A stretch of DNA of 64,000 nucleotides, taken from NCBI RefSeq assembly GCF_020171285.1, contig NZ_JAIUZI010000020.1, positions 1 to 64,000 on the forward strand, written 5' to 3'. The notes below the pieces were generated by a model. The model did no database searches and was not told the origin of the DNA. It saw only the letters and a program-made list of their open reading frames with translations. This stretch comes from Seohaeicola saemankumensis (lineage in GTDB: Bacteria; Pseudomonadota; Alphaproteobacteria; Rhodobacterales; Rhodobacteraceae). Below, piece after piece: positions 1-64,000 of this stretch; position 1 is the first letter of the stretch, and each line of letters begins with the position of its first letter. The position numbers and the translations under genes were made by a program.

Positions 1-45
<45 letters not shown>

Positions 46-59
46 CCACCGCACCTGTC

Positions 60-545
60 TCAGGCGGTGCCCGTCTCGATGCTCATGTACTTGGCGATGA
101 AGGCCGGTTCGCCCATCCGGTCGAGCAGGTCCATCTGCAGGTCGAGCCAGGACCAGTGGCCTTCCTCGTCCAGCGCGATCTGTTCGAACAGCCTGCGGCT
201 GCCGATGTCGTCGGCCTCGTAAGCCTGACGCGCCGCCCTTGTGTAGAACGCGATGGCGTCCTTCTCATCGGCCTTGTCGGCCGCGAACATGTCCTTGAGG
301 CTCTGCGCCCGCTGCGGCGTCTTTTCCGGGGTCAGAACCGGGTCGCCGCCCAGGAACAGGATCCGTTCGATGAAGAGCCCGGCATGGCCCAGTTCCTCGG
401 TCATTTCCTCGCGCATCTTGGCGGCGAGGATATCGAGCCCCCAGTCGTCCAGCACATGGGCGTGCAGCAGGTACTGGTTGGAGGCCGCCAGTTCCATCGA
501 CAGCGCCGTCTGCAGGTTTTCAAGGCTCTTGGATTTGTCTGGCAT
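60..545 (-). CDS. bfr: Bacterioferritin-like iron storage protein
   Basis: 161 residues, the usual length of bacterioferritin, a 24-mer cytoplasmic cage that oxidises Fe(II) and stores it as mineral. The ferroxidase ligands are visible as the early Glu in ELAASNQY, EELGH after the second helix, and DEEGHW in the fourth helix. The segment FIERILFLGG is typical of the family. Odd point: where E. coli Bfr has the haem-ligating Met52 (DEMKH) this protein has Leu (EELGH), so it may not bind haem in the usual way. The neighbouring acyl-CoA dehydrogenase starts upstream on the same strand, 9 bp away, so the two may be co-transcribed. Confidence 0.85.
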   Translation of the reverse strand: MPDKSKSLENLQTALSMELAASNQYLLHAHVLDDWGLDILAAKMREEMTEELGHAGLFIERILFLGGDPVLTPEKTPQRAQSLKDMFAADKADEKDAIAFYTRAARQAYEADDIGSRRLFEQIALDEEGHWSWLDLQMDLLDRMGEPAFIAKYMSIETGTA

Positions 546-554
546 GGGGATACC

Positions 555-2207
555 TCACGTGTCACGATCGAACGACGCGCCCTCGCGCCGCCCTAGCCTG
601 TCCAAGATATGATCGGTCTGCAGACCGGCAACCGCACCGGGCAAAATGCCGCGTTCGCCGCCCAGCCGGGTGCGGATGTAATCCTGGGCCACCGGGCCCG
701 ATGACATCTCCATCAGCGCGACGGCAGTCAGGAGCAGCGCCAGGCTCTCGGCAAACCAGCGCGCCTGCGCCTCCTCGGGCAGCCCGGGCCAGCGGGCGCG
801 GTGCGCCTCAAGTGCTGCGTCAAAGCCGCGGTCCTGTCCGCGCGCACCGTCCAGCACCTGCGCCAGCGCGGCGCCGGCCAGCGGATCGCGGGCCAGGGTG
901 CGCAGGATGTCGAGGCAGATGACGTTGCCGGAGCCTTCCCAGATGCCATTCAGTGGCGCCTCGCGGTAGAGCATCGGCATCGGCGTTTCCTCGACATAGC
1001 CCATGCCGCCCAGCACCTCCATCGCCTCGCCGATCACCGTCACGCAGCGCTTGTTCGACAGGTACTTTGCCAGCGCCACCCCGATCCGCGCCAATGCCCG
1101 GGCACCCTCGTCGTCGCGGTCAAAGGCGCGGGCCACGTACATCCCCACCGCCAAAGCACCCTCTGCATCCAGCGCCAGATCGGCCAGCACGGTCCGCATC
1201 AGGGGCTGGTCGATCAGGCGGCGCTGAAAGGCGCTGCGCCCCGAGACCCACCAATGCGCCTCGGCCAGTGCCGCGCGCATCAGACCGGCCGGCGCCATTG
1301 CGGTATCCAGGCGGGTGTGGTGCACCATCTCGATGATGGTGCGCACGCCCTGCCCTTCACCGCCCAGCGGATAGGCCAGCGCGCCGTCATACTCGATCTC
1401 GGACGAGGCATTGGCCACATTGCCCAGCTTGACCTTCAGCCGCTGCAGGCGGATGGCGTTGCGCTGCCCCTCCAGCCAGCGCGGCACCAGGAAACAGGTC
1501 AGCCCGCCGGGCGCGTAGCCCAGTGTCAGAAAGCCGTCGGACATCGGCGCGGAACAGAACCACTTGTGCCCGGTCAGCCGGTAGACCTCGCCGTCCGGCT
1601 CGGCCCGCGTGGTATTGGCGCGCACGTCCGAGCCGCCCTGTTTTTCCGTCATCGCCATGCCAAGCGTCGCGCCAGCCTTGGCCTCGACGGGGCGGATAGA
1701 GGGGTCATAGACGCCCGAGGCCAGGCGCGGGCGCCAGATCCGCTCCAGCGCCGGGTTGGCCGCCAGCGCCGGCACTGCGGCATAGGTCATCGTCAGCGGG
1801 CAGCAACACCCCGGTTCGACCTGGCTGAGCATATAGACCTGCGCCGCGTGGGTGACATGGCCGCCCGGCTGCCCGTCCCAGGCGCAGGTCGCATAGCCCT
1901 GCGCGGCGGCGGTCTGCATCACCTGGTGATAGCCCGCGTTGAACCGCACCTCATCCAGCCGCTGGCCGGTTCGGTCGAACAGATGCAGGCGCGGCGGATC
2001 GCGGCGCGCGTCCTCGGCGGCCTGCAACATACTGGCGCTGCCGAGGACGACCCCGGTCGTCGCCAGATCCGCGGCCCTTCCGCCCGCGGCGGCAACCGCA
2101 TCGCGCAGCGGCTGGTCCTCCTGCCACAGGTCGCGCGCCATGCGCGGCGCGGGCTGGTTGGCGACACTATGCGTGCCCAGTTCTGACGCGGGCGGTATCG
2201 TGGTCAT
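555..2207 (-). CDS. aidB: AidB-like acyl-CoA dehydrogenase family protein
   Basis: About 550 residues, matching the AidB branch of the acyl-CoA dehydrogenase flavoproteins, which is longer than ordinary ACADs. Recognisable family blocks are the N-terminal THSVANQPAP, GMAMTEKQGGSDV, GHKWFCSAP, LKVKLGNVANASSE, AMEVLGGMGYVEE and LNGIWEGSGNV. AidB is linked to the response to alkylation damage and binds FAD and DNA, but its true substrate is unknown. I chose the ATG at 2207 (protein MTTIPP...) because it has a GGAGGA Shine-Dalgarno 7 bases upstream. The open frame upstream to 2288 lacks family similarity. Confidence 0.85.
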   Translation of the reverse strand: MTTIPPASELGTHSVANQPAPRMARDLWQEDQPLRDAVAAAGGRAADLATTGVVLGSASMLQAAEDARRDPPRLHLFDRTGQRLDEVRFNAGYHQVMQTAAAQGYATCAWDGQPGGHVTHAAQVYMLSQVEPGCCCPLTMTYAAVPALAANPALERIWRPRLASGVYDPSIRPVEAKAGATLGMAMTEKQGGSDVRANTTRAEPDGEVYRLTGHKWFCSAPMSDGFLTLGYAPGGLTCFLVPRWLEGQRNAIRLQRLKVKLGNVANASSEIEYDGALAYPLGGEGQGVRTIIEMVHHTRLDTAMAPAGLMRAALAEAHWWVSGRSAFQRRLIDQPLMRTVLADLALDAEGALAVGMYVARAFDRDDEGARALARIGVALAKYLSNKRCVTVIGEAMEVLGGMGYVEETPMPMLYREAPLNGIWEGSGNVICLDILRTLARDPLAGAALAQVLDGARGQDRGFDAALEAHRARWPGLPEEAQARWFAESLALLLTAVALMEMSSGPVAQDYIRTRLGGERGILPGAVAGLQTDHILDRLGRREGASFDRDT

Positions 2208-2382
2208 CGGGGGTCCTCCGGTCGTCTGATGCCACGATGTCCGCGCGCCGGGTCCGGCGCAACCCGGACGCCGGGTCATCCCCGCCACCCCGCTCGACCG
2301 CTTGCATAATTGGGGGATTCACATCGCGAATCATCCGTGGCATAGTTCCGGGCAGACGTCCGCCAGAGACGCATGAGAGGCA

Positions 2383-2688
2383 GTGCAGTTGACCCGTTCC
2401 ACCCGACCCAGCTTTGGGGCCCTGATCTTTTTCGCCACCTGTTTCGCGCTGGCGATCTATTTCACCTTTGCCGCCGTTCAGGGCGATTTCGGGCTGTTCC
2501 GGCGGGTTGAAATCGCGGCCGAGGCGGCGGCGCTCAAGGCGGATCTGGGCCGCCTGAACAACGAGATCGCGGCGATGGAGAACCTGACCCGGCGGCTGTC
2601 CGACGAATACCTCGACATCGACCTGCTGGACGAACAGGCGCGGTCGGTGTTGGGCCTGCTGCGGGCAGACGAAATCGTCATCCGCTGA
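2383..2688 (+). CDS. ftsB: FtsB/DivIC-family septum formation initiator
   Basis: 101 residues starting at GTG. One membrane helix (about residues 13-31, LIFFATCFALAIYFTFAAV) is followed by a periplasmic coiled coil containing LKADLGRLNNEIAAMENL. The ending LDEQARSVLGLLRADEIVI is typical of the DivIC/FtsB family in alphaproteobacteria. The family forms a bitopic complex with FtsL and FtsQ in the division septum. It lies directly before pdhA, a common alphaproteobacterial arrangement. Assignment rests on topology and the C-terminal pattern. Confidence 0.8.
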   Translation: MQLTRSTRPSFGALIFFATCFALAIYFTFAAVQGDFGLFRRVEIAAEAAALKADLGRLNNEIAAMENLTRRLSDEYLDIDLLDEQARSVLGLLRADEIVIR

Positions 2689-2783
2689 GGCCTGCGGTTT
2701 AATCGTTTCCGAACAGGGGCTTGCCCCCTGCGTTCCCCCGCGTCATATTATCCCTCGCCAGCTGCGCAGAAATCCTTTATGAG

Positions 2784-2803
2784 ATAGTTTAATGCTAAAC
2801 TAT
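2784..2803 (+). promoter_or_regulatory. Palindromic operator candidate before pdhA
   Basis: Perfect 8-bp inverted arms ATAGTTTA and TAAACTAT separated by four bases, about 27 bp upstream of the pdhA start and just before the strong GGAGGAGGAGG ribosome site. The shape suits a dimeric repressor such as a MarR-type regulator; the regulator itself is not in the window. Confidence 0.5.
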
Positions 2804-2829
2804 TTCCCCCGGAGGAGGAGGTCGCGACA

Positions 2830-3819
2830 ATGGCTGCGCGAAAAAGCACTAAGAAACCAAATGTTTCCGCCCAAGAGCTTACCAAGTTTTACCGCGAGAT
2901 GCTGCTGATCCGTCGATTCGAGGAGAAAGCGGGCCAGCTCTATGGCATGGGCCTGATCGGCGGCTTCTGCCACCTCTACATCGGTCAGGAAGCGGTCGTG
3001 GTCGGGCTCGAGGCCGCCGCCGAAGAAGGCGACAAGCGCATCACCTCCTACCGCGATCACGGCCACATGCTGGCCTGTGGTATGGATCCCGGCGGCGTCA
3101 TGGCCGAACTGACCGGCCGCGAAGGCGGCCTGTCCAAGGGCAAGGGCGGATCGATGCACATGTTCTCGAAAGAGAAGCACTTCTATGGCGGTCATGGCAT
3201 TGTCGGCGCGCAGGTGCCCCTGGGGGCCGGGCTGGCCTTTGCCGATAAATACAAGGAAAACGGCCGGGTGACCTTTGCCTACTTTGGCGACGGCGCCGCC
3301 AATCAGGGCCAGATCTACGAAACCTTCAACATGGCCGCGCTCTGGGACCTGCCGGTGATCTTCGTGATCGAGAACAACCAGTACGCCATGGGCACCGCCC
3401 AGAAACGGTCGACCTCGACCCCGGATATCTACACCCGCGGCGAAGCCTTTGGCATTCCCGGCGAGGCGGTCGACGGCATGGACGTGCTGGCGGTGAAAGA
3501 GGCCAGCGAAAAGGCCACCGCCCACTGCCGCGCCGGCAAAGGCCCCTATATCCTCGAGGTCAAGACCTATCGCTATCGCGGCCACTCGATGTCGGACCCG
3601 GCCAAATACCGGACCCGCGAGGAGGTGCAGAAGATGCGCGAGGAACGCGACGCCATCGAACACGTGCGCCACATGCTGCTGGACGGCAAACACGCCACCG
3701 AAGACGATCTCAAAGCGATCGACAAGGAAATCAAGGATATCGTCAACGCCGCGGCGGATTTCGCCAAGGAAAGCCCGGAACCCAGCTTGGACGAGCTGTG
3801 GACCGACATCTACGCCTGA
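2830..3819 (+). CDS. pdhA: Pyruvate dehydrogenase E1 component, alpha subunit
   Basis: 329 residues, the usual size. With PdhB it forms the thiamine-diphosphate-dependent E1 that decarboxylates pyruvate and passes the acetyl group to lipoyl-E2. The ThDP/Mg motif is [21 protein letters not shown]-like ([15 protein letters not shown]), and the loop [15 protein letters not shown] is conserved. A strong GGAGGAGG site precedes the ATG. It is the first gene of a tight three-gene operon, pdhA-pdhB-pdhC, with a palindromic operator candidate upstream. Confidence 0.97.
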
Positions 3820-3833
3820 GGGGGAAATTAGAC

Positions 3834-5216
3834 ATGGCAACCGAAATTCTGATGCCCGCCCTGTCGCCGACCATGGAGGAAGGCACGCTGGCCAAATGGC
3901 TGGTCAAAGAGGGCGATACCGTAAGTTCCGGCGATATCATGGCCGAGATCGAAACCGACAAGGCGACGATGGAATTCGAAGCCGTCGATGAAGGCATCGT
4001 CGGCAAGATCCTGGTGGCCGAGGGCACCGAGGGTGTCAAGGTGAACACGCCGATCGCCATCCTGGTGGAGGAAGGCGAAGAGGTCGGCGATGTGGCGCCG
4101 TCGGCGCCAGCCGACGCGGGCAACGAGGCGGCCCCCGCAGGGGGCTCCGAGGCGCCCGCCGCCGCCCCTGCCGCCGCTGCTGCCCCCGCCGCGCCGCAGG
4201 TCGACCTGACGCCGGACTGGCCCGAAGGCACGGCGATGAAACAGCAGACCGTGCGCGAGGCCCTGCGCGACGCCATGGCCGAGGAAATGCGCGGCAACGA
4301 AGACGTCTACCTGATGGGCGAGGAAGTCGCCGAATACCAGGGCGCCTACAAGGTCTCCCAGGGGCTGCTCGACGAATTCGGGTCCAAGCGGGTCATCGAC
4401 ACGCCGATCACCGAACACGGCTTTGCCGGCATCGCGGTTGGCGCCGCCTTTGGCGGGCTGCGCCCGATTGTCGAGTTCATGACCTTCAACTTCGCCATGC
4501 AGGCGATCGACCAGATCATCAACTCGGCGGCCAAGACGCTCTACATGTCCGGCGGCCAGATGGGCGCGCCCATGGTGTTCCGCGGCCCCAACGGCGCCGC
4601 GGCCCGCGTCGGCGCCCAGCACAGCCAGGACTACGCCGCCTGGTACATGCAGATCCCCGGGCTGAAGGTGGCGATGCCCTATTCGGCCTCCGACGCCAAG
4701 GGGCTGCTGAAATCGGCGATCCGCGACGACAACCCGGTGATCTTCCTGGAAAACGAGATCCTCTACGGCCGCAGCTTTGACGTACCGGACCTTGAGGATT
4801 TCACCGTTCCCTTCGGCAAGGCCCGGATCTGGCGCGAGGGCACCGATGTGACCATCGTCAGCTTTGGCATCGGCATGCAATACGCGCTGGAGGCCGCCGA
4901 CAAGCTGGCGGAAGAGGGCATTTCGGCCGAGGTCATCGACCTGCGCACGCTGCGCCCGATGGACACGCCGGCCATCATCAATTCGGTGATGAAGACCAAC
5001 CGGCTGGTCACTGTCGAAGAGGGCTGGCCTCAGGGATCCGTCGGCAGCTACATCAGCTCGGTCGTGATGCAGGAGGCGTTCGACTACCTCGACGCACCGG
5101 TTATCACCTGCACCGGCAAGGACGTGCCGATGCCCTATGCCGCGAACCTGGAAAAACACGCGCTGGTGACCACCGACGAGGTGATCGCCGCCGTGAAACA
5201 AGTCACCTACCGGTAA
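3834..5216 (+). CDS. pdhB: Pyruvate dehydrogenase E1 beta subunit with N-terminal lipoyl domain
   Basis: 460 residues. Residues 1-80 are a lipoyl domain with the lipoylated lysine in ETDKATMEF. An Ala/Pro-rich linker follows, then the transketolase-type E1-beta body ([50 protein letters not shown]). The extra lipoyl domain is characteristic of alphaproteobacterial PdhB. The start was moved from 3798 to the ATG at 3834, where the lipoyl domain begins ([14 protein letters not shown]). It follows pdhA by 14 bp. Confidence 0.97.
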
Positions 5217-5228
5217 GGAGCAAGACAG

Positions 5229-6545
5229 ATGCCCACCGAAATCCTCATGCCCGCCCTGTCTCCTACGATGGAGGAAGGCACCCTTGCCAAATGGCTGGTC
5301 AAGGAAGGCGATACCGTCGCCTCCGGTGACTTGCTGGCCGAGATCGAGACCGACAAGGCGACGATGGAATTCGAGGCCGTCGACGAAGGAGTCATCGGCA
5401 AGATCCTGATCGCCGAGGGCACGGAAGCGGTCAAGGTGAACACCGCCATCGCTGTGCTTCTGGAAGACGGCGAAAGCGCGGACGACATCGGCGCGACCCC
5501 GGCCCAGCCGGCGGGTGCATCGGAGCCTCCTGCGGAGGCCGCCGCTGCCCCCGCGTCGGGGGCGAACGCCCCCTCCCCCGCCCCGGCCGCGCCTGCCGCC
5601 GCCGATGGCAGCCGGATCTTTGCCTCGCCGCTGGCGCGCCGCATCGCCGCCGACAAGGGGCTGGACCTGAGCCAGATCAAGGGCACCGGCCCGCGTGGGC
5701 GGATCGTCAAGGCCGACGTCAGCGGCGTGACCGCTGCGCCCGCGCCGGCCGCTGTCGTGGCGGCGCCGGCCCCCGCGGCCGCCTCTGCCGCCGCCGCAGC
5801 CCCGGCCGCCACCGGCCCCTCGACGGAAACGGTTCTGAAGATGTATGCGGACCGCGACTTCGAAGAGGTCAAGCTGGACGGCATGCGCAAGACCATCGCC
5901 GCGCGTCTGACCGAAGCCAAACAGACCATCCCGCATTTCTATCTGCGCCGCGAGATCCAGTTGGATGCGCTGCTCAAGTTCCGCGGACAGCTGAACAAGC
6001 AGTTGGAAGGGCGCGGCGTCAAGCTGTCGGTCAACGACTTCATCATCAAGGCCGTTGCCAACGCGCTACAGGCCGTCCCGGCCTGCAACGCGGTCTGGGC
6101 CGGCGACCGGGTGCTGCAGCTGAAGCCTTCGGACGTTGCTGTCGCCGTGGCGATCGAGGGCGGGCTGTTCACCCCGGTGCTGCAGGATGCCGACATGAAG
6201 TCGCTGTCGGCGCTGTCGACCGAGATGAAGGACCTCGCCGCGCGCGCCCGTGACCGCAAGCTGGCGCCGCATGAATACCAGGGCGGCACCTTTGCCATTT
6301 CCAACCTCGGGATGTTCGGCATCGACAATTTCGACGCCATCGTGAACCCGCCGCATGCCGGGATCCTGGCCGTGGGTACCGGGGTCAAGAAACCGGTGGT
6401 CGGCGCCGATGGCGAACTGACCGTGGCCACGGTGATGTCGGTGACGATGTCGGTGGATCACCGGGTCATCGACGGGGCGCTTGGCGCACAGCTGCTGGAG
6501 GCGATCGTCGAGAACCTGGAAAACCCGATGGTGATGCTGGCCTGA
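5229..6545 (+). CDS. pdhC: Dihydrolipoamide acetyltransferase, E2 of pyruvate dehydrogenase
   Basis: 438 residues. The order is an N-terminal lipoyl domain (ETDKATMEF), an Ala/Pro linker, the peripheral E1/E3-binding domain ([16 protein letters not shown] ... [13 protein letters not shown]), a second Ala-rich linker, and the catalytic acetyltransferase domain with the active-site motif DHRVIDGA near the end. It transfers acetyl groups from lipoamide to CoA and forms the core of the complex. The lipoyl domain is nearly identical to that of PdhB, so the two genes share a long internal repeat. No lpd (E3) gene follows in the window. Confidence 0.97.
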
Positions 6546-6851
6546 GCAGGGACCGCAGAGCATGGCCCGAGCCGGGTTCGGGGGCGCTGCCCCCGGCCTG
6601 CGGCCTCCCCCGGAGTATTGGGGAAGAGATGAAAAGGCGCGCGACCGCAGCGCGCGATTTATCGCGGGCTGCCGGGCCCAACAGGGCGCGGCATCATCAG
6701 ATGCCGGACCGCCCTGGCGGGAGCCGTTGTGTATTGAGGCATCCGGGTCGAGGAGCGACTTGGACTCAATGCCAAGCCGCAGGCCGGAGCCGGGGAGGCC
6801 ATTTCCAAGTGGCGACTTCGTTGCCGGGCAGCGCGATTTCCGCCGCTTCCG
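6546..6851. other. Non-coding gap between pdhC and cysE
   Basis: About 300 bases between convergent pdhC and cysE. Open frames here have no coding character. The gap contains one copy of a GC-rich hairpin repeat (6580-6637) also found near 22.65 kb. Confidence 0.6.
6580..6637 (+). repeat. GC-rich intergenic repeat, copy 1
   Basis: A hairpin GGGGGCGCTGCCCCC is followed by a variable GC stem and the motif CTCCCCCGGAGTATT, then GAAGAGATGAAA. The same layout occurs on the other strand at 22636-22701. This is the type of dispersed non-coding repeat commonly seen between genes in Rhodobacteraceae. Confidence 0.75.
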
Positions 6852-7670
6852 TCAGTCGTCGCAGCCGCAGTCGGTAAACCGCTGGTCCATGCTCACCGCA
6901 GGCTGATCGCAGCCCGCCTCGCCGACGATCTTGGCCGGAACACCGGCAACGGTCTTGCACGGCGGCACTTCGCTCAGCACCACTGAGCCGGCGGCGATGC
7001 GCGAGCAGTGGCCGATGCGGATATTGCCCAGCACCTTGGCCCCGGCCCCGATCAGGACACCGTCGCCGATCTTGGGGTGACGGTCCTCTTCTTCCTTGCC
7101 GGTCCCGCCCAGCGTCACCGAATGCAGCATCGACACGTTGTCGCCAACAACCGCCGTTTCGCCGATCACGATGGAATGGGCATGGTCGATCATGATCCCC
7201 TTGCCGATGCGGGCGTTGGGGTGGATATCGACGCCAAAGATCTCGGACACCCGCATCTGAACGAAATAGGCCAGGTCGTGCTGGCCGCGCTGCCACAGCC
7301 AGTGGCCAATGCGATAGGCCTGCACCGCTTGATACCCCTTGAAGTAGAGAATCGGCTGAAGCAGCCGGTGGCAGGCCGGGTCGCGTTCGAAGATCGCCAC
7401 CAGGTCGGCGCGGGCCGCTTCGATCAGCGCGGGCGATTCCTGGTAGGCCTGATCGGCGATTTCCCGCAGGATCACCATCGACATCTCGTTCGACGCCAGC
7501 TTGGCCGCAAACCGGTACGACAGCGCCTTTTCCAAGGTCTTGTGGTGCAGGATACAGGCGTGAACGAGGCCGCCCATCAGCGGCTCGTTGCGGACGGTTT
7601 CCAGAGCTTCGTTGGTGATCCGGTCCCAGACGGGATCGACCGCCGAGACCTTTCTGCGCGTTTCAACCAT
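6852..7670 (-). CDS. cysE: Serine O-acetyltransferase
   Basis: 272 residues. An N-terminal helical domain is followed by a left-handed beta helix of hexapeptide repeats (HPNARIGKGIMIDHAHSIVIG, NVSMLHSVTLGGT, HPKIGDGVLIGAGAKVLG). The catalytic residues of SAT lie in DHAHS. It makes O-acetylserine for cysteine synthesis. The C-terminal tail ends in DCGCDD rather than the usual Ile that inserts into CysK, so formation of the cysteine synthase complex is uncertain. The gene lies close to the GTA cluster but is oriented with it only by chance or weak coupling. Confidence 0.95.
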   Translation of the reverse strand: MVETRRKVSAVDPVWDRITNEALETVRNEPLMGGLVHACILHHKTLEKALSYRFAAKLASNEMSMVILREIADQAYQESPALIEAARADLVAIFERDPACHRLLQPILYFKGYQAVQAYRIGHWLWQRGQHDLAYFVQMRVSEIFGVDIHPNARIGKGIMIDHAHSIVIGETAVVGDNVSMLHSVTLGGTGKEEEDRHPKIGDGVLIGAGAKVLGNIRIGHCSRIAAGSVVLSEVPPCKTVAGVPAKIVGEAGCDQPAVSMDQRFTDCGCDD

Positions 7671-7737
7671 GGCAAAGTTCCCTTCTGTCCGCCTAAGATA
7701 GCCATGTAGGACCTAAAACGCCAAACGCAAACCTTTG

Positions 7738-8094
7738 ATGGATCACATTCTTATCATGAATGATGCGGAAACCCTTGAGATCGTGGCGCTGATCCGGCGG
7801 CGGCTGGCCGAGTTGTCGGCACAGGATCTGCTGGGTCAGGACGGACAATCGGTGGTGCAACTGGACCAGCAATCGGTCGGACGGCTCAGCCGGATGGACG
7901 CGCTGCAGGCTCAGGCCATGGCCAAGGCCCAGCAGGTGCGCCGCGATACCGAGCGCAGGGGACTGCAGGCCGCGCTGGCCCGCGTGGAGGATGGCGAATT
8001 CGGCTGGTGCGAGGACTGCGGCGAGGCGATTGCGCCGGGGCGGCTGCGGCTGAACCCGGCCAGTACCCGATGCGTCAGCTGCGCGGCCGGCTAG
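7738..8094 (+). CDS. Small DksA/TraR-family C4 zinc finger protein
   Basis: About 118 residues. A helical N-terminal half (EIVALIRRRLAELSAQD, QRRGLQAAL) is followed by the DksA/TraR zinc finger: CEDC and CVSC, with GWCEDCGEAIAPGRL between. DksA-like proteins bind the RNA polymerase secondary channel. This one is shorter than housekeeping DksA. TTG (7735), ATG (7738) and ATG (7756) are all possible starts; none has a clear Shine-Dalgarno site. Its 3' end overlaps the converging last gene of the GTA operon by 20 bp. Confidence 0.8.
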   Translation: MDHILIMNDAETLEIVALIRRRLAELSAQDLLGQDGQSVVQLDQQSVGRLSRMDALQAQAMAKAQQVRRDTERRGLQAALARVEDGEFGWCEDCGEAIAPGRLRLNPASTRCVSCAAG

Positions 8095-8371
8095 GGGTCC
8101 GGTCCACCAGCGCGCGCAGCACCATCTCGAAACACTGGCAGTAGCCGGGGTCGTCAAACCCCGGCTCATCGGCCAGCTGCCGCTTGCGCGCCGCCGACAT
8201 CAGGCTGCCATTGCCCCAGAGCGGATGCGCCCGCCCGGTGCGGCGCACATGTGCCTCGGCGCTGTCGGCCTCGCGGATCATGCGCCGGCACAGCAGCCCG
8301 CGCAGCGCCTCGGGCACCGCATAGAGCGCCCGCGCGGCGCAGGCGACATCGCCATGCAGAACCGGCCGCAT
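8075..8371 (-). CDS. Small conserved protein at the 3' end of the GTA cluster
   Basis: 98 residues, starting 5 bp after the stop of the GTA host-specificity gene and so probably in its transcript. Sequence features are an N-terminal helix (VACAARALYAVPEALRGLLCRRMIREAD), a polar middle with HPLWGNGSL, and a C-terminal CQCFEMVLRALV. I recognise the general type as a short protein often found after GTA genes in Rhodobacterales, but no function is known to me. Its end overlaps the DksA-like gene tail-to-tail. Confidence 0.6.
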   Translation of the reverse strand: MRPVLHGDVACAARALYAVPEALRGLLCRRMIREADSAEAHVRRTGRAHPLWGNGSLMSAARKRQLADEPGFDDPGYCQCFEMVLRALVDRTPSRPRS

Positions 8372-8376
8372 CGCCG

Positions 8377-11300
8377 CTATGCCCCGATGTCCAGCCCGGC
8401 AAACAGCCCCGGCCCAAAACGCGCCGACAGCTGCGCAACCTCGATCCGGCCCGGCGCGGAAAAGCCGTCGGTCGCCTGCTGGGCGGCCGTATAGGTCCAG
8501 CCCGGGCTGGCCACCGTGGCCTCGCGCACCAGCGTCCCGCCTTGATAGAGCCGCAGCAGGTATTGCTCGGTCTCTTCGCCCAGCGGCACCTCGGGCAAAT
8601 CCCAGCTGTCGCCGTCCACCCTGGTCCGGCGGATCCAGCTGAGGGTCAGATCGCCGCCACTGGCCGCGCCCAGGCGCAGGTGACAGGGCGCATAGGGGCG
8701 CAACCCGGTGCCGTCAAAGGCCTCGACCCGGTGCACATAGGACGGGTCATCATAGCCGCACCGGGCGGGACCGATGCGGTAATGCCGCGCGATCCGGCGT
8801 TGCGCGCTGGTCAGTTCGATCTGGCCGGGGGCGCCGTTCATCAGCACCACCCAGGACCCGACCGGCCAGACCGGCGGCATCAGCCCGTCGCTGCCTGCCT
8901 GCCCGCGCAGACGCCCCGACAGCATATAGGTATCCGGCCCGATCAGCTCGGCCCCGGTGAACTGGAACAGCTCCCAGTTGCCGCTGGTCCCGTCGCCGAT
9001 CGCGGCCAGGTTGGCCCCGTTCAGCACCGCCGCCGTGTCCCGCGACTCCAGCGCCCCGGTGATCAGCTTGATCTGCAGCGGCGCGCCCCGGTCCCAGCGG
9101 CCCGCAGGCGCGGCGTTCAGCGGCGTCTCGGTGACACCGACCACCGCGCGCGCGGCGATGATGTCGTTCAGCACATAACCCGCGTCGCTGCCCGAATCGT
9201 AGACCGCGACCGAGCCGGGCCAGGGCTGCGCCGTGACCGCCAGATGCGGCGCATGAGGCACCTCGTCCCCGGTGATCAGCGGCAGATCCATGAACAGCGG
9301 CTGCACCGGCACCGGCGGCGCAAAGGCTTTTTGCGCGGGCAGGTCCTCGGGCAGTTCGGAGGGCGTATAGACGCCGGGTTCGATCCGCGCCGCCTCGATC
9401 AGCTGCAGGCCCGAATGCTCGACCCGGTCGACCCGGTAGAGCGCCGCACCTTCGCCGCCGTCCCCCGGCAGCCGCACCACATCGCCCGCCCCCAGGTGCA
9501 TCAATGACGGCGGCAGCGCAAAGCGGGCGCTGTCGCGGGCCACCCGCGCCTCGGTCAGCCAGCGTTCGGCCACCTGCCGGCCCTCGGCCCGCGTCATCGA
9601 CAGCGCCAGATCGCTTTCGGCGACCGCATGGGTCGCGTCTTCGGGCAGCACCGCCTCTTCGGCAATGACCCCATGGTCGCCGCCGGTCTCGACGAATTTC
9701 ACCCGCACGCGGCCGGTGACCTCCGATTGCGCCTCGCGGGTCTGTTCCAGCAATCCATCCAGATCCTCGGACACCGCCATCAGGTCGCGGTCGATATCCA
9801 CTGCCGGGGCGCCGTCGCGCATTACAAAGCGCAACAGCCCGTCGCGTTCGACCACGTCGAACCCATAGCGGAGCATCAGCGGTTGCAGCGCCTGACGCGC
9901 ATCACCGACCTGTTCGGTGACATAGCCGCGCACGATGCCGTAGAGCTGGCTGGTGTCCAGCGCATCCACGCCCGAACGGCGGCAGATTTCGGTCACGACC
10001 GAGGCCAGCGTCCGCGCGCCCACCCGCCCGTTCAGCCAGTGACCGCGCGCATAGTTGGCCCCGTCGCTCCACTGGCTGCGGGTATTGGGAAAGGCCGGGA
10101 AGGGCCGCGCGTCCCAGGCCCAGACATAGGCGTTGTCCAGGTCCAGCATCGGCCCGCCATAGATATCGGACAGCGGGTTGTTCTCGGGCTTCGCCCAATG
10201 GCCCAGAACCGCCTGCAGATAGGCCCGCTGGATCAGGTCGTCACGCCGCCCGTTGGAAAACAGCGGCAGCGCCGATTCCGACGATTTCGGGTCCAGGAAC
10301 TTGTTCGGCTGGTTGGTGCCCTTGTCGATCGCCGCGCAGCCCAGCTCGGTGAACCACACCGGTTTTGACCCCGGCACCCAATCCGTCGCCGTCGCCTGCC
10401 GCACGCCCCCGATCCGCTCGTGGTGGGCATTTTCCCACCAGCCGCGAATGTCCTTGTAGCGCCAGACCCAGGGTTCATCGTGTTCCGCATCGGTGATCGG
10501 CGTGCGCCGCTGCGATGCCCGCGCCTCCTCGGAATGGTAATACCAGTCAAAGCCCTCGCCGCCCGCGACATTGGCATCCAGATAGGCCGGGTCATAGATC
10601 GCCGGCCAACCGGCCTGCGCATCCAGATGGTCCTCGCCATCGCGCCAGTCGGACACCGGCATGTAGTTATCAATACCGATAAAATCGATGTCGTCATCCG
10701 CCCACAACGGATCAAGGTGGAAATACCGGTCGCCCGGCGCCTCGGGCGGCTGATAGCCAAAATACTCCGACCAGTCGGCGGCATAGCCGATCCTGACCTC
10801 CGGCCCCAACAGCGCGCGCACCTCGCCCGCCAGATCGCGCAGCGCCTGCACGGCGGGGAAGCCGCCCGCGCCCCTGATCTGCGTCAGCCCGCGAAACTCG
10901 GACCCGATGCAAAACGCATCCACGCCCCCCGCCGCCGCACACAGCGCCGCGTAATGCAGGATGAACCGCCGCAGCCCCCATTCCGCCGGACCGGCATAGC
11001 TGACCGCGCCGTCGCCGACGGTGAAATCCGCCGCCGTCGCGGTGCCGAAAAACGCCGCCACCTCGGCATCGGCCGCCGCCGTGCCATCGGGTGATCCCGC
11101 CTGCCCCGGCGCCACCGACAGGGTGATCCGCCCGCGCCATGGCAGGTGCAGTTGGTCGTCCGCCCCGGTCCAGGGGTCGGTCAGCCCGTTGCCCGGCTGC
11201 TGGTCCATCAGGACAAAGGGATAGAACATCACCCGCTGCCCGGCGGCATTCATGTGCCGGATCGCTTCGACCACCGAGGCATCGGCAGGCGTGCCGCCAT

Positions 11301-12309
11301 AGATCGGGCGGCCTTCGTCCTCGGCCATCTTCCCGGCGCTGCCGCGGGTCTCGCCCGCCACCGACCAGGGCATGTTGCTGCCCTCATAGGTCTTCTGCTC
11401 CACCTTCGGCACCAGCTGGCATGCCCCGCACCGCAGGTCGTTGCCGAACCACGACACCACCAGCGAAACGCTGTCGCAGGCGGGCAGTTCCTCGCCCAGC
11501 GCCTCCATCGAGGTCTGGAAATCGCTCAGCCCCGAGGGGGAATTCACATTCGCCGTCCAGCGCGACCCGGGCCCGCCGGAATAATAGACCGGGGTCGTCG
11601 CCAGCGCGTATTCACCGGTCCCCGGCATCAGCGCCACGCCGCTCACGATCTGCGCCAGATCGGTGTCGTAGCCCGGCGCGCCCGGCTGCTCGGCGCGGAT
11701 CACCTCAAACGAAAACTGCGGCACCCGGTTGCCAAAGGGTTCCAGCGCCAGGTCCTCCATCACCACATAGGCGGTGCCGCGATAGGCCGGCACCAGCCCC
11801 TCGCCCTCGATGGCCTCCATCGTCGGGTCCGGCGTCTGCTCGGACGACCCGGTATAGACCCGCAGATTCAGGTCGCCCGGCGCGACCTCCTCGCCATCGG
11901 CCCAGACGCGGCCCACGGATGCGATCTCGCCCTCGCAGAGTGCAATCGCCAACGATACCGAGTAGCTGTAGCTGGTGGTCTGCGGCTGGCTCGGCGCGCC
12001 CTTGCCGCCGCCGCCGCTGACCGACACGGTTTCCTGGAAATCCGAGGCCCAGATCACCTGGCCGCCGACCCGCATCCGGCCATAGACCCGTGCAATCGGC
12101 GCGCCCTCGCCCGCGTTCATGATGCGGAACCGGTCGACCTTGCCGGTATCCACCGGCTCCGATCCGCTGCCCAGCAGCCGCTGGTCGATCACCCGGCCCA
12201 GAGTCGCCCCCACCGCGCGCCCGATCGCCACCGACGACAACCCGGCAACGGTTCCGCCGACAGATCCGCCAATGGCCGCGCCCGCAGCCGAAAGTAATAT
12301 CGTCGCCAT
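8377..12309 (-). CDS. GTA host-specificity / tail fibre megaprotein (g15)
   Basis: 1310 residues, the largest gene of the GTA cluster. N-terminal glycine-rich helices are typical of phage tail tip proteins. They are followed by a TIM-barrel glycoside-hydrolase-like domain (about residues 400-750; HLDPLWADDDIDFIGIDNY, KPVWFTELGCAAIDKGTNQPNKF), then phage-tail domains (VDRVEHS, RAEGRQVAERWL) and a beta-rich C-terminus. In the R. capsulatus GTA the equivalent forms the tail-tip baseplate that contacts the recipient cell. Its start overlaps the end of g14 by one base. It appears intact, consistent with a working GTA. Confidence 0.93.
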   Translation of the reverse strand: MATILLSAAGAAIGGSVGGTVAGLSSVAIGRAVGATLGRVIDQRLLGSGSEPVDTGKVDRFRIMNAGEGAPIARVYGRMRVGGQVIWASDFQETVSVSGGGGKGAPSQPQTTSYSYSVSLAIALCEGEIASVGRVWADGEEVAPGDLNLRVYTGSSEQTPDPTMEAIEGEGLVPAYRGTAYVVMEDLALEPFGNRVPQFSFEVIRAEQPGAPGYDTDLAQIVSGVALMPGTGEYALATTPVYYSGGPGSRWTANVNSPSGLSDFQTSMEALGEELPACDSVSLVVSWFGNDLRCGACQLVPKVEQKTYEGSNMPWSVAGETRGSAGKMAEDEGRPIYGGTPADASVVEAIRHMNAAGQRVMFYPFVLMDQQPGNGLTDPWTGADDQLHLPWRGRITLSVAPGQAGSPDGTAAADAEVAAFFGTATAADFTVGDGAVSYAGPAEWGLRRFILHYAALCAAAGGVDAFCIGSEFRGLTQIRGAGGFPAVQALRDLAGEVRALLGPEVRIGYAADWSEYFGYQPPEAPGDRYFHLDPLWADDDIDFIGIDNYMPVSDWRDGEDHLDAQAGWPAIYDPAYLDANVAGGEGFDWYYHSEEARASQRRTPITDAEHDEPWVWRYKDIRGWWENAHHERIGGVRQATATDWVPGSKPVWFTELGCAAIDKGTNQPNKFLDPKSSESALPLFSNGRRDDLIQRAYLQAVLGHWAKPENNPLSDIYGGPMLDLDNAYVWAWDARPFPAFPNTRSQWSDGANYARGHWLNGRVGARTLASVVTEICRRSGVDALDTSQLYGIVRGYVTEQVGDARQALQPLMLRYGFDVVERDGLLRFVMRDGAPAVDIDRDLMAVSEDLDGLLEQTREAQSEVTGRVRVKFVETGGDHGVIAEEAVLPEDATHAVAESDLALSMTRAEGRQVAERWLTEARVARDSARFALPPSLMHLGAGDVVRLPGDGGEGAALYRVDRVEHSGLQLIEAARIEPGVYTPSELPEDLPAQKAFAPPVPVQPLFMDLPLITGDEVPHAPHLAVTAQPWPGSVAVYDSGSDAGYVLNDIIAARAVVGVTETPLNAAPAGRWDRGAPLQIKLITGALESRDTAAVLNGANLAAIGDGTSGNWELFQFTGAELIGPDTYMLSGRLRGQAGSDGLMPPVWPVGSWVVLMNGAPGQIELTSAQRRIARHYRIGPARCGYDDPSYVHRVEAFDGTGLRPYAPCHLRLGAASGGDLTLSWIRRTRVDGDSWDLPEVPLGEETEQYLLRLYQGGTLVREATVASPGWTYTAAQQATDGFSAPGRIEVAQLSARFGPGLFAGLDIGA

Positions 12310-12752
12310 CAGTGATCCTCCGTCGGAAATTCAAACCGGGCCACGATCCGGCGGGCCCAGGCCCGGCTCAGCGGGCTCTCGACCACCCCGTGGCCGCTAT
12401 AGGCGTGGATGAACGCGGGGGCGTCCCCGCCCCGCGACACGATCCCCAGATGTTTGGCCACCGCCGCCGCCCGCATCCGGAACAGCACGACATCGCCGGG
12501 CAGCGGCGTGCCCGCGGGCAATTCCCGCAGGTGCCGCGCCGCCGCTGCCCACAACCGTTCCTCGCGCTGCGGCTCGGACCAGTCCATCGAATAGGCCGGC
12601 ACCGCCTCGGGTTCGCCCCCGTAACACTCGCGCCAGATCCCCCGGATCAGCCCCAGGCAATCGGCCCCGGCCCCCCGGCGCGACGCCTGATGACGGTACG
12701 GCGTGCCCAGCCAGCCGCGCGCGGCGGCCAGTATATCCTCGCGGCGTGACAT
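12309..12752 (-). CDS. GTA NlpC/P60-type peptidase (g14)
   Basis: 147 residues. NlpC/P60 papain-like fold with catalytic Cys in GADCLGLIRGIW and His in KHLGIV, with a further His in FIHAYSGHGVVES. It sits in the tail tip and is expected to cut peptidoglycan peptides when DNA is delivered. The true start is the ATG at 12752, which overlaps the stop of g13 as TGATG; the open frame upstream is a shadow of g13. Confidence 0.9.
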   Translation of the reverse strand: MSRREDILAAARGWLGTPYRHQASRRGAGADCLGLIRGIWRECYGGEPEAVPAYSMDWSEPQREERLWAAAARHLRELPAGTPLPGDVVLFRMRAAAVAKHLGIVSRGGDAPAFIHAYSGHGVVESPLSRAWARRIVARFEFPTEDH

Positions 12753-13639
12753 CAGCGCAGGCTCCCGCCCGTGTTGGCCGCGCTCGATTTCGGCACCGCC
12801 ACCACCCAGTCCTCGCCCGGCAGGTCCGGGAAGCCCTGGAAATTGACCAGATTGTTGAACTTCAGCCGGCAGGTCTCGAACCGCTTGTCGCAGCCCGCCT
12901 CCAGCCGCACCGTATCGCCCACCGCGATCTGCGCGCGCAGCGGCTGCCACAGTTCGATCACCCGTGCGCCGTCCTCCAGACGGTCCTGCTTGATCGCCCC
13001 CCACAGCCCCTCGGCCGCGCCCGAGGTCACCACCAGCCGGCCGCGCCCGAACCAGCCCGGCTCGAACCCGTCCAGCGTTTCCCAGCGAAACAGCCGCGCC
13101 GCGTCGACCCCGGCCACCGCCCGCGTCTCGGCATAGCCCGGTGTATCCATCGCAAACCGGCAATCGCCATCGCCCAGAACGGCGGTGCAGGGCTTCTGGA
13201 ACACCCGCCCCAGCGGCCGGTTCAGCGCCCCGGTCAGCCCGCGCAACTCTGCGTGAAACGCGCCACCCGCCCGGCGCAACTCGCCGATAGAACCGCGAAA
13301 CTGCAGCCACCGCATGTCGGGATCGGCCCAGTTCACCAGCCAGGCGCGGATCTCGGCACCGTCGAACCGGCCCGCCTCGATATCCTCCTCGCGAACCGAT
13401 CCGTCGCTCAGCGCGCCAATCGCCTCGGTGTTGTCCACCGACAGCCCCGTACCCTGCGCCAGCGCCAGCGCCGACAACCCGGTGTCGGCCTTGAACGTGA
13501 TGCCTTCGAATTGCAGCGTGCGGTCATGGTCGGTGAACCCATGGGTCACCCCGTCACCCCGCGTCACCGCCCAGGCATGGCACAGCGTCGTCAGACCACT
13601 CTCCAGATGCGCGCGAAAGCCTGCGTCCATACCCGCCAT
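12752..13639 (-). CDS. GTA hub/baseplate protein, DUF2163 family (g13)
   Basis: 295 residues with the N-terminal pattern of the DUF2163/BR0599 family (LTTLCHAWAVTRGDGVTHGFTDHD). The C-terminal domain is Cys-rich (CDKRFETCRLKFNN, NLVNFQGFPDLPGED) and resembles the region reported to bind an iron-sulphur cluster in the R. capsulatus hub protein. It overlaps both neighbours by one base, indicating translational coupling. Confidence 0.9.
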   Translation of the reverse strand: MAGMDAGFRAHLESGLTTLCHAWAVTRGDGVTHGFTDHDRTLQFEGITFKADTGLSALALAQGTGLSVDNTEAIGALSDGSVREEDIEAGRFDGAEIRAWLVNWADPDMRWLQFRGSIGELRRAGGAFHAELRGLTGALNRPLGRVFQKPCTAVLGDGDCRFAMDTPGYAETRAVAGVDAARLFRWETLDGFEPGWFGRGRLVVTSGAAEGLWGAIKQDRLEDGARVIELWQPLRAQIAVGDTVRLEAGCDKRFETCRLKFNNLVNFQGFPDLPGEDWVVAVPKSSAANTGGSLR

Positions 13640-14271
13640 CAGACCCGCACCTCCACCACCGGCACATTCGGTACGTCACCGGCCTGGAAACTGGCGACAC
13701 TGGTCTGGATCCGGTCGGTGTCGAACCGAACCGGCACGTCGAATTCGAACCCGGCGGTGATCTGCTCCTCTTCCGAGGGCGGATGCACAAAGGTGATCAG
13801 CCCGGTGGTCACATCCACCTCGTAATCCACCGCCTCGCGCATCTCGTCCTGCGCCAGTCCGATCCGCACCGAACCCTCAACGGGTTTGGTGATCGGGCGG
13901 GCATAGGAAAACGCGCCCGAGCGGTAGGTCTTGACCAGCTGGAACGACACCGTGGCCCCGTCGCCCTGGGCAATCACCTGGTCGCGAAAGGTCACTTCCG
14001 CCGTGGCCCGCCCCGACTTGTAATCCGACCAGTCCTTCCAGCGGAACCCGTGCATCTGCCCGCGCCGCGCCTCGAAAAAGGAAATCAGCGTCTCGATATC
14101 GTCCAGCGACCGCATCCCCAGCCCGGCGTCATAGCGCCGGCGCGAATGCGCCCAGGGCGTGTTGCGTTCCTCGAACCCATTGGCCAGCGTCACCACATCC
14201 GTGCGCCGCTCGGGGCCGCCCACCGACCCGAAACTCAGGTTGGCCGGGAATCTCACCTCGTGGAAAATCAT
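13639..14271 (-). CDS. GTA distal tail protein, DUF2460 family (g12)
   Basis: 210 residues. The DUF2460 opening FHEVRFPANLSFGSVGGPERRTDVV and the block RRRYDAGLGMRSLDDIETLISFFEARRGQMHGFRWKDW-like region are typical (key residues Arg-Arg-Tyr-Asp-Ala and Gly-Phe-Arg-Trp-Lys-Asp). It forms the ring that joins the tail tube to the baseplate. 12 bp follow the tape-measure gene. Confidence 0.9.
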   Translation of the reverse strand: MIFHEVRFPANLSFGSVGGPERRTDVVTLANGFEERNTPWAHSRRRYDAGLGMRSLDDIETLISFFEARRGQMHGFRWKDWSDYKSGRATAEVTFRDQVIAQGDGATVSFQLVKTYRSGAFSYARPITKPVEGSVRIGLAQDEMREAVDYEVDVTTGLITFVHPPSEEEQITAGFEFDVPVRFDTDRIQTSVASFQAGDVPNVPVVEVRV

Positions 14272-14283
14272 CGCTCGTCCCCC

Positions 14284-14943
14284 TTACCGATTGCGCGCGC
14301 CACGACCCAGCGCCCGGCTCATCTGTGCCGCGATCTGGCTCTGGCTGCGCTGGAACCCCTGCACGTCCGGGGTCGAGATGTTCATCACCACGCTGACCGA
14401 TCCGCCGCCCGAGGCGCGCACCCCCAGCTTGCCGTCGGCGCCCCGGCTCAGCGGCATGATCGCCTCCGGCCCGGCCTCGCCCATCAACCCCATGCCGCCG
14501 CGCATCGGAAAGGTGACCGGCCCGCTGATCACCCCGCCATTGGCAAAGGGCATCACGCGGCCCTGCGAAAACCCGGCGCCATCGGCAAAGGGCAGCAGCC
14601 CCTGCACGATACTGCCGACCCCATCGGCCAGCAGCCCGCCGAAATGGTTGGTCACCGGCTTGATCGCCGCCGAATAGGTGGTCTGGATCATCGACCGCGC
14701 CACCGTCTCCAGTGCGTCCGACAGCTTCATGCCGTCAAAGACGACGCCGTCAAAGGCCTTGCGCAATCCCTTGGAAAACCCGCGTTCCAGGGTCGCCACA
14801 TCCTTGCCCGTGGCTGCCAGACCCTCGCGCATCCGGCGCAGCTCGGCGTCGAAACCGGCGGCCATGTTGGCCGCGCCCGACAGGGCGTCTTCCAGCCCCT
14901 CGGCGCCGTCGCGCAGATCCGAAATCCCGTCCCGATCAGTCAT
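14284..14943 (-). CDS. GTA tape-measure protein (g11)
   Basis: About 219 residues, very short for a siphovirus tape measure but normal for GTAs with short tails. It has an N-terminal coiled region (LRDGAEGLEDALSGAANMAAGFDAELRRM) and a glycine-rich hydrophobic middle (FADGAGFSQGRVMPFANGGVISGPVTF) typical of tape-measure C-termini. The start at 14943 (MTDRDGISD) is supported by AAGGAGAG four bases upstream. It overlaps the preceding gene by 8 bp. Confidence 0.88.
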   Translation of the reverse strand: MTDRDGISDLRDGAEGLEDALSGAANMAAGFDAELRRMREGLAATGKDVATLERGFSKGLRKAFDGVVFDGMKLSDALETVARSMIQTTYSAAIKPVTNHFGGLLADGVGSIVQGLLPFADGAGFSQGRVMPFANGGVISGPVTFPMRGGMGLMGEAGPEAIMPLSRGADGKLGVRASGGGSVSVVMNISTPDVQGFQRSQSQIAAQMSRALGRGARNR

Positions 14944-15163
14944 CGCACTCTCCTTTTTCACCGGCCCCGACACCGGCCCCGGCCCCGTCCGGCCAGGCCG
15001 CCATCAGCGCATCCAGCCCGCTCCGGTTCAGCGGCGCCTGCGCCCCGCCCTGCCCCAGCATCAGCCGCAGCTCGGCCGGGGTCAGCCGCCAGAACTGCTC
15101 CGGCGTCAGCCGCAGCCCCTGCATCCCGGCCCGCATCAGCGCGGGCCAATCGAATTGGCTCAT
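14936..15163 (-). CDS. GTA small tail assembly protein (g10.1)
   Basis: 75 residues starting MSQFDWPALMRAGMQGLRL, with TPEQFWRLTPAELRLML, the classic pattern of the short phage tail assembly chaperone family (rcc01693-like) in GTAs. ATGA overlap with the preceding gene at 15160-15163 and an 8-bp overlap with the tape-measure start. Too short to stand out in its long reading frame, but the motif is clear. Confidence 0.85.
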   Translation of the reverse strand: MSQFDWPALMRAGMQGLRLTPEQFWRLTPAELRLMLGQGGAQAPLNRSGLDALMAAWPDGAGAGVGAGEKGECDD

Positions 15164-15480
15164 GTCTCGCCCGGCACCATGAAGGCCCGCGCCAGCAGCT
15201 CCGCCGCCGCCCGTGCCGCCGCCATCGGGCCGCCCTCGATCTCGGCCCGCAGCAGGTCGGACGCCCCAACATCCGCCCCGCCGCCGCGCAATCCGGCCAC
15301 CACCAGCGCCAGAACGTCGCCGCTGGAAAACCGCGCGCCCTCGAACCGGGCCACCAGATCCACCAGCGATCCCGCCTCCAGCCTCTGCTCCAGCTCGGCC
15401 AACGCGCCTAGCGTCAGCTTCAGCACCCGGCGCTCCCCGTCGATGACCAGGGCCACCTCTCCCGTCCACGGATTGGCCAT
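15160..15480 (-). CDS. GTA tail assembly chaperone (g10)
   Basis: 106 residues beginning MANPWTGEVALVIDGERRVLKLTLGA, the GTA-family pattern of a gene between the major tail protein and the tape measure, in the position of phage G/GT chaperones. ATGA overlap with g10.1. No programmed frameshift was evident because both chaperone-like genes are separate frames with their own starts. Confidence 0.87.
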   Translation of the reverse strand: MANPWTGEVALVIDGERRVLKLTLGALAELEQRLEAGSLVDLVARFEGARFSSGDVLALVVAGLRGGGADVGASDLLRAEIEGGPMAAARAAAELLARAFMVPGET

Positions 15481-15485
15481 GTCGA

Positions 15486-15899
15486 TCAGAGCGCCGTAAA
15501 GATCAGCGCCCCGGCGCTTGCCAGCGACATCTCGTATGTCGCCTCGCCGTTGTGGCTGCCGGCATATTCGATCGAGGTCACCTGGAACGCCCCCTCGACG
15601 ATGCCGAAATCGGGGATGATTACCTGGAAATCCGGCGTCTCGCCGTCAAAGAACAGCTGCCGCGCGCGCTCGTCCGTGCCTTCGTCCTTGAAAACGCCCG
15701 AGCCGGAAATCGCCGCCGATTTCACGCCTGCGCCCGACAGCAGCTCGCGCCAGCCGCCCTGGCTTTCCAGGCTGGTCACATCGACGCTTTCCGCGTTGAA
15801 ACTGACCCGCGTGGCGCGCAGCCCCGCGATGGTTTGAAACTGACCGTCGCCGGTCATGTCCACTTTGACCAACAGGTCCTTGCCGTTTTGAGCACCCAT
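15486..15899 (-). CDS. GTA major tail tube protein (g9)
   Basis: 137 residues starting MGAQNGKDLLVKVDMTGDG, with FNAESVDVTSLESQGGWRELL and a conserved beta-rich C-terminus (GTFQVTSIEYAG-like). Size and order fit the major tail protein that polymerises into the tube. The ATG at 15899 was chosen from a much longer open frame because the family begins here and an AGAGAACTC ribosome site precedes it. Confidence 0.9.
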   Translation of the reverse strand: MGAQNGKDLLVKVDMTGDGQFQTIAGLRATRVSFNAESVDVTSLESQGGWRELLSGAGVKSAAISGSGVFKDEGTDERARQLFFDGETPDFQVIIPDFGIVEGAFQVTSIEYAGSHNGEATYEMSLASAGALIFTAL

Positions 15900-15922
15900 G
15901 AGTTCTCTCCAGATTGAATGGC

Positions 15923-16336
15923 TTAATTGTCTTCCACGCGGGCGCGGAACCTCAGATCGATCCGCCGCACCTGACCGGCCCGCCCGGTCCGCCGGGCGCT
16001 GGCCCGTTCGAACCACAGCCCGACCACCCGGCCCCGGCTCAGCACCAGCGTGCCGTTCAGCAACGCATCGCCAATGGCCGCCGCAATCGCCTTGGCCGCG
16101 GCAAAGCCCTCGGCCTCGCTGACCACCGACACCGTGAACCGGTGCAGCGCGCCCGCGCCGCTGGCGTCCGACCGGTCGCGCACCTCTTCGGGGCCGAGGC
16201 TGACATAGGTCTCGGGCACCGGACCGGCCGGCAGCGCGTCGTAAATGGCCCCGCCGATCAGCGCGTTCAGCCCTGCGTCGCTGGTCAGGTGCTGATACAC
16301 CGCCTCCTGCAGGGGGGCCGCCATCGCATAGCTCAT
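15923..16336 (-). CDS. GTA tail terminator, DUF3168 family (g8)
   Basis: 137 residues with the DUF3168 pattern: LQEAVYQHLTSDAGLNALIGG, YDALPAG, TYVSLGPEEVRDRSD. DUF3168 proteins cap the tail tube where it joins the head. ATGA overlap with g7 at 16333-16336. Confidence 0.9.
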   Translation of the reverse strand: MSYAMAAPLQEAVYQHLTSDAGLNALIGGAIYDALPAGPVPETYVSLGPEEVRDRSDASGAGALHRFTVSVVSEAEGFAAAKAIAAAIGDALLNGTLVLSRGRVVGLWFERASARRTGRAGQVRRIDLRFRARVEDN

Positions 16337-16671
16337 GCCGCCACCTCCTCATCCGCGAAACAGGTCAGGTAGCGGCCATCGGCGTCGCGCTCCGACACCG
16401 CCCGGATCACATAGATCCGCGCGCCATCACGAAACCGCTGCTCGGGGGCCGGGCGCATCGCCGATCCCACCGGCGCCGCGCGCACCACCACCTTGTACGA
16501 GGTCGAGGCCAGCGCCATGCCCGCCTCGGCGCGTTCGCGCCCGCTGCGGGTCTGCACATCAGCCCACAGCGTGCCCAGCGCCGACCAGGTTTCCGAAAAC
16601 CCGCCCGCGCCGTCGCCCACGCGCACCGGCGCCTCCAGCGCCAGTTTCCGGTTCAGCCGCGGCGCGCTCAT
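16333..16671 (-). CDS. GTA head closure / head-tail adaptor (g7)
   Basis: 112 residues of the phage head-tail joining family (N-terminal LNRKLALEAPVRVGDGAGGFSETW, RYLTCFADEE at the end). Start at 16671 overlaps the stop of g6 as ATGA; upstream open frame is a shadow of g6. It closes the portal channel after packaging. Confidence 0.88.
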   Translation of the reverse strand: MSAPRLNRKLALEAPVRVGDGAGGFSETWSALGTLWADVQTRSGRERAEAGMALASTSYKVVVRAAPVGSAMRPAPEQRFRDGARIYVIRAVSERDADGRYLTCFADEEVAA

Positions 16672-17273
16672 TGGCCCGCCCCCGCGCCCAGCCGCAGCCG
16701 CACCACCCGGTAGCGCTGGATCAGGCTGGTCACCCCGAACGGCATGCACCCGTCGCCCAGCGCGGTCTCGTGCCGGTATTCGTAGTAATGCGCCGCCAGC
16801 AGCAGCACCGCCTGCGCCAGATCGCCGGGCAACCCGCCCCAGTCGGCGGCCATACCGGCGGTAAACTCCACCCGCACCGAACCGCCGCCCGGCACATTGG
16901 GCAACAGCGCCCCCGCCGGGCACAGCCTTGGCTGCTGGCTGTCGGGCACCAGCCGGTACTGCGCCGCCGCGACCGGGGTCTCTGCCGCAGCCGCATCCAC
17001 CAGCACCAGCGCCGTCACCGCGCTCACCGGCACCGCCGGCAGCGGTTCGCCCGCCGGATCGCTCCAGTCGCTCAGAACCCAGCTGAAATCGCGCGAAATC
17101 AGGATCTTGCCGGTACGCGCCTCGATCGCCGACAGCGCCGCCCGCAAAAAGCTCTTCAGCACCTCGTCCTGCAGCGTGTCTTCGCCAAATCCCGTTCCCA
17201 GCCGCAGATGCGCCTTGAACTGTTCCACCGGCAGCGCCGCGTCGGGTACCGTGGTTTCTTCGATCAACATCAT
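16668..17273 (-). CDS. GTA head-tail connector (g6, phiE125 gp8-like)
   Basis: 201 residues. VEQFKAHLRLG, LKSFLRAALSAIEARTG and a helical C-terminus LAQAVLLLAAHYYEYR match the connector family that binds directly under the portal. I placed the start at 17273 (MMLIEETTV), where GGAG lies 7 bases upstream, rather than the open-frame start at 17345. Followed with an ATGA overlap by g7. Confidence 0.88.
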   Translation of the reverse strand: MMLIEETTVPDAALPVEQFKAHLRLGTGFGEDTLQDEVLKSFLRAALSAIEARTGKILISRDFSWVLSDWSDPAGEPLPAVPVSAVTALVLVDAAAAETPVAAAQYRLVPDSQQPRLCPAGALLPNVPGGGSVRVEFTAGMAADWGGLPGDLAQAVLLLAAHYYEYRHETALGDGCMPFGVTSLIQRYRVVRLRLGAGAGQ

Positions 17274-17443
17274 CACTTCACTCCGCAAATCCGGCCCCGC
17301 CCGGCCTGTATTTTCGCCCAAAAGCGGACGCGCGCCGCCCCACATTGCTCGGACGGAGGGGAGCAGCTAGACAACATGAGGGTCTCACCCGGCGCGCGCC
17401 CGGGACAGGACCGGTCGCCCGGCCCCGCCCCATCCGACACCGC

Positions 17444-18628
17444 TTAGGCGGTGCCGAACTTGAGCAGCTTGATCGCCGCGAAATCGCTGACGTCGCCGCC
17501 GACGCGCTTGGTCGCATAGAACAGAACATGCGGCTTGGCGCTAAACGGGTCACGCATCACGCGCAGGTCGGGACGTTCGGCAATGGTGTAGCCGGCGCCG
17601 AAGTCGCCAAAGGCGATCGACAGGCTGTCCGTGGCCACATCGGGCATGTCCTCGGCGATCACCACCGGGTACCCCATCAGGCGCGCCGGTTCAGCGGCGG
17701 CCAGGCCGTCCGACCACAGGAACCGGCCATCGGCATCCTTCAGCTTGCGCACCAGACCGGCGGTCTTGGAGTTCATGACGAAGGTACCGTTCGCGCGGTA
17801 CTGCGCGCCCAGCGCATAGACCAGGTCGACGATGTTGTCGGCGTCGATATCGCCGTTCACACCGGTCGGCACATAGCCCAGGTTGCCCCAGGTCCAGACG
17901 TCGTTGTCCACCGCGGCGTGGTTCAGGAACCCGCGCGGCTTGTCGACACCGTCGCCGTTGACAAAGGCATCCGCCTCGGCGCGCGAAAACTTGTCGGCAA
18001 TGCGACCGGCCAGCCAGCCCTCGACGTCAAAGGCGCTGTCGTCCAGCAAACGCTGCGACGCCTTCGGCAGCGCCGACAACTCGTGCAGCGGGATCGAGAT
18101 GCGGTCGATCGACGGCGTGCCGGTCTCGCCGGTGGCCGATGCCTCGTCGGCCCAGCCGGCGCCGATATCGGTATGGTCGATCAGCACGTCGAACGAATTC
18201 GCCTCGACGTTGACCACTGCCGCCACCGAGCGGATCGAGGCGGCGCCGCGCAGCACCGATTTCACCGTTTCGGCGGTCTGCGGGTCGATCAGGTAGCCGC
18301 CGTCGCTGTTGACGGCGGTGGACAGCGATTTGCTCTCCATCTCCAGCCCGCGCAGCCCATCGTCCTCGCCCGACCGCAGATAGGCGTCAAAGGCCTTGAG
18401 GTGCGGCGCGCCCTCGTTGGTGTTGGCCGCCAGGTGCGGACGTGCCGCGATTTGAGATTTACGATCCAGCATGGTCAGTCGCTCTTCCGTCTGTTTCAGT
18501 TTGGTTTCAATGTCGTCCTGGAAGCCCTTGAATTCACTCACGAAGCCGGTCATCGCCTGCTTCACCTCCTGAACCAGGGGCACACCCTCTCCGGCCAAGG
18601 CCGGGATCTCGGTCTTGCTCATCAGCAC
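17444..18628 (-). CDS. GTA major capsid protein, HK97 fold (g5)
   Basis: 394 residues. The N-terminal ~110 residues form the charged coiled scaffold domain (VKQAMTGFVSEFKGFQDDIETKLKQTEERL) that the prohead protease removes; the mature HK97-fold part follows (KSLSTAVNSDGGYLIDPQTAE, FVNGDGVDKPRGFLNH, FVMNSKT). It makes the small GTA head. Separated from g6 by a 170-bp gap that holds no recognisable gene. Confidence 0.95.
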   Translation of the reverse strand: MLMSKTEIPALAGEGVPLVQEVKQAMTGFVSEFKGFQDDIETKLKQTEERLTMLDRKSQIAARPHLAANTNEGAPHLKAFDAYLRSGEDDGLRGLEMESKSLSTAVNSDGGYLIDPQTAETVKSVLRGAASIRSVAAVVNVEANSFDVLIDHTDIGAGWADEASATGETGTPSIDRISIPLHELSALPKASQRLLDDSAFDVEGWLAGRIADKFSRAEADAFVNGDGVDKPRGFLNHAAVDNDVWTWGNLGYVPTGVNGDIDADNIVDLVYALGAQYRANGTFVMNSKTAGLVRKLKDADGRFLWSDGLAAAEPARLMGYPVVIAEDMPDVATDSLSIAFGDFGAGYTIAERPDLRVMRDPFSAKPHVLFYATKRVGGDVSDFAAIKLLKFGTA

Positions 18629-18655
18629 ATCCTGTCTGGGTGAGGTTTGAGCGCG

Positions 18656-19213
18656 CTACCGGCGCGCCAGTTCCAGCCGCGCGCGCCGCAACGCCGCCGC
18701 CAATTCGCGCAGGGCGGTTTCCGCCACCGGGCTGTCGCCCTTGGCCGCCACCCGCGCACTGGGCAGCATCGGAAAGGTCACCACGGACACCTCCCAAAGC
18801 TCCAGTTCCATCAGGACCCTCTGGCCCTTTTCGTTCTTGCTCGACCGCTTGGTGCGATAGCCGATCGACAGCCCGTCCAGCGCCCCCGCCGCAATCAGCG
18901 CCGCCGCCTCGCGACCCCGCTGGGTGCTGTCCAGCAGCCGCCCCTTGACCCACAGGCCACGGGCGTCCTCGCACACCTCGTCCCAGATCCCGATCGGCTG
19001 GGCGGGGTCATGCTGCCACAGCATCTTGACCTTGCGCCCTGATGCCCCCAGCGCCGCCAGCGATGCCGTATAGGCCCCCGCCTGCACCAGGTCGCCGCCC
19101 TGATCGGCCTCGCCGAACAGGCTGGCATAGCCTTCGATGGCCAGGTCGTCGCCAACCGTCACCCCGTCGCCAAAGCGGGCAAACTTGTGTTCCAGATCCG
19201 AATCCCACGTCAT
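18656..19213 (-). CDS. GTA prohead protease (g4)
   Basis: 185 residues of the HK97 prohead protease (peptidase U35) family. Visible motifs are IEGYASLFGEADQGGDLVQAGA, the catalytic His in LWQHDPAQPIG and the Ser in LDGLSIGYRT. It trims the scaffold domain of g5. The ATG at 19213 (MTWDSDLEHKF) has GGAGAG upstream; the longer open frame is not family-like. Confidence 0.9.
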   Translation of the reverse strand: MTWDSDLEHKFARFGDGVTVGDDLAIEGYASLFGEADQGGDLVQAGAYTASLAALGASGRKVKMLWQHDPAQPIGIWDEVCEDARGLWVKGRLLDSTQRGREAAALIAAGALDGLSIGYRTKRSSKNEKGQRVLMELELWEVSVVTFPMLPSARVAAKGDSPVAETALRELAAALRRARLELARR

Positions 19214-19245
19214 CGGGCACTCTCCTCGATAGATTTCCGCGTCTC

Positions 19246-19473
19246 TCACTGCGCCGCCACCAGCAGCGGCTGGATCGCCTGCGCCAGCACCACCGCCACC
19301 ACGCCGTAAACCGCCAGCCACAACCGGCGCTCCAGCCGCTCGATCAACTCTTCCAGCCGGTCCAGCCGCCGGTTCAGGTTCTCCTGATGCACCGCGCTGA
19401 CCCGCTCATGCGCCGCCAGCCGCAGCCCCGGCGCACAGTCGAACGCATCCACCGGCAGCCGCTTGTCAGTCAT
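19246..19473 (-). CDS. GTA small membrane-anchored protein (g3.5)
   Basis: 75 residues: a polar N-terminus, a heptad-like LNRRLDRLEELIERLERRL helix and a C-terminal hydrophobic helix (LWLAVYGVVAVVLAQAIQPLLVAA). It occupies the g3.5 slot between portal and protease and overlaps the portal gene end by 8 bp. The layout of one coiled coil plus one membrane helix is constant in GTAs, but the role is unclear to me. Confidence 0.75.
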   Translation of the reverse strand: MTDKRLPVDAFDCAPGLRLAAHERVSAVHQENLNRRLDRLEELIERLERRLWLAVYGVVAVVLAQAIQPLLVAAQ

Positions 19474-20653
19474 CCGCGCCGCCTTCGCCCAGCACCGGCA
19501 GCCCCAGGATCGCGCGCTTTTCCGCCTCGCTCAGGAAATCCGCCGCGCTGACGCGGGCCCATTGCGCATCGCGCTCGGCGGCCAGCGCCGGCACCTGGTC
19601 CAGATCGGGCTTCAGCTCGACCATCTCGCCGGTGTACCCCGACAGCCAGTCCGACAGCGCAGCCGCCACCCGCGTCGCCAGCGGCAGCACGGTCAGCCGG
19701 TAAAACGCCCGGTTGGCCTCCTGGTAATTGGCATAGGTCGCGTCGCCCTGAATCCCCAGCAGCATCGGCGGCACCCCAAAGGCCAGCGCGATCTCGCGCC
19801 CCGCCGCCTCCTTGGTTTTCTGGAACTCCATGTCGCTGGGCGAAAACCCCATCGGCTTCCAGTCCAGCCCGCCTTCCAGAACCATCGGCCGCCCGGCATT
19901 GCGCGCGCCCTGGTAATTGGCCTCGATCTCCTCGGACAGCCGGCGGTACTGGTCATCGGCCATCGCGCCCTGCCCGTCCCCGCCCGAGAACACCAGCGCG
20001 CCACTGGGCCGCGCCGCATTGTCCAACAGCGCCTTCGACCAGCGCGACGCCGAATTATGCACGTCCAGCGCCATCGCCGCCGCCTGCATCGGCGACAACC
20101 CGTAATGGTCGTCCTGCGGATGGAAACTCTTGATATGGCAGACCGGCGACAGCGGCCCGCTGGCGTCGAACCGGTGCGCCTTGGCCCCGACGCTGTATTC
20201 ATAGGCCACCGGCCAGCCATCGGCCCCCGGCACCACCCGCATCCGGTCCGACCGCAGCACATGCAGCTCCAGCGGCAGCGCCGCCTCGCCACAGACCGCC
20301 TCGACATAGGCATTGCCCGACAACAGCAGCTGCCCGAACAGCGCCTCCATCATCTCGGCCCGCCCCTGCGCCGCGTTCGGCCGCTTGATCAGGCTCAGCA
20401 GCGGATGCATGTCGAACCGCTGGCGGCTGTCCTGCAGCACCAGCGGCAGCGCCGCCGCCGCTTCCGCGATCAGCTTCACCGACCGGAACCCCACCGGGTT
20501 GCCGGCAAACCCCGTGCGCGTCAGCGTCGCGGTGTCCCGCGGGCTCCAGGCCACCCGGCCCGCCCCGTGCCAGGCCACCACCGGACCGGCAGCGCTCGCC
20601 TTGGTCTCCGGCACCGCCCGTTCCCCTCCGCGACGCAAGAAATCAAAAACCAT
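19466..20653 (-). CDS. GTA portal protein (g3)
   Basis: 395 residues of the HK97-type portal family: N-terminal FDFLRRGG, VAWHGAGRVAWSPRDTATL, NPVGFRSVKLIAEAAAALPLVL, LLSGNAYVEAV, FHPQDDHYGLSPMQAAAMAL and FGVPPMLLGI. A dodecameric ring of this protein forms the DNA entry channel of the head. TAGGAGCATC precedes the ATG. Confidence 0.94.
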   Translation of the reverse strand: MVFDFLRRGGERAVPETKASAAGPVVAWHGAGRVAWSPRDTATLTRTGFAGNPVGFRSVKLIAEAAAALPLVLQDSRQRFDMHPLLSLIKRPNAAQGRAEMMEALFGQLLLSGNAYVEAVCGEAALPLELHVLRSDRMRVVPGADGWPVAYEYSVGAKAHRFDASGPLSPVCHIKSFHPQDDHYGLSPMQAAAMALDVHNSASRWSKALLDNAARPSGALVFSGGDGQGAMADDQYRRLSEEIEANYQGARNAGRPMVLEGGLDWKPMGFSPSDMEFQKTKEAAGREIALAFGVPPMLLGIQGDATYANYQEANRAFYRLTVLPLATRVAAALSDWLSGYTGEMVELKPDLDQVPALAAERDAQWARVSAADFLSEAEKRAILGLPVLGEGGADD

Positions 20654-20664
20654 GTCCGATGCTC

Positions 20665-20799
20665 CTATCTGTTCCGCGTCCCCGGCGCGCCGCTGATGCA
20701 GCGGACCCCGGCCTCGTTGAAAGCGTTATCGCCGATCTGTGCCAACAACCCGGAAACAGACCGCCCGGCCCTCGCGCAACACCCGCGCGCCACGTGCAT
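20665..20799 (-). CDS. Possible 44-residue ORF between terminase and portal
   Basis: An open frame of 44 codons starts 7 bp after the terminase stop and ends 11 bp before the portal ATG, exactly filling the gap (MHVARGCC ... SGAPGTRNR). The later part (LLAQIGDNAFNEAGVRCISG) looks protein-like. There is no strong ribosome site and no family match known to me, so this is tentative. Confidence 0.25.
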   Translation of the reverse strand: MHVARGCCARAGRSVSGLLAQIGDNAFNEAGVRCISGAPGTRNR

Positions 20800-20806
20800 G
20801 CCCCGC

Positions 20807-22222
20807 TCACAGAATCCGCACCCGCGGCCGCTTCCACCGCGCGGCCGGCCCGACGATCAGCTCGTGCAGCGCCCAGACCAGCGCATCGACCCGGTCGGGC
20901 GACCCCGCCCCCTCGAACCCCTGCGCCGTCATCTGCACCATCTGCGCCTCCAGCCGCTCCAGCCCCTCGGCATGGCCCACCTTGCCCTGCTCGTAGAGCG
21001 CCGCCACCGGTTCGGCGCGCGCCACCTTGCCACGCGCCGCATGCACCGCCTTGTAGGGCACCAGCGGCGCCACCTGCCGGATCACCTCTTCCACCAGCTG
21101 GCCGCCCTGGTTGACCTCGGCCACCAGCCGCTCGGCGCCGAATTCCTCCATCGCCTGCACCGCCGCGCGGGCCCAGCCCGCCGGGCCGACGCCCTGCACC
21201 GTCCGGTCCGCCAGCACATAGCCGCGCCAGTCCTGCGGCGGCCCCTGCAGCCGCGCACCGGCCACCACGATGCCACAGGCATCCGCCGACACGCCCCCCG
21301 TCACCGACGGGTCCAGCGCCACCACGATCCGGTCCAGCTCCGGCATCGGCTCAGACCGCGCCGCCTCCAGCCGGTCCTGCGTCCACAGCGCCCCCTCGAC
21401 ATCGGCCATCAACACCCCGTCCAGCTCCTGCCGGCCCAGCCGCGTCCCCGCATAGCGCGTGCGCACCTCCTCCAGGAACGAGGCCGCCAGGTTGGCCCGG
21501 TTCGCCTCGGTCGGCGCATGGGTCACCACCGTCGACCGCGCCGCCAGCAGATCCTTCAGAACCTCGACGTTGCGCGGCGTCGTCGTCGCACAGACCCGCG
21601 GCGCATCGCCCAGCCGCAGCGCGAACTGCAACATGTCCCAGGTCTCCGCCGCCTTCTTCCACTTGGCCAGCTCGTCGACCCAGGCCGCATCGAACTGCGG
21701 CCCGCGCAAGCTTTCGGGATCCTGCGCGCTATAGGCCTGCGCCTCCGCCCCGTTGGGCCAGACCAGCCGGCGCTCGCCCGCCTTCCACTCCGGCCGGCGA
21801 TCGGGCGGCGAACACTCCAGGATACCGCTGTCGCCGCGGATCATCACCTCGCGCACCTGGTCATAGGTCTCCCCCACCAGCGCCACCCGCCGGCAGCGCC
21901 CCGGGTCCAGCGGCTTCGACCCCTCGACCTGGGCGCGCACCCATTCCGCGCCCGCCCGCGTCTTGCCCGCACCGCGCCCGCCCATGATCACCCAGGTCCG
22001 CCAGTCTCCCTCGGGCGGCAGCTGGTGCGCCATCGCCCAGAACTCGAAAAGAAAAGGGAGGGCGCACAGCCCCCCCTCCCCAAGCTCACTCAGGAACGCG
22101 TCCTGAACCGCAACAGGTGCGGAGGCGAGCAAGGCGGCACCCGATCTCAGATCGGGCCGCGTCAAGGTCGAGGGCGTATCCGCCCCGGACGATTCCTGCC
22201 TGTTTGTGATAATGTTCGACAA
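20807..22222 (-). CDS. GTA large terminase / headful packaging ATPase-nuclease (g2)
   Basis: 471 residues from the first ATG. Walker A is GGRGAGKT (about residues 80-87), the Walker B-like acidic run is FDAAWVDELAKW, the C-terminal RNase-H-like nuclease starts with VVALDPSVTGG, and later Asp is in SPDRVDALVWAL. It packages host DNA at random into GTA heads. The first ~40 residues overlap g1 by 137 bp; the family usually begins near LLASAPVAV, so a TTG start around 22132 is possible. Confidence 0.93.
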   Translation of the reverse strand: MSNIITNRQESSGADTPSTLTRPDLRSGAALLASAPVAVQDAFLSELGEGGLCALPFLFEFWAMAHQLPPEGDWRTWVIMGGRGAGKTRAGAEWVRAQVEGSKPLDPGRCRRVALVGETYDQVREVMIRGDSGILECSPPDRRPEWKAGERRLVWPNGAEAQAYSAQDPESLRGPQFDAAWVDELAKWKKAAETWDMLQFALRLGDAPRVCATTTPRNVEVLKDLLAARSTVVTHAPTEANRANLAASFLEEVRTRYAGTRLGRQELDGVLMADVEGALWTQDRLEAARSEPMPELDRIVVALDPSVTGGVSADACGIVVAGARLQGPPQDWRGYVLADRTVQGVGPAGWARAAVQAMEEFGAERLVAEVNQGGQLVEEVIRQVAPLVPYKAVHAARGKVARAEPVAALYEQGKVGHAEGLERLEAQMVQMTAQGFEGAGSPDRVDALVWALHELIVGPAARWKRPRVRIL

Positions 22223-22430
22223 ACCTTTCCTCCACGTTCTGGCAGGACCGGATCAGCTTGCTGATGTCGTCGACCTGCCGTTTCGGTCCCGATAGTTCTG
22301 CATCCTCCCCGGCCTCGATCCGCGCCTTCAGGTCTTCCGCCTTTTGCCGCAGCTCCTGAATCGAATTCTGCAGCGACTTAAGTAGATCCGCCGTCTGCGA
22401 AACCCGTTCTTCCGGGGTAATCAAAGTCAT
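22086..22430 (-). CDS. GTA small terminase (g1)
   Basis: 114 residues. A long coiled coil (LLKSLQNSIQELRQKAEDLKARIE) is followed by VDDISKLIRSCQNVEERFVEH and the very conserved GTA block RGGYALDLDAARSEIGCRL. In R. capsulatus the g1 product acts as the small terminase. It is the first gene of the cluster and its 3' part overlaps g2 in another frame. AGGA lies five bases before the ATG. Confidence 0.88.
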   Translation of the reverse strand: MTLITPEERVSQTADLLKSLQNSIQELRQKAEDLKARIEAGEDAELSGPKRQVDDISKLIRSCQNVEERFVEHYHKQAGIVRGGYALDLDAARSEIGCRLARLRTCCGSGRVPE

Positions 22431-22818
22431 ATGGTCCTGACCTCATGCGTGAGTGATCCCCGCACGAGAGACATGAGATACCGGCCCGGACCCGTGCCCG
22501 CGACCACCACCCACACCTTCTAGCCACGACAGACATTCCCCCGAAAAGGTTAACACCGGCCCAGCACACCGCCCGTTGCCCCCCCAACCGGAACCAGACC
22601 GGAACCAGACCGGAACCGCCGCCACGGCGCCCGTCCCCCTTTCATCTCTTCGGCAAATACTCCGGGGGAGCCGCCCTAGGGGCGGCGGGGGCAGCGCCCC
22701 CATACCGGCGCCACATCCCCCGCGCGGGAAAACCCGTTGCATCCCGGCCCGATATGCCCGAGCCTGAGATCGCCCGCCACCCCGCCCCGACAGGGACGCC
22801 GCCACAGGCCAGACGCGC
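22431..22818. other. Upstream region of the GTA cluster
   Basis: A 388-bp gap between divergent g1 and a membrane-protein gene. It should hold the GTA promoter and any activator site, but I see no clear -35/-10 pair. It also contains the second copy of the GC-rich repeat. Confidence 0.4.
22636..22701 (-). repeat. GC-rich intergenic repeat, copy 2
   Basis: Reading the minus strand gives GGGGGCGCTGCCCCC, a variable palindromic GC stem (CCGCCCCTAGGGCGG), then CTCCCCCGGAGTATT and GAAGAGATGAAAG. This has the same order as copy 1 at 6580-6637. The middle stem differs in sequence but stays self-complementary, so structure seems to be kept. Confidence 0.75.
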
Positions 22819-23508
22819 ATGACCGACCTGCTGACCGTCGCACTCCCGATCCTGCTGATCGACATCGCCAACCCGGTGCTCTTCGCCACCACGATTCTGG
22901 CGCTGACGACCGCCCGTCCGGTGGCCAGCGCGCTGGCGGTCATCCTCGGTCACACGCTGGCCTATTTCGCCGCCGGGGCGCTGGTGCTCTTCGGCCTGGC
23001 CGAGCTGCTGGCGCCGCTCGCCGACAGCTTTCTCCACTGGTTCAACACCCCCGAGACCATCGACTATGTCTTCAGCCTGCTGGTCGGGCTGGCGCTGCTC
23101 TGGGTGGCGCTGCGCTGGCGTATCGCCCCGCCCACCCCCTCCGACACCCCGCCAGAGCCGCCGCGCACCAGCCTCGCGGGCGCCTTCGGCTTCGGGGCGC
23201 TGGTCAATTTCATCGGCCTGCCCTTCGCGCTGCCCTATTTCGCCTTCCTCGGCCAGCTGCTCCGAGAAGGCGACGGCACCCGGCTGGCGGCGCTGGCGCT
23301 CTACAACCTCGCCTACGCGCTGCCCTTCCTCGCCGTGCCGCTCGCCGCCACCCTCGCCGGCGACGGCATCCTGCCCTGGCTCACCCGTCTCTCCGCCGCG
23401 CTCGACCGCGTCGCCGCCTATATCATGCCGGTGATGCTGGGCCTCCTGGGCCTCTTCCTTCTGGCCGATGCCGCCGCCTATTTCGCCACCGGCACCGGGC
23501 TGATCTGA
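22819..23508 (+). CDS. Six-helix GAP/LysE-like inner-membrane protein
   Basis: 229 residues with about six hydrophobic helices arranged as two groups of three around a Pro/Thr-rich loop (PPTPSDTPPEPPRTS). The first helices, LPILLIDIANPVLFATTILAL, and the second repeat FGFGALVNFIGLPFALPYFAFL resemble GAP (sap) or LysE/CcdA-type small transporters. The substrate cannot be told from sequence. It lies divergently from the GTA cluster. Confidence 0.6.
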   Translation: MTDLLTVALPILLIDIANPVLFATTILALTTARPVASALAVILGHTLAYFAAGALVLFGLAELLAPLADSFLHWFNTPETIDYVFSLLVGLALLWVALRWRIAPPTPSDTPPEPPRTSLAGAFGFGALVNFIGLPFALPYFAFLGQLLREGDGTRLAALALYNLAYALPFLAVPLAATLAGDGILPWLTRLSAALDRVAAYIMPVMLGLLGLFLLADAAAYFATGTGLI

Positions 23509-23536
23509 CCCCCGCGCCCGGGCGTAGGGTGGGGTT

Positions 23537-23980
23537 TCACCCCACCGCCCCGCTCCGAATCCAGGGCCGCCGCGTCCAGATCCGCCGCAACCAGCCGCGC
23601 CGCGCCGGGGCGCCGATCTCGCCGCCCTCCACCGGCGCCAGCCCGCCGGCCTCCAGCAGGCGGCGCTCCTCGGCGCGGGTCATCTGCACCTCGCGCACCT
23701 GTTCGGCCGCCGCACGCGGGGTCACCGGTTTGCCGTCCGGCCCGACCGTCAGATCCGAACGCATCGCCAGCCCGCCACCGCGCCGCCGCCCGGTCAGTGG
23801 GTTGCGCCGGCCGAACCAGGCGTCGTCCTGCAGCGTCCAGATCCGCCTGACCTCCTCGATTGACACGATGGCGGCCAACTCGCGCCCGTGCCGGGTCAGC
23901 ACGATGGTCCGGCGCGGGTCCTGCGCCTGGGCGCAGAGCTGGCCCAGCCGGGCGCGCGCCTCCGAAACGGTGATCCGCAT
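23537..23980 (-). CDS. Orphan Phd/YefM-like antitoxin with C-terminal extension
   Basis: 147 residues. Residues 1-48 match the Phd/YefM DNA-binding fold (MRITVSEARARLGQL, IVLTRHGRELAAIVSIEEV). A basic ~100-residue tail follows, which is much longer than normal antitoxins. No toxin gene (Doc, RelE/YoeB) is next to it. It may be a stand-alone repressor. Two copies of GTACAAAACGG lie just upstream of its start and could be its binding boxes. Confidence 0.65.
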   Translation of the reverse strand: MRITVSEARARLGQLCAQAQDPRRTIVLTRHGRELAAIVSIEEVRRIWTLQDDAWFGRRNPLTGRRRGGGLAMRSDLTVGPDGKPVTPRAAAEQVREVQMTRAEERRLLEAGGLAPVEGGEIGAPARRGWLRRIWTRRPWIRSGAVG

Positions 23981-23994
23981 GTGAAATCCCCCTT

Positions 23995-24037
23995 GTACAA
24001 AACGGATGATCAGGGGTGCGAGGCTGGTACAAAACGG
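23995..24037 (+). promoter_or_regulatory. Twin GTACAAAACGG boxes
   Basis: Two identical 11-bp direct repeats at 23995-24005 and 24027-24037, spaced 32 bp apart (about three DNA turns), directly upstream of the Phd-like gene. The spacing on one face of the helix suggests co-operative protein binding, probably autoregulation. Confidence 0.45.
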
Positions 24038-24096
24038 TAAAAACCGGGCAAAGGCAGCGCGCGCTGCCCGCCCGGTTTCAAATCCGTGTCAGAGGG

Positions 24097-25257
24097 TCAG
24101 TTGCCCGAGTTCTGCCGGTCCGCTTCGATCTGCCGCCACTTGGCGACGTTGCGGTTATGCTCTTCCAGCGTTTCGGCAAAGGCGTGCCCGCCGCTGCCAT
24201 CCGCCACAAAGAACACGTAATCCGTCTCGGCAGGTGCCACCGCCGCCTGCAGGCTGGCCAGCCCCGGATTGGCAATCGGGGTCGGCGGAAGTCCGTCGAT
24301 CACATAAGTATTCCAAGGTGTTATGCGGCGAAGCTCACTTTGACGCAACCCGCGCCCCAGCACCCCTTCGCCCTTGGTGACGCCGTAGATCACCGTCGGG
24401 TCGGTCTGCAGCCGCATGCCCTGGTTCAACCGGTTCACAAAGACCGAGGCCACCTGGCCGCGTTCCTCGGGCACGCCGGTTTCCTTTTCGATGATCGAGG
24501 CCAGGATCAGCATCTCTTCGGGGCTGTCAAGCGGCAACCCTTCTTGCCGGCTTTCCCAGGTCGCATTGATCCTAAGCTGTTGTTTTTCCTGCATTTGCGC
24601 CAGTATTGCCTGCCGCGCGGTGCCCGGCGAAATCTCGTAGCTGTCCGGCGCCAGCATGCCTTCGGGCGGGCGGTTGGGCACGTCGCCGCTCAGCACGTCC
24701 ATCGACTTCAGCGCCTCGACCACCTGCCAGCTGGTGACGCCTTCGGCCAGCGACAGCCTGTAGCGCGTATCGCGCTCAGCCCGCTTTTCTTCATAGATTT
24801 CAGGCGCTTCTTCGTCCGCGATATTGAACTCGGCCTTTTCCTCAAAGGTCAGGGTCGCCGGGTTCAGCTCGCGCACCTCGACGATGGTACGGGTCACGCC
24901 GACCCGGTACAGGATCTCGGTGCCACAGGTGCTGGCGCCGCCCCGGGTGATCTGGTCGACGATCCCCTCCATCGACGTGCCTTCGCGCACGAGAAAGCTG
25001 CCCGCCTTCAGCGAGCCGGATTTCTCTGTATAATCAGCACCTAAGCGGAAGATGGTGCCGCTGGTGACCGCGCCCTGTTCCTCCAGCGCGCGGCTGACCC
25101 GCGTCATGTTCGACCCGCGTTCGACCTGCAGGCAGATCGCGGTTTCCAACGGCCCTTCGGCCACGTACTGCGATTTGCCCCAGAGGATCAGACCGGCCAA
25201 CAGGAACAGTAAAACTGACAGGATTGTCAGCATGTTAGAGGCAAGACTGCGCCACAT
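24097..25257 (-). CDS. mltG: Endolytic murein transglycosylase MltG
   Basis: 386 residues. One N-terminal membrane helix (LASNMLTILSVLLFLLAGLILW), a LysM-like region, then the YceG domain with the catalytic Glu in IIEKETGVPEERGQVASVF and NRLNQGMRLQTDPTVIYG. It cuts nascent glycan strands and is thought to end their elongation. It follows fabF by 2 bp, the common fab-mltG arrangement. Confidence 0.95.
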   Translation of the reverse strand: MWRSLASNMLTILSVLLFLLAGLILWGKSQYVAEGPLETAICLQVERGSNMTRVSRALEEQGAVTSGTIFRLGADYTEKSGSLKAGSFLVREGTSMEGIVDQITRGGASTCGTEILYRVGVTRTIVEVRELNPATLTFEEKAEFNIADEEAPEIYEEKRAERDTRYRLSLAEGVTSWQVVEALKSMDVLSGDVPNRPPEGMLAPDSYEISPGTARQAILAQMQEKQQLRINATWESRQEGLPLDSPEEMLILASIIEKETGVPEERGQVASVFVNRLNQGMRLQTDPTVIYGVTKGEGVLGRGLRQSELRRITPWNTYVIDGLPPTPIANPGLASLQAAVAPAETDYVFFVADGSGGHAFAETLEEHNRNVAKWRQIEADRQNSGN

Positions 25258-25259
25258 GG

Positions 25260-26522
25260 TCAGACTTTCCCGAACAGAACACTCGCGTTCGTGCCGCCAA
25301 ACCCAAAGGAGTTGGACAGCGCCACGTTGATTTCCCGCTCGCGCTTGGTGTTCGGCGCCAGATCCACCGGCGTTTCAACCGCCGGGTTGTCCAGGTTGAT
25401 CGTCGGCGGCGCCACCTGATCACGAATCGCGAGGATCGAGAAGATCGCCTCTATCGCACCGGCCGCGCCCAGCAGGTGACCGGTCATCGACTTGGTCGAG
25501 GACATCGTCGCCTTGCCAGCGGCATCTCCCAAGAGACGCTCAACCGCCGACAACTCGATGGTGTCGGCCATGGTCGATGTGCCATGTGCGTTAATGTAAT
25601 CAACGGCTTGCGGTTCGATCCCGGCGTTTTCCAGCGCCGCGCGCATGGACCGTTCGCCGCCTTCGCCATCCTCCGACGGCGCGGTGATGTGATATGCGTC
25701 GCCGGACAGGCCATAGCCCAGAACCTCGGCATAGATCTTGGCGCCGCGCGCCTTGGCGTGCTCGTATTCCTCCAGCACCACCACGCCCGCGCCCTCGCCC
25801 ATGACAAAACCGTCGCGGTCAGCGTCATAGGGGCGGCTGGCCTTTGTGGGATCATCGGTGAACTTGGTGCTCAGCGCCTTGCAGGCGTTGAACCCGGCGA
25901 TGCCGATTTCGCAGATCGCCGCCTCGGCCCCGCCCGCGATCATGACGTCGGCGTCGCCGTGCTGGATCAGACGCGAGGCATCGCCAATGGCATGCGCGCC
26001 CGTGGAACAGGCGGTGACCACCGAATGGTTCGGCCCCTTGAACCCGTAGCGGATGCTGACCTGCCCCGAGATCAAGTTGATCAGCGCGCCGGGAATAAAG
26101 AAGGGCGAAACCCGCCGGGGCCCACGTTCCTTGATCATCACGGCGGTATTGGCGATCGAGTTCAGCCCGCCGATGCCAGAGCCGATCATCACGCCGGTGC
26201 GCAACCGGTCCGCTTCGCCCTCGGGTGTCCAGCCGGCGTCGCGTACGGCCATTTCGGCGGCTGCGATCCCGAACAGGATGAAGGTGTCGACCTTGCGCTG
26301 TTCCTTGGGCGCCATCCAGTCGTCGGCGTTGAAGGTGCCGTCGCTGCCATCGCCCAGCGGCACTTCGCAGGCATAGGTCGTGGTGACCCCGCTGGCCTCT
26401 GCGTCGAACTGTTTGATCGGCCCGGCACCGGACTGCCCTGCCAACAGCCGAGACCAGGTTTCTTCCACACCGCTGGCCAGCGGCGTCACCAGCCCCAGAC
26501 CGGTTACAACGACTCTGCGCAT
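25260..26522 (-). CDS. fabF: Beta-ketoacyl-ACP synthase II
   Basis: 420 residues, full length. The catalytic Cys lies in VTACSTGAHAIG and the two His in NAHGTSTMADT and TGHLLGAAGAIEA. It elongates acyl-ACP with malonyl-ACP. It is separated from acpP, its usual neighbour, by two inserted genes (a HisA-like and a GNAT gene). Confidence 0.96.
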   Translation of the reverse strand: MRRVVVTGLGLVTPLASGVEETWSRLLAGQSGAGPIKQFDAEASGVTTTYACEVPLGDGSDGTFNADDWMAPKEQRKVDTFILFGIAAAEMAVRDAGWTPEGEADRLRTGVMIGSGIGGLNSIANTAVMIKERGPRRVSPFFIPGALINLISGQVSIRYGFKGPNHSVVTACSTGAHAIGDASRLIQHGDADVMIAGGAEAAICEIGIAGFNACKALSTKFTDDPTKASRPYDADRDGFVMGEGAGVVVLEEYEHAKARGAKIYAEVLGYGLSGDAYHITAPSEDGEGGERSMRAALENAGIEPQAVDYINAHGTSTMADTIELSAVERLLGDAAGKATMSSTKSMTGHLLGAAGAIEAIFSILAIRDQVAPPTINLDNPAVETPVDLAPNTKREREINVALSNSFGFGGTNASVLFGKV

Positions 26523-26679
26523 GAGCTGCCCTCTTGCCTCGTTCCAGTTGAGAACCGCTCATACCCCGCGCAAGGGCGCGGGGGCAAGAGCAAGGGTATC
26601 AGCATTTCAGCAGCGATTTGCCGCCCTTGCCCGGTTTCCGGCGAATTTTCCCCGTGGGGTATGCCGGTCATGCCGTCTT

Positions 26680-27423
26680 TCATTGCAGCTGCGCCACCGG
26701 TTCCGGCCCCGGCTGCGCCACTGCCAGCGCCTCATGCAATGCCACCGACCCGTTCAGCAACGCCCGGCCCACCAGCGCCCCCGCGATCCCCGGGATATGA
26801 GACAACCGGGCGATGTCGTCGCCCTGGCGCACCACGCCGCTGGCGATTACCGGCGCCTGCGCCACCGCCGCCAGCGACGAAATCAACCCCAGCTGGGCAT
26901 CGACTTCGTCAATGTCGCTGTCGATGTCGGTCACGATGATGCCGGCAAAGGGTGTGTCGCCAAAGGCCTGGATATAGCCGGCAGGATCAAAAGCGCCGGC
27001 CTTGCGCCAGCCTTCGGTCATCACCTGCCCCTGCCAGACGTCGACCGACAGCACGATCTGGTCAGGGTGGTGTTCGGCCAACTCGCGCACCAGGGCGGGC
27101 TCCCATGCCGCCAGCGTGCCGATCACGATACGCCCGGCGCCCCGGTCGATCCACTGCTCGATCCGGTCCCGGCTGCGCATCCCGCCGCCCAGTTGCAAGG
27201 GAATGCCGGCCGAGCGGATGATCTCCTGCACCAGGTCCGCGTTCCGGTCATCGCCATCGACGGCGTCAAGGTCGGTCAGATGCATCCACTGTGCTCCGTC
27301 CCGCGCGAATCCGCGCGCGGCGGCAACCGGATCCAGCGGCCAGACCTGTGGCGATTCGAGCCGCCCGCGCGACAGCGATACGCAGCGCCCGTCTTTGAGT
27401 TCGAGTGTCGGATAGACGATCAT
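26680..27423 (-). CDS. HisA/HisF-like TIM-barrel paralogue
   Basis: 247 residues with the HisA fold: MIVYPTLELKDGRCV, QLGGGMRS, VIGTLA, VIASGVVRQGDDI, GALVGRALLNG. True HisA isomerises ProFAR in histidine synthesis using two aspartates. Here the first, Asp8, is Glu (E8), while Asp128 and Thr165 remain. The phosphate-binding block DGTxxG after the Thr is replaced by DSDIDEVD. So the reaction may differ, or the protein may be a housekeeping-cluster paralogue with another substrate. Start ATG 27423; upstream open frame rejected. Confidence 0.75.
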   Translation of the reverse strand: MIVYPTLELKDGRCVSLSRGRLESPQVWPLDPVAAARGFARDGAQWMHLTDLDAVDGDDRNADLVQEIIRSAGIPLQLGGGMRSRDRIEQWIDRGAGRIVIGTLAAWEPALVRELAEHHPDQIVLSVDVWQGQVMTEGWRKAGAFDPAGYIQAFGDTPFAGIIVTDIDSDIDEVDAQLGLISSLAAVAQAPVIASGVVRQGDDIARLSHIPGIAGALVGRALLNGSVALHEALAVAQPGPEPVAQLQ

Positions 27424-27495
27424 GGCTCGGCCTCCCCCCTGCTTGATCCTGTGTCCTTGGGGCCGAGTATACCACATGGCAGTGCCGCTATCGTC

Positions 27496-28035
27496 TCAGC
27501 CCGACCGCGGCGGTCCGTTTCGCGACAACAAAAGGCTGGGCACTGCCTGATATTCGATTTCGCGCAGCGGCCGGTACCCAAGCCGCTCTGCGACCCGAAG
27601 CGCGGCAGTGTTCGACAGCGCCACCTTGGCCACCAGCCGGCCGGGAATCACCCGGTCGAACCAGTCATGCGCCGCCTGCGCGGCCTCGTGCCCCATCCCG
27701 GCGCCCTGCGCCTGAGGGACCAGCAACCAGGCCGCCTCGGGGAAGGGGTCGAAATCCTCGCCCAGGTTACGCGCGCCATAGAAGAACCCGGTGTGCCCGA
27801 TGATTGTCCGGCTGCGCTGATCGACGACGGCCCATTGGCCAAAGCCGGTCATCTGCCAATGGCCCGCGTTGCGCAGAAACCATTCCCAGGCCTTGCCACG
27901 CGGCCATGGTGTACCGCCGAGATGGCGCACGACCTGGGACATCGCCCAGATCTGGGCGAAACGGTCGAAATCCTCGGGCCGCATCGCGCACAGCGTCAGC
28001 CGTGCGGTGTTGATATTGGGGGTGGATCGGATCAT
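27496..28035 (-). CDS. GNAT-family N-acetyltransferase (RimJ/RimL type)
   Basis: 179 residues. N-terminal INTARLTLCAMRPEDFDRFAQI is the typical RimJ/RimL-like acetyltransferase opening; the acetyl-CoA motif is the V/Q-x-x-G-x-G/A-like segment QAQGAGMGHEAAQA. The substrate is unknown. It sits between acpP and the HisA-like gene on the same strand. Confidence 0.8.
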   Translation of the reverse strand: MIRSTPNINTARLTLCAMRPEDFDRFAQIWAMSQVVRHLGGTPWPRGKAWEWFLRNAGHWQMTGFGQWAVVDQRSRTIIGHTGFFYGARNLGEDFDPFPEAAWLLVPQAQGAGMGHEAAQAAHDWFDRVIPGRLVAKVALSNTAALRVAERLGYRPLREIEYQAVPSLLLSRNGPPRSG

Positions 28036-28116
28036 TTCGCGCCCGTCCTGCTGTCTGCCTCACCCCATCAGTGATCCAGCCACAGCACCCGCGCAAGTCC
28101 CATTCGCGACCGCCCA

Positions 28117-28148
28117 CAAAAAACGGCGCCTCCCCGCCGGGAGACGCC
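28117..28148 (-). terminator. Rho-independent terminator of acpP
   Basis: On the minus strand a GC-rich stem of about ten pairs with one mismatch is followed by a run of six T. It lies 28 bp after the acpP stop and would end the fabD-fabG-acpP transcript. Confidence 0.8.
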
Positions 28149-28176
28149 GAACACCGGACAAATCCGGTAATTCCGA

Positions 28177-28410
28177 TCAGGAAGCTTCGGTGATGAACTT
28201 CACTGCATCGCCAAAGGTCTGGATGGTCTCGGCCGCGTCATCGGGGATCTCGATGCCGAATTCTTCTTCGAAGGCCATGACCAGTTCGACCGTGTCCAGG
28301 CTGTCCGCGCCCAGATCGTCGATGAACGAGGCGTTCTCGGTCACTTTGTCTTCTTCCACACCCAGGTGCTCTACAACGATCTTCTTCACACGATCTGCGA
28401 CGTCGCTCAT
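28177..28410 (-). CDS. acpP: Acyl carrier protein
   Basis: 77 residues, acidic. The 4'-phosphopantetheine serine lies in [20 protein letters not shown], conserved in all ACPs. The ATG at 28410 ([12 protein letters not shown]) is preceded by GGAAGAG; the open-frame start six codons earlier is not family-like. It carries growing fatty acids. Confidence 0.97.
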
Positions 28411-28622
28411 TTCTCTTCCTCGTTCCATTCAGGACCTCGCGGCCCCTGTTCTGCCCTCGCCCCCATGGGGTGGCTTGTTGATGCCCTCTGCGGGCGGCTC
28501 GGTCCCGGTCAGCCGGGTCTTGGCATAGCACGGCCATCATGACCGGACCCGCCGAAATGTGCGCCGCCTATAGCACAGACGGCGGCTTAGGCAAACGCTT
28601 TCGCGTGGCCTGGAGCTGTGGC

Positions 28623-29360
28623 TCACAACATGGCCATACCACCGTTCACATGCAAGGTCGTCCCGGTGACATAGGCGGCCTCGGGACTGGCCAGATACAA
28701 CACGGCGGCGGCGATCTCGTCGGCGTCCCCCATCCGGCCCGCCGGCACCTGGGTCAGAATCGCGGATTTCTGATCGTCGGTCAGCTTGTCGGTCATCGCC
28801 GTGGTGATAAAGCCCGGCGCAACCGCGTTGACGGTGATGCCACGGCTCGCGACCTCGTAGGCCAGCGATTTCGACATGCCCACCATCCCGGCCTTGGACG
28901 CGGCATAGTTGCCTTGTCCGGGATTGCCGGTGGCACCGACCACCGAAGAAATGTTCACGATCCGGCCCCAGCGCGCCTTCATCATGCCCCGCAGCACGCC
29001 TTTGCAGAGCTTCATCGTCGCGGTCAGGTTCACGTCGATGACGCTTTGCCATTCGTCGTCCGACATCCGCATGAACAGATTGTCGCGGGTGATCCCGGCG
29101 TTGTTGACCAGAATGTCAACGCCGCCCATGGCTTCGGCGGCCTGCTTTGGCAGCGCGGCGACCGCCTCGAAATCGCTCAGGTTGCAGGGCAGCACATGCG
29201 CTCGTTCGCCCAGTTCATCCGCAAGCGCCTGCAGCGGTTCCACCCGCGTGCCAGACAGCCCCACCGTGGCGCCCGCCTGGTGCAGCGCCTTGGCGATGGC
29301 CCCGCCTATCCCGCCGGATGCGCCGGTGATCAGCGCGGTTTTTCCCGTCAAGTCGAACAT
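28623..29360 (-). CDS. fabG: 3-oxoacyl-ACP reductase
   Basis: 245 residues, SDR fold. NADPH-binding TGASGGIG, NNAGITRDN, the Ser in NISSVVGATGNPGQ and catalytic YAASKAG. It performs the first reduction in fatty acid elongation. The 212-bp gap before acpP holds no clear gene. Confidence 0.96.
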   Translation of the reverse strand: MFDLTGKTALITGASGGIGGAIAKALHQAGATVGLSGTRVEPLQALADELGERAHVLPCNLSDFEAVAALPKQAAEAMGGVDILVNNAGITRDNLFMRMSDDEWQSVIDVNLTATMKLCKGVLRGMMKARWGRIVNISSVVGATGNPGQGNYAASKAGMVGMSKSLAYEVASRGITVNAVAPGFITTAMTDKLTDDQKSAILTQVPAGRMGDADEIAAAVLYLASPEAAYVTGTTLHVNGGMAML

Positions 29361-29386
29361 TCTTGTCGTCCCCTTTGTCTCCGGCC

Positions 29387-29433
29387 CCGTTTTCTTGCAA
29401 AGAAAACGGTCCGGAATTTTTCAAAAATTCCGG
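29387..29433. repeat. Double hairpin between fabG and fabD
   Basis: Two back-to-back perfect palindromes: CCGTTTTCTT-GC-AAGAAAACGG and CCGGAATTTTT-C-AAAAATTCCGG. Both are long and A/T-centred, in the 77-bp spacer between two co-directional genes. Possibly an attenuator, a processing site or a dispersed intergenic element. Confidence 0.7.
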
Positions 29434-29437
29434 CGCG

Positions 29438-30376
29438 TCACGCCAGGCTTTGCGCGGCGGTCTTGACGTCGTCCGGCGATCCCACCGCCTGGCAGGCCAA
29501 CGCCCGGTCGATGCGGCGGATCATGCCGGACAGCGCCTTCCCGGCGCCGATCTCCCAGACCTCGGTCACACCCTCTGCCGCCATTGCCAGCACGCTTTCA
29601 CGCCAGCGCACCGCGCCTGTCACCTGCTCCACCAATAGCGCGCGAATCTCGTCCGGGTCGCTGACCTTGTCGGCGCGAACATTGGCGACCAGCGGCACGG
29701 CAGGGGCCTTGATCGCGACGCCTGCCAGCGCTTCGGCCATGACCTCGGCGGCGGGCTGCATCAGCGCGCAATGGAACGGGGCGCTGACCGGCAGCAGCAG
29801 CGCGCGCTTGGCGCCTTTCTCCTTGGCGATGTCGACGGCGCGTTCCACGGCCGCCTTGGCACCAGAGACCACGACCTGCGCCGGATCGTTGTCGTTGGCC
29901 GCTTCGCAGACTTCGCCCTGTGCCGCCTCGGCGGCAACGGCGCGCGCGGCCTCCAGGTCAAGCCCCAGGAGCGCCGCCATAGCGCCCTGCCCCACTGGCA
30001 CGGCGCTCTGCATCGCCTGGCCACGGGTCCGCAACAGACGCGCGGTATCGCCCAGGCTGATCGCGCCGGCGGCGGCCAGCGCGGAGTATTCGCCCAGCGA
30101 ATGGCCCGCCACACATGAGGCCGCAGTGACCGAGACCCCCTCGGCCTCGAGCGCCCGCATGGCCGCCATCGAGGTCGCCATCAGCGCCGGCTGCGCGTTC
30201 TGGGTCAGGGTCAGGTCGGCGATATCACCTTCCCAGATCAGCGTGCTGAGCTTTTCGCCCAGCGCCTCGTCGACCTCGTCGAAAACCGCCTGAGCCTGCG
30301 GGTAGGCATCGGCCAGCGCCTTGCCCATGCCGATGGTCTGGGCGCCCTGTCCGGGAAAAACGAATGCAAGTGTCAT
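29438..30376 (-). CDS. fabD: Malonyl-CoA:ACP transacylase
   Basis: 312 residues. MTLAFVFPGQGAQTIGMG opens the protein and the nucleophile is in GHSLGEYSALAAAG. It loads malonyl groups onto ACP. Start ATG 30376 chosen because the family begins MxxAFVFPGQG; about 28 codons of open frame upstream are not part of it. First gene of the fab cluster. Confidence 0.96.
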   Translation of the reverse strand: MTLAFVFPGQGAQTIGMGKALADAYPQAQAVFDEVDEALGEKLSTLIWEGDIADLTLTQNAQPALMATSMAAMRALEAEGVSVTAASCVAGHSLGEYSALAAAGAISLGDTARLLRTRGQAMQSAVPVGQGAMAALLGLDLEAARAVAAEAAQGEVCEAANDNDPAQVVVSGAKAAVERAVDIAKEKGAKRALLLPVSAPFHCALMQPAAEVMAEALAGVAIKAPAVPLVANVRADKVSDPDEIRALLVEQVTGAVRWRESVLAMAAEGVTEVWEIGAGKALSGMIRRIDRALACQAVGSPDDVKTAAQSLA

Positions 30377-30554
30377 CAGGCCCTCTTTGATCTTGGTTTT
30401 CGAGAGGTTTAGACCGCGCCCGCCCGCCATACAACCCGGATGGCGGTTCACGGTGGTCAAGCGTTCCGGCGCACGATTGTTGTGCGCACCGGACTATTGT
30501 TCCCCGCATCCGCTTGAATAGCTATGGGTTTAACTCAACCACGCGGAGCCCGAG

Positions 30555-31790
30555 ATGTCCCTGACCAACACCACGCACAGCTATGGCGCGCTGGCCAAGC
30601 TGTTTCACTGGACCACAGCCGTTTTGATCCTCGCCCTGTTTCCGCTGGGCATGATCGCCAATGGCATGGCCGAAGGTCTCCGTGACCCCGCCGCCTCGGT
30701 CACCGAGGCGCAGATCGCCCAGACTGTGGCGCTGTTTTCCGCTCACAAGACACTGGGTTTGGCCGTCTTCTTCATTGCCCTGCTGCGCGTCGGCTGGAGC
30801 CTGACCCAGCCGCGGCCGGGGTTGCTGAACGCGGAAAACCGGGTCGAGGCGACACTGGCCGAAACGATCCACTGGCTGCTCTACGGGTCGATCCTGCTGG
30901 TGCCGCTCAGCGGCTGGCTGCACCACGCCGCCACCACCGGCTTTGCGCCGATTCGCTGGCCCTTTGGCCAGTCGCTACCCCTTGTCCCCAAGAGCGAGGG
31001 GTTTGCCGAGCTGATGGCGGGGCTGCACCTGGTGCTGCAGCGGGTGTTGCTGGCAGCGGTGGTTCTGCACATCGCCGGCGCCCTGAAACATCACGTTGTG
31101 GACCGTGACGCAACCCTGCGCCGCATGCTTCCCCACGGCGGCACCGCGCCGCAACCGCCCAAGCAGCACAAATCCCTGGTGCCGCCCTTGGCCGCACTGA
31201 CGATCTGGGGGGCGGCAATTGTTGTGGGTGCGGGCTCTGGCCTGTTTGGTCACACCAGCGCCCCCGCCGCCGCACAGGCGCAGCAGGACATCGCGCCGGC
31301 ATCCGGCGGCGCCGGATGGACAGTGACCGACGGCAGCCTTGGCATCACCGTAACGCAACTGGGCAGCCCGGTATCCGGGCAATTCGCCGACTGGACCGCC
31401 GCGATCACCTTCGAAGATCCCGCCCAGCCCGGTCCTGCCGGTCAGGTCGACGTGATCGTGAACATCGCCTCGCTGACGCTGGGCTCGGTGACAGACCAGG
31501 CGATGGGGCCGGATTACTTCGACGCCAGCGCCTTTCCGACCGCGATCTTTTCCGCCGACCTCGAAAAGACCGCCCAGGGGTATCTGGCCGACGGGACGTT
31601 GACGATCCGCGATCAGACCGTGCCTGTACAGATGCCGTTTCAACTGATCCTGGATGGCGAAAATGCCGAAATGACCGGTCAACTGGAGCTGAACCGCATG
31701 GAGTTCGGCGTCGGCGCCTCTGTCACCGATGCCGCGACGCTGGGGTTTGGGGTCGATGTCGTGGTCACGCTCACCGCCAGCCGGTCCTGA
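30555..31790 (+). CDS. Fusion of cytochrome b561-type membrane domain and YceI domain
   Basis: 411 residues. Residues 1-180 are a four-helix cytochrome b561 domain (SYGALAKLFHWTTAVLILALF with haem His, ... LHLVLQRVLLAAVVLHIAGALKHH). A single extra helix and Ala/Pro-rich linker follow. Residues ~250-411 form a periplasmic YceI domain, a lipocalin-like barrel that binds long isoprenoids, probably ubiquinone here. The fusion places a quinone-binding domain on a haem-b electron carrier. The next, convergent gene encodes a separate YceI protein. Confidence 0.88.
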   Translation: MSLTNTTHSYGALAKLFHWTTAVLILALFPLGMIANGMAEGLRDPAASVTEAQIAQTVALFSAHKTLGLAVFFIALLRVGWSLTQPRPGLLNAENRVEATLAETIHWLLYGSILLVPLSGWLHHAATTGFAPIRWPFGQSLPLVPKSEGFAELMAGLHLVLQRVLLAAVVLHIAGALKHHVVDRDATLRRMLPHGGTAPQPPKQHKSLVPPLAALTIWGAAIVVGAGSGLFGHTSAPAAAQAQQDIAPASGGAGWTVTDGSLGITVTQLGSPVSGQFADWTAAITFEDPAQPGPAGQVDVIVNIASLTLGSVTDQAMGPDYFDASAFPTAIFSADLEKTAQGYLADGTLTIRDQTVPVQMPFQLILDGENAEMTGQLELNRMEFGVGASVTDAATLGFGVDVVVTLTASRS

Positions 31791-31810
31791 CCCGGCGGTT
31801 GCGCGACAAA

Positions 31811-31844
31811 AAAGGCCGCGGGCTGGTTCCAGCGCGCGGCCTTT
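31811..31844. terminator. Bidirectional terminator between two YceI genes
   Basis: Ten-pair stem AAAGGCCGCG/CGCGGCCTTT with a 14-base loop, flanked by A on the left and T-rich on the right, between convergent genes. It can serve both strands. Confidence 0.75.
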
Positions 31845-31865
31845 CCTTTGTGTTTCAGAGCAGGC

Positions 31866-32450
31866 TCAGCTGCCGGATTTCTGATCCTTCATCGCTTCGA
31901 CAGAAATCATGATCTGGACCTCATCGCTGACGTAGGGCGCGAACATGCCCATGTCGAAGTCGGACCGCTTGACCGTGGCGGTGGCGTCAAACCCGGCCCA
32001 GGGCTGCTTGGCCATCGGATGTTCGCCCGCCTGGTTCAGCTTGGCATCCAGCACAACGGGCTTGGTCACGCCGTTCATGGTCAGATCGCCGGTGATCTTG
32101 GCGGTATTGTCGCCCGTCACCTCGATCGCGGTGGAGGCAAAGGTAATCAGCTCATTTTCATCGGCACCAAAGAAATCGCCGGACATGAAATGCGCGAACC
32201 GCTCTTCCCAGCCGGTCAACATGGATTTGGCCGGCATCGACACGGTCACGCTGGAGGCCGCCGGGTTGTCCTGGTCGAACTGGATTTCGCCTTCGAAACC
32301 CGAAAACATCCCGTAGGTCGTCGAATATCCGAGATGGTTGTAGTTGAACACGATCTGGCTGTGGCTGGCATCCAGTACATAGGTTTCAGATGCCGCGTGG
32401 GCACCGGTGGCCATCGCGGCAACGGCGGCGGCGAACAGGAAGGATTTCAT
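31866..32450 (-). CDS. Secreted YceI-family protein
   Basis: 194 residues. Cleavable signal MKSFLFAAAVAAMATGAHA, then the YceI barrel (ETYVLDASHSQIVFNYNHLGYSTTYGMFSGFEGEI, KRSDFDMG). The family binds polyprenoid quinones in the periplasm. The ATG at 32450 starts the signal peptide; the longer open frame is ignored. It lies tail-to-tail with the b561-YceI fusion. Confidence 0.9.
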   Translation of the reverse strand: MKSFLFAAAVAAMATGAHAASETYVLDASHSQIVFNYNHLGYSTTYGMFSGFEGEIQFDQDNPAASSVTVSMPAKSMLTGWEERFAHFMSGDFFGADENELITFASTAIEVTGDNTAKITGDLTMNGVTKPVVLDAKLNQAGEHPMAKQPWAGFDATATVKRSDFDMGMFAPYVSDEVQIMISVEAMKDQKSGS

Positions 32451-32521
32451 GGGCAAGTCTCCGTAAACATGAAGGTTTCTGTGCCCCAGACGTTGTTTCT
32501 GCAGCGCGGCAAAACAAGTCT

Positions 32522-32564
32522 CAAAAAACCAACAGGGTCTGTGTTCACGTGAACACAAACCCTG
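32522..32564 (-). terminator. Long palindrome with T tract
   Basis: Minus strand: CAGGGT, one base, the perfect 18-bp palindrome TGTGTTCACGTGAACACA, one base, ACCCTG, then TTGGTTTTTT. It reads as a terminator of the upstream gene (32590-33108). The central 18-bp palindrome also looks like an operator upstream of yceI. Confidence 0.65.
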
Positions 32565-32589
32565 CCGAGGTGTCAGACCGCTATGGCGG

Positions 32590-33108
32590 TCAGTTGGAGA
32601 TGTTGACCTGACCGCAGAGCTGCATCCGCAGCGCGTGGCGGATTTCGGCGTTTTCCATGGGCAGTTGCATAAGCCGGCTGCCGTCCATGTCGAAGATTTC
32701 GACCGTGTGATCCTGGAAACGGACGCTGCCGATGCTGTCGTAACTGCGGCGCAGAACCGTCCGCGGACGCCCGCGGTTGCACTTTTGAAGGATGCGCACT
32801 TCGCGGCGGATCGGGTCGAAATAGGCGTCCGGCTGGTTGTCGGCGTGGTTCATCATCAGCAGCGCGAGGCCGCAGAACAGAAAGAACACGGACATGCCCA
32901 GTTTCATCAGCACAAGGTCCGCCGCGCCCTGGCTGCCCGGCATCAGCCACATCCCGGCGGCCCCGAGCACCAGAGCGGTACCGACCACGCGAAAGATTAC
33001 CGCGCGGACCTGCCAGTTGGGCTTGAACCTGATCAACAGCGGCATCGCATCGTCAAAGCTCGGCAGCGATACGTCAGGCTGAAAGGTCTTGTGTTGAACT
33101 GCGGTCAT
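32590..33108 (-). CDS. Membrane protein of unknown function
   Basis: About 172 residues from ATG 33108 (MTAVQHKTFQPDV). Two hydrophobic helices, AVIFRVVGTALVLGAAGMWLM and VLMKLGMSVFFLFCGLALLMM, are followed by a soluble C-terminal part with EVRILQKCNRGRPRTVLRRSYDSI and a small beta region (VRFQDHTVEIFDMDG). I do not recognise a family. Start not certain: 33171 is possible too. Confidence 0.6.
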   Translation of the reverse strand: MTAVQHKTFQPDVSLPSFDDAMPLLIRFKPNWQVRAVIFRVVGTALVLGAAGMWLMPGSQGAADLVLMKLGMSVFFLFCGLALLMMNHADNQPDAYFDPIRREVRILQKCNRGRPRTVLRRSYDSIGSVRFQDHTVEIFDMDGSRLMQLPMENAEIRHALRMQLCGQVNISN

Positions 33109-33394
33109 CTCGGTCTGTCCCGTCGCAAGCTGTATCTGCACCGGACGACGCCCGGCACTGTCCCCTTCCATGATGGTAAACAAAGCGTCAGGAATGCGGC
33201 GAAGGCGCGGAAATTGCCGGGCAACGCGTTTTCGGGCCGGCACAATCGCTCAGGGGGCTTGTTCCCCCGGCGCAAGCGTGTATATCGGGCCATCCTTTCG
33301 CAATCCAACCGTACCGCGCAGTCTCTCGTGGCGGGGCCGCGAAAGGGATCTGGCCCCACCTTTGAAATGCGCCTTGATAGAAACAGGAGTACAC

Positions 33395-33748
33395 ATGGCA
33401 CTCTATGAGCATGTCATGATCGCCCGCCAGGACCTGTCGAACACGCAGGCCGAAGGGCTCATCGAACATTTCGGCACCGTGCTGTCCGACAATGGCGGCA
33501 AGCTGGTTGATCACGAATACTGGGGCGTCAAGACGATGGCCTACAAGATCAACAAGAACCGCAAGGGGCATTATGCCTTTCTGCGCACCGATGCACCGGC
33601 ACCGGCCGTCCAGGAAATGGAACGTCTGATGCGCCTGCACGACGACGTGATGCGCGTTCTGACCATCAAGGTCGACGAGCACAAGGAAGGCCCCTCGGTT
33701 CAGATGCAAAAGCGTGACGAGCGTGAAGGCCGTCGCGAGCGTCGCTGA
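33395..33748 (+). CDS. rpsF: 30S ribosomal protein S6
   Basis: 117 residues, starting MALYEHVMIARQDLSN. The central YWGVKTMAYKINKNRKGHY is typical of S6. It is followed by S18 and L9, the usual operon. Start ATG 33395 with AGGAG upstream; longer open frame rejected. Confidence 0.97.
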   Translation: MALYEHVMIARQDLSNTQAEGLIEHFGTVLSDNGGKLVDHEYWGVKTMAYKINKNRKGHYAFLRTDAPAPAVQEMERLMRLHDDVMRVLTIKVDEHKEGPSVQMQKRDEREGRRERR

Positions 33749-33776
33749 TAGTCACCTGAAGAAAGGACACTAAGAC

Positions 33777-34004
33777 ATGGCTGCAAAACCGTTTTTCCGC
33801 CGCCGCAAGGTCTGCCCGTTCTCGGGCGACAATGCACCTGCAATCGACTACAAGGATACCCGCCTGCTGCAGCGCTACATCAGCGAACGCGGCAAGATCG
33901 TGCCCTCGCGGATCACCGCCGTTTCCGCCAAGAAACAGCGCGAACTGTCCCGGGCCATCAAGCGTGCGCGTTTCCTCGCCCTGCTGCCCTACGCAGTGAA
34001 GTAA
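33777..34004 (+). CDS. rpsR: 30S ribosomal protein S18
   Basis: 75 residues, [12 protein letters not shown] at the start and [29 protein letters not shown] at the end are diagnostic of S18. Second gene of the rpsF operon. Confidence 0.97.
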
Positions 34005-34016
34005 GGAGCCAGACAG

Positions 34017-34643
34017 ATGCAAGTTATCCTTCTCGAACGTGTGGCCAAGCTGGGCCAGATGGGCGACGTCGTCGACGTCAAGCCCGGGTTCGCGCGCAAC
34101 TTCCTGCTGCCGCAAGGCAAGGCGCTGACCGCGTCGGATGCGAACGTTGCTTCCTTCGAGGCACAGAAAGCCCAGCTGGAAGCCCGCAACCTGGAAACCA
34201 AGAAAGAAGCCGAAGCCCTGGCCGAGCGCCTGGACGGACAGCAGTTCGTGGTGATTCGTTCCGCCTCTGACGCCGGCTCGCTCTATGGCTCGGTCACGCC
34301 GCGTGACGCCGCCGAAGTGGCGACCGAAGGCGGCTTCTCGGTCGACCGCAAGCAGGTTGTTCTGATCAACCCGATCAAGGAACTGGGCCTGCACAGCGTT
34401 TCGGTCGTGCTGCACCCCGAAGTTCAGGTCGAAATCAAGCTGAACGTCGCCCGTTCGGCCGAAGAAGCCGAACTGCAGGCTTCGGGTAAATCGATCCAGG
34501 AACTGGCCGCCGAAGAAGAGGCACAGGCCGAATTCGAGATCGCGGAACTGTTCGACGACATCGGCACCGCCGCGTCCGACGACGACGATCTGGCCCCCGC
34601 TGTCGAAGGCGCACAGGCCCCGGAAGACGAACAGCCCGCCTGA
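34017..34643 (+). CDS. rplI: 50S ribosomal protein L9
   Basis: 208 residues. [32 protein letters not shown] is typical, with a long helix linking the two domains. The C-terminal tail ([24 protein letters not shown]) is acidic and about 60 residues longer than E. coli L9, an extension seen in alphaproteobacteria. Ends at a terminator. Confidence 0.97.
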
Positions 34644-34666
34644 TCCCGTTCCGCTTTACAGACCGC

Positions 34667-34698
34667 AAACCGGCGCCCCCTGCGGCGCCGGTTTTTTT
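34667..34698 (+). terminator. Rho-independent terminator after rplI
   Basis: Stem ACCGGCGCC/GGCGCCGGT with a six-base loop, followed by seven T, 24 bp after the rplI stop. Confidence 0.92.
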
Positions 34699-34726
34699 GT
34701 TGCGCGCCGCGCGGCCTGCCCTGACC

Positions 34727-35152
34727 CTAGCCGCCAAAGAATCCGTCACCCAGTGGCAAGGGCGCCAGCCGGATCAGCCGCGAATCCTCGACGGCGGCCT
34801 GCCTATGCGCCACGGCTTTGCGGTACTCGGGATCCTTGGCCATGTTCGCAAAAACCTCGGGCGAGTCGTATTCGGCGATGAAACACAGATCCCAATGCTC
34901 ATCGGCCGGGCCGATCAAAACCTGCTCCAGCGCCCCGCGCCAGACGATCCGCCCTCCCAGACGCTGAAACACTGGCCCGCTATCGCGGCCGTAGGCGGCA
35001 TAGGCCTCGGCGCCGGTGAAGGTGCCTTCGCGTCCGTCCTCGTACTGTGCCACCTCGCGCAACCGCACCAGGTTTAGCATCTGGATCGGGCCGGGACGGT
35101 TGTTGGCGCGGAAGGCTGCAAAATCGTCGCGTGTGAATGTCGTGTGGCCCAT
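34727..35152 (-). CDS. DUF1330-like dimeric alpha/beta barrel protein
   Basis: 141 residues. PIQMLNLVRLREVAQYEDGREGTFTGAEAYAAYG and FIAEYDSPEVFANMAKDPEY-like pattern fit the DUF1330 ferredoxin-like family (small dimeric alpha/beta barrels). The function is unknown; it lies alone between rplI and a plus-strand lytic transglycosylase gene. Confidence 0.7.
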   Translation of the reverse strand: MGHTTFTRDDFAAFRANNRPGPIQMLNLVRLREVAQYEDGREGTFTGAEAYAAYGRDSGPVFQRLGGRIVWRGALEQVLIGPADEHWDLCFIAEYDSPEVFANMAKDPEYRKAVAHRQAAVEDSRLIRLAPLPLGDGFFGG

Positions 35153-35343
35153 GTTTCTCTCCCCGGGGAACCCTCAGATTGACGGCACAGTGTGCCACCG
35201 GGTTTGCCGGCGCAACCGCCCAGCCGCCATTTCCGTCCCGGCACCTCGGCAAAAGGCCGCGCAGACCGGCATCGCACCTTGCCCGGATCGCCGCCGAATC
35301 GCATAGACTCGCGGCAAACGACACAAACCGCACTGGAACCCAG

Positions 35344-35820
35344 ATGGCCCTTGTCACCCGTCGCGCGATGATGTTGCAGGTCGGCGCACTGCTGCTGACA
35401 TCCGCCTGCGGCAGACGCGCGTCTGTCAGCCGCAACGCCGCATTCAAACCGCCGCTCTATCCCAACGAAACGCCCGAACTGCGGGCCAAGATCAACAAAT
35501 GGGCCGACCACTACGACGTGCCGCGCGACCTGGTCCAGCGTGTGGTGATCCGCGAAAGCACCCATCGGCCCGAGGCGCGCAACGGCCCCTACTACGGGCT
35601 GATGCAGATCCATCCCAACACCGCCCGTGGCATGGGATTTCAGGGGCAGGCCTCGGACCTGCTGGATGCCGATACGAACCTGGAATTCGCGGTCAAATAC
35701 CTGCGTGGCGCGTGGATGGTCTCGGACGGCAGCTATGACAAGGCCGTCGGCTGGTACGCCCGCGGCTATTACTACGAAGCCAAGAAACGCGGGCTTCTCA
35801 AGGAGACCGGCCTGATCTGA
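35344..35820 (+). CDS. Lytic transglycosylase lipoprotein
   Basis: 158 residues from ATG 35344. Lipoprotein signal with lipobox LLLTSAC, then an SLT-type domain: the catalytic Glu in VVIRESTHRPEARNGPYYGLMQIHPNTA and AVKYLRGAW. It cleaves peptidoglycan with formation of anhydromuramic acid and is short for the family, lacking additional domains. Confidence 0.85.
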   Translation: MALVTRRAMMLQVGALLLTSACGRRASVSRNAAFKPPLYPNETPELRAKINKWADHYDVPRDLVQRVVIRESTHRPEARNGPYYGLMQIHPNTARGMGFQGQASDLLDADTNLEFAVKYLRGAWMVSDGSYDKAVGWYARGYYYEAKKRGLLKETGLI

Positions 35821-35866
35821 TACGGTCGGATTGCGGCGGCCAGATCCCTGCCCGCCGCGCCGATGG

Positions 35867-36556
35867 TCAATCGTCGGTGGTCATCGCCTTCCAGACGACC
35901 GCCCCCAGCGCCGCGCCGACCAGCGGCGCCACCCAGAACAGCCAGAGCTGCCCCAGTGCAGCGGTCTCGGCAAACAGCGCCACACCGGTCGACCGCGCCG
36001 GGTTGACGGAAGTATTGCTGACCGGGATCGAGATCAGGTGGATCAACGTCAGCCCCAGACCGATAGCGATCGGCGCAAAGCCGGCCGGGGCGCCGGAGGA
36101 CGTCGCGCCGAGAATGATGATCAGGAACACCGCCGTCATCACGACCTCGGTCACCAGAACAGCCGTCATTGAATAGCCCTGTGGCGACAACTCGCCATAG
36201 CCGTTGGTCGCGAACCCGCCGGTGCCGGTAAAACCCGCCGCACCCGAGGCTATGACGTACAGCACCACGGCCGCCGCCACGGCGCCCGCCACCTGCGCGA
36301 TCCAGTAGGGCAGCAGCTCCTTGCCGTCATGACGCCCGCCGATCACCAGCCCCAGCGTGACGGCCGGGTTGAAATGCCCGCCAGAGATGTGGCCGACGGT
36401 ATAAGCCATCGTCAGCACCGTGAGACCAAAGGCAAAGCTGACGCCCAGCCAGCCAATGCCGACATCGGCAACCCCCGCCGCCAGGACCGCGCTGCCGCAA
36501 CCTCCCAGAACCAACCAGAATGTGCCGACAAACTCGGCCAACAATTTCTTTGTCAT
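35867..36556 (-). CDS. aqpZ: Aquaporin Z
   Basis: 229 residues, six helices with both NPA motifs: [11 protein letters not shown] and [11 protein letters not shown]. The selectivity-filter His (LIHLISIPV) and Arg after the second NPA are those of water-selective AqpZ. The gene stands alone, oriented away from tig's upstream partner. Confidence 0.95.
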
Positions 36557-36672
36557 CGTTACTCTCCCGAACTCTGCCGGGATGCTACATCACAAATTCT
36601 ATTTGTCAGCAGATTTTTGATTTCGTTTTCATCACATTCGAAATTGGCTCGAAAAGCGCCGCAAAAATCCCG

Positions 36673-36700
36673 AAAAAAAGGCCGCCCGGTTTGGGCGGCC
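36673..36700 (-). terminator. Rho-independent terminator of tig
   Basis: Minus strand stem GGCCGCCC/GGGCGGCC, five-base loop, then seven T. It lies 36 bp after the tig stop. Confidence 0.92.
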
Positions 36701-36736
36701 AATTTTCGACAATTGGGCTGAGCAGGGAAAGGAGGA

Positions 36737-38068
36737 TTATTCCTCTTCCAGCGCTTCGACAGCTTTCTGCAGGTCTTCCTTGGAGACCTCGTTCTCGGTG
36801 ACCTCGGCCAGTTCCAGAACGTAGTCCACGACCTTGTCTTCGAAGATCGGCGCGCGCATCTGCTGCTGCATCTGGGCGTTTTGCTGAACGAATTCAAAGA
36901 ACTGGCGTTCCTGACCGGGGTACTGACGCGCCTGGTTCATGATGGCCTGGGTCATCTCGGCATCGGTGACTTCGACTTCGGCCTTCTGGCCCAGCTCGGC
37001 CAGCAGCAGGCCTAGACGCACGCGGCGCTCTGCCAGCTTGGTGTGCTCCTCGGTGGTCTCGATCTCGGGGTGATCGTGGCCCTGCACCTCGGGGTTTTCC
37101 TCGTGCCACAGCTGGTGCGCGATCTGGCCGGCTTCGGCCTCGACCAGCGACGGCGGCAGGTCGAACGACACCAGCTCGTCCAGCTTGTCTAGCAGGCTGC
37201 GCTTGACAACCGCACGGGCCGCACCGGCGTATTCGGCTTCCAGACGCTCGGCGATCTGGGTTTTCAGCGCGGCCAGATCTTCGGCCCCGAATTTCTGCGC
37301 CAGCTCGTCGTTGATCTCGGCGGCAACCGGTTCCTTGACCTCTTTGATGGTGCAGGTGAACACGGCTTCCTTACCGGCCAGATGCTCGGCGCCATATTCC
37401 TCGGGGAAGGTCACGGTCACGTCCTTGACCTCTTCGGCCTTCACGCCGACCAGTTGATCCTCGAAACCGGGGATAAAGCTGTTGGAGCCCAGCACCAGCG
37501 GATAATCGTCGCCGGCACCACCTTCAAAGGCTTCGCCATCGACTTTGCCGAGGAAGTCCATGACCACCTGGTCGCCGTCCTTGGCCTTGGATCCTTTGCG
37601 GCGGGCTTTGAAGTCCTGCGCGGTTTCGGCCAGGTTCGCCAGCGCTTCTTCGACTGCGGCGTCGTCCGCCTTGACCACCAGCTTTTCCAGCGAGACCGAC
37701 TTCAGATCGACTTCGGGGATTTCGGGCAGCGCCTCGTAGGTCATGTCGACGTTGATGTCGTCGCCCTCTTTCCAGTCCTCGTTGGTCATCTTGACCTCGG
37801 GCTGCATCGCGGGGCGGTCGCCGCTGTCTTCAAAGTGCTTGTTCATCGCACCGTCGATGGTTTCCTGCATGGCTTCGCCCAGCAGACGCTGGCCAAACTG
37901 CTTTTTCAGCAGCGCCATCGGCACCTTGCCCTTGCGAAAGCCCTTCATCTCGATTTCCGGCTGCGCCTCGACCAGCTTTTCGTTGACCTTTTCGTCCAGC
38001 TCGGCTGCTGTGACGGTGATCGCGTAGGCGCGTTTCAGACCTTCGTTCAGAGTCTCGGTGACCTGCAT
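36737..38068 (-). CDS. tig: Trigger factor
   Basis: 443 residues. N-terminal ribosome-docking loop [17 protein letters not shown], the FKBP-type PPIase domain ([18 protein letters not shown]) and the long C-terminal helical arms. The chaperone binds nascent chains at the exit tunnel. Confidence 0.97.
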
Positions 38069-38211
38069 CAGTATTCCCCATACGGTTCAGGGCGCGCAAA
38101 CCGCGCGCCACAAGCAAATTTGACGCCTTCTATGTGTCCCGCCCCGCCTGTGCAAGAGGCATTGCAGGCCAAACCGCCCGAACTGGCCCGGTTCAGGCCA
38201 ATCCGGCCCTC

Positions 38212-38242
38212 AAACGCAAACGCGCCCCGGTTCCGGGGCGCG
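38212..38242 (-). terminator. Terminator-like hairpin after the first porin
   Basis: CGCGCCCC/GGGGCGCG stem with a six-base loop; on the minus strand it is followed by TTTGCGTTTG. Not a strong T tract but in the right place, 27 bp after the porin stop. Confidence 0.55.
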
Positions 38243-38268
38243 CTTCGGCTTGGCTTGTGGTGGCCGGT

Positions 38269-39411
38269 TCAGAATTTCCAGCGCGCGCCCATCAGCACCG
38301 ATTGGGAATCGCGATAGGACGTGCCCGGCTCGGCCAGGCTGTATTCGCGATAGCCCAGGTAGGCTTCGATGCGCTGCTTGTCGAACTTCTGCACCGCGCC
38401 GATACCGACCGTGTTGGCGTCCGAGCCGGCCACGGTGGTGTCGCTGCTGCTGTAATAGTCGATCGACAGCGCGGTTTTACCTACGGCGAACCAGTCGGCC
38501 TGATACCCAAGCTTGGCATAGCCGTAGCTGCAACCGTTGGCGCAGGCGGCCCCGGCCTGCTCATTTCGCTTGCCAAATGCCACCGTGGCATTGAAGCCCG
38601 AGCTGTGCAGCGCGCTGAACGATCCGATGGTATCCTGCCGGTCCGCCAGCACAGCGGGTTCGATATCGGCATAGGCCACCGCGCCCTGCATATTCCAGCC
38701 CGCGACCTCGCCGCTGTAGCGCAAGGCGATGTTCGTGGTGGAGAAATTCGCGTTCTGGGCCAGAACTTCCTCGCCATAGGCGACGGCAACGGAGAAGCCG
38801 CCAAAGCTGGGAGTATCATAGCGGATCCGCCCGCGCCGGCCGCCGTCAAAGTTCGGCATGGCCGCGCCGATGGCGCGGTTCGTCAAGGCACCGGCGGCGG
38901 TCCGGAACCGGAACGCCCCGGCATCGCCCGCGATCCACGAATAGGTCACGATCGAAGTGCCGGACAGGTCCACCTCGGCCGCGCCGTCGCTGGCCACGCT
39001 GCCCTGACCGATCGAGATAGTGCCCCAGCTGTCGGACTTGTACGAGAAATCGACTTTACGGATGCTCGTGCGCTGCCAGTTGATCCCCTTGGGGGTAAAC
39101 CCCTGGGTCACCAGCGAGGATTGTCGAAAGCCCAGTGCGGTTTCGAAATTGAACGACAGCGTTCCACTGGCATAGGCCTGGCGCAGCCAAAATCCGACCC
39201 GGCTGTTGGAATTGGCGTTGTCGACGATATCGTCATAGCTTTGAACGCCGTCGTCGAACGATTGCCACGCCGGGTTGAATTGCCCGTAGAACAACGCGGT
39301 CCCGCCGGACCCGTTGTCATAACTCAGGTCGGCCAGTGCCGGAGTAGATGCGGTCAGCGCGCCTGCAACAACGCACATCGCCGCCCGTTTCGGGAGGGAA
39401 ATCTGTTTCAT
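38269..39411 (-). CDS. Outer-membrane porin (copy 1)
   Basis: 380 residues. Signal MKQISLPKRAAMCVVAGALTASTPALA, then a beta-barrel with alternating patterns and C-terminal YRDSQSVLMGARWKF, ending in the Phe needed for BamA insertion. Starts at ATG 39411. Its sequence is clearly related to the next gene (same motifs: FNFETALGF, SLADWDW/NWQRTSIRKV, GSVASDGAAEVDLSGTS), so the two are tandem paralogues. Cargo unknown. Confidence 0.85.
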   Translation of the reverse strand: MKQISLPKRAAMCVVAGALTASTPALADLSYDNGSGGTALFYGQFNPAWQSFDDGVQSYDDIVDNANSNSRVGFWLRQAYASGTLSFNFETALGFRQSSLVTQGFTPKGINWQRTSIRKVDFSYKSDSWGTISIGQGSVASDGAAEVDLSGTSIVTYSWIAGDAGAFRFRTAAGALTNRAIGAAMPNFDGGRRGRIRYDTPSFGGFSVAVAYGEEVLAQNANFSTTNIALRYSGEVAGWNMQGAVAYADIEPAVLADRQDTIGSFSALHSSGFNATVAFGKRNEQAGAACANGCSYGYAKLGYQADWFAVGKTALSIDYYSSSDTTVAGSDANTVGIGAVQKFDKQRIEAYLGYREYSLAEPGTSYRDSQSVLMGARWKF

Positions 39412-39569
39412 GCCTGCTCTCTCAATCAATATGCCGCGTGTTGGCGTGCGGCTTGTTATTGCACCGACCTTAACGTGGTACCCGGCATGGTCCAAACCCT
39501 AACTCGGCGCCGCGCGACAACTGTCGCCCGCTGTTGCCGGGCTTCAACGCTCACGGCGTTATGACGACG

Positions 39570-40676
39570 TCAGAACTTCCAGCGCGCGCCGGCCAGAACC
39601 GAATAGGCCGTCAGGTAGTTGAACGGAGAGCTGTCGGCGAAGTCATATCGGCGCAACCCCAGATACCCTTCCAGCCGGGGGTTGGAAAACCGTTGCAGCA
39701 GACCGAACCCATAGGCTTCAGACCGCGATCCGGGCGACGCCATATTGTTGGCCGCATAGTAATCGACGGATACCGAAAACGGTCCGATCCGGGAATGGCC
39801 GTACTTGTACCCCAGCTTGAAATACCGGTAGTTGCCCGCCGTATCCCGTGTACCGGCAGACATCGTGAAACTGATGCCGGTGGGTTTGTGAACCACACTG
39901 AACGACCCGATCGCGGTGCGGTTGTTGCTCAGCGTCTGGCGGTCGACCCATGTATATCCGCCCGCCGCCGCGACCTGAAACTTCTCTGTTTCCAGATTGT
40001 AGCGCAGGGTAATGTCGCTGTCCTTGGTCTGGCTGATGTTCGACAGGACCTGTTCGCCCGCCGATACCGACAGAACGAACCCGCGTATGGATGGGCTGTC
40101 ATAACGCAGCCGCAACCGCCGCCCGCCGTCGAAATTCGGAAACGCCTGCGCCACGCTGACCAGCGACAGCGGCCCCAGCTCGGTCCTCAGAAAAAACGCA
40201 CCTGCGGTATCGGGGATGCCCACATAAGAGACCACCGACGTACCCGACAGGTCGACATTTGCCACCCCGTCGCTGGCCATGCTGCCCTGCCCGGCATAGA
40301 AGGTGCCGAACCGGGCGGTCTGCCAGATGACTTCGGTCTTGCGGATGTCGTTGCGGCTCCAGTCCCAATCCGCCAGCGACTGGCTTTGGGTTTCGGTGTT
40401 GGTCCCCGGAAACCCCAGCGCCGTTTCAAAGTTAAACGATAGCTCGCCCGCCCCCGCCGGCCGTTTGAGCCAAAGCCCGATCCGGCTGCCGGAGTTGCTG
40501 TTGTCGGCAAATCCGCCCGTGGTCTGCGCCCCATCATCGAACACCAGGTGTGACGGGCTGAGCTGGCCATAGGCTTGCAAGGTACCGCCGAATGGCGGGG
40601 ATATAGGATCGAGTGCCTGCACCTGCGTCGCAGACACAACACCAACCAGGAACGCCAAGGTAACGGTCCGGGTCAT
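39570..40676 (-). CDS. Outer-membrane porin (copy 2)
   Basis: 368 residues with signal MTRTVTLAFLVGVVSATQVQA and a C-terminal YSVLAGARWKF. Shares motifs with copy 1 (FNFETALGFPG, GSMASDGVANVDLSGTS, FPNFDGGRRLRLRYDSPS), but overall it has diverged. Tandem duplication with change of selectivity is the likely history. Confidence 0.85.
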   Translation of the reverse strand: MTRTVTLAFLVGVVSATQVQALDPISPPFGGTLQAYGQLSPSHLVFDDGAQTTGGFADNSNSGSRIGLWLKRPAGAGELSFNFETALGFPGTNTETQSQSLADWDWSRNDIRKTEVIWQTARFGTFYAGQGSMASDGVANVDLSGTSVVSYVGIPDTAGAFFLRTELGPLSLVSVAQAFPNFDGGRRLRLRYDSPSIRGFVLSVSAGEQVLSNISQTKDSDITLRYNLETEKFQVAAAGGYTWVDRQTLSNNRTAIGSFSVVHKPTGISFTMSAGTRDTAGNYRYFKLGYKYGHSRIGPFSVSVDYYAANNMASPGSRSEAYGFGLLQRFSNPRLEGYLGLRRYDFADSSPFNYLTAYSVLAGARWKF

Positions 40677-40748
40677 ACCTCACACTATCCGCACTGAACT
40701 CACCGCCTTATCCGGATAGTGCCTGCCCCGCGCCGGGCTGGCAACCGC

Positions 40749-41684
40749 TCAGTCGGCATCATCCCCGTCATAAGGCCACAGCCCCTGCCCCAGCGCCTCA
40801 ATCGCGATGGCGATGCGCTCGAAACTGTCCTCGGCGCGGGGCACGTGGTTGCGAGCCCGCAGGTACCCATGCACCAGCCCCGTTTCATTGACCCAGCACA
40901 CCGTTCCGCCCGCCGCGCGCAAATGGTCACGGTACGCCCGCGCCTCGTCTCGCAACGGATCGCAATCGGCGCTGAACAGGACCGTCGGCGGCAGGCCGGA
41001 AAAATCGGCGTCCTGCAGCGGCGCCGCGTTGGGATCGTCCATTGGCATCGCGCCGCCATGCCGCAAGGAGCGGTAGCCGCGCACCGCATCGGTGCCCAGC
41101 AGCGGCGCCTGCGCGTGTTCCCTATAGGACGGCAGGTTCAGATCGCCGCCGAGATCGGGATAGATCAGGACCTGGCCCAGGATGCCGTCCAGTCGCCCGC
41201 GCGCGTGATGCGCCACTGCCGCCACGAGGTTGCCCCCGGCGCTGTCCCCAGCCAGAACCAGACCGTCGTCATATTCCCGCAGCGCCCATTGCGCCGCCGT
41301 CCAGCAGTCGTCGAACGCCGCCGGATGCGGGTGCTCCGGCGCCAGCCGGTAATCCACGGCCACCACGCGATACCCGGTATCAACGCAGAGCTCGGCGCAG
41401 ATGTCGTCGTGGCTATCCAGCCCGCCGAGGAAGTAACCGCCACCATGCCCAAACAGCACCGTCCGCGTCGGCATGCCCGCCGAATAGACCCGCACAGGCA
41501 CACCATCGGCGGACAGGTCCATGACCTCGACCTGCTCTGGTCGTCCGTTGTTGAAGGCCGCGCATTGCGCGTCATAGGCGCGCCGCCGTTCGGCGACAGG
41601 CGCGGTCGCATCGCGGGCGGCAAAGCCTTCGATGCGGCGGATAAAGGCCCAGGTCTCGGTATCAATCAACAGGTCATAGTCCAA
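40749..41684 (-). CDS. HSL-family alpha/beta hydrolase (esterase)
   Basis: 311 residues. The oxyanion-hole motif HGGGYFLGG and nucleophile GDSAGG are of the hormone-sensitive-lipase family; the Asp lies in SADCDPLRDEA and the His near GLVHGYLR. Probably a carboxylesterase of unknown substrate, next to the acyl-CoA synthetase on the same strand. Confidence 0.88.
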   Translation of the reverse strand: MDYDLLIDTETWAFIRRIEGFAARDATAPVAERRRAYDAQCAAFNNGRPEQVEVMDLSADGVPVRVYSAGMPTRTVLFGHGGGYFLGGLDSHDDICAELCVDTGYRVVAVDYRLAPEHPHPAAFDDCWTAAQWALREYDDGLVLAGDSAGGNLVAAVAHHARGRLDGILGQVLIYPDLGGDLNLPSYREHAQAPLLGTDAVRGYRSLRHGGAMPMDDPNAAPLQDADFSGLPPTVLFSADCDPLRDEARAYRDHLRAAGGTVCWVNETGLVHGYLRARNHVPRAEDSFERIAIAIEALGQGLWPYDGDDAD

Positions 41685-41705
41685 GACAGGGGCCCCCTTT
41701 GTCGT

Positions 41706-43595
41706 TTACGCGGACCACTCCCACGGGCGCACAAAGCCACCCAGCACCTTGGCCACGTCCTGTTCATCGGCACCGTTGCGGCGCAGTTGTGCCACTAGAC
41801 CACGTTTTTTGTCGTCGATCACCGATTCGACACGCGCCTGTACCCCGGCCTCTTCCAGAGCCCCGTTGTAAATGCGGGTGATCGCGTGTTTCCGCAGGTC
41901 CGGTTTGAACACCTTGCCGACCGCCGTCTTGGGCAGTTCGTCCAGGACCGTCACATGCTTCGGACGTGCGGCGCGCTCGTGCACGTGGATGCGGCAGTAT
42001 TCCATCAACTCCTCGGCGGTGGCGGTTTTACCAGCGACCAGTTCGACAAAGGCGCAGGGCACTTCGCCCGCATGGGCGTCCGGCTGGCCGATGGCGCCGG
42101 CAAAGGCGACGGCCTCGTGTCCCAGCAGCGCCTCTTCGATCTCGGCGGGGTCGATGTTGTGACCGCCGCGAATGATCAGGTCCTTGGCCCGCCCGGTGAT
42201 CCACAGGTACCCGTCGGCATCCACCCGGCCCAGGTCTCCGGTGCGCAGGTATTTGTCGTGGTAGTAGAGATCGGCATTCTTCTCTGCCTCGGTATAGGTG
42301 TTGCCGGCAAAGATACCGGGGTTCGAGATGCAGATCTCGCCGATTTCATCCACCGCGCATTCCTGCGGCCCTTCGGGCGTGCCCTTGAAAATCTTGACGT
42401 CCGTATAGGGGAACGGGATGCCGATCGAACCGATCTTCTTTTCGCCGTCAACTGGGTTGCACGACACCAGACAGGTTGCCTCGGTCAGCCCGTAGCCTTC
42501 GACAATGGTGACGCCCGTGGTCTTCTCGAACCGTTTGAACAGCTCGACCGGCAGCGGCGCCGAGCCGGAAAACGCGGTTTTGACCGTGCTGATGTCGGCG
42601 TTCACCGGCACCTGCATGGTGGCCGAAATCGCCGTCGGCACGGTGATGACAAAGGTGATCTTCCAGCGTTCGATCAGCTTCCAGAAGTTTTCGAACACCC
42701 CCTCGCCGCGATAACCCTGCGGCGTCGGGAACACCACATGCGCGCCCGAGGCAACAGCGGCCATCAGGATCACGTGGCAGGCAAAGACGTGGAACAGCGG
42801 CAGCGGACAGATCACGTTGTCCTCGGCCGTATACAGCAGCGTACCGCCCAGCCAGCCGTTATAGATCACCCCGGAATACTTGTGCTGCGCCACCTTGGGC
42901 ATGCCCGTCGTGCCGCCGGTGTGGAAATAGAACGCCACACGGTCCTGACTGACATCCTCGAAATTCAACGTCGTGGGCTGCTTGGACAACCCCTTGTTGA
43001 AGTTCAGGTAATCGGCGTGGGCCAATTCCGCCTTGTTCTCGATCTTGGGCCGGATCAGCGGGATAATCCACGATTTCGGCGGCGTGACATAGCGGTTCAG
43101 ATCGACCTCGAGCACCGTGTTAACATGCGGCGCGTGGCGCACCGCCTCGGCGACCTTCTGGGCGATGTCGGTCTTGGGAAAGGCCTTGAGCGTGACCACC
43201 ACCTTAGCGTTGGTCTCGCGCAGGATGGAGGCGATCTGCTCCGGTTCCAGCAGCGGGTTGATCGGGTTCACGATGCCGGCGACCGCACCACCCAGCAGGG
43301 TGATCACCGCCTCGTTACAGTTCGGAAGGATGTAGGCGACAACATCGTTTTCCTTCACCCCCAGCGACCGGAACAGGTTCGCCGCCTGGTTCACCTTGCC
43401 CAGCAGTTCCGACCAGGTAAAGGTTTCGGCCTTGTCATCGGGGCCGGAAAAGATCTGGTAGCTGATCGCGTTATTGTTTGGGTACTTCTTGGCGGTGCCC
43501 GACAGCATCTGGTGCAATGTCACCGGCAGATCGCGTTCGTCCCATGCCGCCTCGGCCTCGATCGCCGCGCGGTCTTCCATCCCTGCGAATCCCAT
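41706..43595 (-). CDS. Acyl-CoA synthetase (AMP-forming)
   Basis: 629 residues. AMP-binding motif FYFHTGGTTGMPKVAQ, then GYGLTEATCLVS and YLRTGDLGRVDADGYLWITGR. The C-terminal lid (LPKTAVGKVFKPDLR with catalytic Lys) is present. It activates a carboxylic acid; chain length cannot be read from sequence. The start at 43595 (MGFAGMEDR) has GGAGGATGC upstream. A TetR-type palindrome lies about 120 bp further upstream. Confidence 0.88.
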   Translation of the reverse strand: MGFAGMEDRAAIEAEAAWDERDLPVTLHQMLSGTAKKYPNNNAISYQIFSGPDDKAETFTWSELLGKVNQAANLFRSLGVKENDVVAYILPNCNEAVITLLGGAVAGIVNPINPLLEPEQIASILRETNAKVVVTLKAFPKTDIAQKVAEAVRHAPHVNTVLEVDLNRYVTPPKSWIIPLIRPKIENKAELAHADYLNFNKGLSKQPTTLNFEDVSQDRVAFYFHTGGTTGMPKVAQHKYSGVIYNGWLGGTLLYTAEDNVICPLPLFHVFACHVILMAAVASGAHVVFPTPQGYRGEGVFENFWKLIERWKITFVITVPTAISATMQVPVNADISTVKTAFSGSAPLPVELFKRFEKTTGVTIVEGYGLTEATCLVSCNPVDGEKKIGSIGIPFPYTDVKIFKGTPEGPQECAVDEIGEICISNPGIFAGNTYTEAEKNADLYYHDKYLRTGDLGRVDADGYLWITGRAKDLIIRGGHNIDPAEIEEALLGHEAVAFAGAIGQPDAHAGEVPCAFVELVAGKTATAEELMEYCRIHVHERAARPKHVTVLDELPKTAVGKVFKPDLRKHAITRIYNGALEEAGVQARVESVIDDKKRGLVAQLRRNGADEQDVAKVLGGFVRPWEWSA

Positions 43596-43717
43596 CTCCG
43601 CATCCTCCCTCTTCGCCCTTGGGCGTGTATTGTTTGATCCTCGCCCATAAAATGAAAGCAAACACCCCGTCGCGCAAGCGCGTCAGAGGCTGACGTCAGG
43701 CCACCCAACGCCGCGTT

Positions 43718-43731
43718 AGACCGGTCGGTCT
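43718..43731 (-). promoter_or_regulatory. TetR-type operator candidate
   Basis: Perfect inverted repeat AGACCG-GT-CGGTCT in the 150-bp gap between the acyl-CoA synthetase start and the end of the ABC exporter. Such AGACC...GGTCT palindromes are typical of TetR-family repressors controlling fatty-acid or multidrug genes; no TetR gene is next to it. Confidence 0.45.
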
Positions 43732-43747
43732 GATCGGTGAATTGGCC

Positions 43748-45562
43748 TTAAACAGCGCCGTCAGTGAATTGCAGCCGGGCCAACCGGGCATAAAGACCGT
43801 CTTCGGCCACCAGTTGGTCGTGGGTGCCGATGGCCACGATCCGACCCTCTTCCAGCACCACGATCCGGTCGGCCTTTTTCACTGTGGCCAGCCGGTGCGC
43901 CACGATCAACGTCGTGCGCCCCTGGCTCAACTGGTCGACCGCGTGCTGCACAGCCCGTTCGCTCTCGGCGTCCAGCGCGCTGGTCGCCTCGTCCAGCAAA
44001 AGCACCGGCGCATCGCGCAGGATGGCGCGGGCGATTGCGATCCGCTGCTTTTGCCCGCCCGACAACATCACGCCGCGTTCCCCGACAAAGCTGTCATAGC
44101 CTTCGGGCAATGCGCTGATGAAATCATGCGCCGCCGCCGCCTGAGCGGCGGCCTCCACCTCGGCGTCAGTCGCCTCGGGCCGGCCAAAGCGGATGTTGTC
44201 ACGGGCCGACGCGGCAAAGATCACCGGATCCTGAGGCACCAGCGCCATGGCGCTGCGCAAATCGTTTCGGGTCAGGTCGGTCAGCGGCACCTCGTCCAAC
44301 AGAACGCGCCCCTTGTCCGGGTCGTAGAACCGCAGGATCATCTGCACGATGGTGGTCTTGCCCGCCCCCGATGGCCCGACAAAGGCCACCGTCTCGCCCG
44401 GGGCCACGGTCAGCGACACGCCGTTCAGCGCCGCAACGTTCGGCCGCGCCGGATAGTGGAAGGTCACATCGTCAAAGACGATCTCGCCGCGTACAGGCGT
44501 CGGGAGCGCGGTCGGGCTGTCCGGATCCTGCACCTTGTCGGTCGCGGTCAGAAGTTCGATCAATCGTTCTGTCGCGCCGGCCGCCCGCTGCAGCTCGCTC
44601 CAGATCTCGGACAGGGCGGCGACCGATCCCGCGACCAGAACCGAATAGATCACGAACTGGATCAACGTGCCCTCGGTCATGTCGCCGGCCCGCACGTCGC
44701 GCGCCCCCATCCACAACACGCCGACGATGCCGGTAAAGACCAGAAAGATCACGATGACAGTCAGCAGCGCACGGGTCCGCACCCGGCGGATCGAAACGTC
44801 ATATGAGGTTTCGGTCAGGTCGGAAAACTGGGTCCTGCTGGCGCTTTCATGGGTAAAGGCCTGCACCGTCTGCACCGCGCCCAGCGCCTCGGACGCATTG
44901 CCCGACGACGCCGCGATCCAGTCCTGGTTTTCCCGGCTGATCACCCGCAAACGGCGACCCAGAAACAGGATCGGCACGATCACCGTGGGCACGATCAGCA
45001 GAACCAGCCCGGTCAGCTTGGCCGAGGTCAGCAGCATCAAAACCATGCCACCGGCAAAGATCAGCATATTGCGCAGAGCGATTGAAATGGACGATCCCAG
45101 CACCGACTGGATCAGCGTGGTATCGGTGGTGATCCGGCTAAGCACCTCGCCGGTCATGATCTTTTCATAGAACTGCGGACTCATCCCGATGACCCGGTCG
45201 AACACCGCCTTGCGGATGTCCGCGACAACCCGTTCGCCGAGCCGGGTCACCAGCGCGTAGCGCAGCCCGGTGCCCACCGCCAGCAGCGCCGCAATACCCA
45301 GCGCCGCCAGGAAATAGCGGTCCAGCAGCGCCACATCGCCGTCGCGAAAATTGTCCACCACCCGGCGCACCGCCAGCGGCAGGGTCAGCGACACCGCCGA
45401 CGTCAGGATCAGCGCCCCTCCCGCCGCAATCATCAGCAACAGATATGGTTTCATGAAAGGCCACAGCGCGCCAAGAACTCCGATCTTTCGCGACCGTTCC
45501 CGTTCTTCCGTGGCACCGGGTGCGCCGTTTGCTACGGGACGGGGGGATCGGGATCGGGCCAT
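43748..45562 (-). CDS. ABC exporter, fused membrane and ATP-binding domains
   Basis: 604 residues from ATG 45562 (MARSRSPRPV). Six membrane helices (FMKPYLLLMIAAGGALILTSA and following) and one nucleotide-binding domain with Walker A GPSGAGKTT, signature LSGGQKQR and Walker B VLLLDEATSALD. MsbA/multidrug exporter type, working as a homodimer; substrate unknown. The upstream open frame to 45892 is not part of it. Confidence 0.9.
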   Translation of the reverse strand: MARSRSPRPVANGAPGATEERERSRKIGVLGALWPFMKPYLLLMIAAGGALILTSAVSLTLPLAVRRVVDNFRDGDVALLDRYFLAALGIAALLAVGTGLRYALVTRLGERVVADIRKAVFDRVIGMSPQFYEKIMTGEVLSRITTDTTLIQSVLGSSISIALRNMLIFAGGMVLMLLTSAKLTGLVLLIVPTVIVPILFLGRRLRVISRENQDWIAASSGNASEALGAVQTVQAFTHESASRTQFSDLTETSYDVSIRRVRTRALLTVIVIFLVFTGIVGVLWMGARDVRAGDMTEGTLIQFVIYSVLVAGSVAALSEIWSELQRAAGATERLIELLTATDKVQDPDSPTALPTPVRGEIVFDDVTFHYPARPNVAALNGVSLTVAPGETVAFVGPSGAGKTTIVQMILRFYDPDKGRVLLDEVPLTDLTRNDLRSAMALVPQDPVIFAASARDNIRFGRPEATDAEVEAAAQAAAAHDFISALPEGYDSFVGERGVMLSGGQKQRIAIARAILRDAPVLLLDEATSALDAESERAVQHAVDQLSQGRTTLIVAHRLATVKKADRIVVLEEGRIVAIGTHDQLVAEDGLYARLARLQFTDGAV

Positions 45563-45816
45563 GTCGGGTCCTTCGGCGCTACAGTCTGTCCGGGCTCGGG
45601 GCCGCGGCGGTCGGCATGCTTCATGGAGGGGCAAGCGCGCAGGGTCAAGCGCGCTTATGCCGCGCCCGTTCGACGATGCATTGAAAACACGGTATGGCCG
45701 CGCGCAATACGGCCTGTTCCGAACGCGGCAATCGTCAGCCAAAATCAGAAGCCCCCGCCAGAGGCACGGGCCAAGGGGCACGACAGGCAAGCTTGGACTG
45801 CATTTTGTGAGGTATC
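45563..45816. other. Gap upstream of the ABC exporter
   Basis: About 250 bases with no recognisable gene; the next element is the tRNA-Gly fragment. It should contain the promoter of the exporter. Confidence 0.4.
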
Positions 45817-45862
45817 TGGAGCGGGCGGCGGGAATCGAACCCGCGTCATTAGCTTGGAAGGC
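45817..45862 (-). repeat. tRNA-Gly 3'-half fragment (attachment-site-like)
   Basis: 46 bases that match the intact tRNA-Gly from the anticodon to the CCA end, with two mismatches. It has no 5' half, so it is not a working tRNA. Such duplicates are typical of integration sites that use the 3' half of a tRNA. The region between it and the tRNA (45863-45953) is AT-rich and holds no gene. Confidence 0.75.
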
Positions 45863-45953
45863 AATTTCTCTAAATAGAAAAATAGCAACCATTATAACAG
45901 GTTACTCAATTCAACGAACTCGCTTTGTAGGCAATATGTCTGAAAAGAAATCA

Positions 45954-46028
<75 letters not shown>

Positions 46029-46104
46029 TCAGCAGAAAGGTGTCTAATTTAAAGCCTTTTCGGCGTCAAGCGCGCAACAAGATGTTTTTGGCTCTCACCT
46101 ATTC

Positions 46105-46434
46105 TCAAAGCGCTACGAACTGGTTCCCTGAACTATCCGCACTCAGTTCAAGATCAGACTCAGAAAAGAGGACAAAGCCAAGATTGTCGCCAAGGCCAAA
46201 GGGATTAATCACAAGTTTTGCCTCTAACATTCCGAGTCCGACGGGACGCCCTTCGGCTTCCAAAACGGCGGCAGTCATCCAACGCACAAAATTCGGTCCT
46301 TCCAATACACAGGCTGTCTTCCTTGTTAGCGTCTTGCCGTTGTCGCTACGATCAAGTAGCGCCCAGTCTATCTGAGCATAAGGCTCGGACAAGCTTGCCT
46401 CCGGGACCATTGCCGCAGGCGGTAAATTGGGCAT
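46105..46434 (-). CDS. Hypothetical protein, probably 5'-truncated
   Basis: 109 residues from ATG 46434. The part after about residue 18 (YAQIDWALLDRSDNGK, KTACVLEGPNFVRWMTAAVLEAEGR, PFGLGDNLGFVLFSESDLEL) looks like real protein. The N-terminal part lies antisense to a broken TRAP permease, so the gene was probably cut here by rearrangement. No family recognised. Confidence 0.45.
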   Translation of the reverse strand: MPNLPPAAMVPEASLSEPYAQIDWALLDRSDNGKTLTRKTACVLEGPNFVRWMTAAVLEAEGRPVGLGMLEAKLVINPFGLGDNLGFVLFSESDLELSADSSGNQFVAL

Positions 46435-46832
46435 CCTGTTCCCGCCCTCGATCATCATGGTGGTCTACAGCATCCTGACCCCGACCAATATCGGGGACCC
46501 TGTTCGTCGCGGGCGTGATCCCGGGGCTACTGGGCCTCGCGCTTTAAACGGTCGCGATCCGCTTCGTTGCAGCCCGCAATCCGAGCCATGCCCTGCAAGG
46601 CGAAAAGTCGCCTTGGCCCGAAAAGCTCAAGGCGCTCTCCGGCATATGGCCTTTCGATCTGCTGTTCGGCCTCATGATCGGCGGCCTCTATGCCAAGCTC
46701 TTCACACCGACCGAAGCGGCCGGCATGGGCGCCGGCCTCGCGATCCTGATCGCGACCTTCCATGGTCGCTTTACATGGAAAATGCTGCGGACCGTCATCA
46801 TCGACACGGCATATACGTCAGTATCGCTCTAG
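46382..46832 (+). pseudogene. dctM: TRAP transporter large permease fragment
   Basis: The middle of a DctM protein: SGTIAAGGKLGILFPPSIIM, then after an extra G at the GGGGACC site (frameshift) LFVAGVIPGLLGLAL, a TAA in place of Tyr, and WPFDLLFGLMIGGLYAKLFTPTEAAG. It ends at a TAG after AYTSVSL. It lacks about 130 N-terminal and over 130 C-terminal residues. Only a relic of a C4-dicarboxylate-type transporter. Confidence 0.85.
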
Positions 46833-46959
46833 CGCCTTATTGCCACGACCTCGACCGCGAACGCCGTCGTCCCCCCATCGTTGTCTTGTGGGTAGTGCGA
46901 TTTCCCCGCCCATAAGGCGGCCAACACCCGACCAGAGAGAGATCGACCCGTTGGCTACG

Positions 46960-49017
46960 CTATGGGAGCAGTTCGTCGGGTAACAAGAAACGTGGCACGA
47001 GACCCAAAGCGCAAGTTGGATCAACTGGGGCGGCTGGTTGGTCGAAGAACGCGGCAGCAACATCTCTGGCGCATTGCGAGAACAGAGTTGCACCGTGCCC
47101 GGTATTCGGGAAGCGGACGAACTGCGATCCGACCAGATTGTTAGCGGCCTGTTCCGCCCAGGACGTCGCGGTCTGGATGTCATTCGTTCCGGTGAAAAGC
47201 ATGACAGGAATGGACCCATCGCCGGTGACCGGTGCGTGGAAGTCCTCTCCAAGGGTGCCTGTCGGAAACCCGCCACAGGCACCAAGCTCGTAGGCCATTG
47301 TGCGCGCTTCGCGCTCTGTCAGCCCCGGGATGCGGTAGCTGGCAATGCGGTCCAGGGCGCGTGCCGCACTGTTGAATGGGACAGAGTCATTGCAGGTGAA
47401 CATGCGCAGGGCGAAGGCCAGTTCATGGAGCTGCTCGCTGAAGCGGTCCAGATTCCGCAGTCGGCGAAAAATCTCAGCGATGTCGTCCGGCGTCATTTGC
47501 TCCACGAGCGACATCAGGATCTCTGCATCGATCTCGGAGAAGTGTCGTCGCACGAACTGACCAAGTTCGATGGGCGTCGCGGGGCGCAGGGGCAAGGCGA
47601 CGCGATCGGATGTATAGCTGCCATTAAGGGTAGTGCTGTACGGAACATTTTCGAGTTGGCTGAGTGTCCGCAGGAACAGCGCCGCCAGTGACTCTTCGGC
47701 CTCGCTTGCCATGTCCAGGGCTTGCGTTGCGAGAGCCTCGGCGCTTTGTCGGAGTTCATCGCTCTGTGATGCAAGTGCGTTGGCACGATTGCGCATCAGG
47801 CGCGCCGGAACACTTGACACTTCCAGCTGAAATGCCGGCGGGGACGCAGTTTCCGCTTCTGCGTAAAGCATGAGGGAAATTGCTTCGAAGAGCGCAGGGT
47901 TGCCTTGCGAAAGGTCGCGGATCATTCTGGGCAAATACCGAACACGCCACTCACCACCCGCCTGGTTGGCCGAGGAAAGGATCAACTGTTCCAATGTCTC
48001 CGCGGTGACTGGAAGACCGGCCTCGGTCATCAAGGGCTGTGCGGAAAGGGCCGAAAAGACAGAGTTGAGCGTGTCAACAAGGTCGGGATAGGCGTCGGCG
48101 CAGGTCGGATCGGAAAGGCACATCCCGTAGATACCGAGGAACGCTTCTTCGTTGGTTTCGGGAAGACGCTCGCGCCAAGACACATCTGTCGGAAGCACCG
48201 AGTCGAGAAGGACCGCGCGCAAACCAGGCGGGTTCTGCCGCAGGACTTCAAGTCCAAGCCGTGTGCCGTAGGAATGACCGTAGATGTTGAAGCGGTCGAA
48301 TCCCAGTTCCTCGGCAAGGCGGACGACATCGCGTGCATTGTTGATGGTGTTGTATTGCGACAAGTCCACGCCTTGTTCATTCAGGTGAGCCGCGCAAAGA
48401 GGGATAAGGTACTCAACGGCTGCGGCGCCCGGGTTCATCCCCGATGCTTCGGCGATCTCTCCGGCGGCGGCAAATGCCGCATCGCTGTTGGCCGCGAAGA
48501 CCTCGTTGCACTCGATCTCGCCCGGGGAGAAACCCGACCCGCGCTGATCGAAGACAACGATATCGCGCCGGTTGCGAAGGGTTGCCAATCGTTCCGCGAG
48601 GGTGTTCGTCAAGCTGGCCAGTTCTCCGCCACCGGGTCCACCGTGCAGGTAGATGATCGGATCGGCTGCGGGTGACAGGCTGGTCGACCGCAAAACCCCG
48701 TACATCAACTCGATCCGACGGCCGTCCGGGTCATCATAATCGACGGGCACGCGGACGATGCCGCAATCGAAGGTTTCGCCTTCCATCTCGGTCACTGTCT
48801 GGGTGATGACCTCCGGGCAGGGAACGGGTTCGGAGCGAAATGACGCCGTTTGCGCGTTTGCCGCGCCAGTAGCCCAGACTTGGGCCATGAATGCTGTGAG
48901 TGCGATCACCGCGTTGCGACCCAACGAGGCCGCGGACACATTCGTGTCGCTCCCGATTTCACGGCTCTTGCTCCAGAAGGTTCCAATCGAGGAGCCGGCA
49001 ACTGAACATCTGAACAC
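46960..49017 (-). CDS. Secreted alpha/beta hydrolase, TAP-like, with helical insertion (A)
   Basis: 685 residues from GTG 49017, which has AGGAG ten bases upstream. Signal-type helix ending AANAQTASF, then HGGPGGG (oxyanion), DQRGSGFS, nucleophile GHSYGTRLG. Catalytic Asp in GTNDIQTATS and His in FPNTGHGATLF near the end, as in tripeptidyl aminopeptidase or proline iminopeptidase families. Between about residues 340 and 560 lies an unusually long helical part (LRQSAEALATQALDMASEAEESLAALFL), absent in ordinary members. Substrate unknown. Follows its paralogue by 7 bp. Confidence 0.85.
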   Translation of the reverse strand: MFRCSVAGSSIGTFWSKSREIGSDTNVSAASLGRNAVIALTAFMAQVWATGAANAQTASFRSEPVPCPEVITQTVTEMEGETFDCGIVRVPVDYDDPDGRRIELMYGVLRSTSLSPAADPIIYLHGGPGGGELASLTNTLAERLATLRNRRDIVVFDQRGSGFSPGEIECNEVFAANSDAAFAAAGEIAEASGMNPGAAAVEYLIPLCAAHLNEQGVDLSQYNTINNARDVVRLAEELGFDRFNIYGHSYGTRLGLEVLRQNPPGLRAVLLDSVLPTDVSWRERLPETNEEAFLGIYGMCLSDPTCADAYPDLVDTLNSVFSALSAQPLMTEAGLPVTAETLEQLILSSANQAGGEWRVRYLPRMIRDLSQGNPALFEAISLMLYAEAETASPPAFQLEVSSVPARLMRNRANALASQSDELRQSAEALATQALDMASEAEESLAALFLRTLSQLENVPYSTTLNGSYTSDRVALPLRPATPIELGQFVRRHFSEIDAEILMSLVEQMTPDDIAEIFRRLRNLDRFSEQLHELAFALRMFTCNDSVPFNSAARALDRIASYRIPGLTEREARTMAYELGACGGFPTGTLGEDFHAPVTGDGSIPVMLFTGTNDIQTATSWAEQAANNLVGSQFVRFPNTGHGATLFSQCARDVAAAFFDQPAAPVDPTCALGLVPRFLLPDELLP

Positions 49018-49024
49018 GGCAGTC

Positions 49025-51067
49025 TCACTCCTGTCCGGGCAATTGTTCGTTTGGCATTACGAAGACCGGTCGTGCCGCTTCGACGCAGGCAACGTTGGGG
49101 TCGGCATCGGGCGACAGGACAAAGGCGTGCACTAACGCCTGGCCACAAAGGGTTAGCAGCCCCGACGTATGACCGGCCATCGGGATCTCCACAACCGTGA
49201 CACTGGCAAGGGTTTCGGCAACCCTTTGGCCGAGGATCGCCGGCGTGGCCGTATCGAGTGTGGCGCCGACCACCAGGGTCGGCACATCGCTTTCAATCGG
49301 TGGGGGCGGTGGCGCATAATCACCCGCAGGCAACCCAAGTTGCGCGCAAGCAATTTCGTAATGGGCGGGCCATTGTACGCCCGGTCCGATCAACTGCGGC
49401 GCCTCGAAATCGCGGTAGTGCGCAAATCCGAGATCGTTTGAAATCCTGGGGCCGCGGTCGTTGCAGTTGACGGCGTAGTTTGTGATGGGGCCCATCCCAA
49501 TGAGCCCGAAATCGAAAGAGGGACTGAGCAGCGTCCGAAAGACCTGCCGCACCTCATCCTCGTCGAGCCGACCGGCGATTGCGAGCATTTCCGTTTGCAG
49601 GCCGGGAAGGAGAATCGTCCTTTGGATCAGCGCCTGAAGCCCCTCCGCAGTGCGCTGCTCCGGATGCAGAAGATATGGTTCCAGGTTCGCGATCACGGCA
49701 CCGCTCAGCATGCCACCGGACCGCGACCAGTTCCTGAATACGCTGACGATCAGGTCGACCCGATCATCCGCCTCGAGCGCGGCCTCCCGCAAGAAGGCGT
49801 TCGCGAGCGCGAGCGATTGAACCGCCTCTTCGATGGTGTCCAGCTGTGAAGAGATCCCTGCGATTTCGGCCGCGGTTTCTTCGAAGGGATCCGGCTGGTC
49901 GACTATGGATTCCTCGGCCAGACGGGTTCGCTCTGGCAAGGTGACCTCGAACCGCGTGGCGGCCATGGCGAGATCATAAACCGCCGTCTCGCCCTGCTCC
50001 AGTTCCGCCACGAGGCGAGGGAGATAGGGCACAAGCGGTGACTGAAGGCTCACCGCTGTACGCATGAGGTCGGCAACGGCCTGCCAGGTTATCGGATCGC
50101 CCTCGTCGCGATCTAGCGGTTGCTCCTGCAATGCCGCCAAAAGCCGGCCGGCCCGGACTCGAATGTCAGGGTAGGCCGCTGCACACGCAGTATCCTCTTC
50201 GCAACTGCTCAGCACTCCCAAGACGACCTCGGAATACTCGTAGGCCTGTGCGTAGAACTCGATGCTTGTGGGATGCACGCTGTCCAAGACGGCAGTCCGC
50301 AGGTCGGGAAGGTCCGCGCCGTTCGCGGAACGGGTGTAATGATCAAGGACGCTAAGGACGACGGTGGTACCGTAAGACGCGCCAAAGAGATTGTACGATG
50401 CGTATCCCAGGTGCTCCATCACTGCGATAGTGTCCTGCACCGTGCTGGCGGTGCTGTAATGCTCCAGTTCGATGCCCCGTTCCTCGAACAGCGGAAGGCA
50501 CTGACTGAGATCCCTCGGGGCGAGTTGCTCGGCAACGACCTGAAAAGCCGCTTCGGGGTCACTGAATGCGTTCAGCCCAAAGGCATCGAACTCCGCAGCG
50601 CGCGAGCCATCCTCGTCGTCATTGGCCTCCGGGTCGACGATCATCACATCAGCCCCGCAGTAGAGATCGTTGCTGAACCCCGTGCCGCGCTGGTCGAACA
50701 AGATCACGTGGCGGCTGGCGCGCAACGCGTCCGTACCGGTGCTGATCATCGACAGGGCATTTAGCGTTGTCCCGCCAGGCCCTCCCTGAAAGAAGATAAC
50801 CGGGTCCGGGAGTGGCGCGAGGCTCGTGCTCTTCAGGATCAGGTAGGTTATCGGGATCTGGGTGCTATTTGGATCGGACCAATCCTGCGGGACCATGATC
50901 TGGCCGCAGATCAAGGTTTCGCCCTCAACCTCTGGAGCGGTAATCCGGATCGGGCACTCGATATCACTGCTTTGCGCTTGTGTTGGATCAGTAGCCTGCA
51001 CAAAAAGCGCCAATGAAAGAGTTACCTTGGCAATAATCTGCATGTTCGTCATCGCCGTTGCTGACAT
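49025..51067 (-). CDS. Secreted alpha/beta hydrolase, TAP-like, with helical insertion (B)
   Basis: 680 residues from ATG 51067 (MSATAMTNMQ), signal MQIIAKVTLSLALFVQATDPTQAQ. Motifs QGGPGGT, DQRGTGFS, nucleophile GASYGTTVV, catalytic Asp in GATLDTATP and His in MAGHTSGLL. Same domain plan as its neighbour, with the same extra helical region (SSQLDTIEEAVQSLALANAFLREAAL). The two genes are tandem paralogues and likely one transcript. GAGGAAA lies 12 bases before the ATG. Confidence 0.82.
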   Translation of the reverse strand: MSATAMTNMQIIAKVTLSLALFVQATDPTQAQSSDIECPIRITAPEVEGETLICGQIMVPQDWSDPNSTQIPITYLILKSTSLAPLPDPVIFFQGGPGGTTLNALSMISTGTDALRASRHVILFDQRGTGFSNDLYCGADVMIVDPEANDDEDGSRAAEFDAFGLNAFSDPEAAFQVVAEQLAPRDLSQCLPLFEERGIELEHYSTASTVQDTIAVMEHLGYASYNLFGASYGTTVVLSVLDHYTRSANGADLPDLRTAVLDSVHPTSIEFYAQAYEYSEVVLGVLSSCEEDTACAAAYPDIRVRAGRLLAALQEQPLDRDEGDPITWQAVADLMRTAVSLQSPLVPYLPRLVAELEQGETAVYDLAMAATRFEVTLPERTRLAEESIVDQPDPFEETAAEIAGISSQLDTIEEAVQSLALANAFLREAALEADDRVDLIVSVFRNWSRSGGMLSGAVIANLEPYLLHPEQRTAEGLQALIQRTILLPGLQTEMLAIAGRLDEDEVRQVFRTLLSPSFDFGLIGMGPITNYAVNCNDRGPRISNDLGFAHYRDFEAPQLIGPGVQWPAHYEIACAQLGLPAGDYAPPPPPIESDVPTLVVGATLDTATPAILGQRVAETLASVTVVEIPMAGHTSGLLTLCGQALVHAFVLSPDADPNVACVEAARPVFVMPNEQLPGQE

Positions 51068-51122
51068 CGCTTTGCGCGCTTTCCTCAAGATCGGTTTCAG
51101 GCGTTTCGCAACGAATGCTTCG

Positions 51123-51623
51123 CTACTGTTCAATCGAGAGGAGGCTTTCAGGCAGCGCCTTTTCGCAGATGACGGAACCGTTTCCCTGTGCACCCACAAC
51201 CTGTATGGGTGTTTCACGCGCGTTAACCACGATGAAAACGGCTTCCATTTGGTAGACGGCCTCGCCACCGATCAGGTCGAGTTCATGATGGAGGCGAAGA
51301 ACATTCGTGGTGGCTGACGCACGCACCGTCGCGTGAGATGTGCAAACACCGTCCGTGCACGCCCAGACGTCTTCACCCGTGAAATCCTCCTCGCTCAGGA
51401 ACAGGGCTAGGTTTGCCGCGTCCTCTGCGTCCCGCACCGCGAAGCGCATCGGCTCGACGCGCGTGCTGCCGCTATCCTTTTCGGTCCATGCGATCGCACC
51501 GGTGCACGTCGTGAAGGACCCTCCGAGCGCATCTTCAATCGCCTCGTTGCCTGTTGCAGTTGTCGCCAGAGTGGCCGCTGCGAAGATTACACCATAGCAG
51601 GTCAGAAATAGTGGTGATCTCAT
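51123..51623 (-). CDS. Secreted protein of unknown function
   Basis: 166 residues with signal MRSPLFLTCYGVIFAAATLATTATG. The mature part has four cysteines (FTTCTGAIAW, WACTDGVCTSH, ICEKALP), probably two disulphides. No family recognised. Its 3' end runs towards the second hydrolase, and its start overlaps the upstream gene as ATGA at 51620-51623, so the two are coupled. Confidence 0.65.
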   Translation of the reverse strand: MRSPLFLTCYGVIFAAATLATTATGNEAIEDALGGSFTTCTGAIAWTEKDSGSTRVEPMRFAVRDAEDAANLALFLSEEDFTGEDVWACTDGVCTSHATVRASATTNVLRLHHELDLIGGEAVYQMEAVFIVVNARETPIQVVGAQGNGSVICEKALPESLLSIEQ

Positions 51624-51931
51624 ACTGCGCTCTCCCTGATCCGTTGCAGAACCGCGGCGCAGTCGTCTGCGCTGCCGACGATTTCCCTGGGCGCCTCGTT
51701 GCCCGCCAGTGCAGCCGCGTCCGCAGCGGCTCGGGTCAGGACCTGATCGATTTCCTCAAGCGTCAGAAGCCCCTCTGCCTCGGTCGCCTTGACGGTCATG
51801 CAGATGCCTGCCGATGCCCCGGTGGCGATGCCAACGCCGGCCGCCTTGCCTCCGATCACGGACCCGCCGAAAACTGCGCTGACGCCCAAGCCGATGGTCA
51901 AGCCAACAAGTCCAATCAGCACCTTACCCAC
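51620..51931 (-). CDS. Small protein with glycine-zipper helix
   Basis: 103 residues from GTG 51931, with AAGGAG nine bases upstream. Two glycine-rich hydrophobic stretches (GLVGLTIGLGVSAVFGGSVIGGKAAGVGIATGASAG) with the spacing of a glycine zipper, then a helical tail (LLTLEEIDQVLTRAAADAAAL). Possibly a membrane oligomer. ATGA overlap with the next gene. Confidence 0.6.
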   Translation of the reverse strand: MGKVLIGLVGLTIGLGVSAVFGGSVIGGKAAGVGIATGASAGICMTVKATEAEGLLTLEEIDQVLTRAAADAAALAGNEAPREIVGSADDCAAVLQRIRESAV

Positions 51932-51962
51932 AACTTATCTCCTTGCTGAAAAGAGACGGTTT

Positions 51963-52139
51963 TCAGGGCCATATCAAATTAAGGATGAACACTGCGGCTC
52001 CGACTCCGAAGAACAGCGGCCAACTCCATCTTGGGCCACCCTCTTTATGCGGCACGTAGAGACCAGCTTTGTGCATGCCGATCATTACGACAAATACGAG
52101 AACTCCCGTTACGAGTGCATGTGCAAGATCAAAGTGCAT
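51963..52139 (-). CDS. 58-residue two-helix membrane protein
   Basis: MHFDLAHALVTGVLVFVVMIG starts the first helix, a short loop MHKAGLYVPHKEGGPRW is outside, and LFFGVGAAVFILNLIWP the second. GGGAGGG lies just before the ATG, which overlaps the stop of the next gene upstream by 11 bp. No family known; coding is supported by ribosome site, overlap and composition. Confidence 0.6.
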   Translation of the reverse strand: MHFDLAHALVTGVLVFVVMIGMHKAGLYVPHKEGGPRWSWPLFFGVGAAVFILNLIWP

Positions 52140-52437
52140 CTGACCCTCCCTTGTCTGGTTTTGGTTTTCGGGCTTCGCCGCCGCTATAGTAGCGACAAAG
52201 CAATGTCAGGATCGCGAGATTGAGCAGCGGTGTCAGCGCGGCAAGCCAAGGTCGCAGCGTCTCTGGGAAACCTTCTAACCAAAACACCCAGGGAACCCCC
52301 AGAGGTATCAGAAATACTCCTGACAAAGGATCCTGCTCCTGACCGAAGAGCCCGAAGGTCCCGATCAGGAGCAACGCCAGGGCAACAAGGTATAAGGCCC
52401 AGACGATCCGGACAGCCCATTTGCATGCGCCTGCCAT
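52129..52437 (-). CDS. Hypothetical membrane protein
   Basis: 102 residues with about three hydrophobic helices (AVRIVWALYLVALALLLIGTFGLF, VFLIPLGVPWVFWL, LAALTPLLNLAILTLLC) and a basic tail. Overlaps the 58-residue gene downstream. No family recognised. Confidence 0.6.
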   Translation of the reverse strand: MAGACKWAVRIVWALYLVALALLLIGTFGLFGQEQDPLSGVFLIPLGVPWVFWLEGFPETLRPWLAALTPLLNLAILTLLCRYYSGGEARKPKPDKGGSDAL

Positions 52438-52444
52438 TCCGCTC

Positions 52445-52825
52445 TCAGTTTGCCTTGCGGATCAGTCGGACGATCAGGATCACTGCGACGGCGCCGATCA
52501 GCGCAGCGATAAAGGCACCGATCGCACCCCCAATCGAAATCCCAAGAATGGGCAGCACGTAACCTGCAAGGATCGATCCGCCGATGCCCGCGGCGACATT
52601 GCCGAGCAGGCCGGAGCCGCTGCCCTTCACGATCAGACCGGCCAGCCAACCGACGACGGCTCCGACGATGATGACGAGCAGCAGGCCGATGATGCCGCCG
52701 ACCGCCATACCGATAGCCTCTTCTTCCTGCGCGAAGACAGGTGTCGCAAATAGTGCCAGCGGCCCAAGGATGTAAACCGATCTTGCACGACGGAACACAC
52801 GACGCATGTAACATTCAGTTGTCAT
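52445..52825 (-). CDS. GlsB/YeaQ/YmgE-family membrane protein with signal-type N-terminus
   Basis: 126 residues from ATG 52825, with AAGGA eight bases upstream. The core IIGLLLVIIVGAVVGWLAGLIVKGSGSGLLGNVAAGIGGSILAGY is the GlsB/YeaQ/YmgE transglycosylase-associated family (small three-helix proteins linked to envelope stress). Unusually it has an extra N-terminal segment with a signal-like helix ending PVFAQEEE. Confidence 0.8.
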   Translation of the reverse strand: MTTECYMRRVFRRARSVYILGPLALFATPVFAQEEEAIGMAVGGIIGLLLVIIVGAVVGWLAGLIVKGSGSGLLGNVAAGIGGSILAGYVLPILGISIGGAIGAFIAALIGAVAVILIVRLIRKAN

Positions 52826-52907
52826 GTATTTGGTCCTTCTTGCTTTTTGTGCGATTTCTTTTGTCACAGCGCGGGTGGTGCGAACTGTGTTTTGACTTCG
52901 TAGTAAA

Positions 52908-53210
52908 TCAGCAATCTTCGGCGGGGAGCATGGTTACATCGGAATAGCGGCCGTCGGATGTTGTGATACGCGCGCAAGCGCCCGTGTCGCGGTTGAACCA
53001 GAACGCCGTGAGACCCTCTGTCCGGATCAACTCGTAGCCGAGATTTTGAATACCCATCTCAGCTTGTCCTGCACGCGCGCCTTCAAAAGCCGTCAGGTCA
53101 GAAGAACTTCCTACGGACGGTTGCCCGGGTTCCGGACTGGAGGCTTCTTCACATCCTGCCAGGCCAAGAAGCGCCGCTGCGCCAAACGCAAGTTTGATAG
53201 AATGAGCCAT
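52908..53210 (-). CDS. Small lipoprotein of unknown function
   Basis: 100 residues. Lipobox LLGLAGC at residues 15-20, Ser/Pro-rich spacer, then GYELIRTEGLTAFWFNRDTGACARITTSDGRYSDVTM, a short Cys-containing domain found in many secreted proteobacterial proteins. Lies in a run of secreted proteins. Confidence 0.65.
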   Translation of the reverse strand: MAHSIKLAFGAAALLGLAGCEEASSPEPGQPSVGSSSDLTAFEGARAGQAEMGIQNLGYELIRTEGLTAFWFNRDTGACARITTSDGRYSDVTMLPAEDC

Positions 53211-53248
53211 TAATTGGGTTCCTTTCTAAGAGTTTCAGAGTTGGACCG

Positions 53249-53875
53249 TTATTCGACCCCGAAGATAACATTGAACGACTGTGCGCTATTGGATGTGTTG
53301 TACACTTCCACTATGTGATCGCCGGATTGCCACAACTGGCCCCGGTACTCCTGATCGGCGCTCATTTCGTCAAGGAGGACAGACCCATCGGGATTGTAGA
53401 TGACATAGGTCATACCGGGGCCTTGCGCGGCGAGGCGGAAATACAAAAACTGACCGTCACGCGCGCCAAGAATATAGCGGCTGCTTTCCTGCGGTTGGAG
53501 CGAACCTGTGAGTTCCGCACCCGAGGTGCCTGAAGCGAAAGTGACGCGTTCGGTGCCAGAGTCCGAGGCTCCGGCCATCGCGCCATCACCGTCATCCGCG
53601 GCTTGAGAAACTGTCAGATCGGCCACGACGCCATCATTGGAGACAAGGCAGCGCCAGACAGTGTTGCCCGCGTCGCGGAACATGATCAGCGAATTGGCTT
53701 CGGAATACTCCGAGGAGATGACCGTTCCGCTTTGACCATCGGGACCACCGACAGCGCGAATCTGGTCAATGCAGCCATCGATGGCAGCTTGGCCGACATC
53801 CGCGGATACCGGCCCGCCAACAAACAGCGCGAGGCCGGCGGCGATCGTCGAGGATAGTAGGTTTTTTTTCATCAT
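53249..53875 (-). CDS. Secreted two-domain protein (short paralogue)
   Basis: 208 residues. Signal MMKKNLLSSTIAAGLALFVGGPVSA. Domain 1 (AAIDGCIDQIRAVGG, ISSEYSEANSLIMFRD, TVWRCLVSNDGVV) and domain 2 (RYILGARDGQFLYFRLAAQGPG, YNPDGSVLLDEM, YRGQLWQSGDHIVEVYN) are both found in the next gene. Domain 2 resembles the carbohydrate-binding-like inhibitor I78/pre-peptidase type fold of many periplasmic proteins. Role unknown. Confidence 0.7.
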   Translation of the reverse strand: MMKKNLLSSTIAAGLALFVGGPVSADVGQAAIDGCIDQIRAVGGPDGQSGTVISSEYSEANSLIMFRDAGNTVWRCLVSNDGVVADLTVSQAADDGDGAMAGASDSGTERVTFASGTSGAELTGSLQPQESSRYILGARDGQFLYFRLAAQGPGMTYVIYNPDGSVLLDEMSADQEYRGQLWQSGDHIVEVYNTSNSAQSFNVIFGVE

Positions 53876-54100
53876 GTCGTTACCTTAAGCATTGTTCTTC
53901 GATACTTTTTTAGCCAGTTGAGGCGTTCTTGGAGAGCGAAGCTCTGAGTTTGGGCGGTCTTCCGCAAAACGATGCGAAACTTCGCCTGAAATTCTAGCGT
54001 GTTCAGTAGCCTTCATATGACGCCCAACCGCTGTCGCGGACAGGGGCAGAGAGTTCATTCCTTGCTCACTTCATGCTTCTCAATCTTCAGCTGCGATGAC

Positions 54101-54976
54101 TCACCAGATACCCATCCAAACGGAAAATCGTGCATCATTGTGTCCGCGATTGATAACCTCGACGACGTGCTCACCATTCATGTAAAGCTCACCCTGATAC
54201 GGCAGCGTGTTTGGAACCTGGTCGAGTAACAGGCGACCATTCGGCAGAAAGATCTGATACTGGATCGCCGGATCCGTGTTCACAAAGCTGACCTCCAGCA
54301 TCTGGCGATTGGCAGCTTCCAACACGAAGCGGATTGAGCTTCCCGGCGACAGCGAACCCGCCTGTTGCTGGCCATTGGTGCCCGACGCGAAGCGCACGAT
54401 CACAGTCTGAGTTGTTGGAGCAGCGGCAGACGCTTGGCTTGAAGAGCGAGCCGGGGCAGCGGCCTCAACCAAGTATTCTCCAGCTGCCCAGCCGCTCGCA
54501 TCGCCATCGGCTATTTCGCACCACTTGCGACCTTCGTTGAAGACGCATCCGCGGTTCTCCACCACCATGCCACGATGCAGGCGCGCGACCGTACGTGACG
54601 AGGTCGACGGGTCAGAATGCACATTCAACGTGCTGTGCACATTAATGCGCCAATAGTCTGGGCCACCGCTCATACCATCGGCATAGTCCCCAGTCGTTGC
54701 CGCATGGACCGGCGCCTCATCTGATCGAGTTAGCTCCTGGACGACCCCGTCGTTGGAAACAAGGCATCTCCAGACATTGTCATTCCCGTCCTGAAGCACA
54801 ACCAACGAATTTGCCTCAGAAAACTCCGTCCGGAGGATATGCCCGCCGCCACCGCTGGCTTCCGAGCGGGTGACCTCAATACAGGCGTCAATCGCATCCT
54901 GGCTGACCTCGGCGCCGATGGCAACACCGGCGAAGCCCATGCAAAAGACAGCGGTAAATGCAGCGCTTTTCTTCAT
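54101..54976 (-). CDS. Secreted protein with SH3-like domain between two conserved halves (long paralogue)
   Basis: 291 residues from ATG 54976. Signal MKKSAAFTAVFCMGFAGVAIG. The N-terminal half (DACIEVTRSEASGGGG, LRTEFSEANSLVVLQDGND, NVWRCLVSNDGVVQEL) and C-terminal half (RFVLEAANRQMLEVSF, FLPNGRLLLDQV, YQGELYMNGEHVVEVIN) match the shorter neighbour. Between them is a bacterial SH3 (SH3_3) domain, about residues 100-170 (STLNVHSDPSTSSRTVARLHRGMVV ... WCEIADGDASGWAAGEYL). So one paralogue has gained or lost an SH3 module. Confidence 0.78.
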   Translation of the reverse strand: MKKSAAFTAVFCMGFAGVAIGAEVSQDAIDACIEVTRSEASGGGGHILRTEFSEANSLVVLQDGNDNVWRCLVSNDGVVQELTRSDEAPVHAATTGDYADGMSGGPDYWRINVHSTLNVHSDPSTSSRTVARLHRGMVVENRGCVFNEGRKWCEIADGDASGWAAGEYLVEAAAPARSSSQASAAAPTTQTVIVRFASGTNGQQQAGSLSPGSSIRFVLEAANRQMLEVSFVNTDPAIQYQIFLPNGRLLLDQVPNTLPYQGELYMNGEHVVEVINRGHNDARFSVWMGIW

Positions 54977-55180
54977 GTCTGGTAACCCCCTATCAGTTGT
55001 TGTGTCGCAAACACAGTTAGAGTGATGAACTTTATTGGTGTGGTCTGATTGGACCCAAGTTTCGTCAATTGATTTCGGCGGACTTGCTTTCAATCATAGG
55101 CAATCTCGGCGCTCGATTCATTATTGAGCTCGCCACCTGCTCTAACGACGTTCCTGCCTTATTCGCAAATCGCTTAGGCT

Positions 55181-55723
55181 TCAAAGTCGACCGTTTCGGA
55201 GATTGAACACCTGACCAGCCCCATTGGTACCGCAGATCACGTGCTTATGACCGGACGCTAGTTCGATATAGAAGTTGTCGGATCCTTCTTGGCCTGCCTT
55301 GATGGCATGCACGTCCCGTTTGTGCACGCCCCAGCTTGACGCTGCTTCGTCCCGACAGGCCTGCATGGCCGCTGCTGGCACTTTGGTGCCATGCACATCG
55401 CGGGTCTTGTGGGCGAGGCGGTTGCTGCGTTCCTTTTGCCCAGCGTCGTAGCCCTGGCCATAGGACGCGCTGCTATGGCGAGAATCGTAGGGCTCGTTGT
55501 GTAGTCCGTCGCGATAGCCGCGCTCGAACTGGGCGGTCTGGTCCGCACCCTGCGGTTCCTGCCCTTCGTGATAGTGGTTCTGGTTGTGGGCCAGCGCGGC
55601 GATCCCGAGAAGAGCGATCGCACCCAGGGCGGCCTTTTCCTTGTCGTCCATGGCACTGGCTGGTGCCCCGGCGATGTTAAAGGCCAGTGCGGCGCCGGCC
55701 GCGAGAGTAACTAACTGCTTCAT
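55181..55723 (-). CDS. Secreted protein of unknown function
   Basis: 180 residues. Signal MKQLVTLAAGAALAFNIAGAPASA. A hydrophobic stretch AALGAIALLGIAALAH is followed by a Tyr/Gly-rich repeat region (FERGYRDGLHNEPYD, ASYGQGYDAGQKER) and a C-terminal domain with ACRDEAASSWGVHKRDVHAI and FYIELASGHKHVICG. Similar C-terminal domains occur in many secreted Rhodobacterales proteins; function unknown. Confidence 0.65.
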   Translation of the reverse strand: MKQLVTLAAGAALAFNIAGAPASAMDDKEKAALGAIALLGIAALAHNQNHYHEGQEPQGADQTAQFERGYRDGLHNEPYDSRHSSASYGQGYDAGQKERSNRLAHKTRDVHGTKVPAAAMQACRDEAASSWGVHKRDVHAIKAGQEGSDNFYIELASGHKHVICGTNGAGQVFNLRNGRL

Positions 55724-55823
55724 GGTTGATCTCCGGTTCGATGCTCATGCAATCCTGTGACAGGGCTCTCACTCCAGTGAGTAAGCCATGCCAACACAGG
55801 CACCAATCCGAAGTGCGAAGGCG

Positions 55824-56828
55824 TTATCCGATTTGCGAAATCCGCGTCACGTTATTCCGCCGGCCAAGCGTGGCGGATGGCGGCTCGTCGAAACGGTCGC
55901 GGTAGAGCGCCGCGAATCTGCCAGTATGACCAAAACCGCAAGCGTAAGCGGCAGCGGCCGTCGTGGCGACGTCGTCACCGCGCAGCAGCATCTCGCGGGC
56001 GGCCTCAAGTCGGATGCGCGTCAGATAGTCTTTGGGCGTCTCGCCTCTCACCGACCGGAACGCGTTTTCGAGCGTCCGGACGGAAATGCCGCAGGCGGTG
56101 GCGACTTCGGCCGTCGCGCCGATCTCGGCGCAATGCTCCTGCATATAGTCGACCGCGGTACGGACATGGCGGCTGGCGGCGTCAGACCTGAGTATGGTTG
56201 CGGTCTCCACCAGATTCAGTTGGCCGAGTAGATTCAGAACCTTGTCGAACAAGATGGATTGCCAACCCAAGTCTGTGGTTTGCATGCCTCGGTCGCCTTG
56301 GCACGTTTCCAGATCCTCGGCCAGGACTTGGGACAGGCTAAACAGATGCCTGACCTCGGGAACGATCTGGCCATCGGCCATAACGCAAAAATCGCCTTCG
56401 ATCCGAGCGGGGACTCCGACCGGGTTTACCCGGGCCGCTTCGCGCACCAACCGGGACTGATCAATTATGAGCACTAGCGCCAGAAAATCTGCATTGCCCG
56501 GGCGAAGCACCCGGGTTTGACGGTGGCCGCGCGAAGCGATCAGCATTTGGCCGACTCCTGCCCGGTATTCCCGGCCCGCCATCTCGGTCAGCAATTCACC
56601 TCTGACCGGCATGATAACCGAGACTTTGTGATCCTCGGAAACCCTTATGTCATGTCCAGTCGAATTAACACGTCCCAGAAGCATCTCACCGACATAGGCG
56701 CGATCGACAGTCATACGCGGGCTTCGCGCGTCATGCATAACAGGCAGAATATTCCCGGAGAAAAGTCCGCGGTATCTCCCTGGTGTCTTACCAGCTCGTA
56801 CGTCGTCTATTCGAACAAAACGGCCCAT
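55824..56828 (-). CDS. AraC-family transcriptional regulator
   Basis: 334 residues. N-terminal regulatory domain, C-terminal pair of helix-turn-helix motifs: VATACGISVRTLENAFRSVRGETPKDYLTRIRLEAAREM and AAAAYACGFGHTGRFAALYRDRFDEPP. Such regulators often sense aromatic compounds or stress. It lies between the secreted-protein run and the phosphotransfer operon, so it could control either. Confidence 0.85.
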   Translation of the reverse strand: MGRFVRIDDVRAGKTPGRYRGLFSGNILPVMHDARSPRMTVDRAYVGEMLLGRVNSTGHDIRVSEDHKVSVIMPVRGELLTEMAGREYRAGVGQMLIASRGHRQTRVLRPGNADFLALVLIIDQSRLVREAARVNPVGVPARIEGDFCVMADGQIVPEVRHLFSLSQVLAEDLETCQGDRGMQTTDLGWQSILFDKVLNLLGQLNLVETATILRSDAASRHVRTAVDYMQEHCAEIGATAEVATACGISVRTLENAFRSVRGETPKDYLTRIRLEAAREMLLRGDDVATTAAAAYACGFGHTGRFAALYRDRFDEPPSATLGRRNNVTRISQIG

Positions 56829-57029
56829 CCTGCTTTCATCCGCGTACCGATAACACCGTCGAGTTGTATTTCAGGGCCTTGTGACGTCAAGCCAAAGGTG
56901 CCGGATTATTGTAGGTCAGGCAAGCCGGCCCACGCCCTCGCACAAAATGCGAGCAATACAATCTTTTTGGACCTTGATGCTTTTCCGAGAAGGCGAATTT
57001 CTGCTGCCGCGCCGTCGAGCTATACGGCG

Positions 57030-57962
57030 TCACTTTTTCGCCAGATCCCTTCGGACCAGTCGCCCGATGGATTCCGGCAAGTCGCGCAGTTTGATCCGCG
57101 TGACAAAATCCGGAGCTTGCAATGCCTGTTCATCGATCGTGCCATCCCCGGCGATCTCGATCAAGGTGAAGGCTTTCGGCGACCGGTGTGTCGCGCCCAG
57201 CAGGACGCGCGGCCCTGACCCGAGGCAGGACTGCGATATCATCAGAATGCCGTCGGCGACGCCGGGGTAATAAGCATGGTGATGACCGGTCAGATATAGG
57301 TCCACTCCGTGCCGCACAAGCAGGTCATGCAGTTTCTGATCCCCGATCACGTCATTGCGCCGCTTTTCGGCAAAGGGCCAGAGCGGCAGGTGACTGAACA
57401 GGACAATCGCCCTGTGACCAGGCGCCTCGCGCGTGAGGAGATCGTCGAGCCAGGCAAACTGCGCTCCGGACAAGGCCCCGACCGTTGTCACGTCCAGTGA
57501 CACCAGCAGAACCCCCTTTGCAGACAGAGCATAGCGAAAGGGAAATTCGGACCGGTCCACGAAGGGCAGGTCGGGCGTCCGGTCTCCCCAGACGCGGGCA
57601 TAGATTTCGCGCTCCCGTTCAAACCCGCCATAGGCCGAGGCATCATGATTACCCGGGGTGACGACAAAGGGGATACCTGCCTGGGCCAGCGGCGTGGTCA
57701 CTGCGGCGTCAAAGGCGCTCCACATCGCCTTGACCTGCTTGTCGGACAGGTGAGGGTTGACCTGCTGACCCGCGACCATGTCGCCGGTGCTGATCACCAG
57801 GTCGGGCCGCAAGTCAATGACCCGCTCGATGGCCGCGTGAACGGTCTGCCCATACTTGGTCGTTCCATAGCTGCCGTTGAGGTCCGAGATCACCGCGATC
57901 CGCAACGGTTCCGCCGCGACACCACTGGCGAGGCAAAGCAGGAGGAGAACTGCGCGGAGCAT
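57030..57962 (-). CDS. Secreted calcineurin-like metallophosphoesterase
   Basis: 310 residues from ATG 57962. Signal MLRAVLLLLCLASGVAA, then the metal sites: VISDLNGSYG, LVISTGDMVAG, VTPGNHDASA, FSHLPLW and GHHHAYYPG. Class of phosphoesterases acting on nucleotides, phospholipids or phosphoproteins; the substrate cannot be read from sequence. The stop-start of the preceding gene reads TGAGATG, so it is translated together with the kinase-like gene. Confidence 0.85.
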   Translation of the reverse strand: MLRAVLLLLCLASGVAAEPLRIAVISDLNGSYGTTKYGQTVHAAIERVIDLRPDLVISTGDMVAGQQVNPHLSDKQVKAMWSAFDAAVTTPLAQAGIPFVVTPGNHDASAYGGFEREREIYARVWGDRTPDLPFVDRSEFPFRYALSAKGVLLVSLDVTTVGALSGAQFAWLDDLLTREAPGHRAIVLFSHLPLWPFAEKRRNDVIGDQKLHDLLVRHGVDLYLTGHHHAYYPGVADGILMISQSCLGSGPRVLLGATHRSPKAFTLIEIAGDGTIDEQALQAPDFVTRIKLRDLPESIGRLVRRDLAKK

Positions 57963-57963
57963 C

Positions 57964-59394
57964 TCAACCGGCCGCACAATCCACATCCGCCGGCGTTACA
58001 GTTCCCTTCAGAAAAAATGTCTCGGGCTCCAGGTCGAAAATCAACTCCCCGCGCTTGCAGGTCTCCGACAGGATGCCAAACGCCAGCGCCGTGTTCTTCA
58101 CGACCTGCGCAACTTGCCGGTTAGTGAGGCCGAAACTATCCTGAACATAGGTATAGAGAGGTCCCCGAACGCGGAAATCGGCATCGAGCGCGGCCAGCTT
58201 CCGGTAGGTCTTGGCCGGAAAGTGCCGGAGCTTTTCCAGCATCTGCGTCGACTTGGTGAAATTGGCATAGGCCACCCGTCCACCCGCGTCGTTGTCGTTG
58301 AGATGGGTGCGTTTGATGCGGATCGCCGTCTGGGGCGCCTTACCGCGATCCCTGCTGTGGTTTTCCGCCTTGTGGCTCTTGACCTCGCCGTTCTCGACCC
58401 ACATCCAGCGTGTCTTGTAGTCGATGTTGCCGATCCGGTCCTGCTGGCTGAAGATGAAGTCGAGCAGCACGATATTGGCGATGTCGGTCATCCAGTAGGC
58501 GACCTGGCGGGGATCGACATCGGGCCCCATGTCGCGGCGGATCTGCTTCGTCTTGATCGCCTCTTCGATGCCTTCGGAAATGGCCTTTTCGATCGGTGCA
58601 CCGGAGCGCAGAGCGCGGAACGGAGCCGTTTCCTGGAAGTCGAGGTTCTGTCCTTTGCCCCAACCCGAGGCACGGGTGCCGTTGACTTCCGACCCATAGC
58701 GTGACCCCGGACTGTTGAGCAGCGCGCCGTAAAGCGCCTTGCGATCTGCCGTGAACAGTTCGCTCGTAGGGCTGTAGGCCTTGGGGTTTTTTTCCGCATC
58801 GACTAGCTTGCGCCAACCGGCATGGTTCATGCCCGATGAATGGCCATGCCCGGAGATCGACAACCCGCGCGAGGCCACCTCGTCAGAATGCGCGCCACGG
58901 TCCATGCTGCGCCATACCGCCGGAGGAACACCGATATCGGCCTCGAAGTACCGCGAGAAATGGTAATACATCAGCGAAGACGCCGAAAAGGTTCCACTTG
59001 TGCCCTTGGCGTTCATCGTCGGCTTGAATTTTGCAAGGCTGTCTTTGGCCAATTGCTTGGCCGATTTGCCCTCGGCGCAGGCATGACGCTCGAAGCCAGA
59101 CCTGTCACCGGCATACGGTCCTTTAGAGATGTCATAGATCATCATCCCGGGGCTCGTGCTCCAGGTCTTTGGGCAGAGCGCGACCGTGGGCGCATAGAGA
59201 TCTAAGGCGCAGTATTCTGCTTCTGTCTTACGGTCATCCTTGGAGTAAACGGCCCCAGGCATTCTTGCGATGCGCACACAGCGCTCGGTCACGCCATTGG
59301 GGCTGGTAAAGGTCGTTTCCTCACCCTTGACGGCATCAGTGGCGAAAGCGGCACCCGGCAACAGCCCGGCGCATAGGATGATGGTGCGCAGCAT
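57964..59394 (-). CDS. Secreted protein resembling FAM20/HipA/CotH-type atypical kinases
   Basis: 476 residues from ATG 59394, signal MLRTIILCAGLLPGAAFATD. Observed: an N-terminal Cys-rich part, a helical segment LMYYHFSRYFEADIGVPPAVWR (about residues 141-162), which resembles the segment following the ATP-binding Lys in FAM20 kinases, then LDFIFSQQDRIGNID (residues 311-325), resembling the catalytic loop of FAM20/PI3K-like kinases, and later LNDNDAGGR (365-373), a possible metal-binding site. The likeness is by eye. It is the fourth gene of the operon and lies between two phosphatase-like genes. Confidence 0.5.
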   Translation of the reverse strand: MLRTIILCAGLLPGAAFATDAVKGEETTFTSPNGVTERCVRIARMPGAVYSKDDRKTEAEYCALDLYAPTVALCPKTWSTSPGMMIYDISKGPYAGDRSGFERHACAEGKSAKQLAKDSLAKFKPTMNAKGTSGTFSASSLMYYHFSRYFEADIGVPPAVWRSMDRGAHSDEVASRGLSISGHGHSSGMNHAGWRKLVDAEKNPKAYSPTSELFTADRKALYGALLNSPGSRYGSEVNGTRASGWGKGQNLDFQETAPFRALRSGAPIEKAISEGIEEAIKTKQIRRDMGPDVDPRQVAYWMTDIANIVLLDFIFSQQDRIGNIDYKTRWMWVENGEVKSHKAENHSRDRGKAPQTAIRIKRTHLNDNDAGGRVAYANFTKSTQMLEKLRHFPAKTYRKLAALDADFRVRGPLYTYVQDSFGLTNRQVAQVVKNTALAFGILSETCKRGELIFDLEPETFFLKGTVTPADVDCAAG

Positions 59395-59402
59395 GGGTTC
59401 TC

Positions 59403-60077
59403 TCACTTGGGGCAAATTGCGGCCTGTTCGGCAGCCGAGATTTTCAAGGATGGGTTCAGTTTGAAATGCTCGAAATGATGGTCGATCCAGGCATCGCAAC
59501 CATCAGAGCATCCGGCGCCGTTGCGGGCGTCGTTCCAGTACTTCTTGGCTCGCTCCTCGCTCCAGCCGCAGAACTGGACCAGCGCCATGGCCGATATGGC
59601 CCCCGAGGAATGAACCCCCCACATGCAATGCACGTAAACCGGACCTTGGCTCGGGTTCTTGATGACGTTGTAGATTTCCGCCATCACGTCGTCGGGGCGC
59701 GTGGATTTGCCAGCCGCATAGGTCAGCCTGCCGCTTCCGCATGAGGTCTCGCCGTATTTCGTGTGCTTCCCGAAATCGATGTAGCGCGCCGAAGAGAAGC
59801 CGGACTCGCACAGTTGCTTGCGCTGAGACGACGACAGGCCGGTGCGGGCCTTGTCACCTCCCTTGAACCCACCACGATAAAGCACGCCCGAGAGGACCGG
59901 GCGCACAAAAGCCAGCCCATCGGCGGGAACGGCATTCGATCTGGCCAGCATCTGTTCCTTGCCCGGTCCACCCGACCGCGCGGTAAAGTCCGTCGCCATC
60001 GCCGGGGCAGCGATCACAAGCAGGCCCAACCCCAGAAACACGGAACGGATCATTCCAGCTAAGCCATTTCCAATCAC
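59403..60077 (-). CDS. Secreted tyrosine/dual-specificity phosphatase-like protein
   Basis: 224 residues from GTG 60077 (AAGGAG upstream). Signal SVFLGLGLLVIAAPAMA. LYRGGFKGGDKARTGLSSSQRKQL is the usual start of the family. The active-site loop reads VHCMWGVHSSGAI (Cys151). In active enzymes the sixth residue after the Cys is Arg; here it is Ser157. So it may be inactive, a binder, or work differently. It precedes the kinase-like gene by 8 bp. Confidence 0.7.
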   Translation of the reverse strand: MIGNGLAGMIRSVFLGLGLLVIAAPAMATDFTARSGGPGKEQMLARSNAVPADGLAFVRPVLSGVLYRGGFKGGDKARTGLSSSQRKQLCESGFSSARYIDFGKHTKYGETSCGSGRLTYAAGKSTRPDDVMAEIYNVIKNPSQGPVYVHCMWGVHSSGAISAMALVQFCGWSEERAKKYWNDARNGAGCSDGCDAWIDHHFEHFKLNPSLKISAAEQAAICPK

Positions 60078-60123
60078 CTCGGGTACTCCTTTTCGAATTG
60101 CCTACCACGCAAGATCAGTCGTG

Positions 60124-61029
60124 TTATTCGTTTCCGTCAATGCGGTATGTCAAAAGACGCGACTTCTTGCCGTCGTCTGTCACGACATAAAGCGTAATGC
60201 CATCCGCGCTTAACGCCACGCCTTCCGCGTTGCGCACGGGTTCCAGTTTCTTTTTCCTCGCATCCATCAGGGTCCATCCGCGTGCCGTCATGGTGGAAGT
60301 GTCCAGGAAGAACACCGCTTCACCGGTGTCACTGCAAATCCAGAACCCCTTGCGCCGGGTATCCCAAGCCAGACCGGACACATCGAGTTGATCCTCGCCG
60401 GCCGCAGAAGAAACAAAACCAATGTCCGGCGTGAGATGCAGGGCCCCAAGCACCCGTGTCAGATCCGGCGCGAGTTCGATCAGCAGTCGGGGATGGCGTT
60501 CCTTCAGGACATAAACGGCACCGGTTTCGGGGTTCACTGCAATGCCTTCGAGACCGTTGTTGTCACCGGATATGAAATAGGGAGCGAGTGCCTGTGCGCC
60601 CTCCATCGAAAGCAGGGCAAAGCGCGAAATCGTGCCGTCGTGCGAAACGGACAGGATCTCCGACGTATCCTCGCGAACGGCCAGGACGCGATGCCCGTTA
60701 ACGTCCTCGGCAACACCTTCGAGATCGGTTTCGCCGGGCAGCGACCTTTTTCTATGTACGTCGCCTTTTGCGTCCAGCCGGAACACCCGAGCGGTGTCGT
60801 CGCTCACCGACCAAAAGCCATCGCCCAGGGCGAGGCTGAGACCAGACACCTCTACAAAACCAGCAGAAGGATCGGCGATCCTGCGAGCCTCGACGAACGA
60901 CAAGGTAATTTCCGCCGCGGCATCACTTGCGACTGCCCCCTGCACCAGAATTGATAGCGCACCAACGGCTACACCGTGCCCGAAAATTTCTGAAAGACCG
61001 CGTTCAGCCGGCCGGTTCATTTGCTTCAC
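60124..61029 (-). CDS. Phytase-like / SdiA-regulated beta-propeller protein
   Basis: 301 residues from GTG 61029 (or ATG 61020). Signal-type helix (VAVGALSILVQGAVASDAAA). Repeated blades: VSGLSLALGDGFWSVSDD, DLEGVAEDVNGHRVLAVRE, GLEGIAVNPETGAVYVLKE, DVSGLAWDTRRKGFWICSD, NAEGVALSADGITLYVVTDD. This is the esterase-like phytase/SdiA-regulated family, secreted propellers often binding calcium. If active on inositol phosphates it would fit the other phosphate genes. Starts 6 bp after the membrane protein. Confidence 0.75.
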   Translation of the reverse strand: MKQMNRPAERGLSEIFGHGVAVGALSILVQGAVASDAAAEITLSFVEARRIADPSAGFVEVSGLSLALGDGFWSVSDDTARVFRLDAKGDVHRKRSLPGETDLEGVAEDVNGHRVLAVREDTSEILSVSHDGTISRFALLSMEGAQALAPYFISGDNNGLEGIAVNPETGAVYVLKERHPRLLIELAPDLTRVLGALHLTPDIGFVSSAAGEDQLDVSGLAWDTRRKGFWICSDTGEAVFFLDTSTMTARGWTLMDARKKKLEPVRNAEGVALSADGITLYVVTDDGKKSRLLTYRIDGNE

Positions 61030-61035
61030 CGCGCG

Positions 61036-61824
61036 TCAATCGACATGCCAGTCAGAAATCCCGCTGCCCTTGGTTTCCGCCAGCCTGGCCATTTCCCGTT
61101 CCAGTGCCGAACGGCGGGTTCCTTGAGTGCCGGTCACAACGTAATGCACGGTGGACTTGAACTTGGTCCGGCTCATGGAAACGATGCGGAAACCACTTTT
61201 CTGGAGTGCGTCGCGCAACTCCTGCATGGATTCGGACACTGGCCTCTTCTTGTCGGAGAACTGGATATCGAGTCCAAAATTCGCAGGCCCACCAAGCAGG
61301 TAGAGAATGGCCCATGCGCTGGCTGTCGTGATCAGGGCGACGACCGGCAGGTCCAGCCCGATACATAAACCGATCAGGGTTACCAAAATGAGGCGCATCG
61401 TGTCGCCGGAATTGTCGTCGGTCTTGAACCGCAACAGCCCTCCGAGACCGAAGAGGACAAACCCGATCAAGTAGCCGTGATGCATGATCAGAAACCCGAC
61501 TACCATTCCGATCAGCGCAAAGATAAAGAGCGCGCGCGGCGCCTCGAAATCACTTCTCGTTCTCCGGGTTGCGGACATGATCGGGTGATAGGCGATGGCC
61601 GCGGTCATCAACGATGTTTCGATTAGCGCCACGGCGAACTCGACCAATTCCGTCGGTTCAGACAACTGCCCCCAACCTCGGCCCCGGACCGCAATGTCCG
61701 GCAAGATCGGCGCAAAGTCGGTAGGCGCCTGGCCAAACGCTGGACCAGAAAAGACCGCGATAATCACAATCGCCGCGCCAAACAGTGGCAATGACGCGAG
61801 TCCGAGGTTCGTTTGGTTGGTCAC
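61036..61824 (-). CDS. DUF4956-like membrane protein
   Basis: 262 residues. N-terminal signal-like helix, about five further helices with LIGFVLFGLGGLLRFKTDDN, then a cytoplasmic C-terminal domain (SMQELRDALQKSGFRIVSM, VHYVVTGTQGTRRSALEREMARL). The LLRFKT pattern after a helix and the C-terminal small domain fit DUF4956, related to MgtC/SapB. DUF4956 genes are known neighbours of CotH-kinase and VTC (polyphosphate polymerase) genes in other bacteria, which supports the kinase idea for this operon. First gene of the operon. Confidence 0.6.
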   Translation of the reverse strand: MTNQTNLGLASLPLFGAAIVIIAVFSGPAFGQAPTDFAPILPDIAVRGRGWGQLSEPTELVEFAVALIETSLMTAAIAYHPIMSATRRTRSDFEAPRALFIFALIGMVVGFLIMHHGYLIGFVLFGLGGLLRFKTDDNSGDTMRLILVTLIGLCIGLDLPVVALITTASAWAILYLLGGPANFGLDIQFSDKKRPVSESMQELRDALQKSGFRIVSMSRTKFKSTVHYVVTGTQGTRRSALEREMARLAETKGSGISDWHVD

Positions 61825-62151
61825 TGTTTCTATTCCCGAAGCGAGTCAACACGTCAGAAATTAGCGCCAGAATGCATGCTTATCTAGACTCAAAGGAATT
61901 TCGGATCTGGTATCCTGATTCCCAAAAAGGTTGAAGCCGACAGGTAAGCTTCCTTGATGTCGTACCACGAGTCCACCAGTAGCCCGTTTTGTCGGTCTCT
62001 CACTGGTGGCGACCGTTTCATTAACGTTTCAATGCAGCGGCTTGGATTTTGCGAGAACGGTGTGGCTGGTTGTCTCGCTCGCAGGGAATGTTCGCATTTC
62101 GAGCATCGCGTCGGCTGTTACGCGAAAAGCCAAGGTCGGCAGAGGGCGGAT
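61825..62151. other. Upstream region of the phosphotransfer operon
   Basis: About 330 bases between the operon start and the left end of an insertion sequence. No gene recognised. It contains CCACCAGT/ACTGGTGG arms 21 bases apart (61973-62009). The promoter of the operon should be here. Confidence 0.4.
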
Positions 62152-63669
62152 TGTGTTGAAAAACTCCGCTTGAGCGTGGCGTGATCGGCTGATTCGCTTG
62201 CCTTGAGGTAAGGGAGGTCTGGCGATGATGGGACCGAGACAGGTGGCGCAGGGTGCGCTGTTTTACGAGTTTAGCATTGAAGATCATGTTCCGTCGGATC
62301 ACTTGTTGAGGGCCATGGACCGGTTTGTCGATCTTGGTGACATGCGCCGGCATCTCGCGCCGTTCTACAGTTCAACGGGCAGGCCCTCGGTCGATCCCGA
62401 GCTGATGATCCGAATGCTGATTGTGGGCTATGCCTTCGGTATCCGGTCAGAGCGGCGGCTGTGTGAAGAGGTGCATCTAAATCTGGCGTATCGCTGGTTC
62501 TGTCGCCTCGATCTGACCGATCCGGTGCCCGACCATTCGACCTTCTCGAAGAACCGCCACGGCAGGTTCCGGGATAGTGATCTCTTCCGACACCTGTTCG
62601 AGAGCGTCGTCGCCCGGTGCATCATCGAAGGCCTGGTTGGCGGTCAGACCTTCGCATCCGATGCCAGCCTCATCCGGGCAGACGCGAACAAGCAGTATGC
62701 AGCAGCCAAGGCCGATTGGGACCCCGACCGGATCGATGTTCAGGCGGCGCCCCGTGCCGTACGCGAGTATCTCGACGTACTCGACGATGCCGCCTTTGGA
62801 GCAGCCAGCGAGGTTGCGCCCAAGTTCACGTCCTTCGCCGATCCGGCCAGCCAGTGGACCGGCGCGCGGAAGGGACCAGCCTTCTTTGCCTATTCCGACA
62901 ACTACCTGATCGATACGGACCACGGCGTGATCCTTGATGTGGAGGCCACCAGGTCGATCCGCACTGCGGAGGTCGGTGCCACGCGAAAGATGATTGCGCG
63001 CACGAGGGAGCGCTTCGGCCTGACGCCAGACCGGCTTGCTGCGGACACGGCCTACGGGTCCGGTGAGATGCTGGGCTGGCTCGTCGGAAAAGGGATCGAG
63101 CCGCACATCCCGGTGATTGATAAATCTGAGCGCCGAGATGGCACATTCTCTAACGCCGAGTTCCGCTATGACCCAGAGCGCGACGAGTATACCTGTCCGG
63201 GTGGCAAGGCCCTGAAGAAGTATTGGCGTCAGATGAAGAAACCTCGCGATGGGGTCGGCAAGGACGGCTTCCGAAAGTACTTCGCCCGCAAGCAGGACTG
63301 TTCAGCCTGTGCGCTCAAGGAGCAATGCACCCCGAACCAGCCAACCAGGAAGATCTCCCGCCATGTCCACGAAGCCGCAAGAGACGCAGCCCGGCACATC
63401 GTGACGACACACGCCTATGCCGATGCCAGCAGGCGACGAAAAAAGGTCGAGATGCTCTTTGCTCACCTCAAACGCATTCTCCGGCTCGACCGGCTGCGCC
63501 TCCGCGGACCAAACGGCGCCAAGGATGAGTTCCTCCTCGCTGCAACCACCCAAAACCTCCGGAAACTCGAAAAACTGATCCCTGGCTCACCGGCAATGGC
63601 ATGAGCGCAAAGACCAGACCGACGCGACCGCAATGGCAACGCGTTCTCACAGCCGACTTCTTCAACACA
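62152..63669 (+). mobile_element. IS1182-family insertion sequence
   Basis: About 1.52 kb bounded by imperfect 19-bp inverted repeats: left TGTGTTGAAAAACTCCGCT (62152-62170) and right, on the minus strand, TGTGTTGAAGAAGTCGGCT (63651-63669), 16 of 19 matching. It encloses one intact transposase gene. No target duplication could be confirmed. Confidence 0.85.
62225..63604 (+). CDS. IS1182-family transposase
   Basis: 459 residues. N-terminal DUF772-type helix region (FYEFSIEDHVPSDHLLRAMDRFVDL, STGRPSVDPELMIRMLIVGYAFGIRSERRLCEEV) and DDE catalytic core (FASDASLIRADANKQ, LAADTAYGSGEML, HVHEAARDAAR ... RRRKKVEMLFAHLKR). Intact, so it may still move. It lies in the other orientation from the neighbouring operon. 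Confidence 0.92.
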   Translation: MMGPRQVAQGALFYEFSIEDHVPSDHLLRAMDRFVDLGDMRRHLAPFYSSTGRPSVDPELMIRMLIVGYAFGIRSERRLCEEVHLNLAYRWFCRLDLTDPVPDHSTFSKNRHGRFRDSDLFRHLFESVVARCIIEGLVGGQTFASDASLIRADANKQYAAAKADWDPDRIDVQAAPRAVREYLDVLDDAAFGAASEVAPKFTSFADPASQWTGARKGPAFFAYSDNYLIDTDHGVILDVEATRSIRTAEVGATRKMIARTRERFGLTPDRLAADTAYGSGEMLGWLVGKGIEPHIPVIDKSERRDGTFSNAEFRYDPERDEYTCPGGKALKKYWRQMKKPRDGVGKDGFRKYFARKQDCSACALKEQCTPNQPTRKISRHVHEAARDAARHIVTTHAYADASRRRKKVEMLFAHLKRILRLDRLRLRGPNGAKDEFLLAATTQNLRKLEKLIPGSPAMA

Positions 63670-64000
63670 GTCAGAAGCTGAGCGGTCATCCAGGGCAGTC
63701 AAAACGCGGTTTCGGGCCTGAACGTCCGCTTCTGCCGACAGCAGACATTCCCGAGATTAAGCTCGATGGCTGAGTTGCGGACAAAGCAGCCGCAGGCTCA
63801 ATGGTTGCCGATGACCGGTCTCAGCCCAAAACGGACATTCACAATTAGACTTTGCAATTCCCGAGAAGCGTAACAGATCAACCATTTGCTCGCGCCGCGA
63901 GTGCTTGCGCAGCATAAGTTCACAGGAGCGGCACGAATGTCACTAGGCTGCTGCTGATGACGTCAGGCCAGTCATTCAAAGCCACGAAGAAACTTTGATC
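63670..64000. other. Window end without recognised gene
   Basis: About 330 bases after the insertion sequence; the open frames lack coding character. It includes short GC/AT blocks of the type common in non-coding Roseobacter DNA. Nothing can be assigned. Confidence 0.4.

Follow-up and report, generated by a model that had tools for sequence, protein, structure and literature searches.

The five genes A–E, which lie on the minus strand at positions 57,030–61,824 of a 64,000-nucleotide stretch of the Seohaeicola saemankumensis genome (hereafter the window), belong to a predicted exported module that is conserved in several genera of Ruegeria's family. From gene content, co-occurrence, and conserved residues, we tentatively infer an envelope module that may combine an atypical kinase-like protein (D), a degenerate PTP-like protein (C), and a metallophosphoesterase (E), often together with a DUF4956-like protein (A). 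No description of such an exported group was found in the literature searched, in agreement with the initial annotation, which had proposed it as possibly undescribed.

Gene layout and recurrence in the family

The ORF coordinates confirmed the head-to-tail packing noted initially (Table 1). With the GTG start of B, the A–B gap is 6 bp, followed by gaps of 46 bp (B–C) and 8 bp (C–D), and at the D–E junction (TGAGATG) a single base separates the stop codon from the ATG. All five predicted proteins have a hydrophobic N-terminal stretch. A promoter signal was not supported (one site vs. 2.3 expected), and terminator-like sites (12 vs. 7.0 expected) were not used as evidence. An AraC-family regulator gene lies downstream from E and has a relative close to the module in three other loci.

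Table 1. Features of the module, in positions of the window
Feature	Position	Strand	Length	Description
A	61036..61824	-	262 aa	DUF4956/DUF456/MgtC-like membrane protein
B	60124..61029 (GTG) or 61020 (ATG)	-	301 or 298 aa	SdiA-regulated/phytase-like, signal-like N-terminus
C	59403..60077	-	224 aa	Predicted exported, PTP/DSP-like, degenerate P-loop HCMWGVH[S/A]SGA
D	57964..59394	-	476 aa	Predicted exported, with kinase-like motifs of the FAM20 type but without a significant family match
E	57030..57962	-	310 aa	Predicted exported calcineurin-like metallophosphoesterase; first metal motif DxN, not DxH
C Cys151 codon	59625..59627	-		Nucleophile position of PTP loop
C Ser157 codon	59607..59609	-		Position taken by the catalytic Arg in HCx5R
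D Lys124 codon (AKFKPT)	59023..59025	-		Proposed counterpart of FAM20C Lys285
D Asp319 codon (QQDRIGN)	58438..58440	-		Proposed counterpart of FAM20C Asp458
D Asp367 codon (LNDNDA)	58294..58296	-		Tentative counterpart of FAM20C Asp478
AraC-family regulator gene	55824..56828	-		Downstream from E

Co-occurrence outside this genome had been set in advance as the test of the grouping, and such co-occurrence was found. In a sample of 394 genomes of the family, one per genus, the module is patchy: a long match to D was present in 17 genomes, with the source genome counted. Strong matches to C and A were present in 15 and 13 genomes, respectively, every one of which also carried D (Fisher P = 3e-25 for C and 3e-21 for A, assuming independent genomes, an assumption that these related genomes do not satisfy); A was absent from four of the 17 module genomes. 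The counts exclude a genome with D fragments containing stops (G012) and weak matches to C (G394, G100, and G033) and to A (G110 and G124), and two loci that apparently lie on the same contig (L022 and L023) were counted once.

Among the 16 other loci, C adjoins D in 14 and E adjoins D in 15, an A relative lies near D in 12, and a B relative is present in eight. The stable core across genera is C–D–E, with A and B found before or after it and sometimes inverted or missing. The genes remain close to one another despite the changed order, and small exported proteins, some of them SH3-type, are found repeatedly in the vicinity. The recurrence in other genera shows that the grouping of A–E is not a matter of chance; outside this genome, the five-gene operon originally described is not a fixed unit. 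Beyond the family sample, D was found in one of 289 genomes of the class (its own), in no plasmid records, and, in one scan, in no viral contigs, and a search of genome contigs returned one locus, from Ruegeria.

Mantel correlations of distances across eight loci, which include the effect of species relatedness, were 0.79 for D–E, 0.64 for D–C, 0.58 for C–E, and 0.87 for A–B, and were weak only for D–A (0.33) and D–B (0.25); across 12 loci they were 0.25 for D–A, 0.34 for C–A, and 0.37 for E–A. We considered a two-cassette history, with A–B separate from C–D–E, but it is not supported: in the eight loci C–A (0.65), E–A (0.59), C–B (0.58), and E–B (0.55) were about as high as D–C and C–E. Since C–A and E–A also agree, separate histories of the two parts are not established.

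Kinase-like motifs in protein D

Profile searches did not place D in a family. It had no match in Pfam, NCBIfam, or PADLOC and none in the PDB at E ≤ 10, and its one match in PHROGs was to a family of unknown function (E = 0.086). Across the 17 D members Pfam returned no kinase family, only DprA_WH (0.017) and DUF7026 (0.18) in one member each. The FAM20 profile (PF06702) matched none of the 17, and in 200 genomes of the phylum it gave one partial match, below cut-off; the CotH (PF08757) and HipA (PF07804) profiles did not match D. AlphaFold2 models had low confidence (mean pLDDT of 33.9 for D alone and 35.7 with one relative), and Foldseek with the latter model returned nothing usable (best E = 0.34).

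Lys124, Asp319, Arg320, Asn323, Asp367, and Asn368 are invariant in all 17 members, and Lys124 and Asp319-Arg320-x-x-Asn323 fit FAM20-type kinase motifs. Like the FAM20 kinases (FAM20C and FAM20A), D is predicted to be exported, and it appears to share their motifs and the order in which these follow one another: FKP-type Lys, HxxR-type helix, D(F/Y)xxxxxDR catalytic loop. Unlike them, it gives no significant profile match, lacks a Glu at either position tentatively aligned with E311 and E306, reads DRxxN where FAM20 reads DRHHYE, and has a metal motif that is not securely aligned. Six Cys are conserved (five in 17/17, one in 16/17).

We scored four ordered FAM20 blocks, selected after the resemblance to D had been noticed, against 300 shuffles, 101 background proteins, and 19 HipA proteins, where the background in this and the profile tests consists of mechanical ORFs, some of them probably not genes. 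Window D had the blocks in order with a Z of 5.1, reached by none of the 300 shuffles, and the median D score (59.5) exceeded the background maximum (53.25) and the HipA median (46). Block 3, the catalytic loop, fell on DRxxN in all 17 members, with hhalign agreeing on Asp319; block 2 fell on YYHxSR in 16 and block 1 on Lys124 in 15. Block 4, the metal motif, fell on LNDND/Asp367 in only seven, and hhalign pairs FAM20 LDNG with VENG of D (residues 333–336), not with LNDND; the placement of the metal Asp is accordingly tentative, less sure than that of Lys124 and Asp319. For nine of the 17 members, one or more of the 300 shuffles scored as high; five members scored under the best background protein, and random FAM20 block sets were equally good in 11 of 300 cases.

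FAM20 ranked first among seven hhalign profiles, yet with a probability of 3.7% and P = 0.011 (HipA, 0.036; the unrelated C profile, 0.044), and relaxed and global modes brought no gain. Against our own FAM20 profile, built from four of six PDB sequences (a second FAM20A and a xylosylkinase were left out), D scored like shuffled D, and in the D profile search some background proteins ranked above FAM20. No Glu was found at position 140 of D, which a nonsignificant alignment places at the ion-pair Glu E311 of FAM20C (Pro in nine, Ser in six, and Ala in two of 17), and position 135, tentatively aligned with E306, is Thr in 16 and Ala in one. A secreted pseudokinase is already known in FAM20A (PMC7948968, PMC4421793).

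The partner proteins

Protein C had weak matches only, to PTP/DSP families in Pfam (E of about 0.03–0.09, best 0.031) and in the PDB to entries that include, among the best, 2m3v (E = 0.013) and the periplasmic DSP TpbA (E = 0.018). The HC P-loop and the next helix align with TpbA and other PTP/DSP phosphatases, and the loop Cys is retained. The catalytic Arg of HCx5R, in contrast, is absent from all 14 aligned members (Ser in 11, Ala in three). A further C, from locus L032, is outside the alignment as no start codon was located; its P-loop, taken from the DNA, also has Ser. Seven Cys are invariant in the 14 members, and if six of them form disulfides, one would be left unpaired. With Cys and loop retained but the Arg lost, C more probably binds a phosphorylated ligand or carries out unusual chemistry than works as an ordinary phosphatase, and we regard it as a degenerate phosphatase-like protein.

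Protein E fits its original description as a secreted metallophosphoesterase (PF00149, E = 2.2e-19, 71.1 bits vs. a cut-off of 21.5). It shares the GD, GNHD, H, and GHxH motifs of calcineurin-like metallophosphoesterases and purple acid phosphatases, and Asp27, Asp61, Asn105, His106, His191, His227, and His229 are invariant in 16/16; the exception among the metal-ligand motifs is DxH, replaced by DxN. With most metal ligands kept, E is the likeliest working enzyme of the module, probably a phosphatase or phosphodiesterase.

Protein A has four hydrophobic segments (three to five in its relatives). The DUF4956 label suits the relatives, all 13 of which match at E ≤ 1 (best 9.3e-6), but window A itself reaches only 13.8 bits against PF16316, under the cut-off of 30.6, and has sub-cut-off Pfam matches to DUF4956 (E = 0.05) and DUF456 (E = 0.0014). 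For B, we rejected the phytase-like family (PF13449, E = 3e-11) as first label, since the SdiA-regulated family scores higher (PF06977, E = 5.9e-20, 71.9 bits vs. a cut-off of 21); phytase-like stands as a second label. Unlike SdiA-regulated proteins, B is here linked to A (r of 0.87 for distances).

The proximity of DUF4956, CotH, and polyphosphate-polymerase (VTC) genes, cited initially as established, is indeed described in a publication (PMC7112168) on streptococci, clostridia, and bifidobacteria. Those Gram-positive loci resemble the module in having a DUF4956-type protein beside a kinase-like one, as far as that source describes them; they differ in that D is not CotH and that C and E are extra. 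Among the 17 module genomes CotH was found in none and VTC in one, on a different contig, and we dropped the link to polyphosphate polymerase. The suggestion of inositol-phosphate or polyphosphate chemistry found no direct evidence.

Proposed function and alternatives

In the tentative reading that we favor, D would be an atypical-kinase-type protein with FAM20/HipA-like motifs but no ion-pair Glu. It would bind a nucleotide or some other compound with phosphate and either modify or sense a ligand in the envelope. C, with its Cys and loop but no Arg, would bind a phosphorylated ligand or perform unusual chemistry, and E would supply the phosphatase or phosphodiesterase activity. A and B, where present, would form a membrane component that, by analogy with the DUF4956–CotH loci, may carry a donor or substrate across the membrane. 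In a bolder version, which we think unlikely, D would be an exported enzyme of kinase fold whose active site has been remodeled (FK-x-TMN, DRxGN, and LNDNDA, with the ion-pair Glu lost). Working in the periplasm, it would transfer phosphate or a different group, and its donor, provided with the help of A, would not be cytosolic ATP. C would be an Arg-less PTP-fold reader or eraser, and together they would make up a Gram-negative extracytoplasmic modification system distinct from CotH. Little is known about extracytoplasmic group transfer in bacteria or about the donor that it uses. We also know of no ATP source outside the cytoplasm, which counts against kinase readings of D.

It is somewhat unlikely that D is instead a new exported fold or hydrolase and no kinase, with C–D–E degrading or salvaging an extracellular phosphorylated compound. 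The lack of a significant family or PDB match, the hydrolase E, the phytase-like second label of B, and the patchy presence, which fits a niche trait, all agree with this, but the invariant Lys and DRxxN stand in kinase-like order and no transporter was seen among the scanned subset of genes recurring beside the module. A structural or sensory envelope assembly in which D and C are pseudo-enzymes binding each other or a ligand seems unlikely: each does lack one canonical catalytic residue while retaining near-invariant sites, both are rich in conserved Cys, and small exported proteins recur nearby, but Lys, Asp, and Cys are invariant at catalytic-type places and E appears, from its motifs, to be active. 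Classical reversible phosphorylation of envelope proteins or sugars, as suggested in the initial annotation, with D as an exported kinase and C as a PTP/DSP, both of them active, and E as a second phosphatase, is quite unlikely, since the invariant catalytic-loop motif of D, the PDB matches of C, and the clear identity of E are set against the missing Arg of C (L032 included), the missing ion-pair Glu and unsure metal Asp of D, and the ATP problem. Of the initial interpretation, the exported, co-occurring gene group is borne out and the pairing of an active kinase with an active PTP is not, which leaves reversible phosphorylation with partial support.

Even if D is no kinase, it defines an exported family of ∼476 residues without a Pfam match. 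Under the favored reading, the module is a testable system that would extend the link between DUF4956 and kinase-like proteins to Gram-negative bacteria.

Gene set and distribution of the module

The initial annotation had described five spaced minus-strand genes, and coordinates and gaps agree with that description in the window, where genes A–E span 57030-61824 (see table). All five window proteins have a hydrophobic N-terminal stretch. D has no match in Pfam, NCBIfam, PADLOC, or PDB; in PHROGs, it matches a single family of unknown function (0.086).

Features of the module and its surroundings
Feature	Location	Strand	Pfam	Description
A	61036-61824	minus	weak match, under the DUF4956 cut-off	DUF4956-like membrane protein
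B	60124-61029	minus	passes cut-off	SdiA-regulated/phytase-like
C	59403-60077	minus	weak match	PTP-like
D	57964-59394	minus		476 aa, kinase-like
E	57030-57962	minus	passes cut-off	metallophosphoesterase
Transposase, upstream of A	62225-63604		DUF772, DDE_Tnp_1_6	DDE transposase
Island	49025-56828			SH3_3 protein; related secreted protein; 180-aa GYRDGLHNE..QGYDAGQKER protein; lipoprotein-like protein; Transgly_assoc; alpha/beta hydrolase; AraC regulator
Integrase	L023:4603-5679			phage-type, adjoins E (Ruegeria relative)
Acetyltransferase	L026:128-877			HGSNAT-type membrane protein, near module (by Pfam)
Acetyltransferase	L034:10995-11801			HGSNAT-type membrane protein, near module (by Pfam)
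Acetyltransferase	L033:10832-11521			HGSNAT-type membrane protein, near module (by cluster only)
C fragment	G394:C9:482266-482403			profile 46-91, one stop

Surveying the family with one genome per genus (394 genomes, our own counted in), we found a long match to D in 17; genome G012, with only fragments containing stops, would be the eighteenth and was kept apart. Strong matches to C (15/394) and A (13/394) were confined to genomes that also have D, and a class-wide sample of 289 genomes yielded D once, in our own. Co-occurrence extends beyond the genome of the initial annotation: in the loci of 16 relatives, C adjoins D in 14 and E adjoins D in 15, with A close to D in 12 and B in eight (the L026 sequence stops right after A, so B is not visible there). 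The order A-B-C-D-E on a single strand is kept in five loci, C-D-E-A-B is found in two, and A is inverted downstream of E in three; L037 has D and E only, and L038 has D alone. Because proximity persists despite changed order, there is good evidence that the genes are linked.

Between-locus distances, with species kinship not removed, agreed over eight loci for D-E (Mantel 0.79), D-C (0.64), and A-B (0.87) and were weak for D-A (0.33) and D-B (0.25), while C-A (0.65) and E-A (0.59) were not weak. Over 12 loci, again with kinship left in, values were 0.73 for D-E, 0.58 for D-C, 0.25 for D-A, 0.34 for C-A, and 0.37 for E-A. On these figures, separate histories for A-B and C-D-E are no more than a possibility.

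On the module's other side from the transposase lies an island of small exported proteins, and relatives of several turn up next to the module in other loci. Locus L030 has a transposase of the same cluster as the window's near its module, and L033 also carries a ShlB/FhaC-type transporter. In G012 (L039), D has decayed to fragments, one with stop codons, adjoining an E fragment. The module looks mobile and losable. L040 (G386:C29) is a second, partial D with stops that sits at the end of its contig; the same genome also has an intact copy. The C fragment of G394, a genome without a D match, is perhaps a relic.

Resemblance of D to FAM20 kinases

Across the 17 aligned D members, Lys124, Thr126-Met127-Asn128, Tyr143-Tyr144-His145, Ser147-Arg148, Asp312-Phe313, Asp319-Arg320, Asn323-Ile324, and Leu365-Asn-Asp-Asn-Asp-Ala370 are invariant. 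Judged by eye, these motifs follow ALFKPM, AEIAAFHLDR, IFDFLMGNMDR, and HLDNG of FAM20C. The available excerpts of PMC4421793 describe a K285-E311 ion pair, a catalytic D458, a metal-binding D478, and a Fam20-specific E306; we assigned these numbers to sequence letters by our own count. The Lys and catalytic Asp both have counterparts in D, whereas D has Pro (nine), Ser (six), or Ala (two) at the place of E311 and Thr (16) or Ala (one) at that of E306.

We scored four FAM20-derived blocks (Lys, helix, catalytic loop, metal) in fixed order with spacing limits. The window D scored 64.2 (Z 5.1), exceeding 300/300 shuffles; the D median was 59.5, against a best of 53.25 among 101 background proteins and a median of 46 (best 59) for 19 HipA proteins. 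At least one shuffle reached the score of nine of the 17 D members, and five scored under the best background protein. Of the 17 members, all had the catalytic-loop block on DRxxN, 16 had the helix block on YYHxSR, and 15 had the Lys block on Lys124, but only seven had the metal block on LNDND. Random FAM20 block sets equaled the chosen blocks in 11/300, and all of the best twelve listed overlap the catalytic loop. By hhalign, FAM20 ranked first among seven profiles (P 0.011, probability 3.7%), ahead of HipA (P 0.036) and the profile of the unrelated protein C (P 0.044), and its LDNG was paired with VENG of D, not LNDND. With a D profile, four FAM20 sequences outranked all listed HipA and CotH yet fell below some background, and in a FAM20 profile search D scored no differently from its own shuffles. 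Together, the block, hhalign, and profile results suggest a resemblance resting chiefly on the catalytic loop, plus Lys and helix motifs in the correct order, a lead rather than proof.

Partner proteins and proposed mechanism

The C loop HCMWGVH[S/A]SGA aligns to HCKHGNNRTG of 2m3v. The place of the catalytic Arg holds Ser in 11 of 14 members and Ala in three, and it is also Ser in L032, which is not among the 14; an ordinary PTP mechanism is unlikely. His150, Cys151, His156, and seven Cys in all are invariant in the 14 members, which would be consistent with three disulfides plus an unpaired Cys151. Metal motifs of E are invariant in 16/16 members (the first is DxN), and three members have a twin-arginine-like start.

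DUF4956 is the most widely matched Pfam family among A members (13/13 at E<=1). The earlier statement that DUF4956 genes neighbor CotH/VTC genes in other bacteria is in print: the accessible part of PMC7112168 places DUF4956, CotH, and polyphosphate polymerase alongside pel genes. CotH was found in 0/17 module genomes and VTC in one, on a contig other than the module's (L100, G289:C5). If A has the same role here, D would occupy the place of CotH in other systems. Literature retrieved under DUF4956, DUF4956 with CotH/VTC, bacterial FAM20-type kinases, and the family combination, mostly titles and abstract openings, held no description of the module; the available text of PMC12599244 names Fam20 in its reference list only.

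Gene set, linkage, and conserved residues are the established part of this account; the chemistry we infer. Tentatively, and with somewhat more doubt than confidence, we propose D as modifier or sensor, C as binder, and E as hydrolase: D would bind some phosphate compound, such as a nucleotide, and modify or sense an envelope ligand, and the phosphorylated ligand would be bound by C and hydrolyzed by E, with A and B, where present, providing supply or anchoring.
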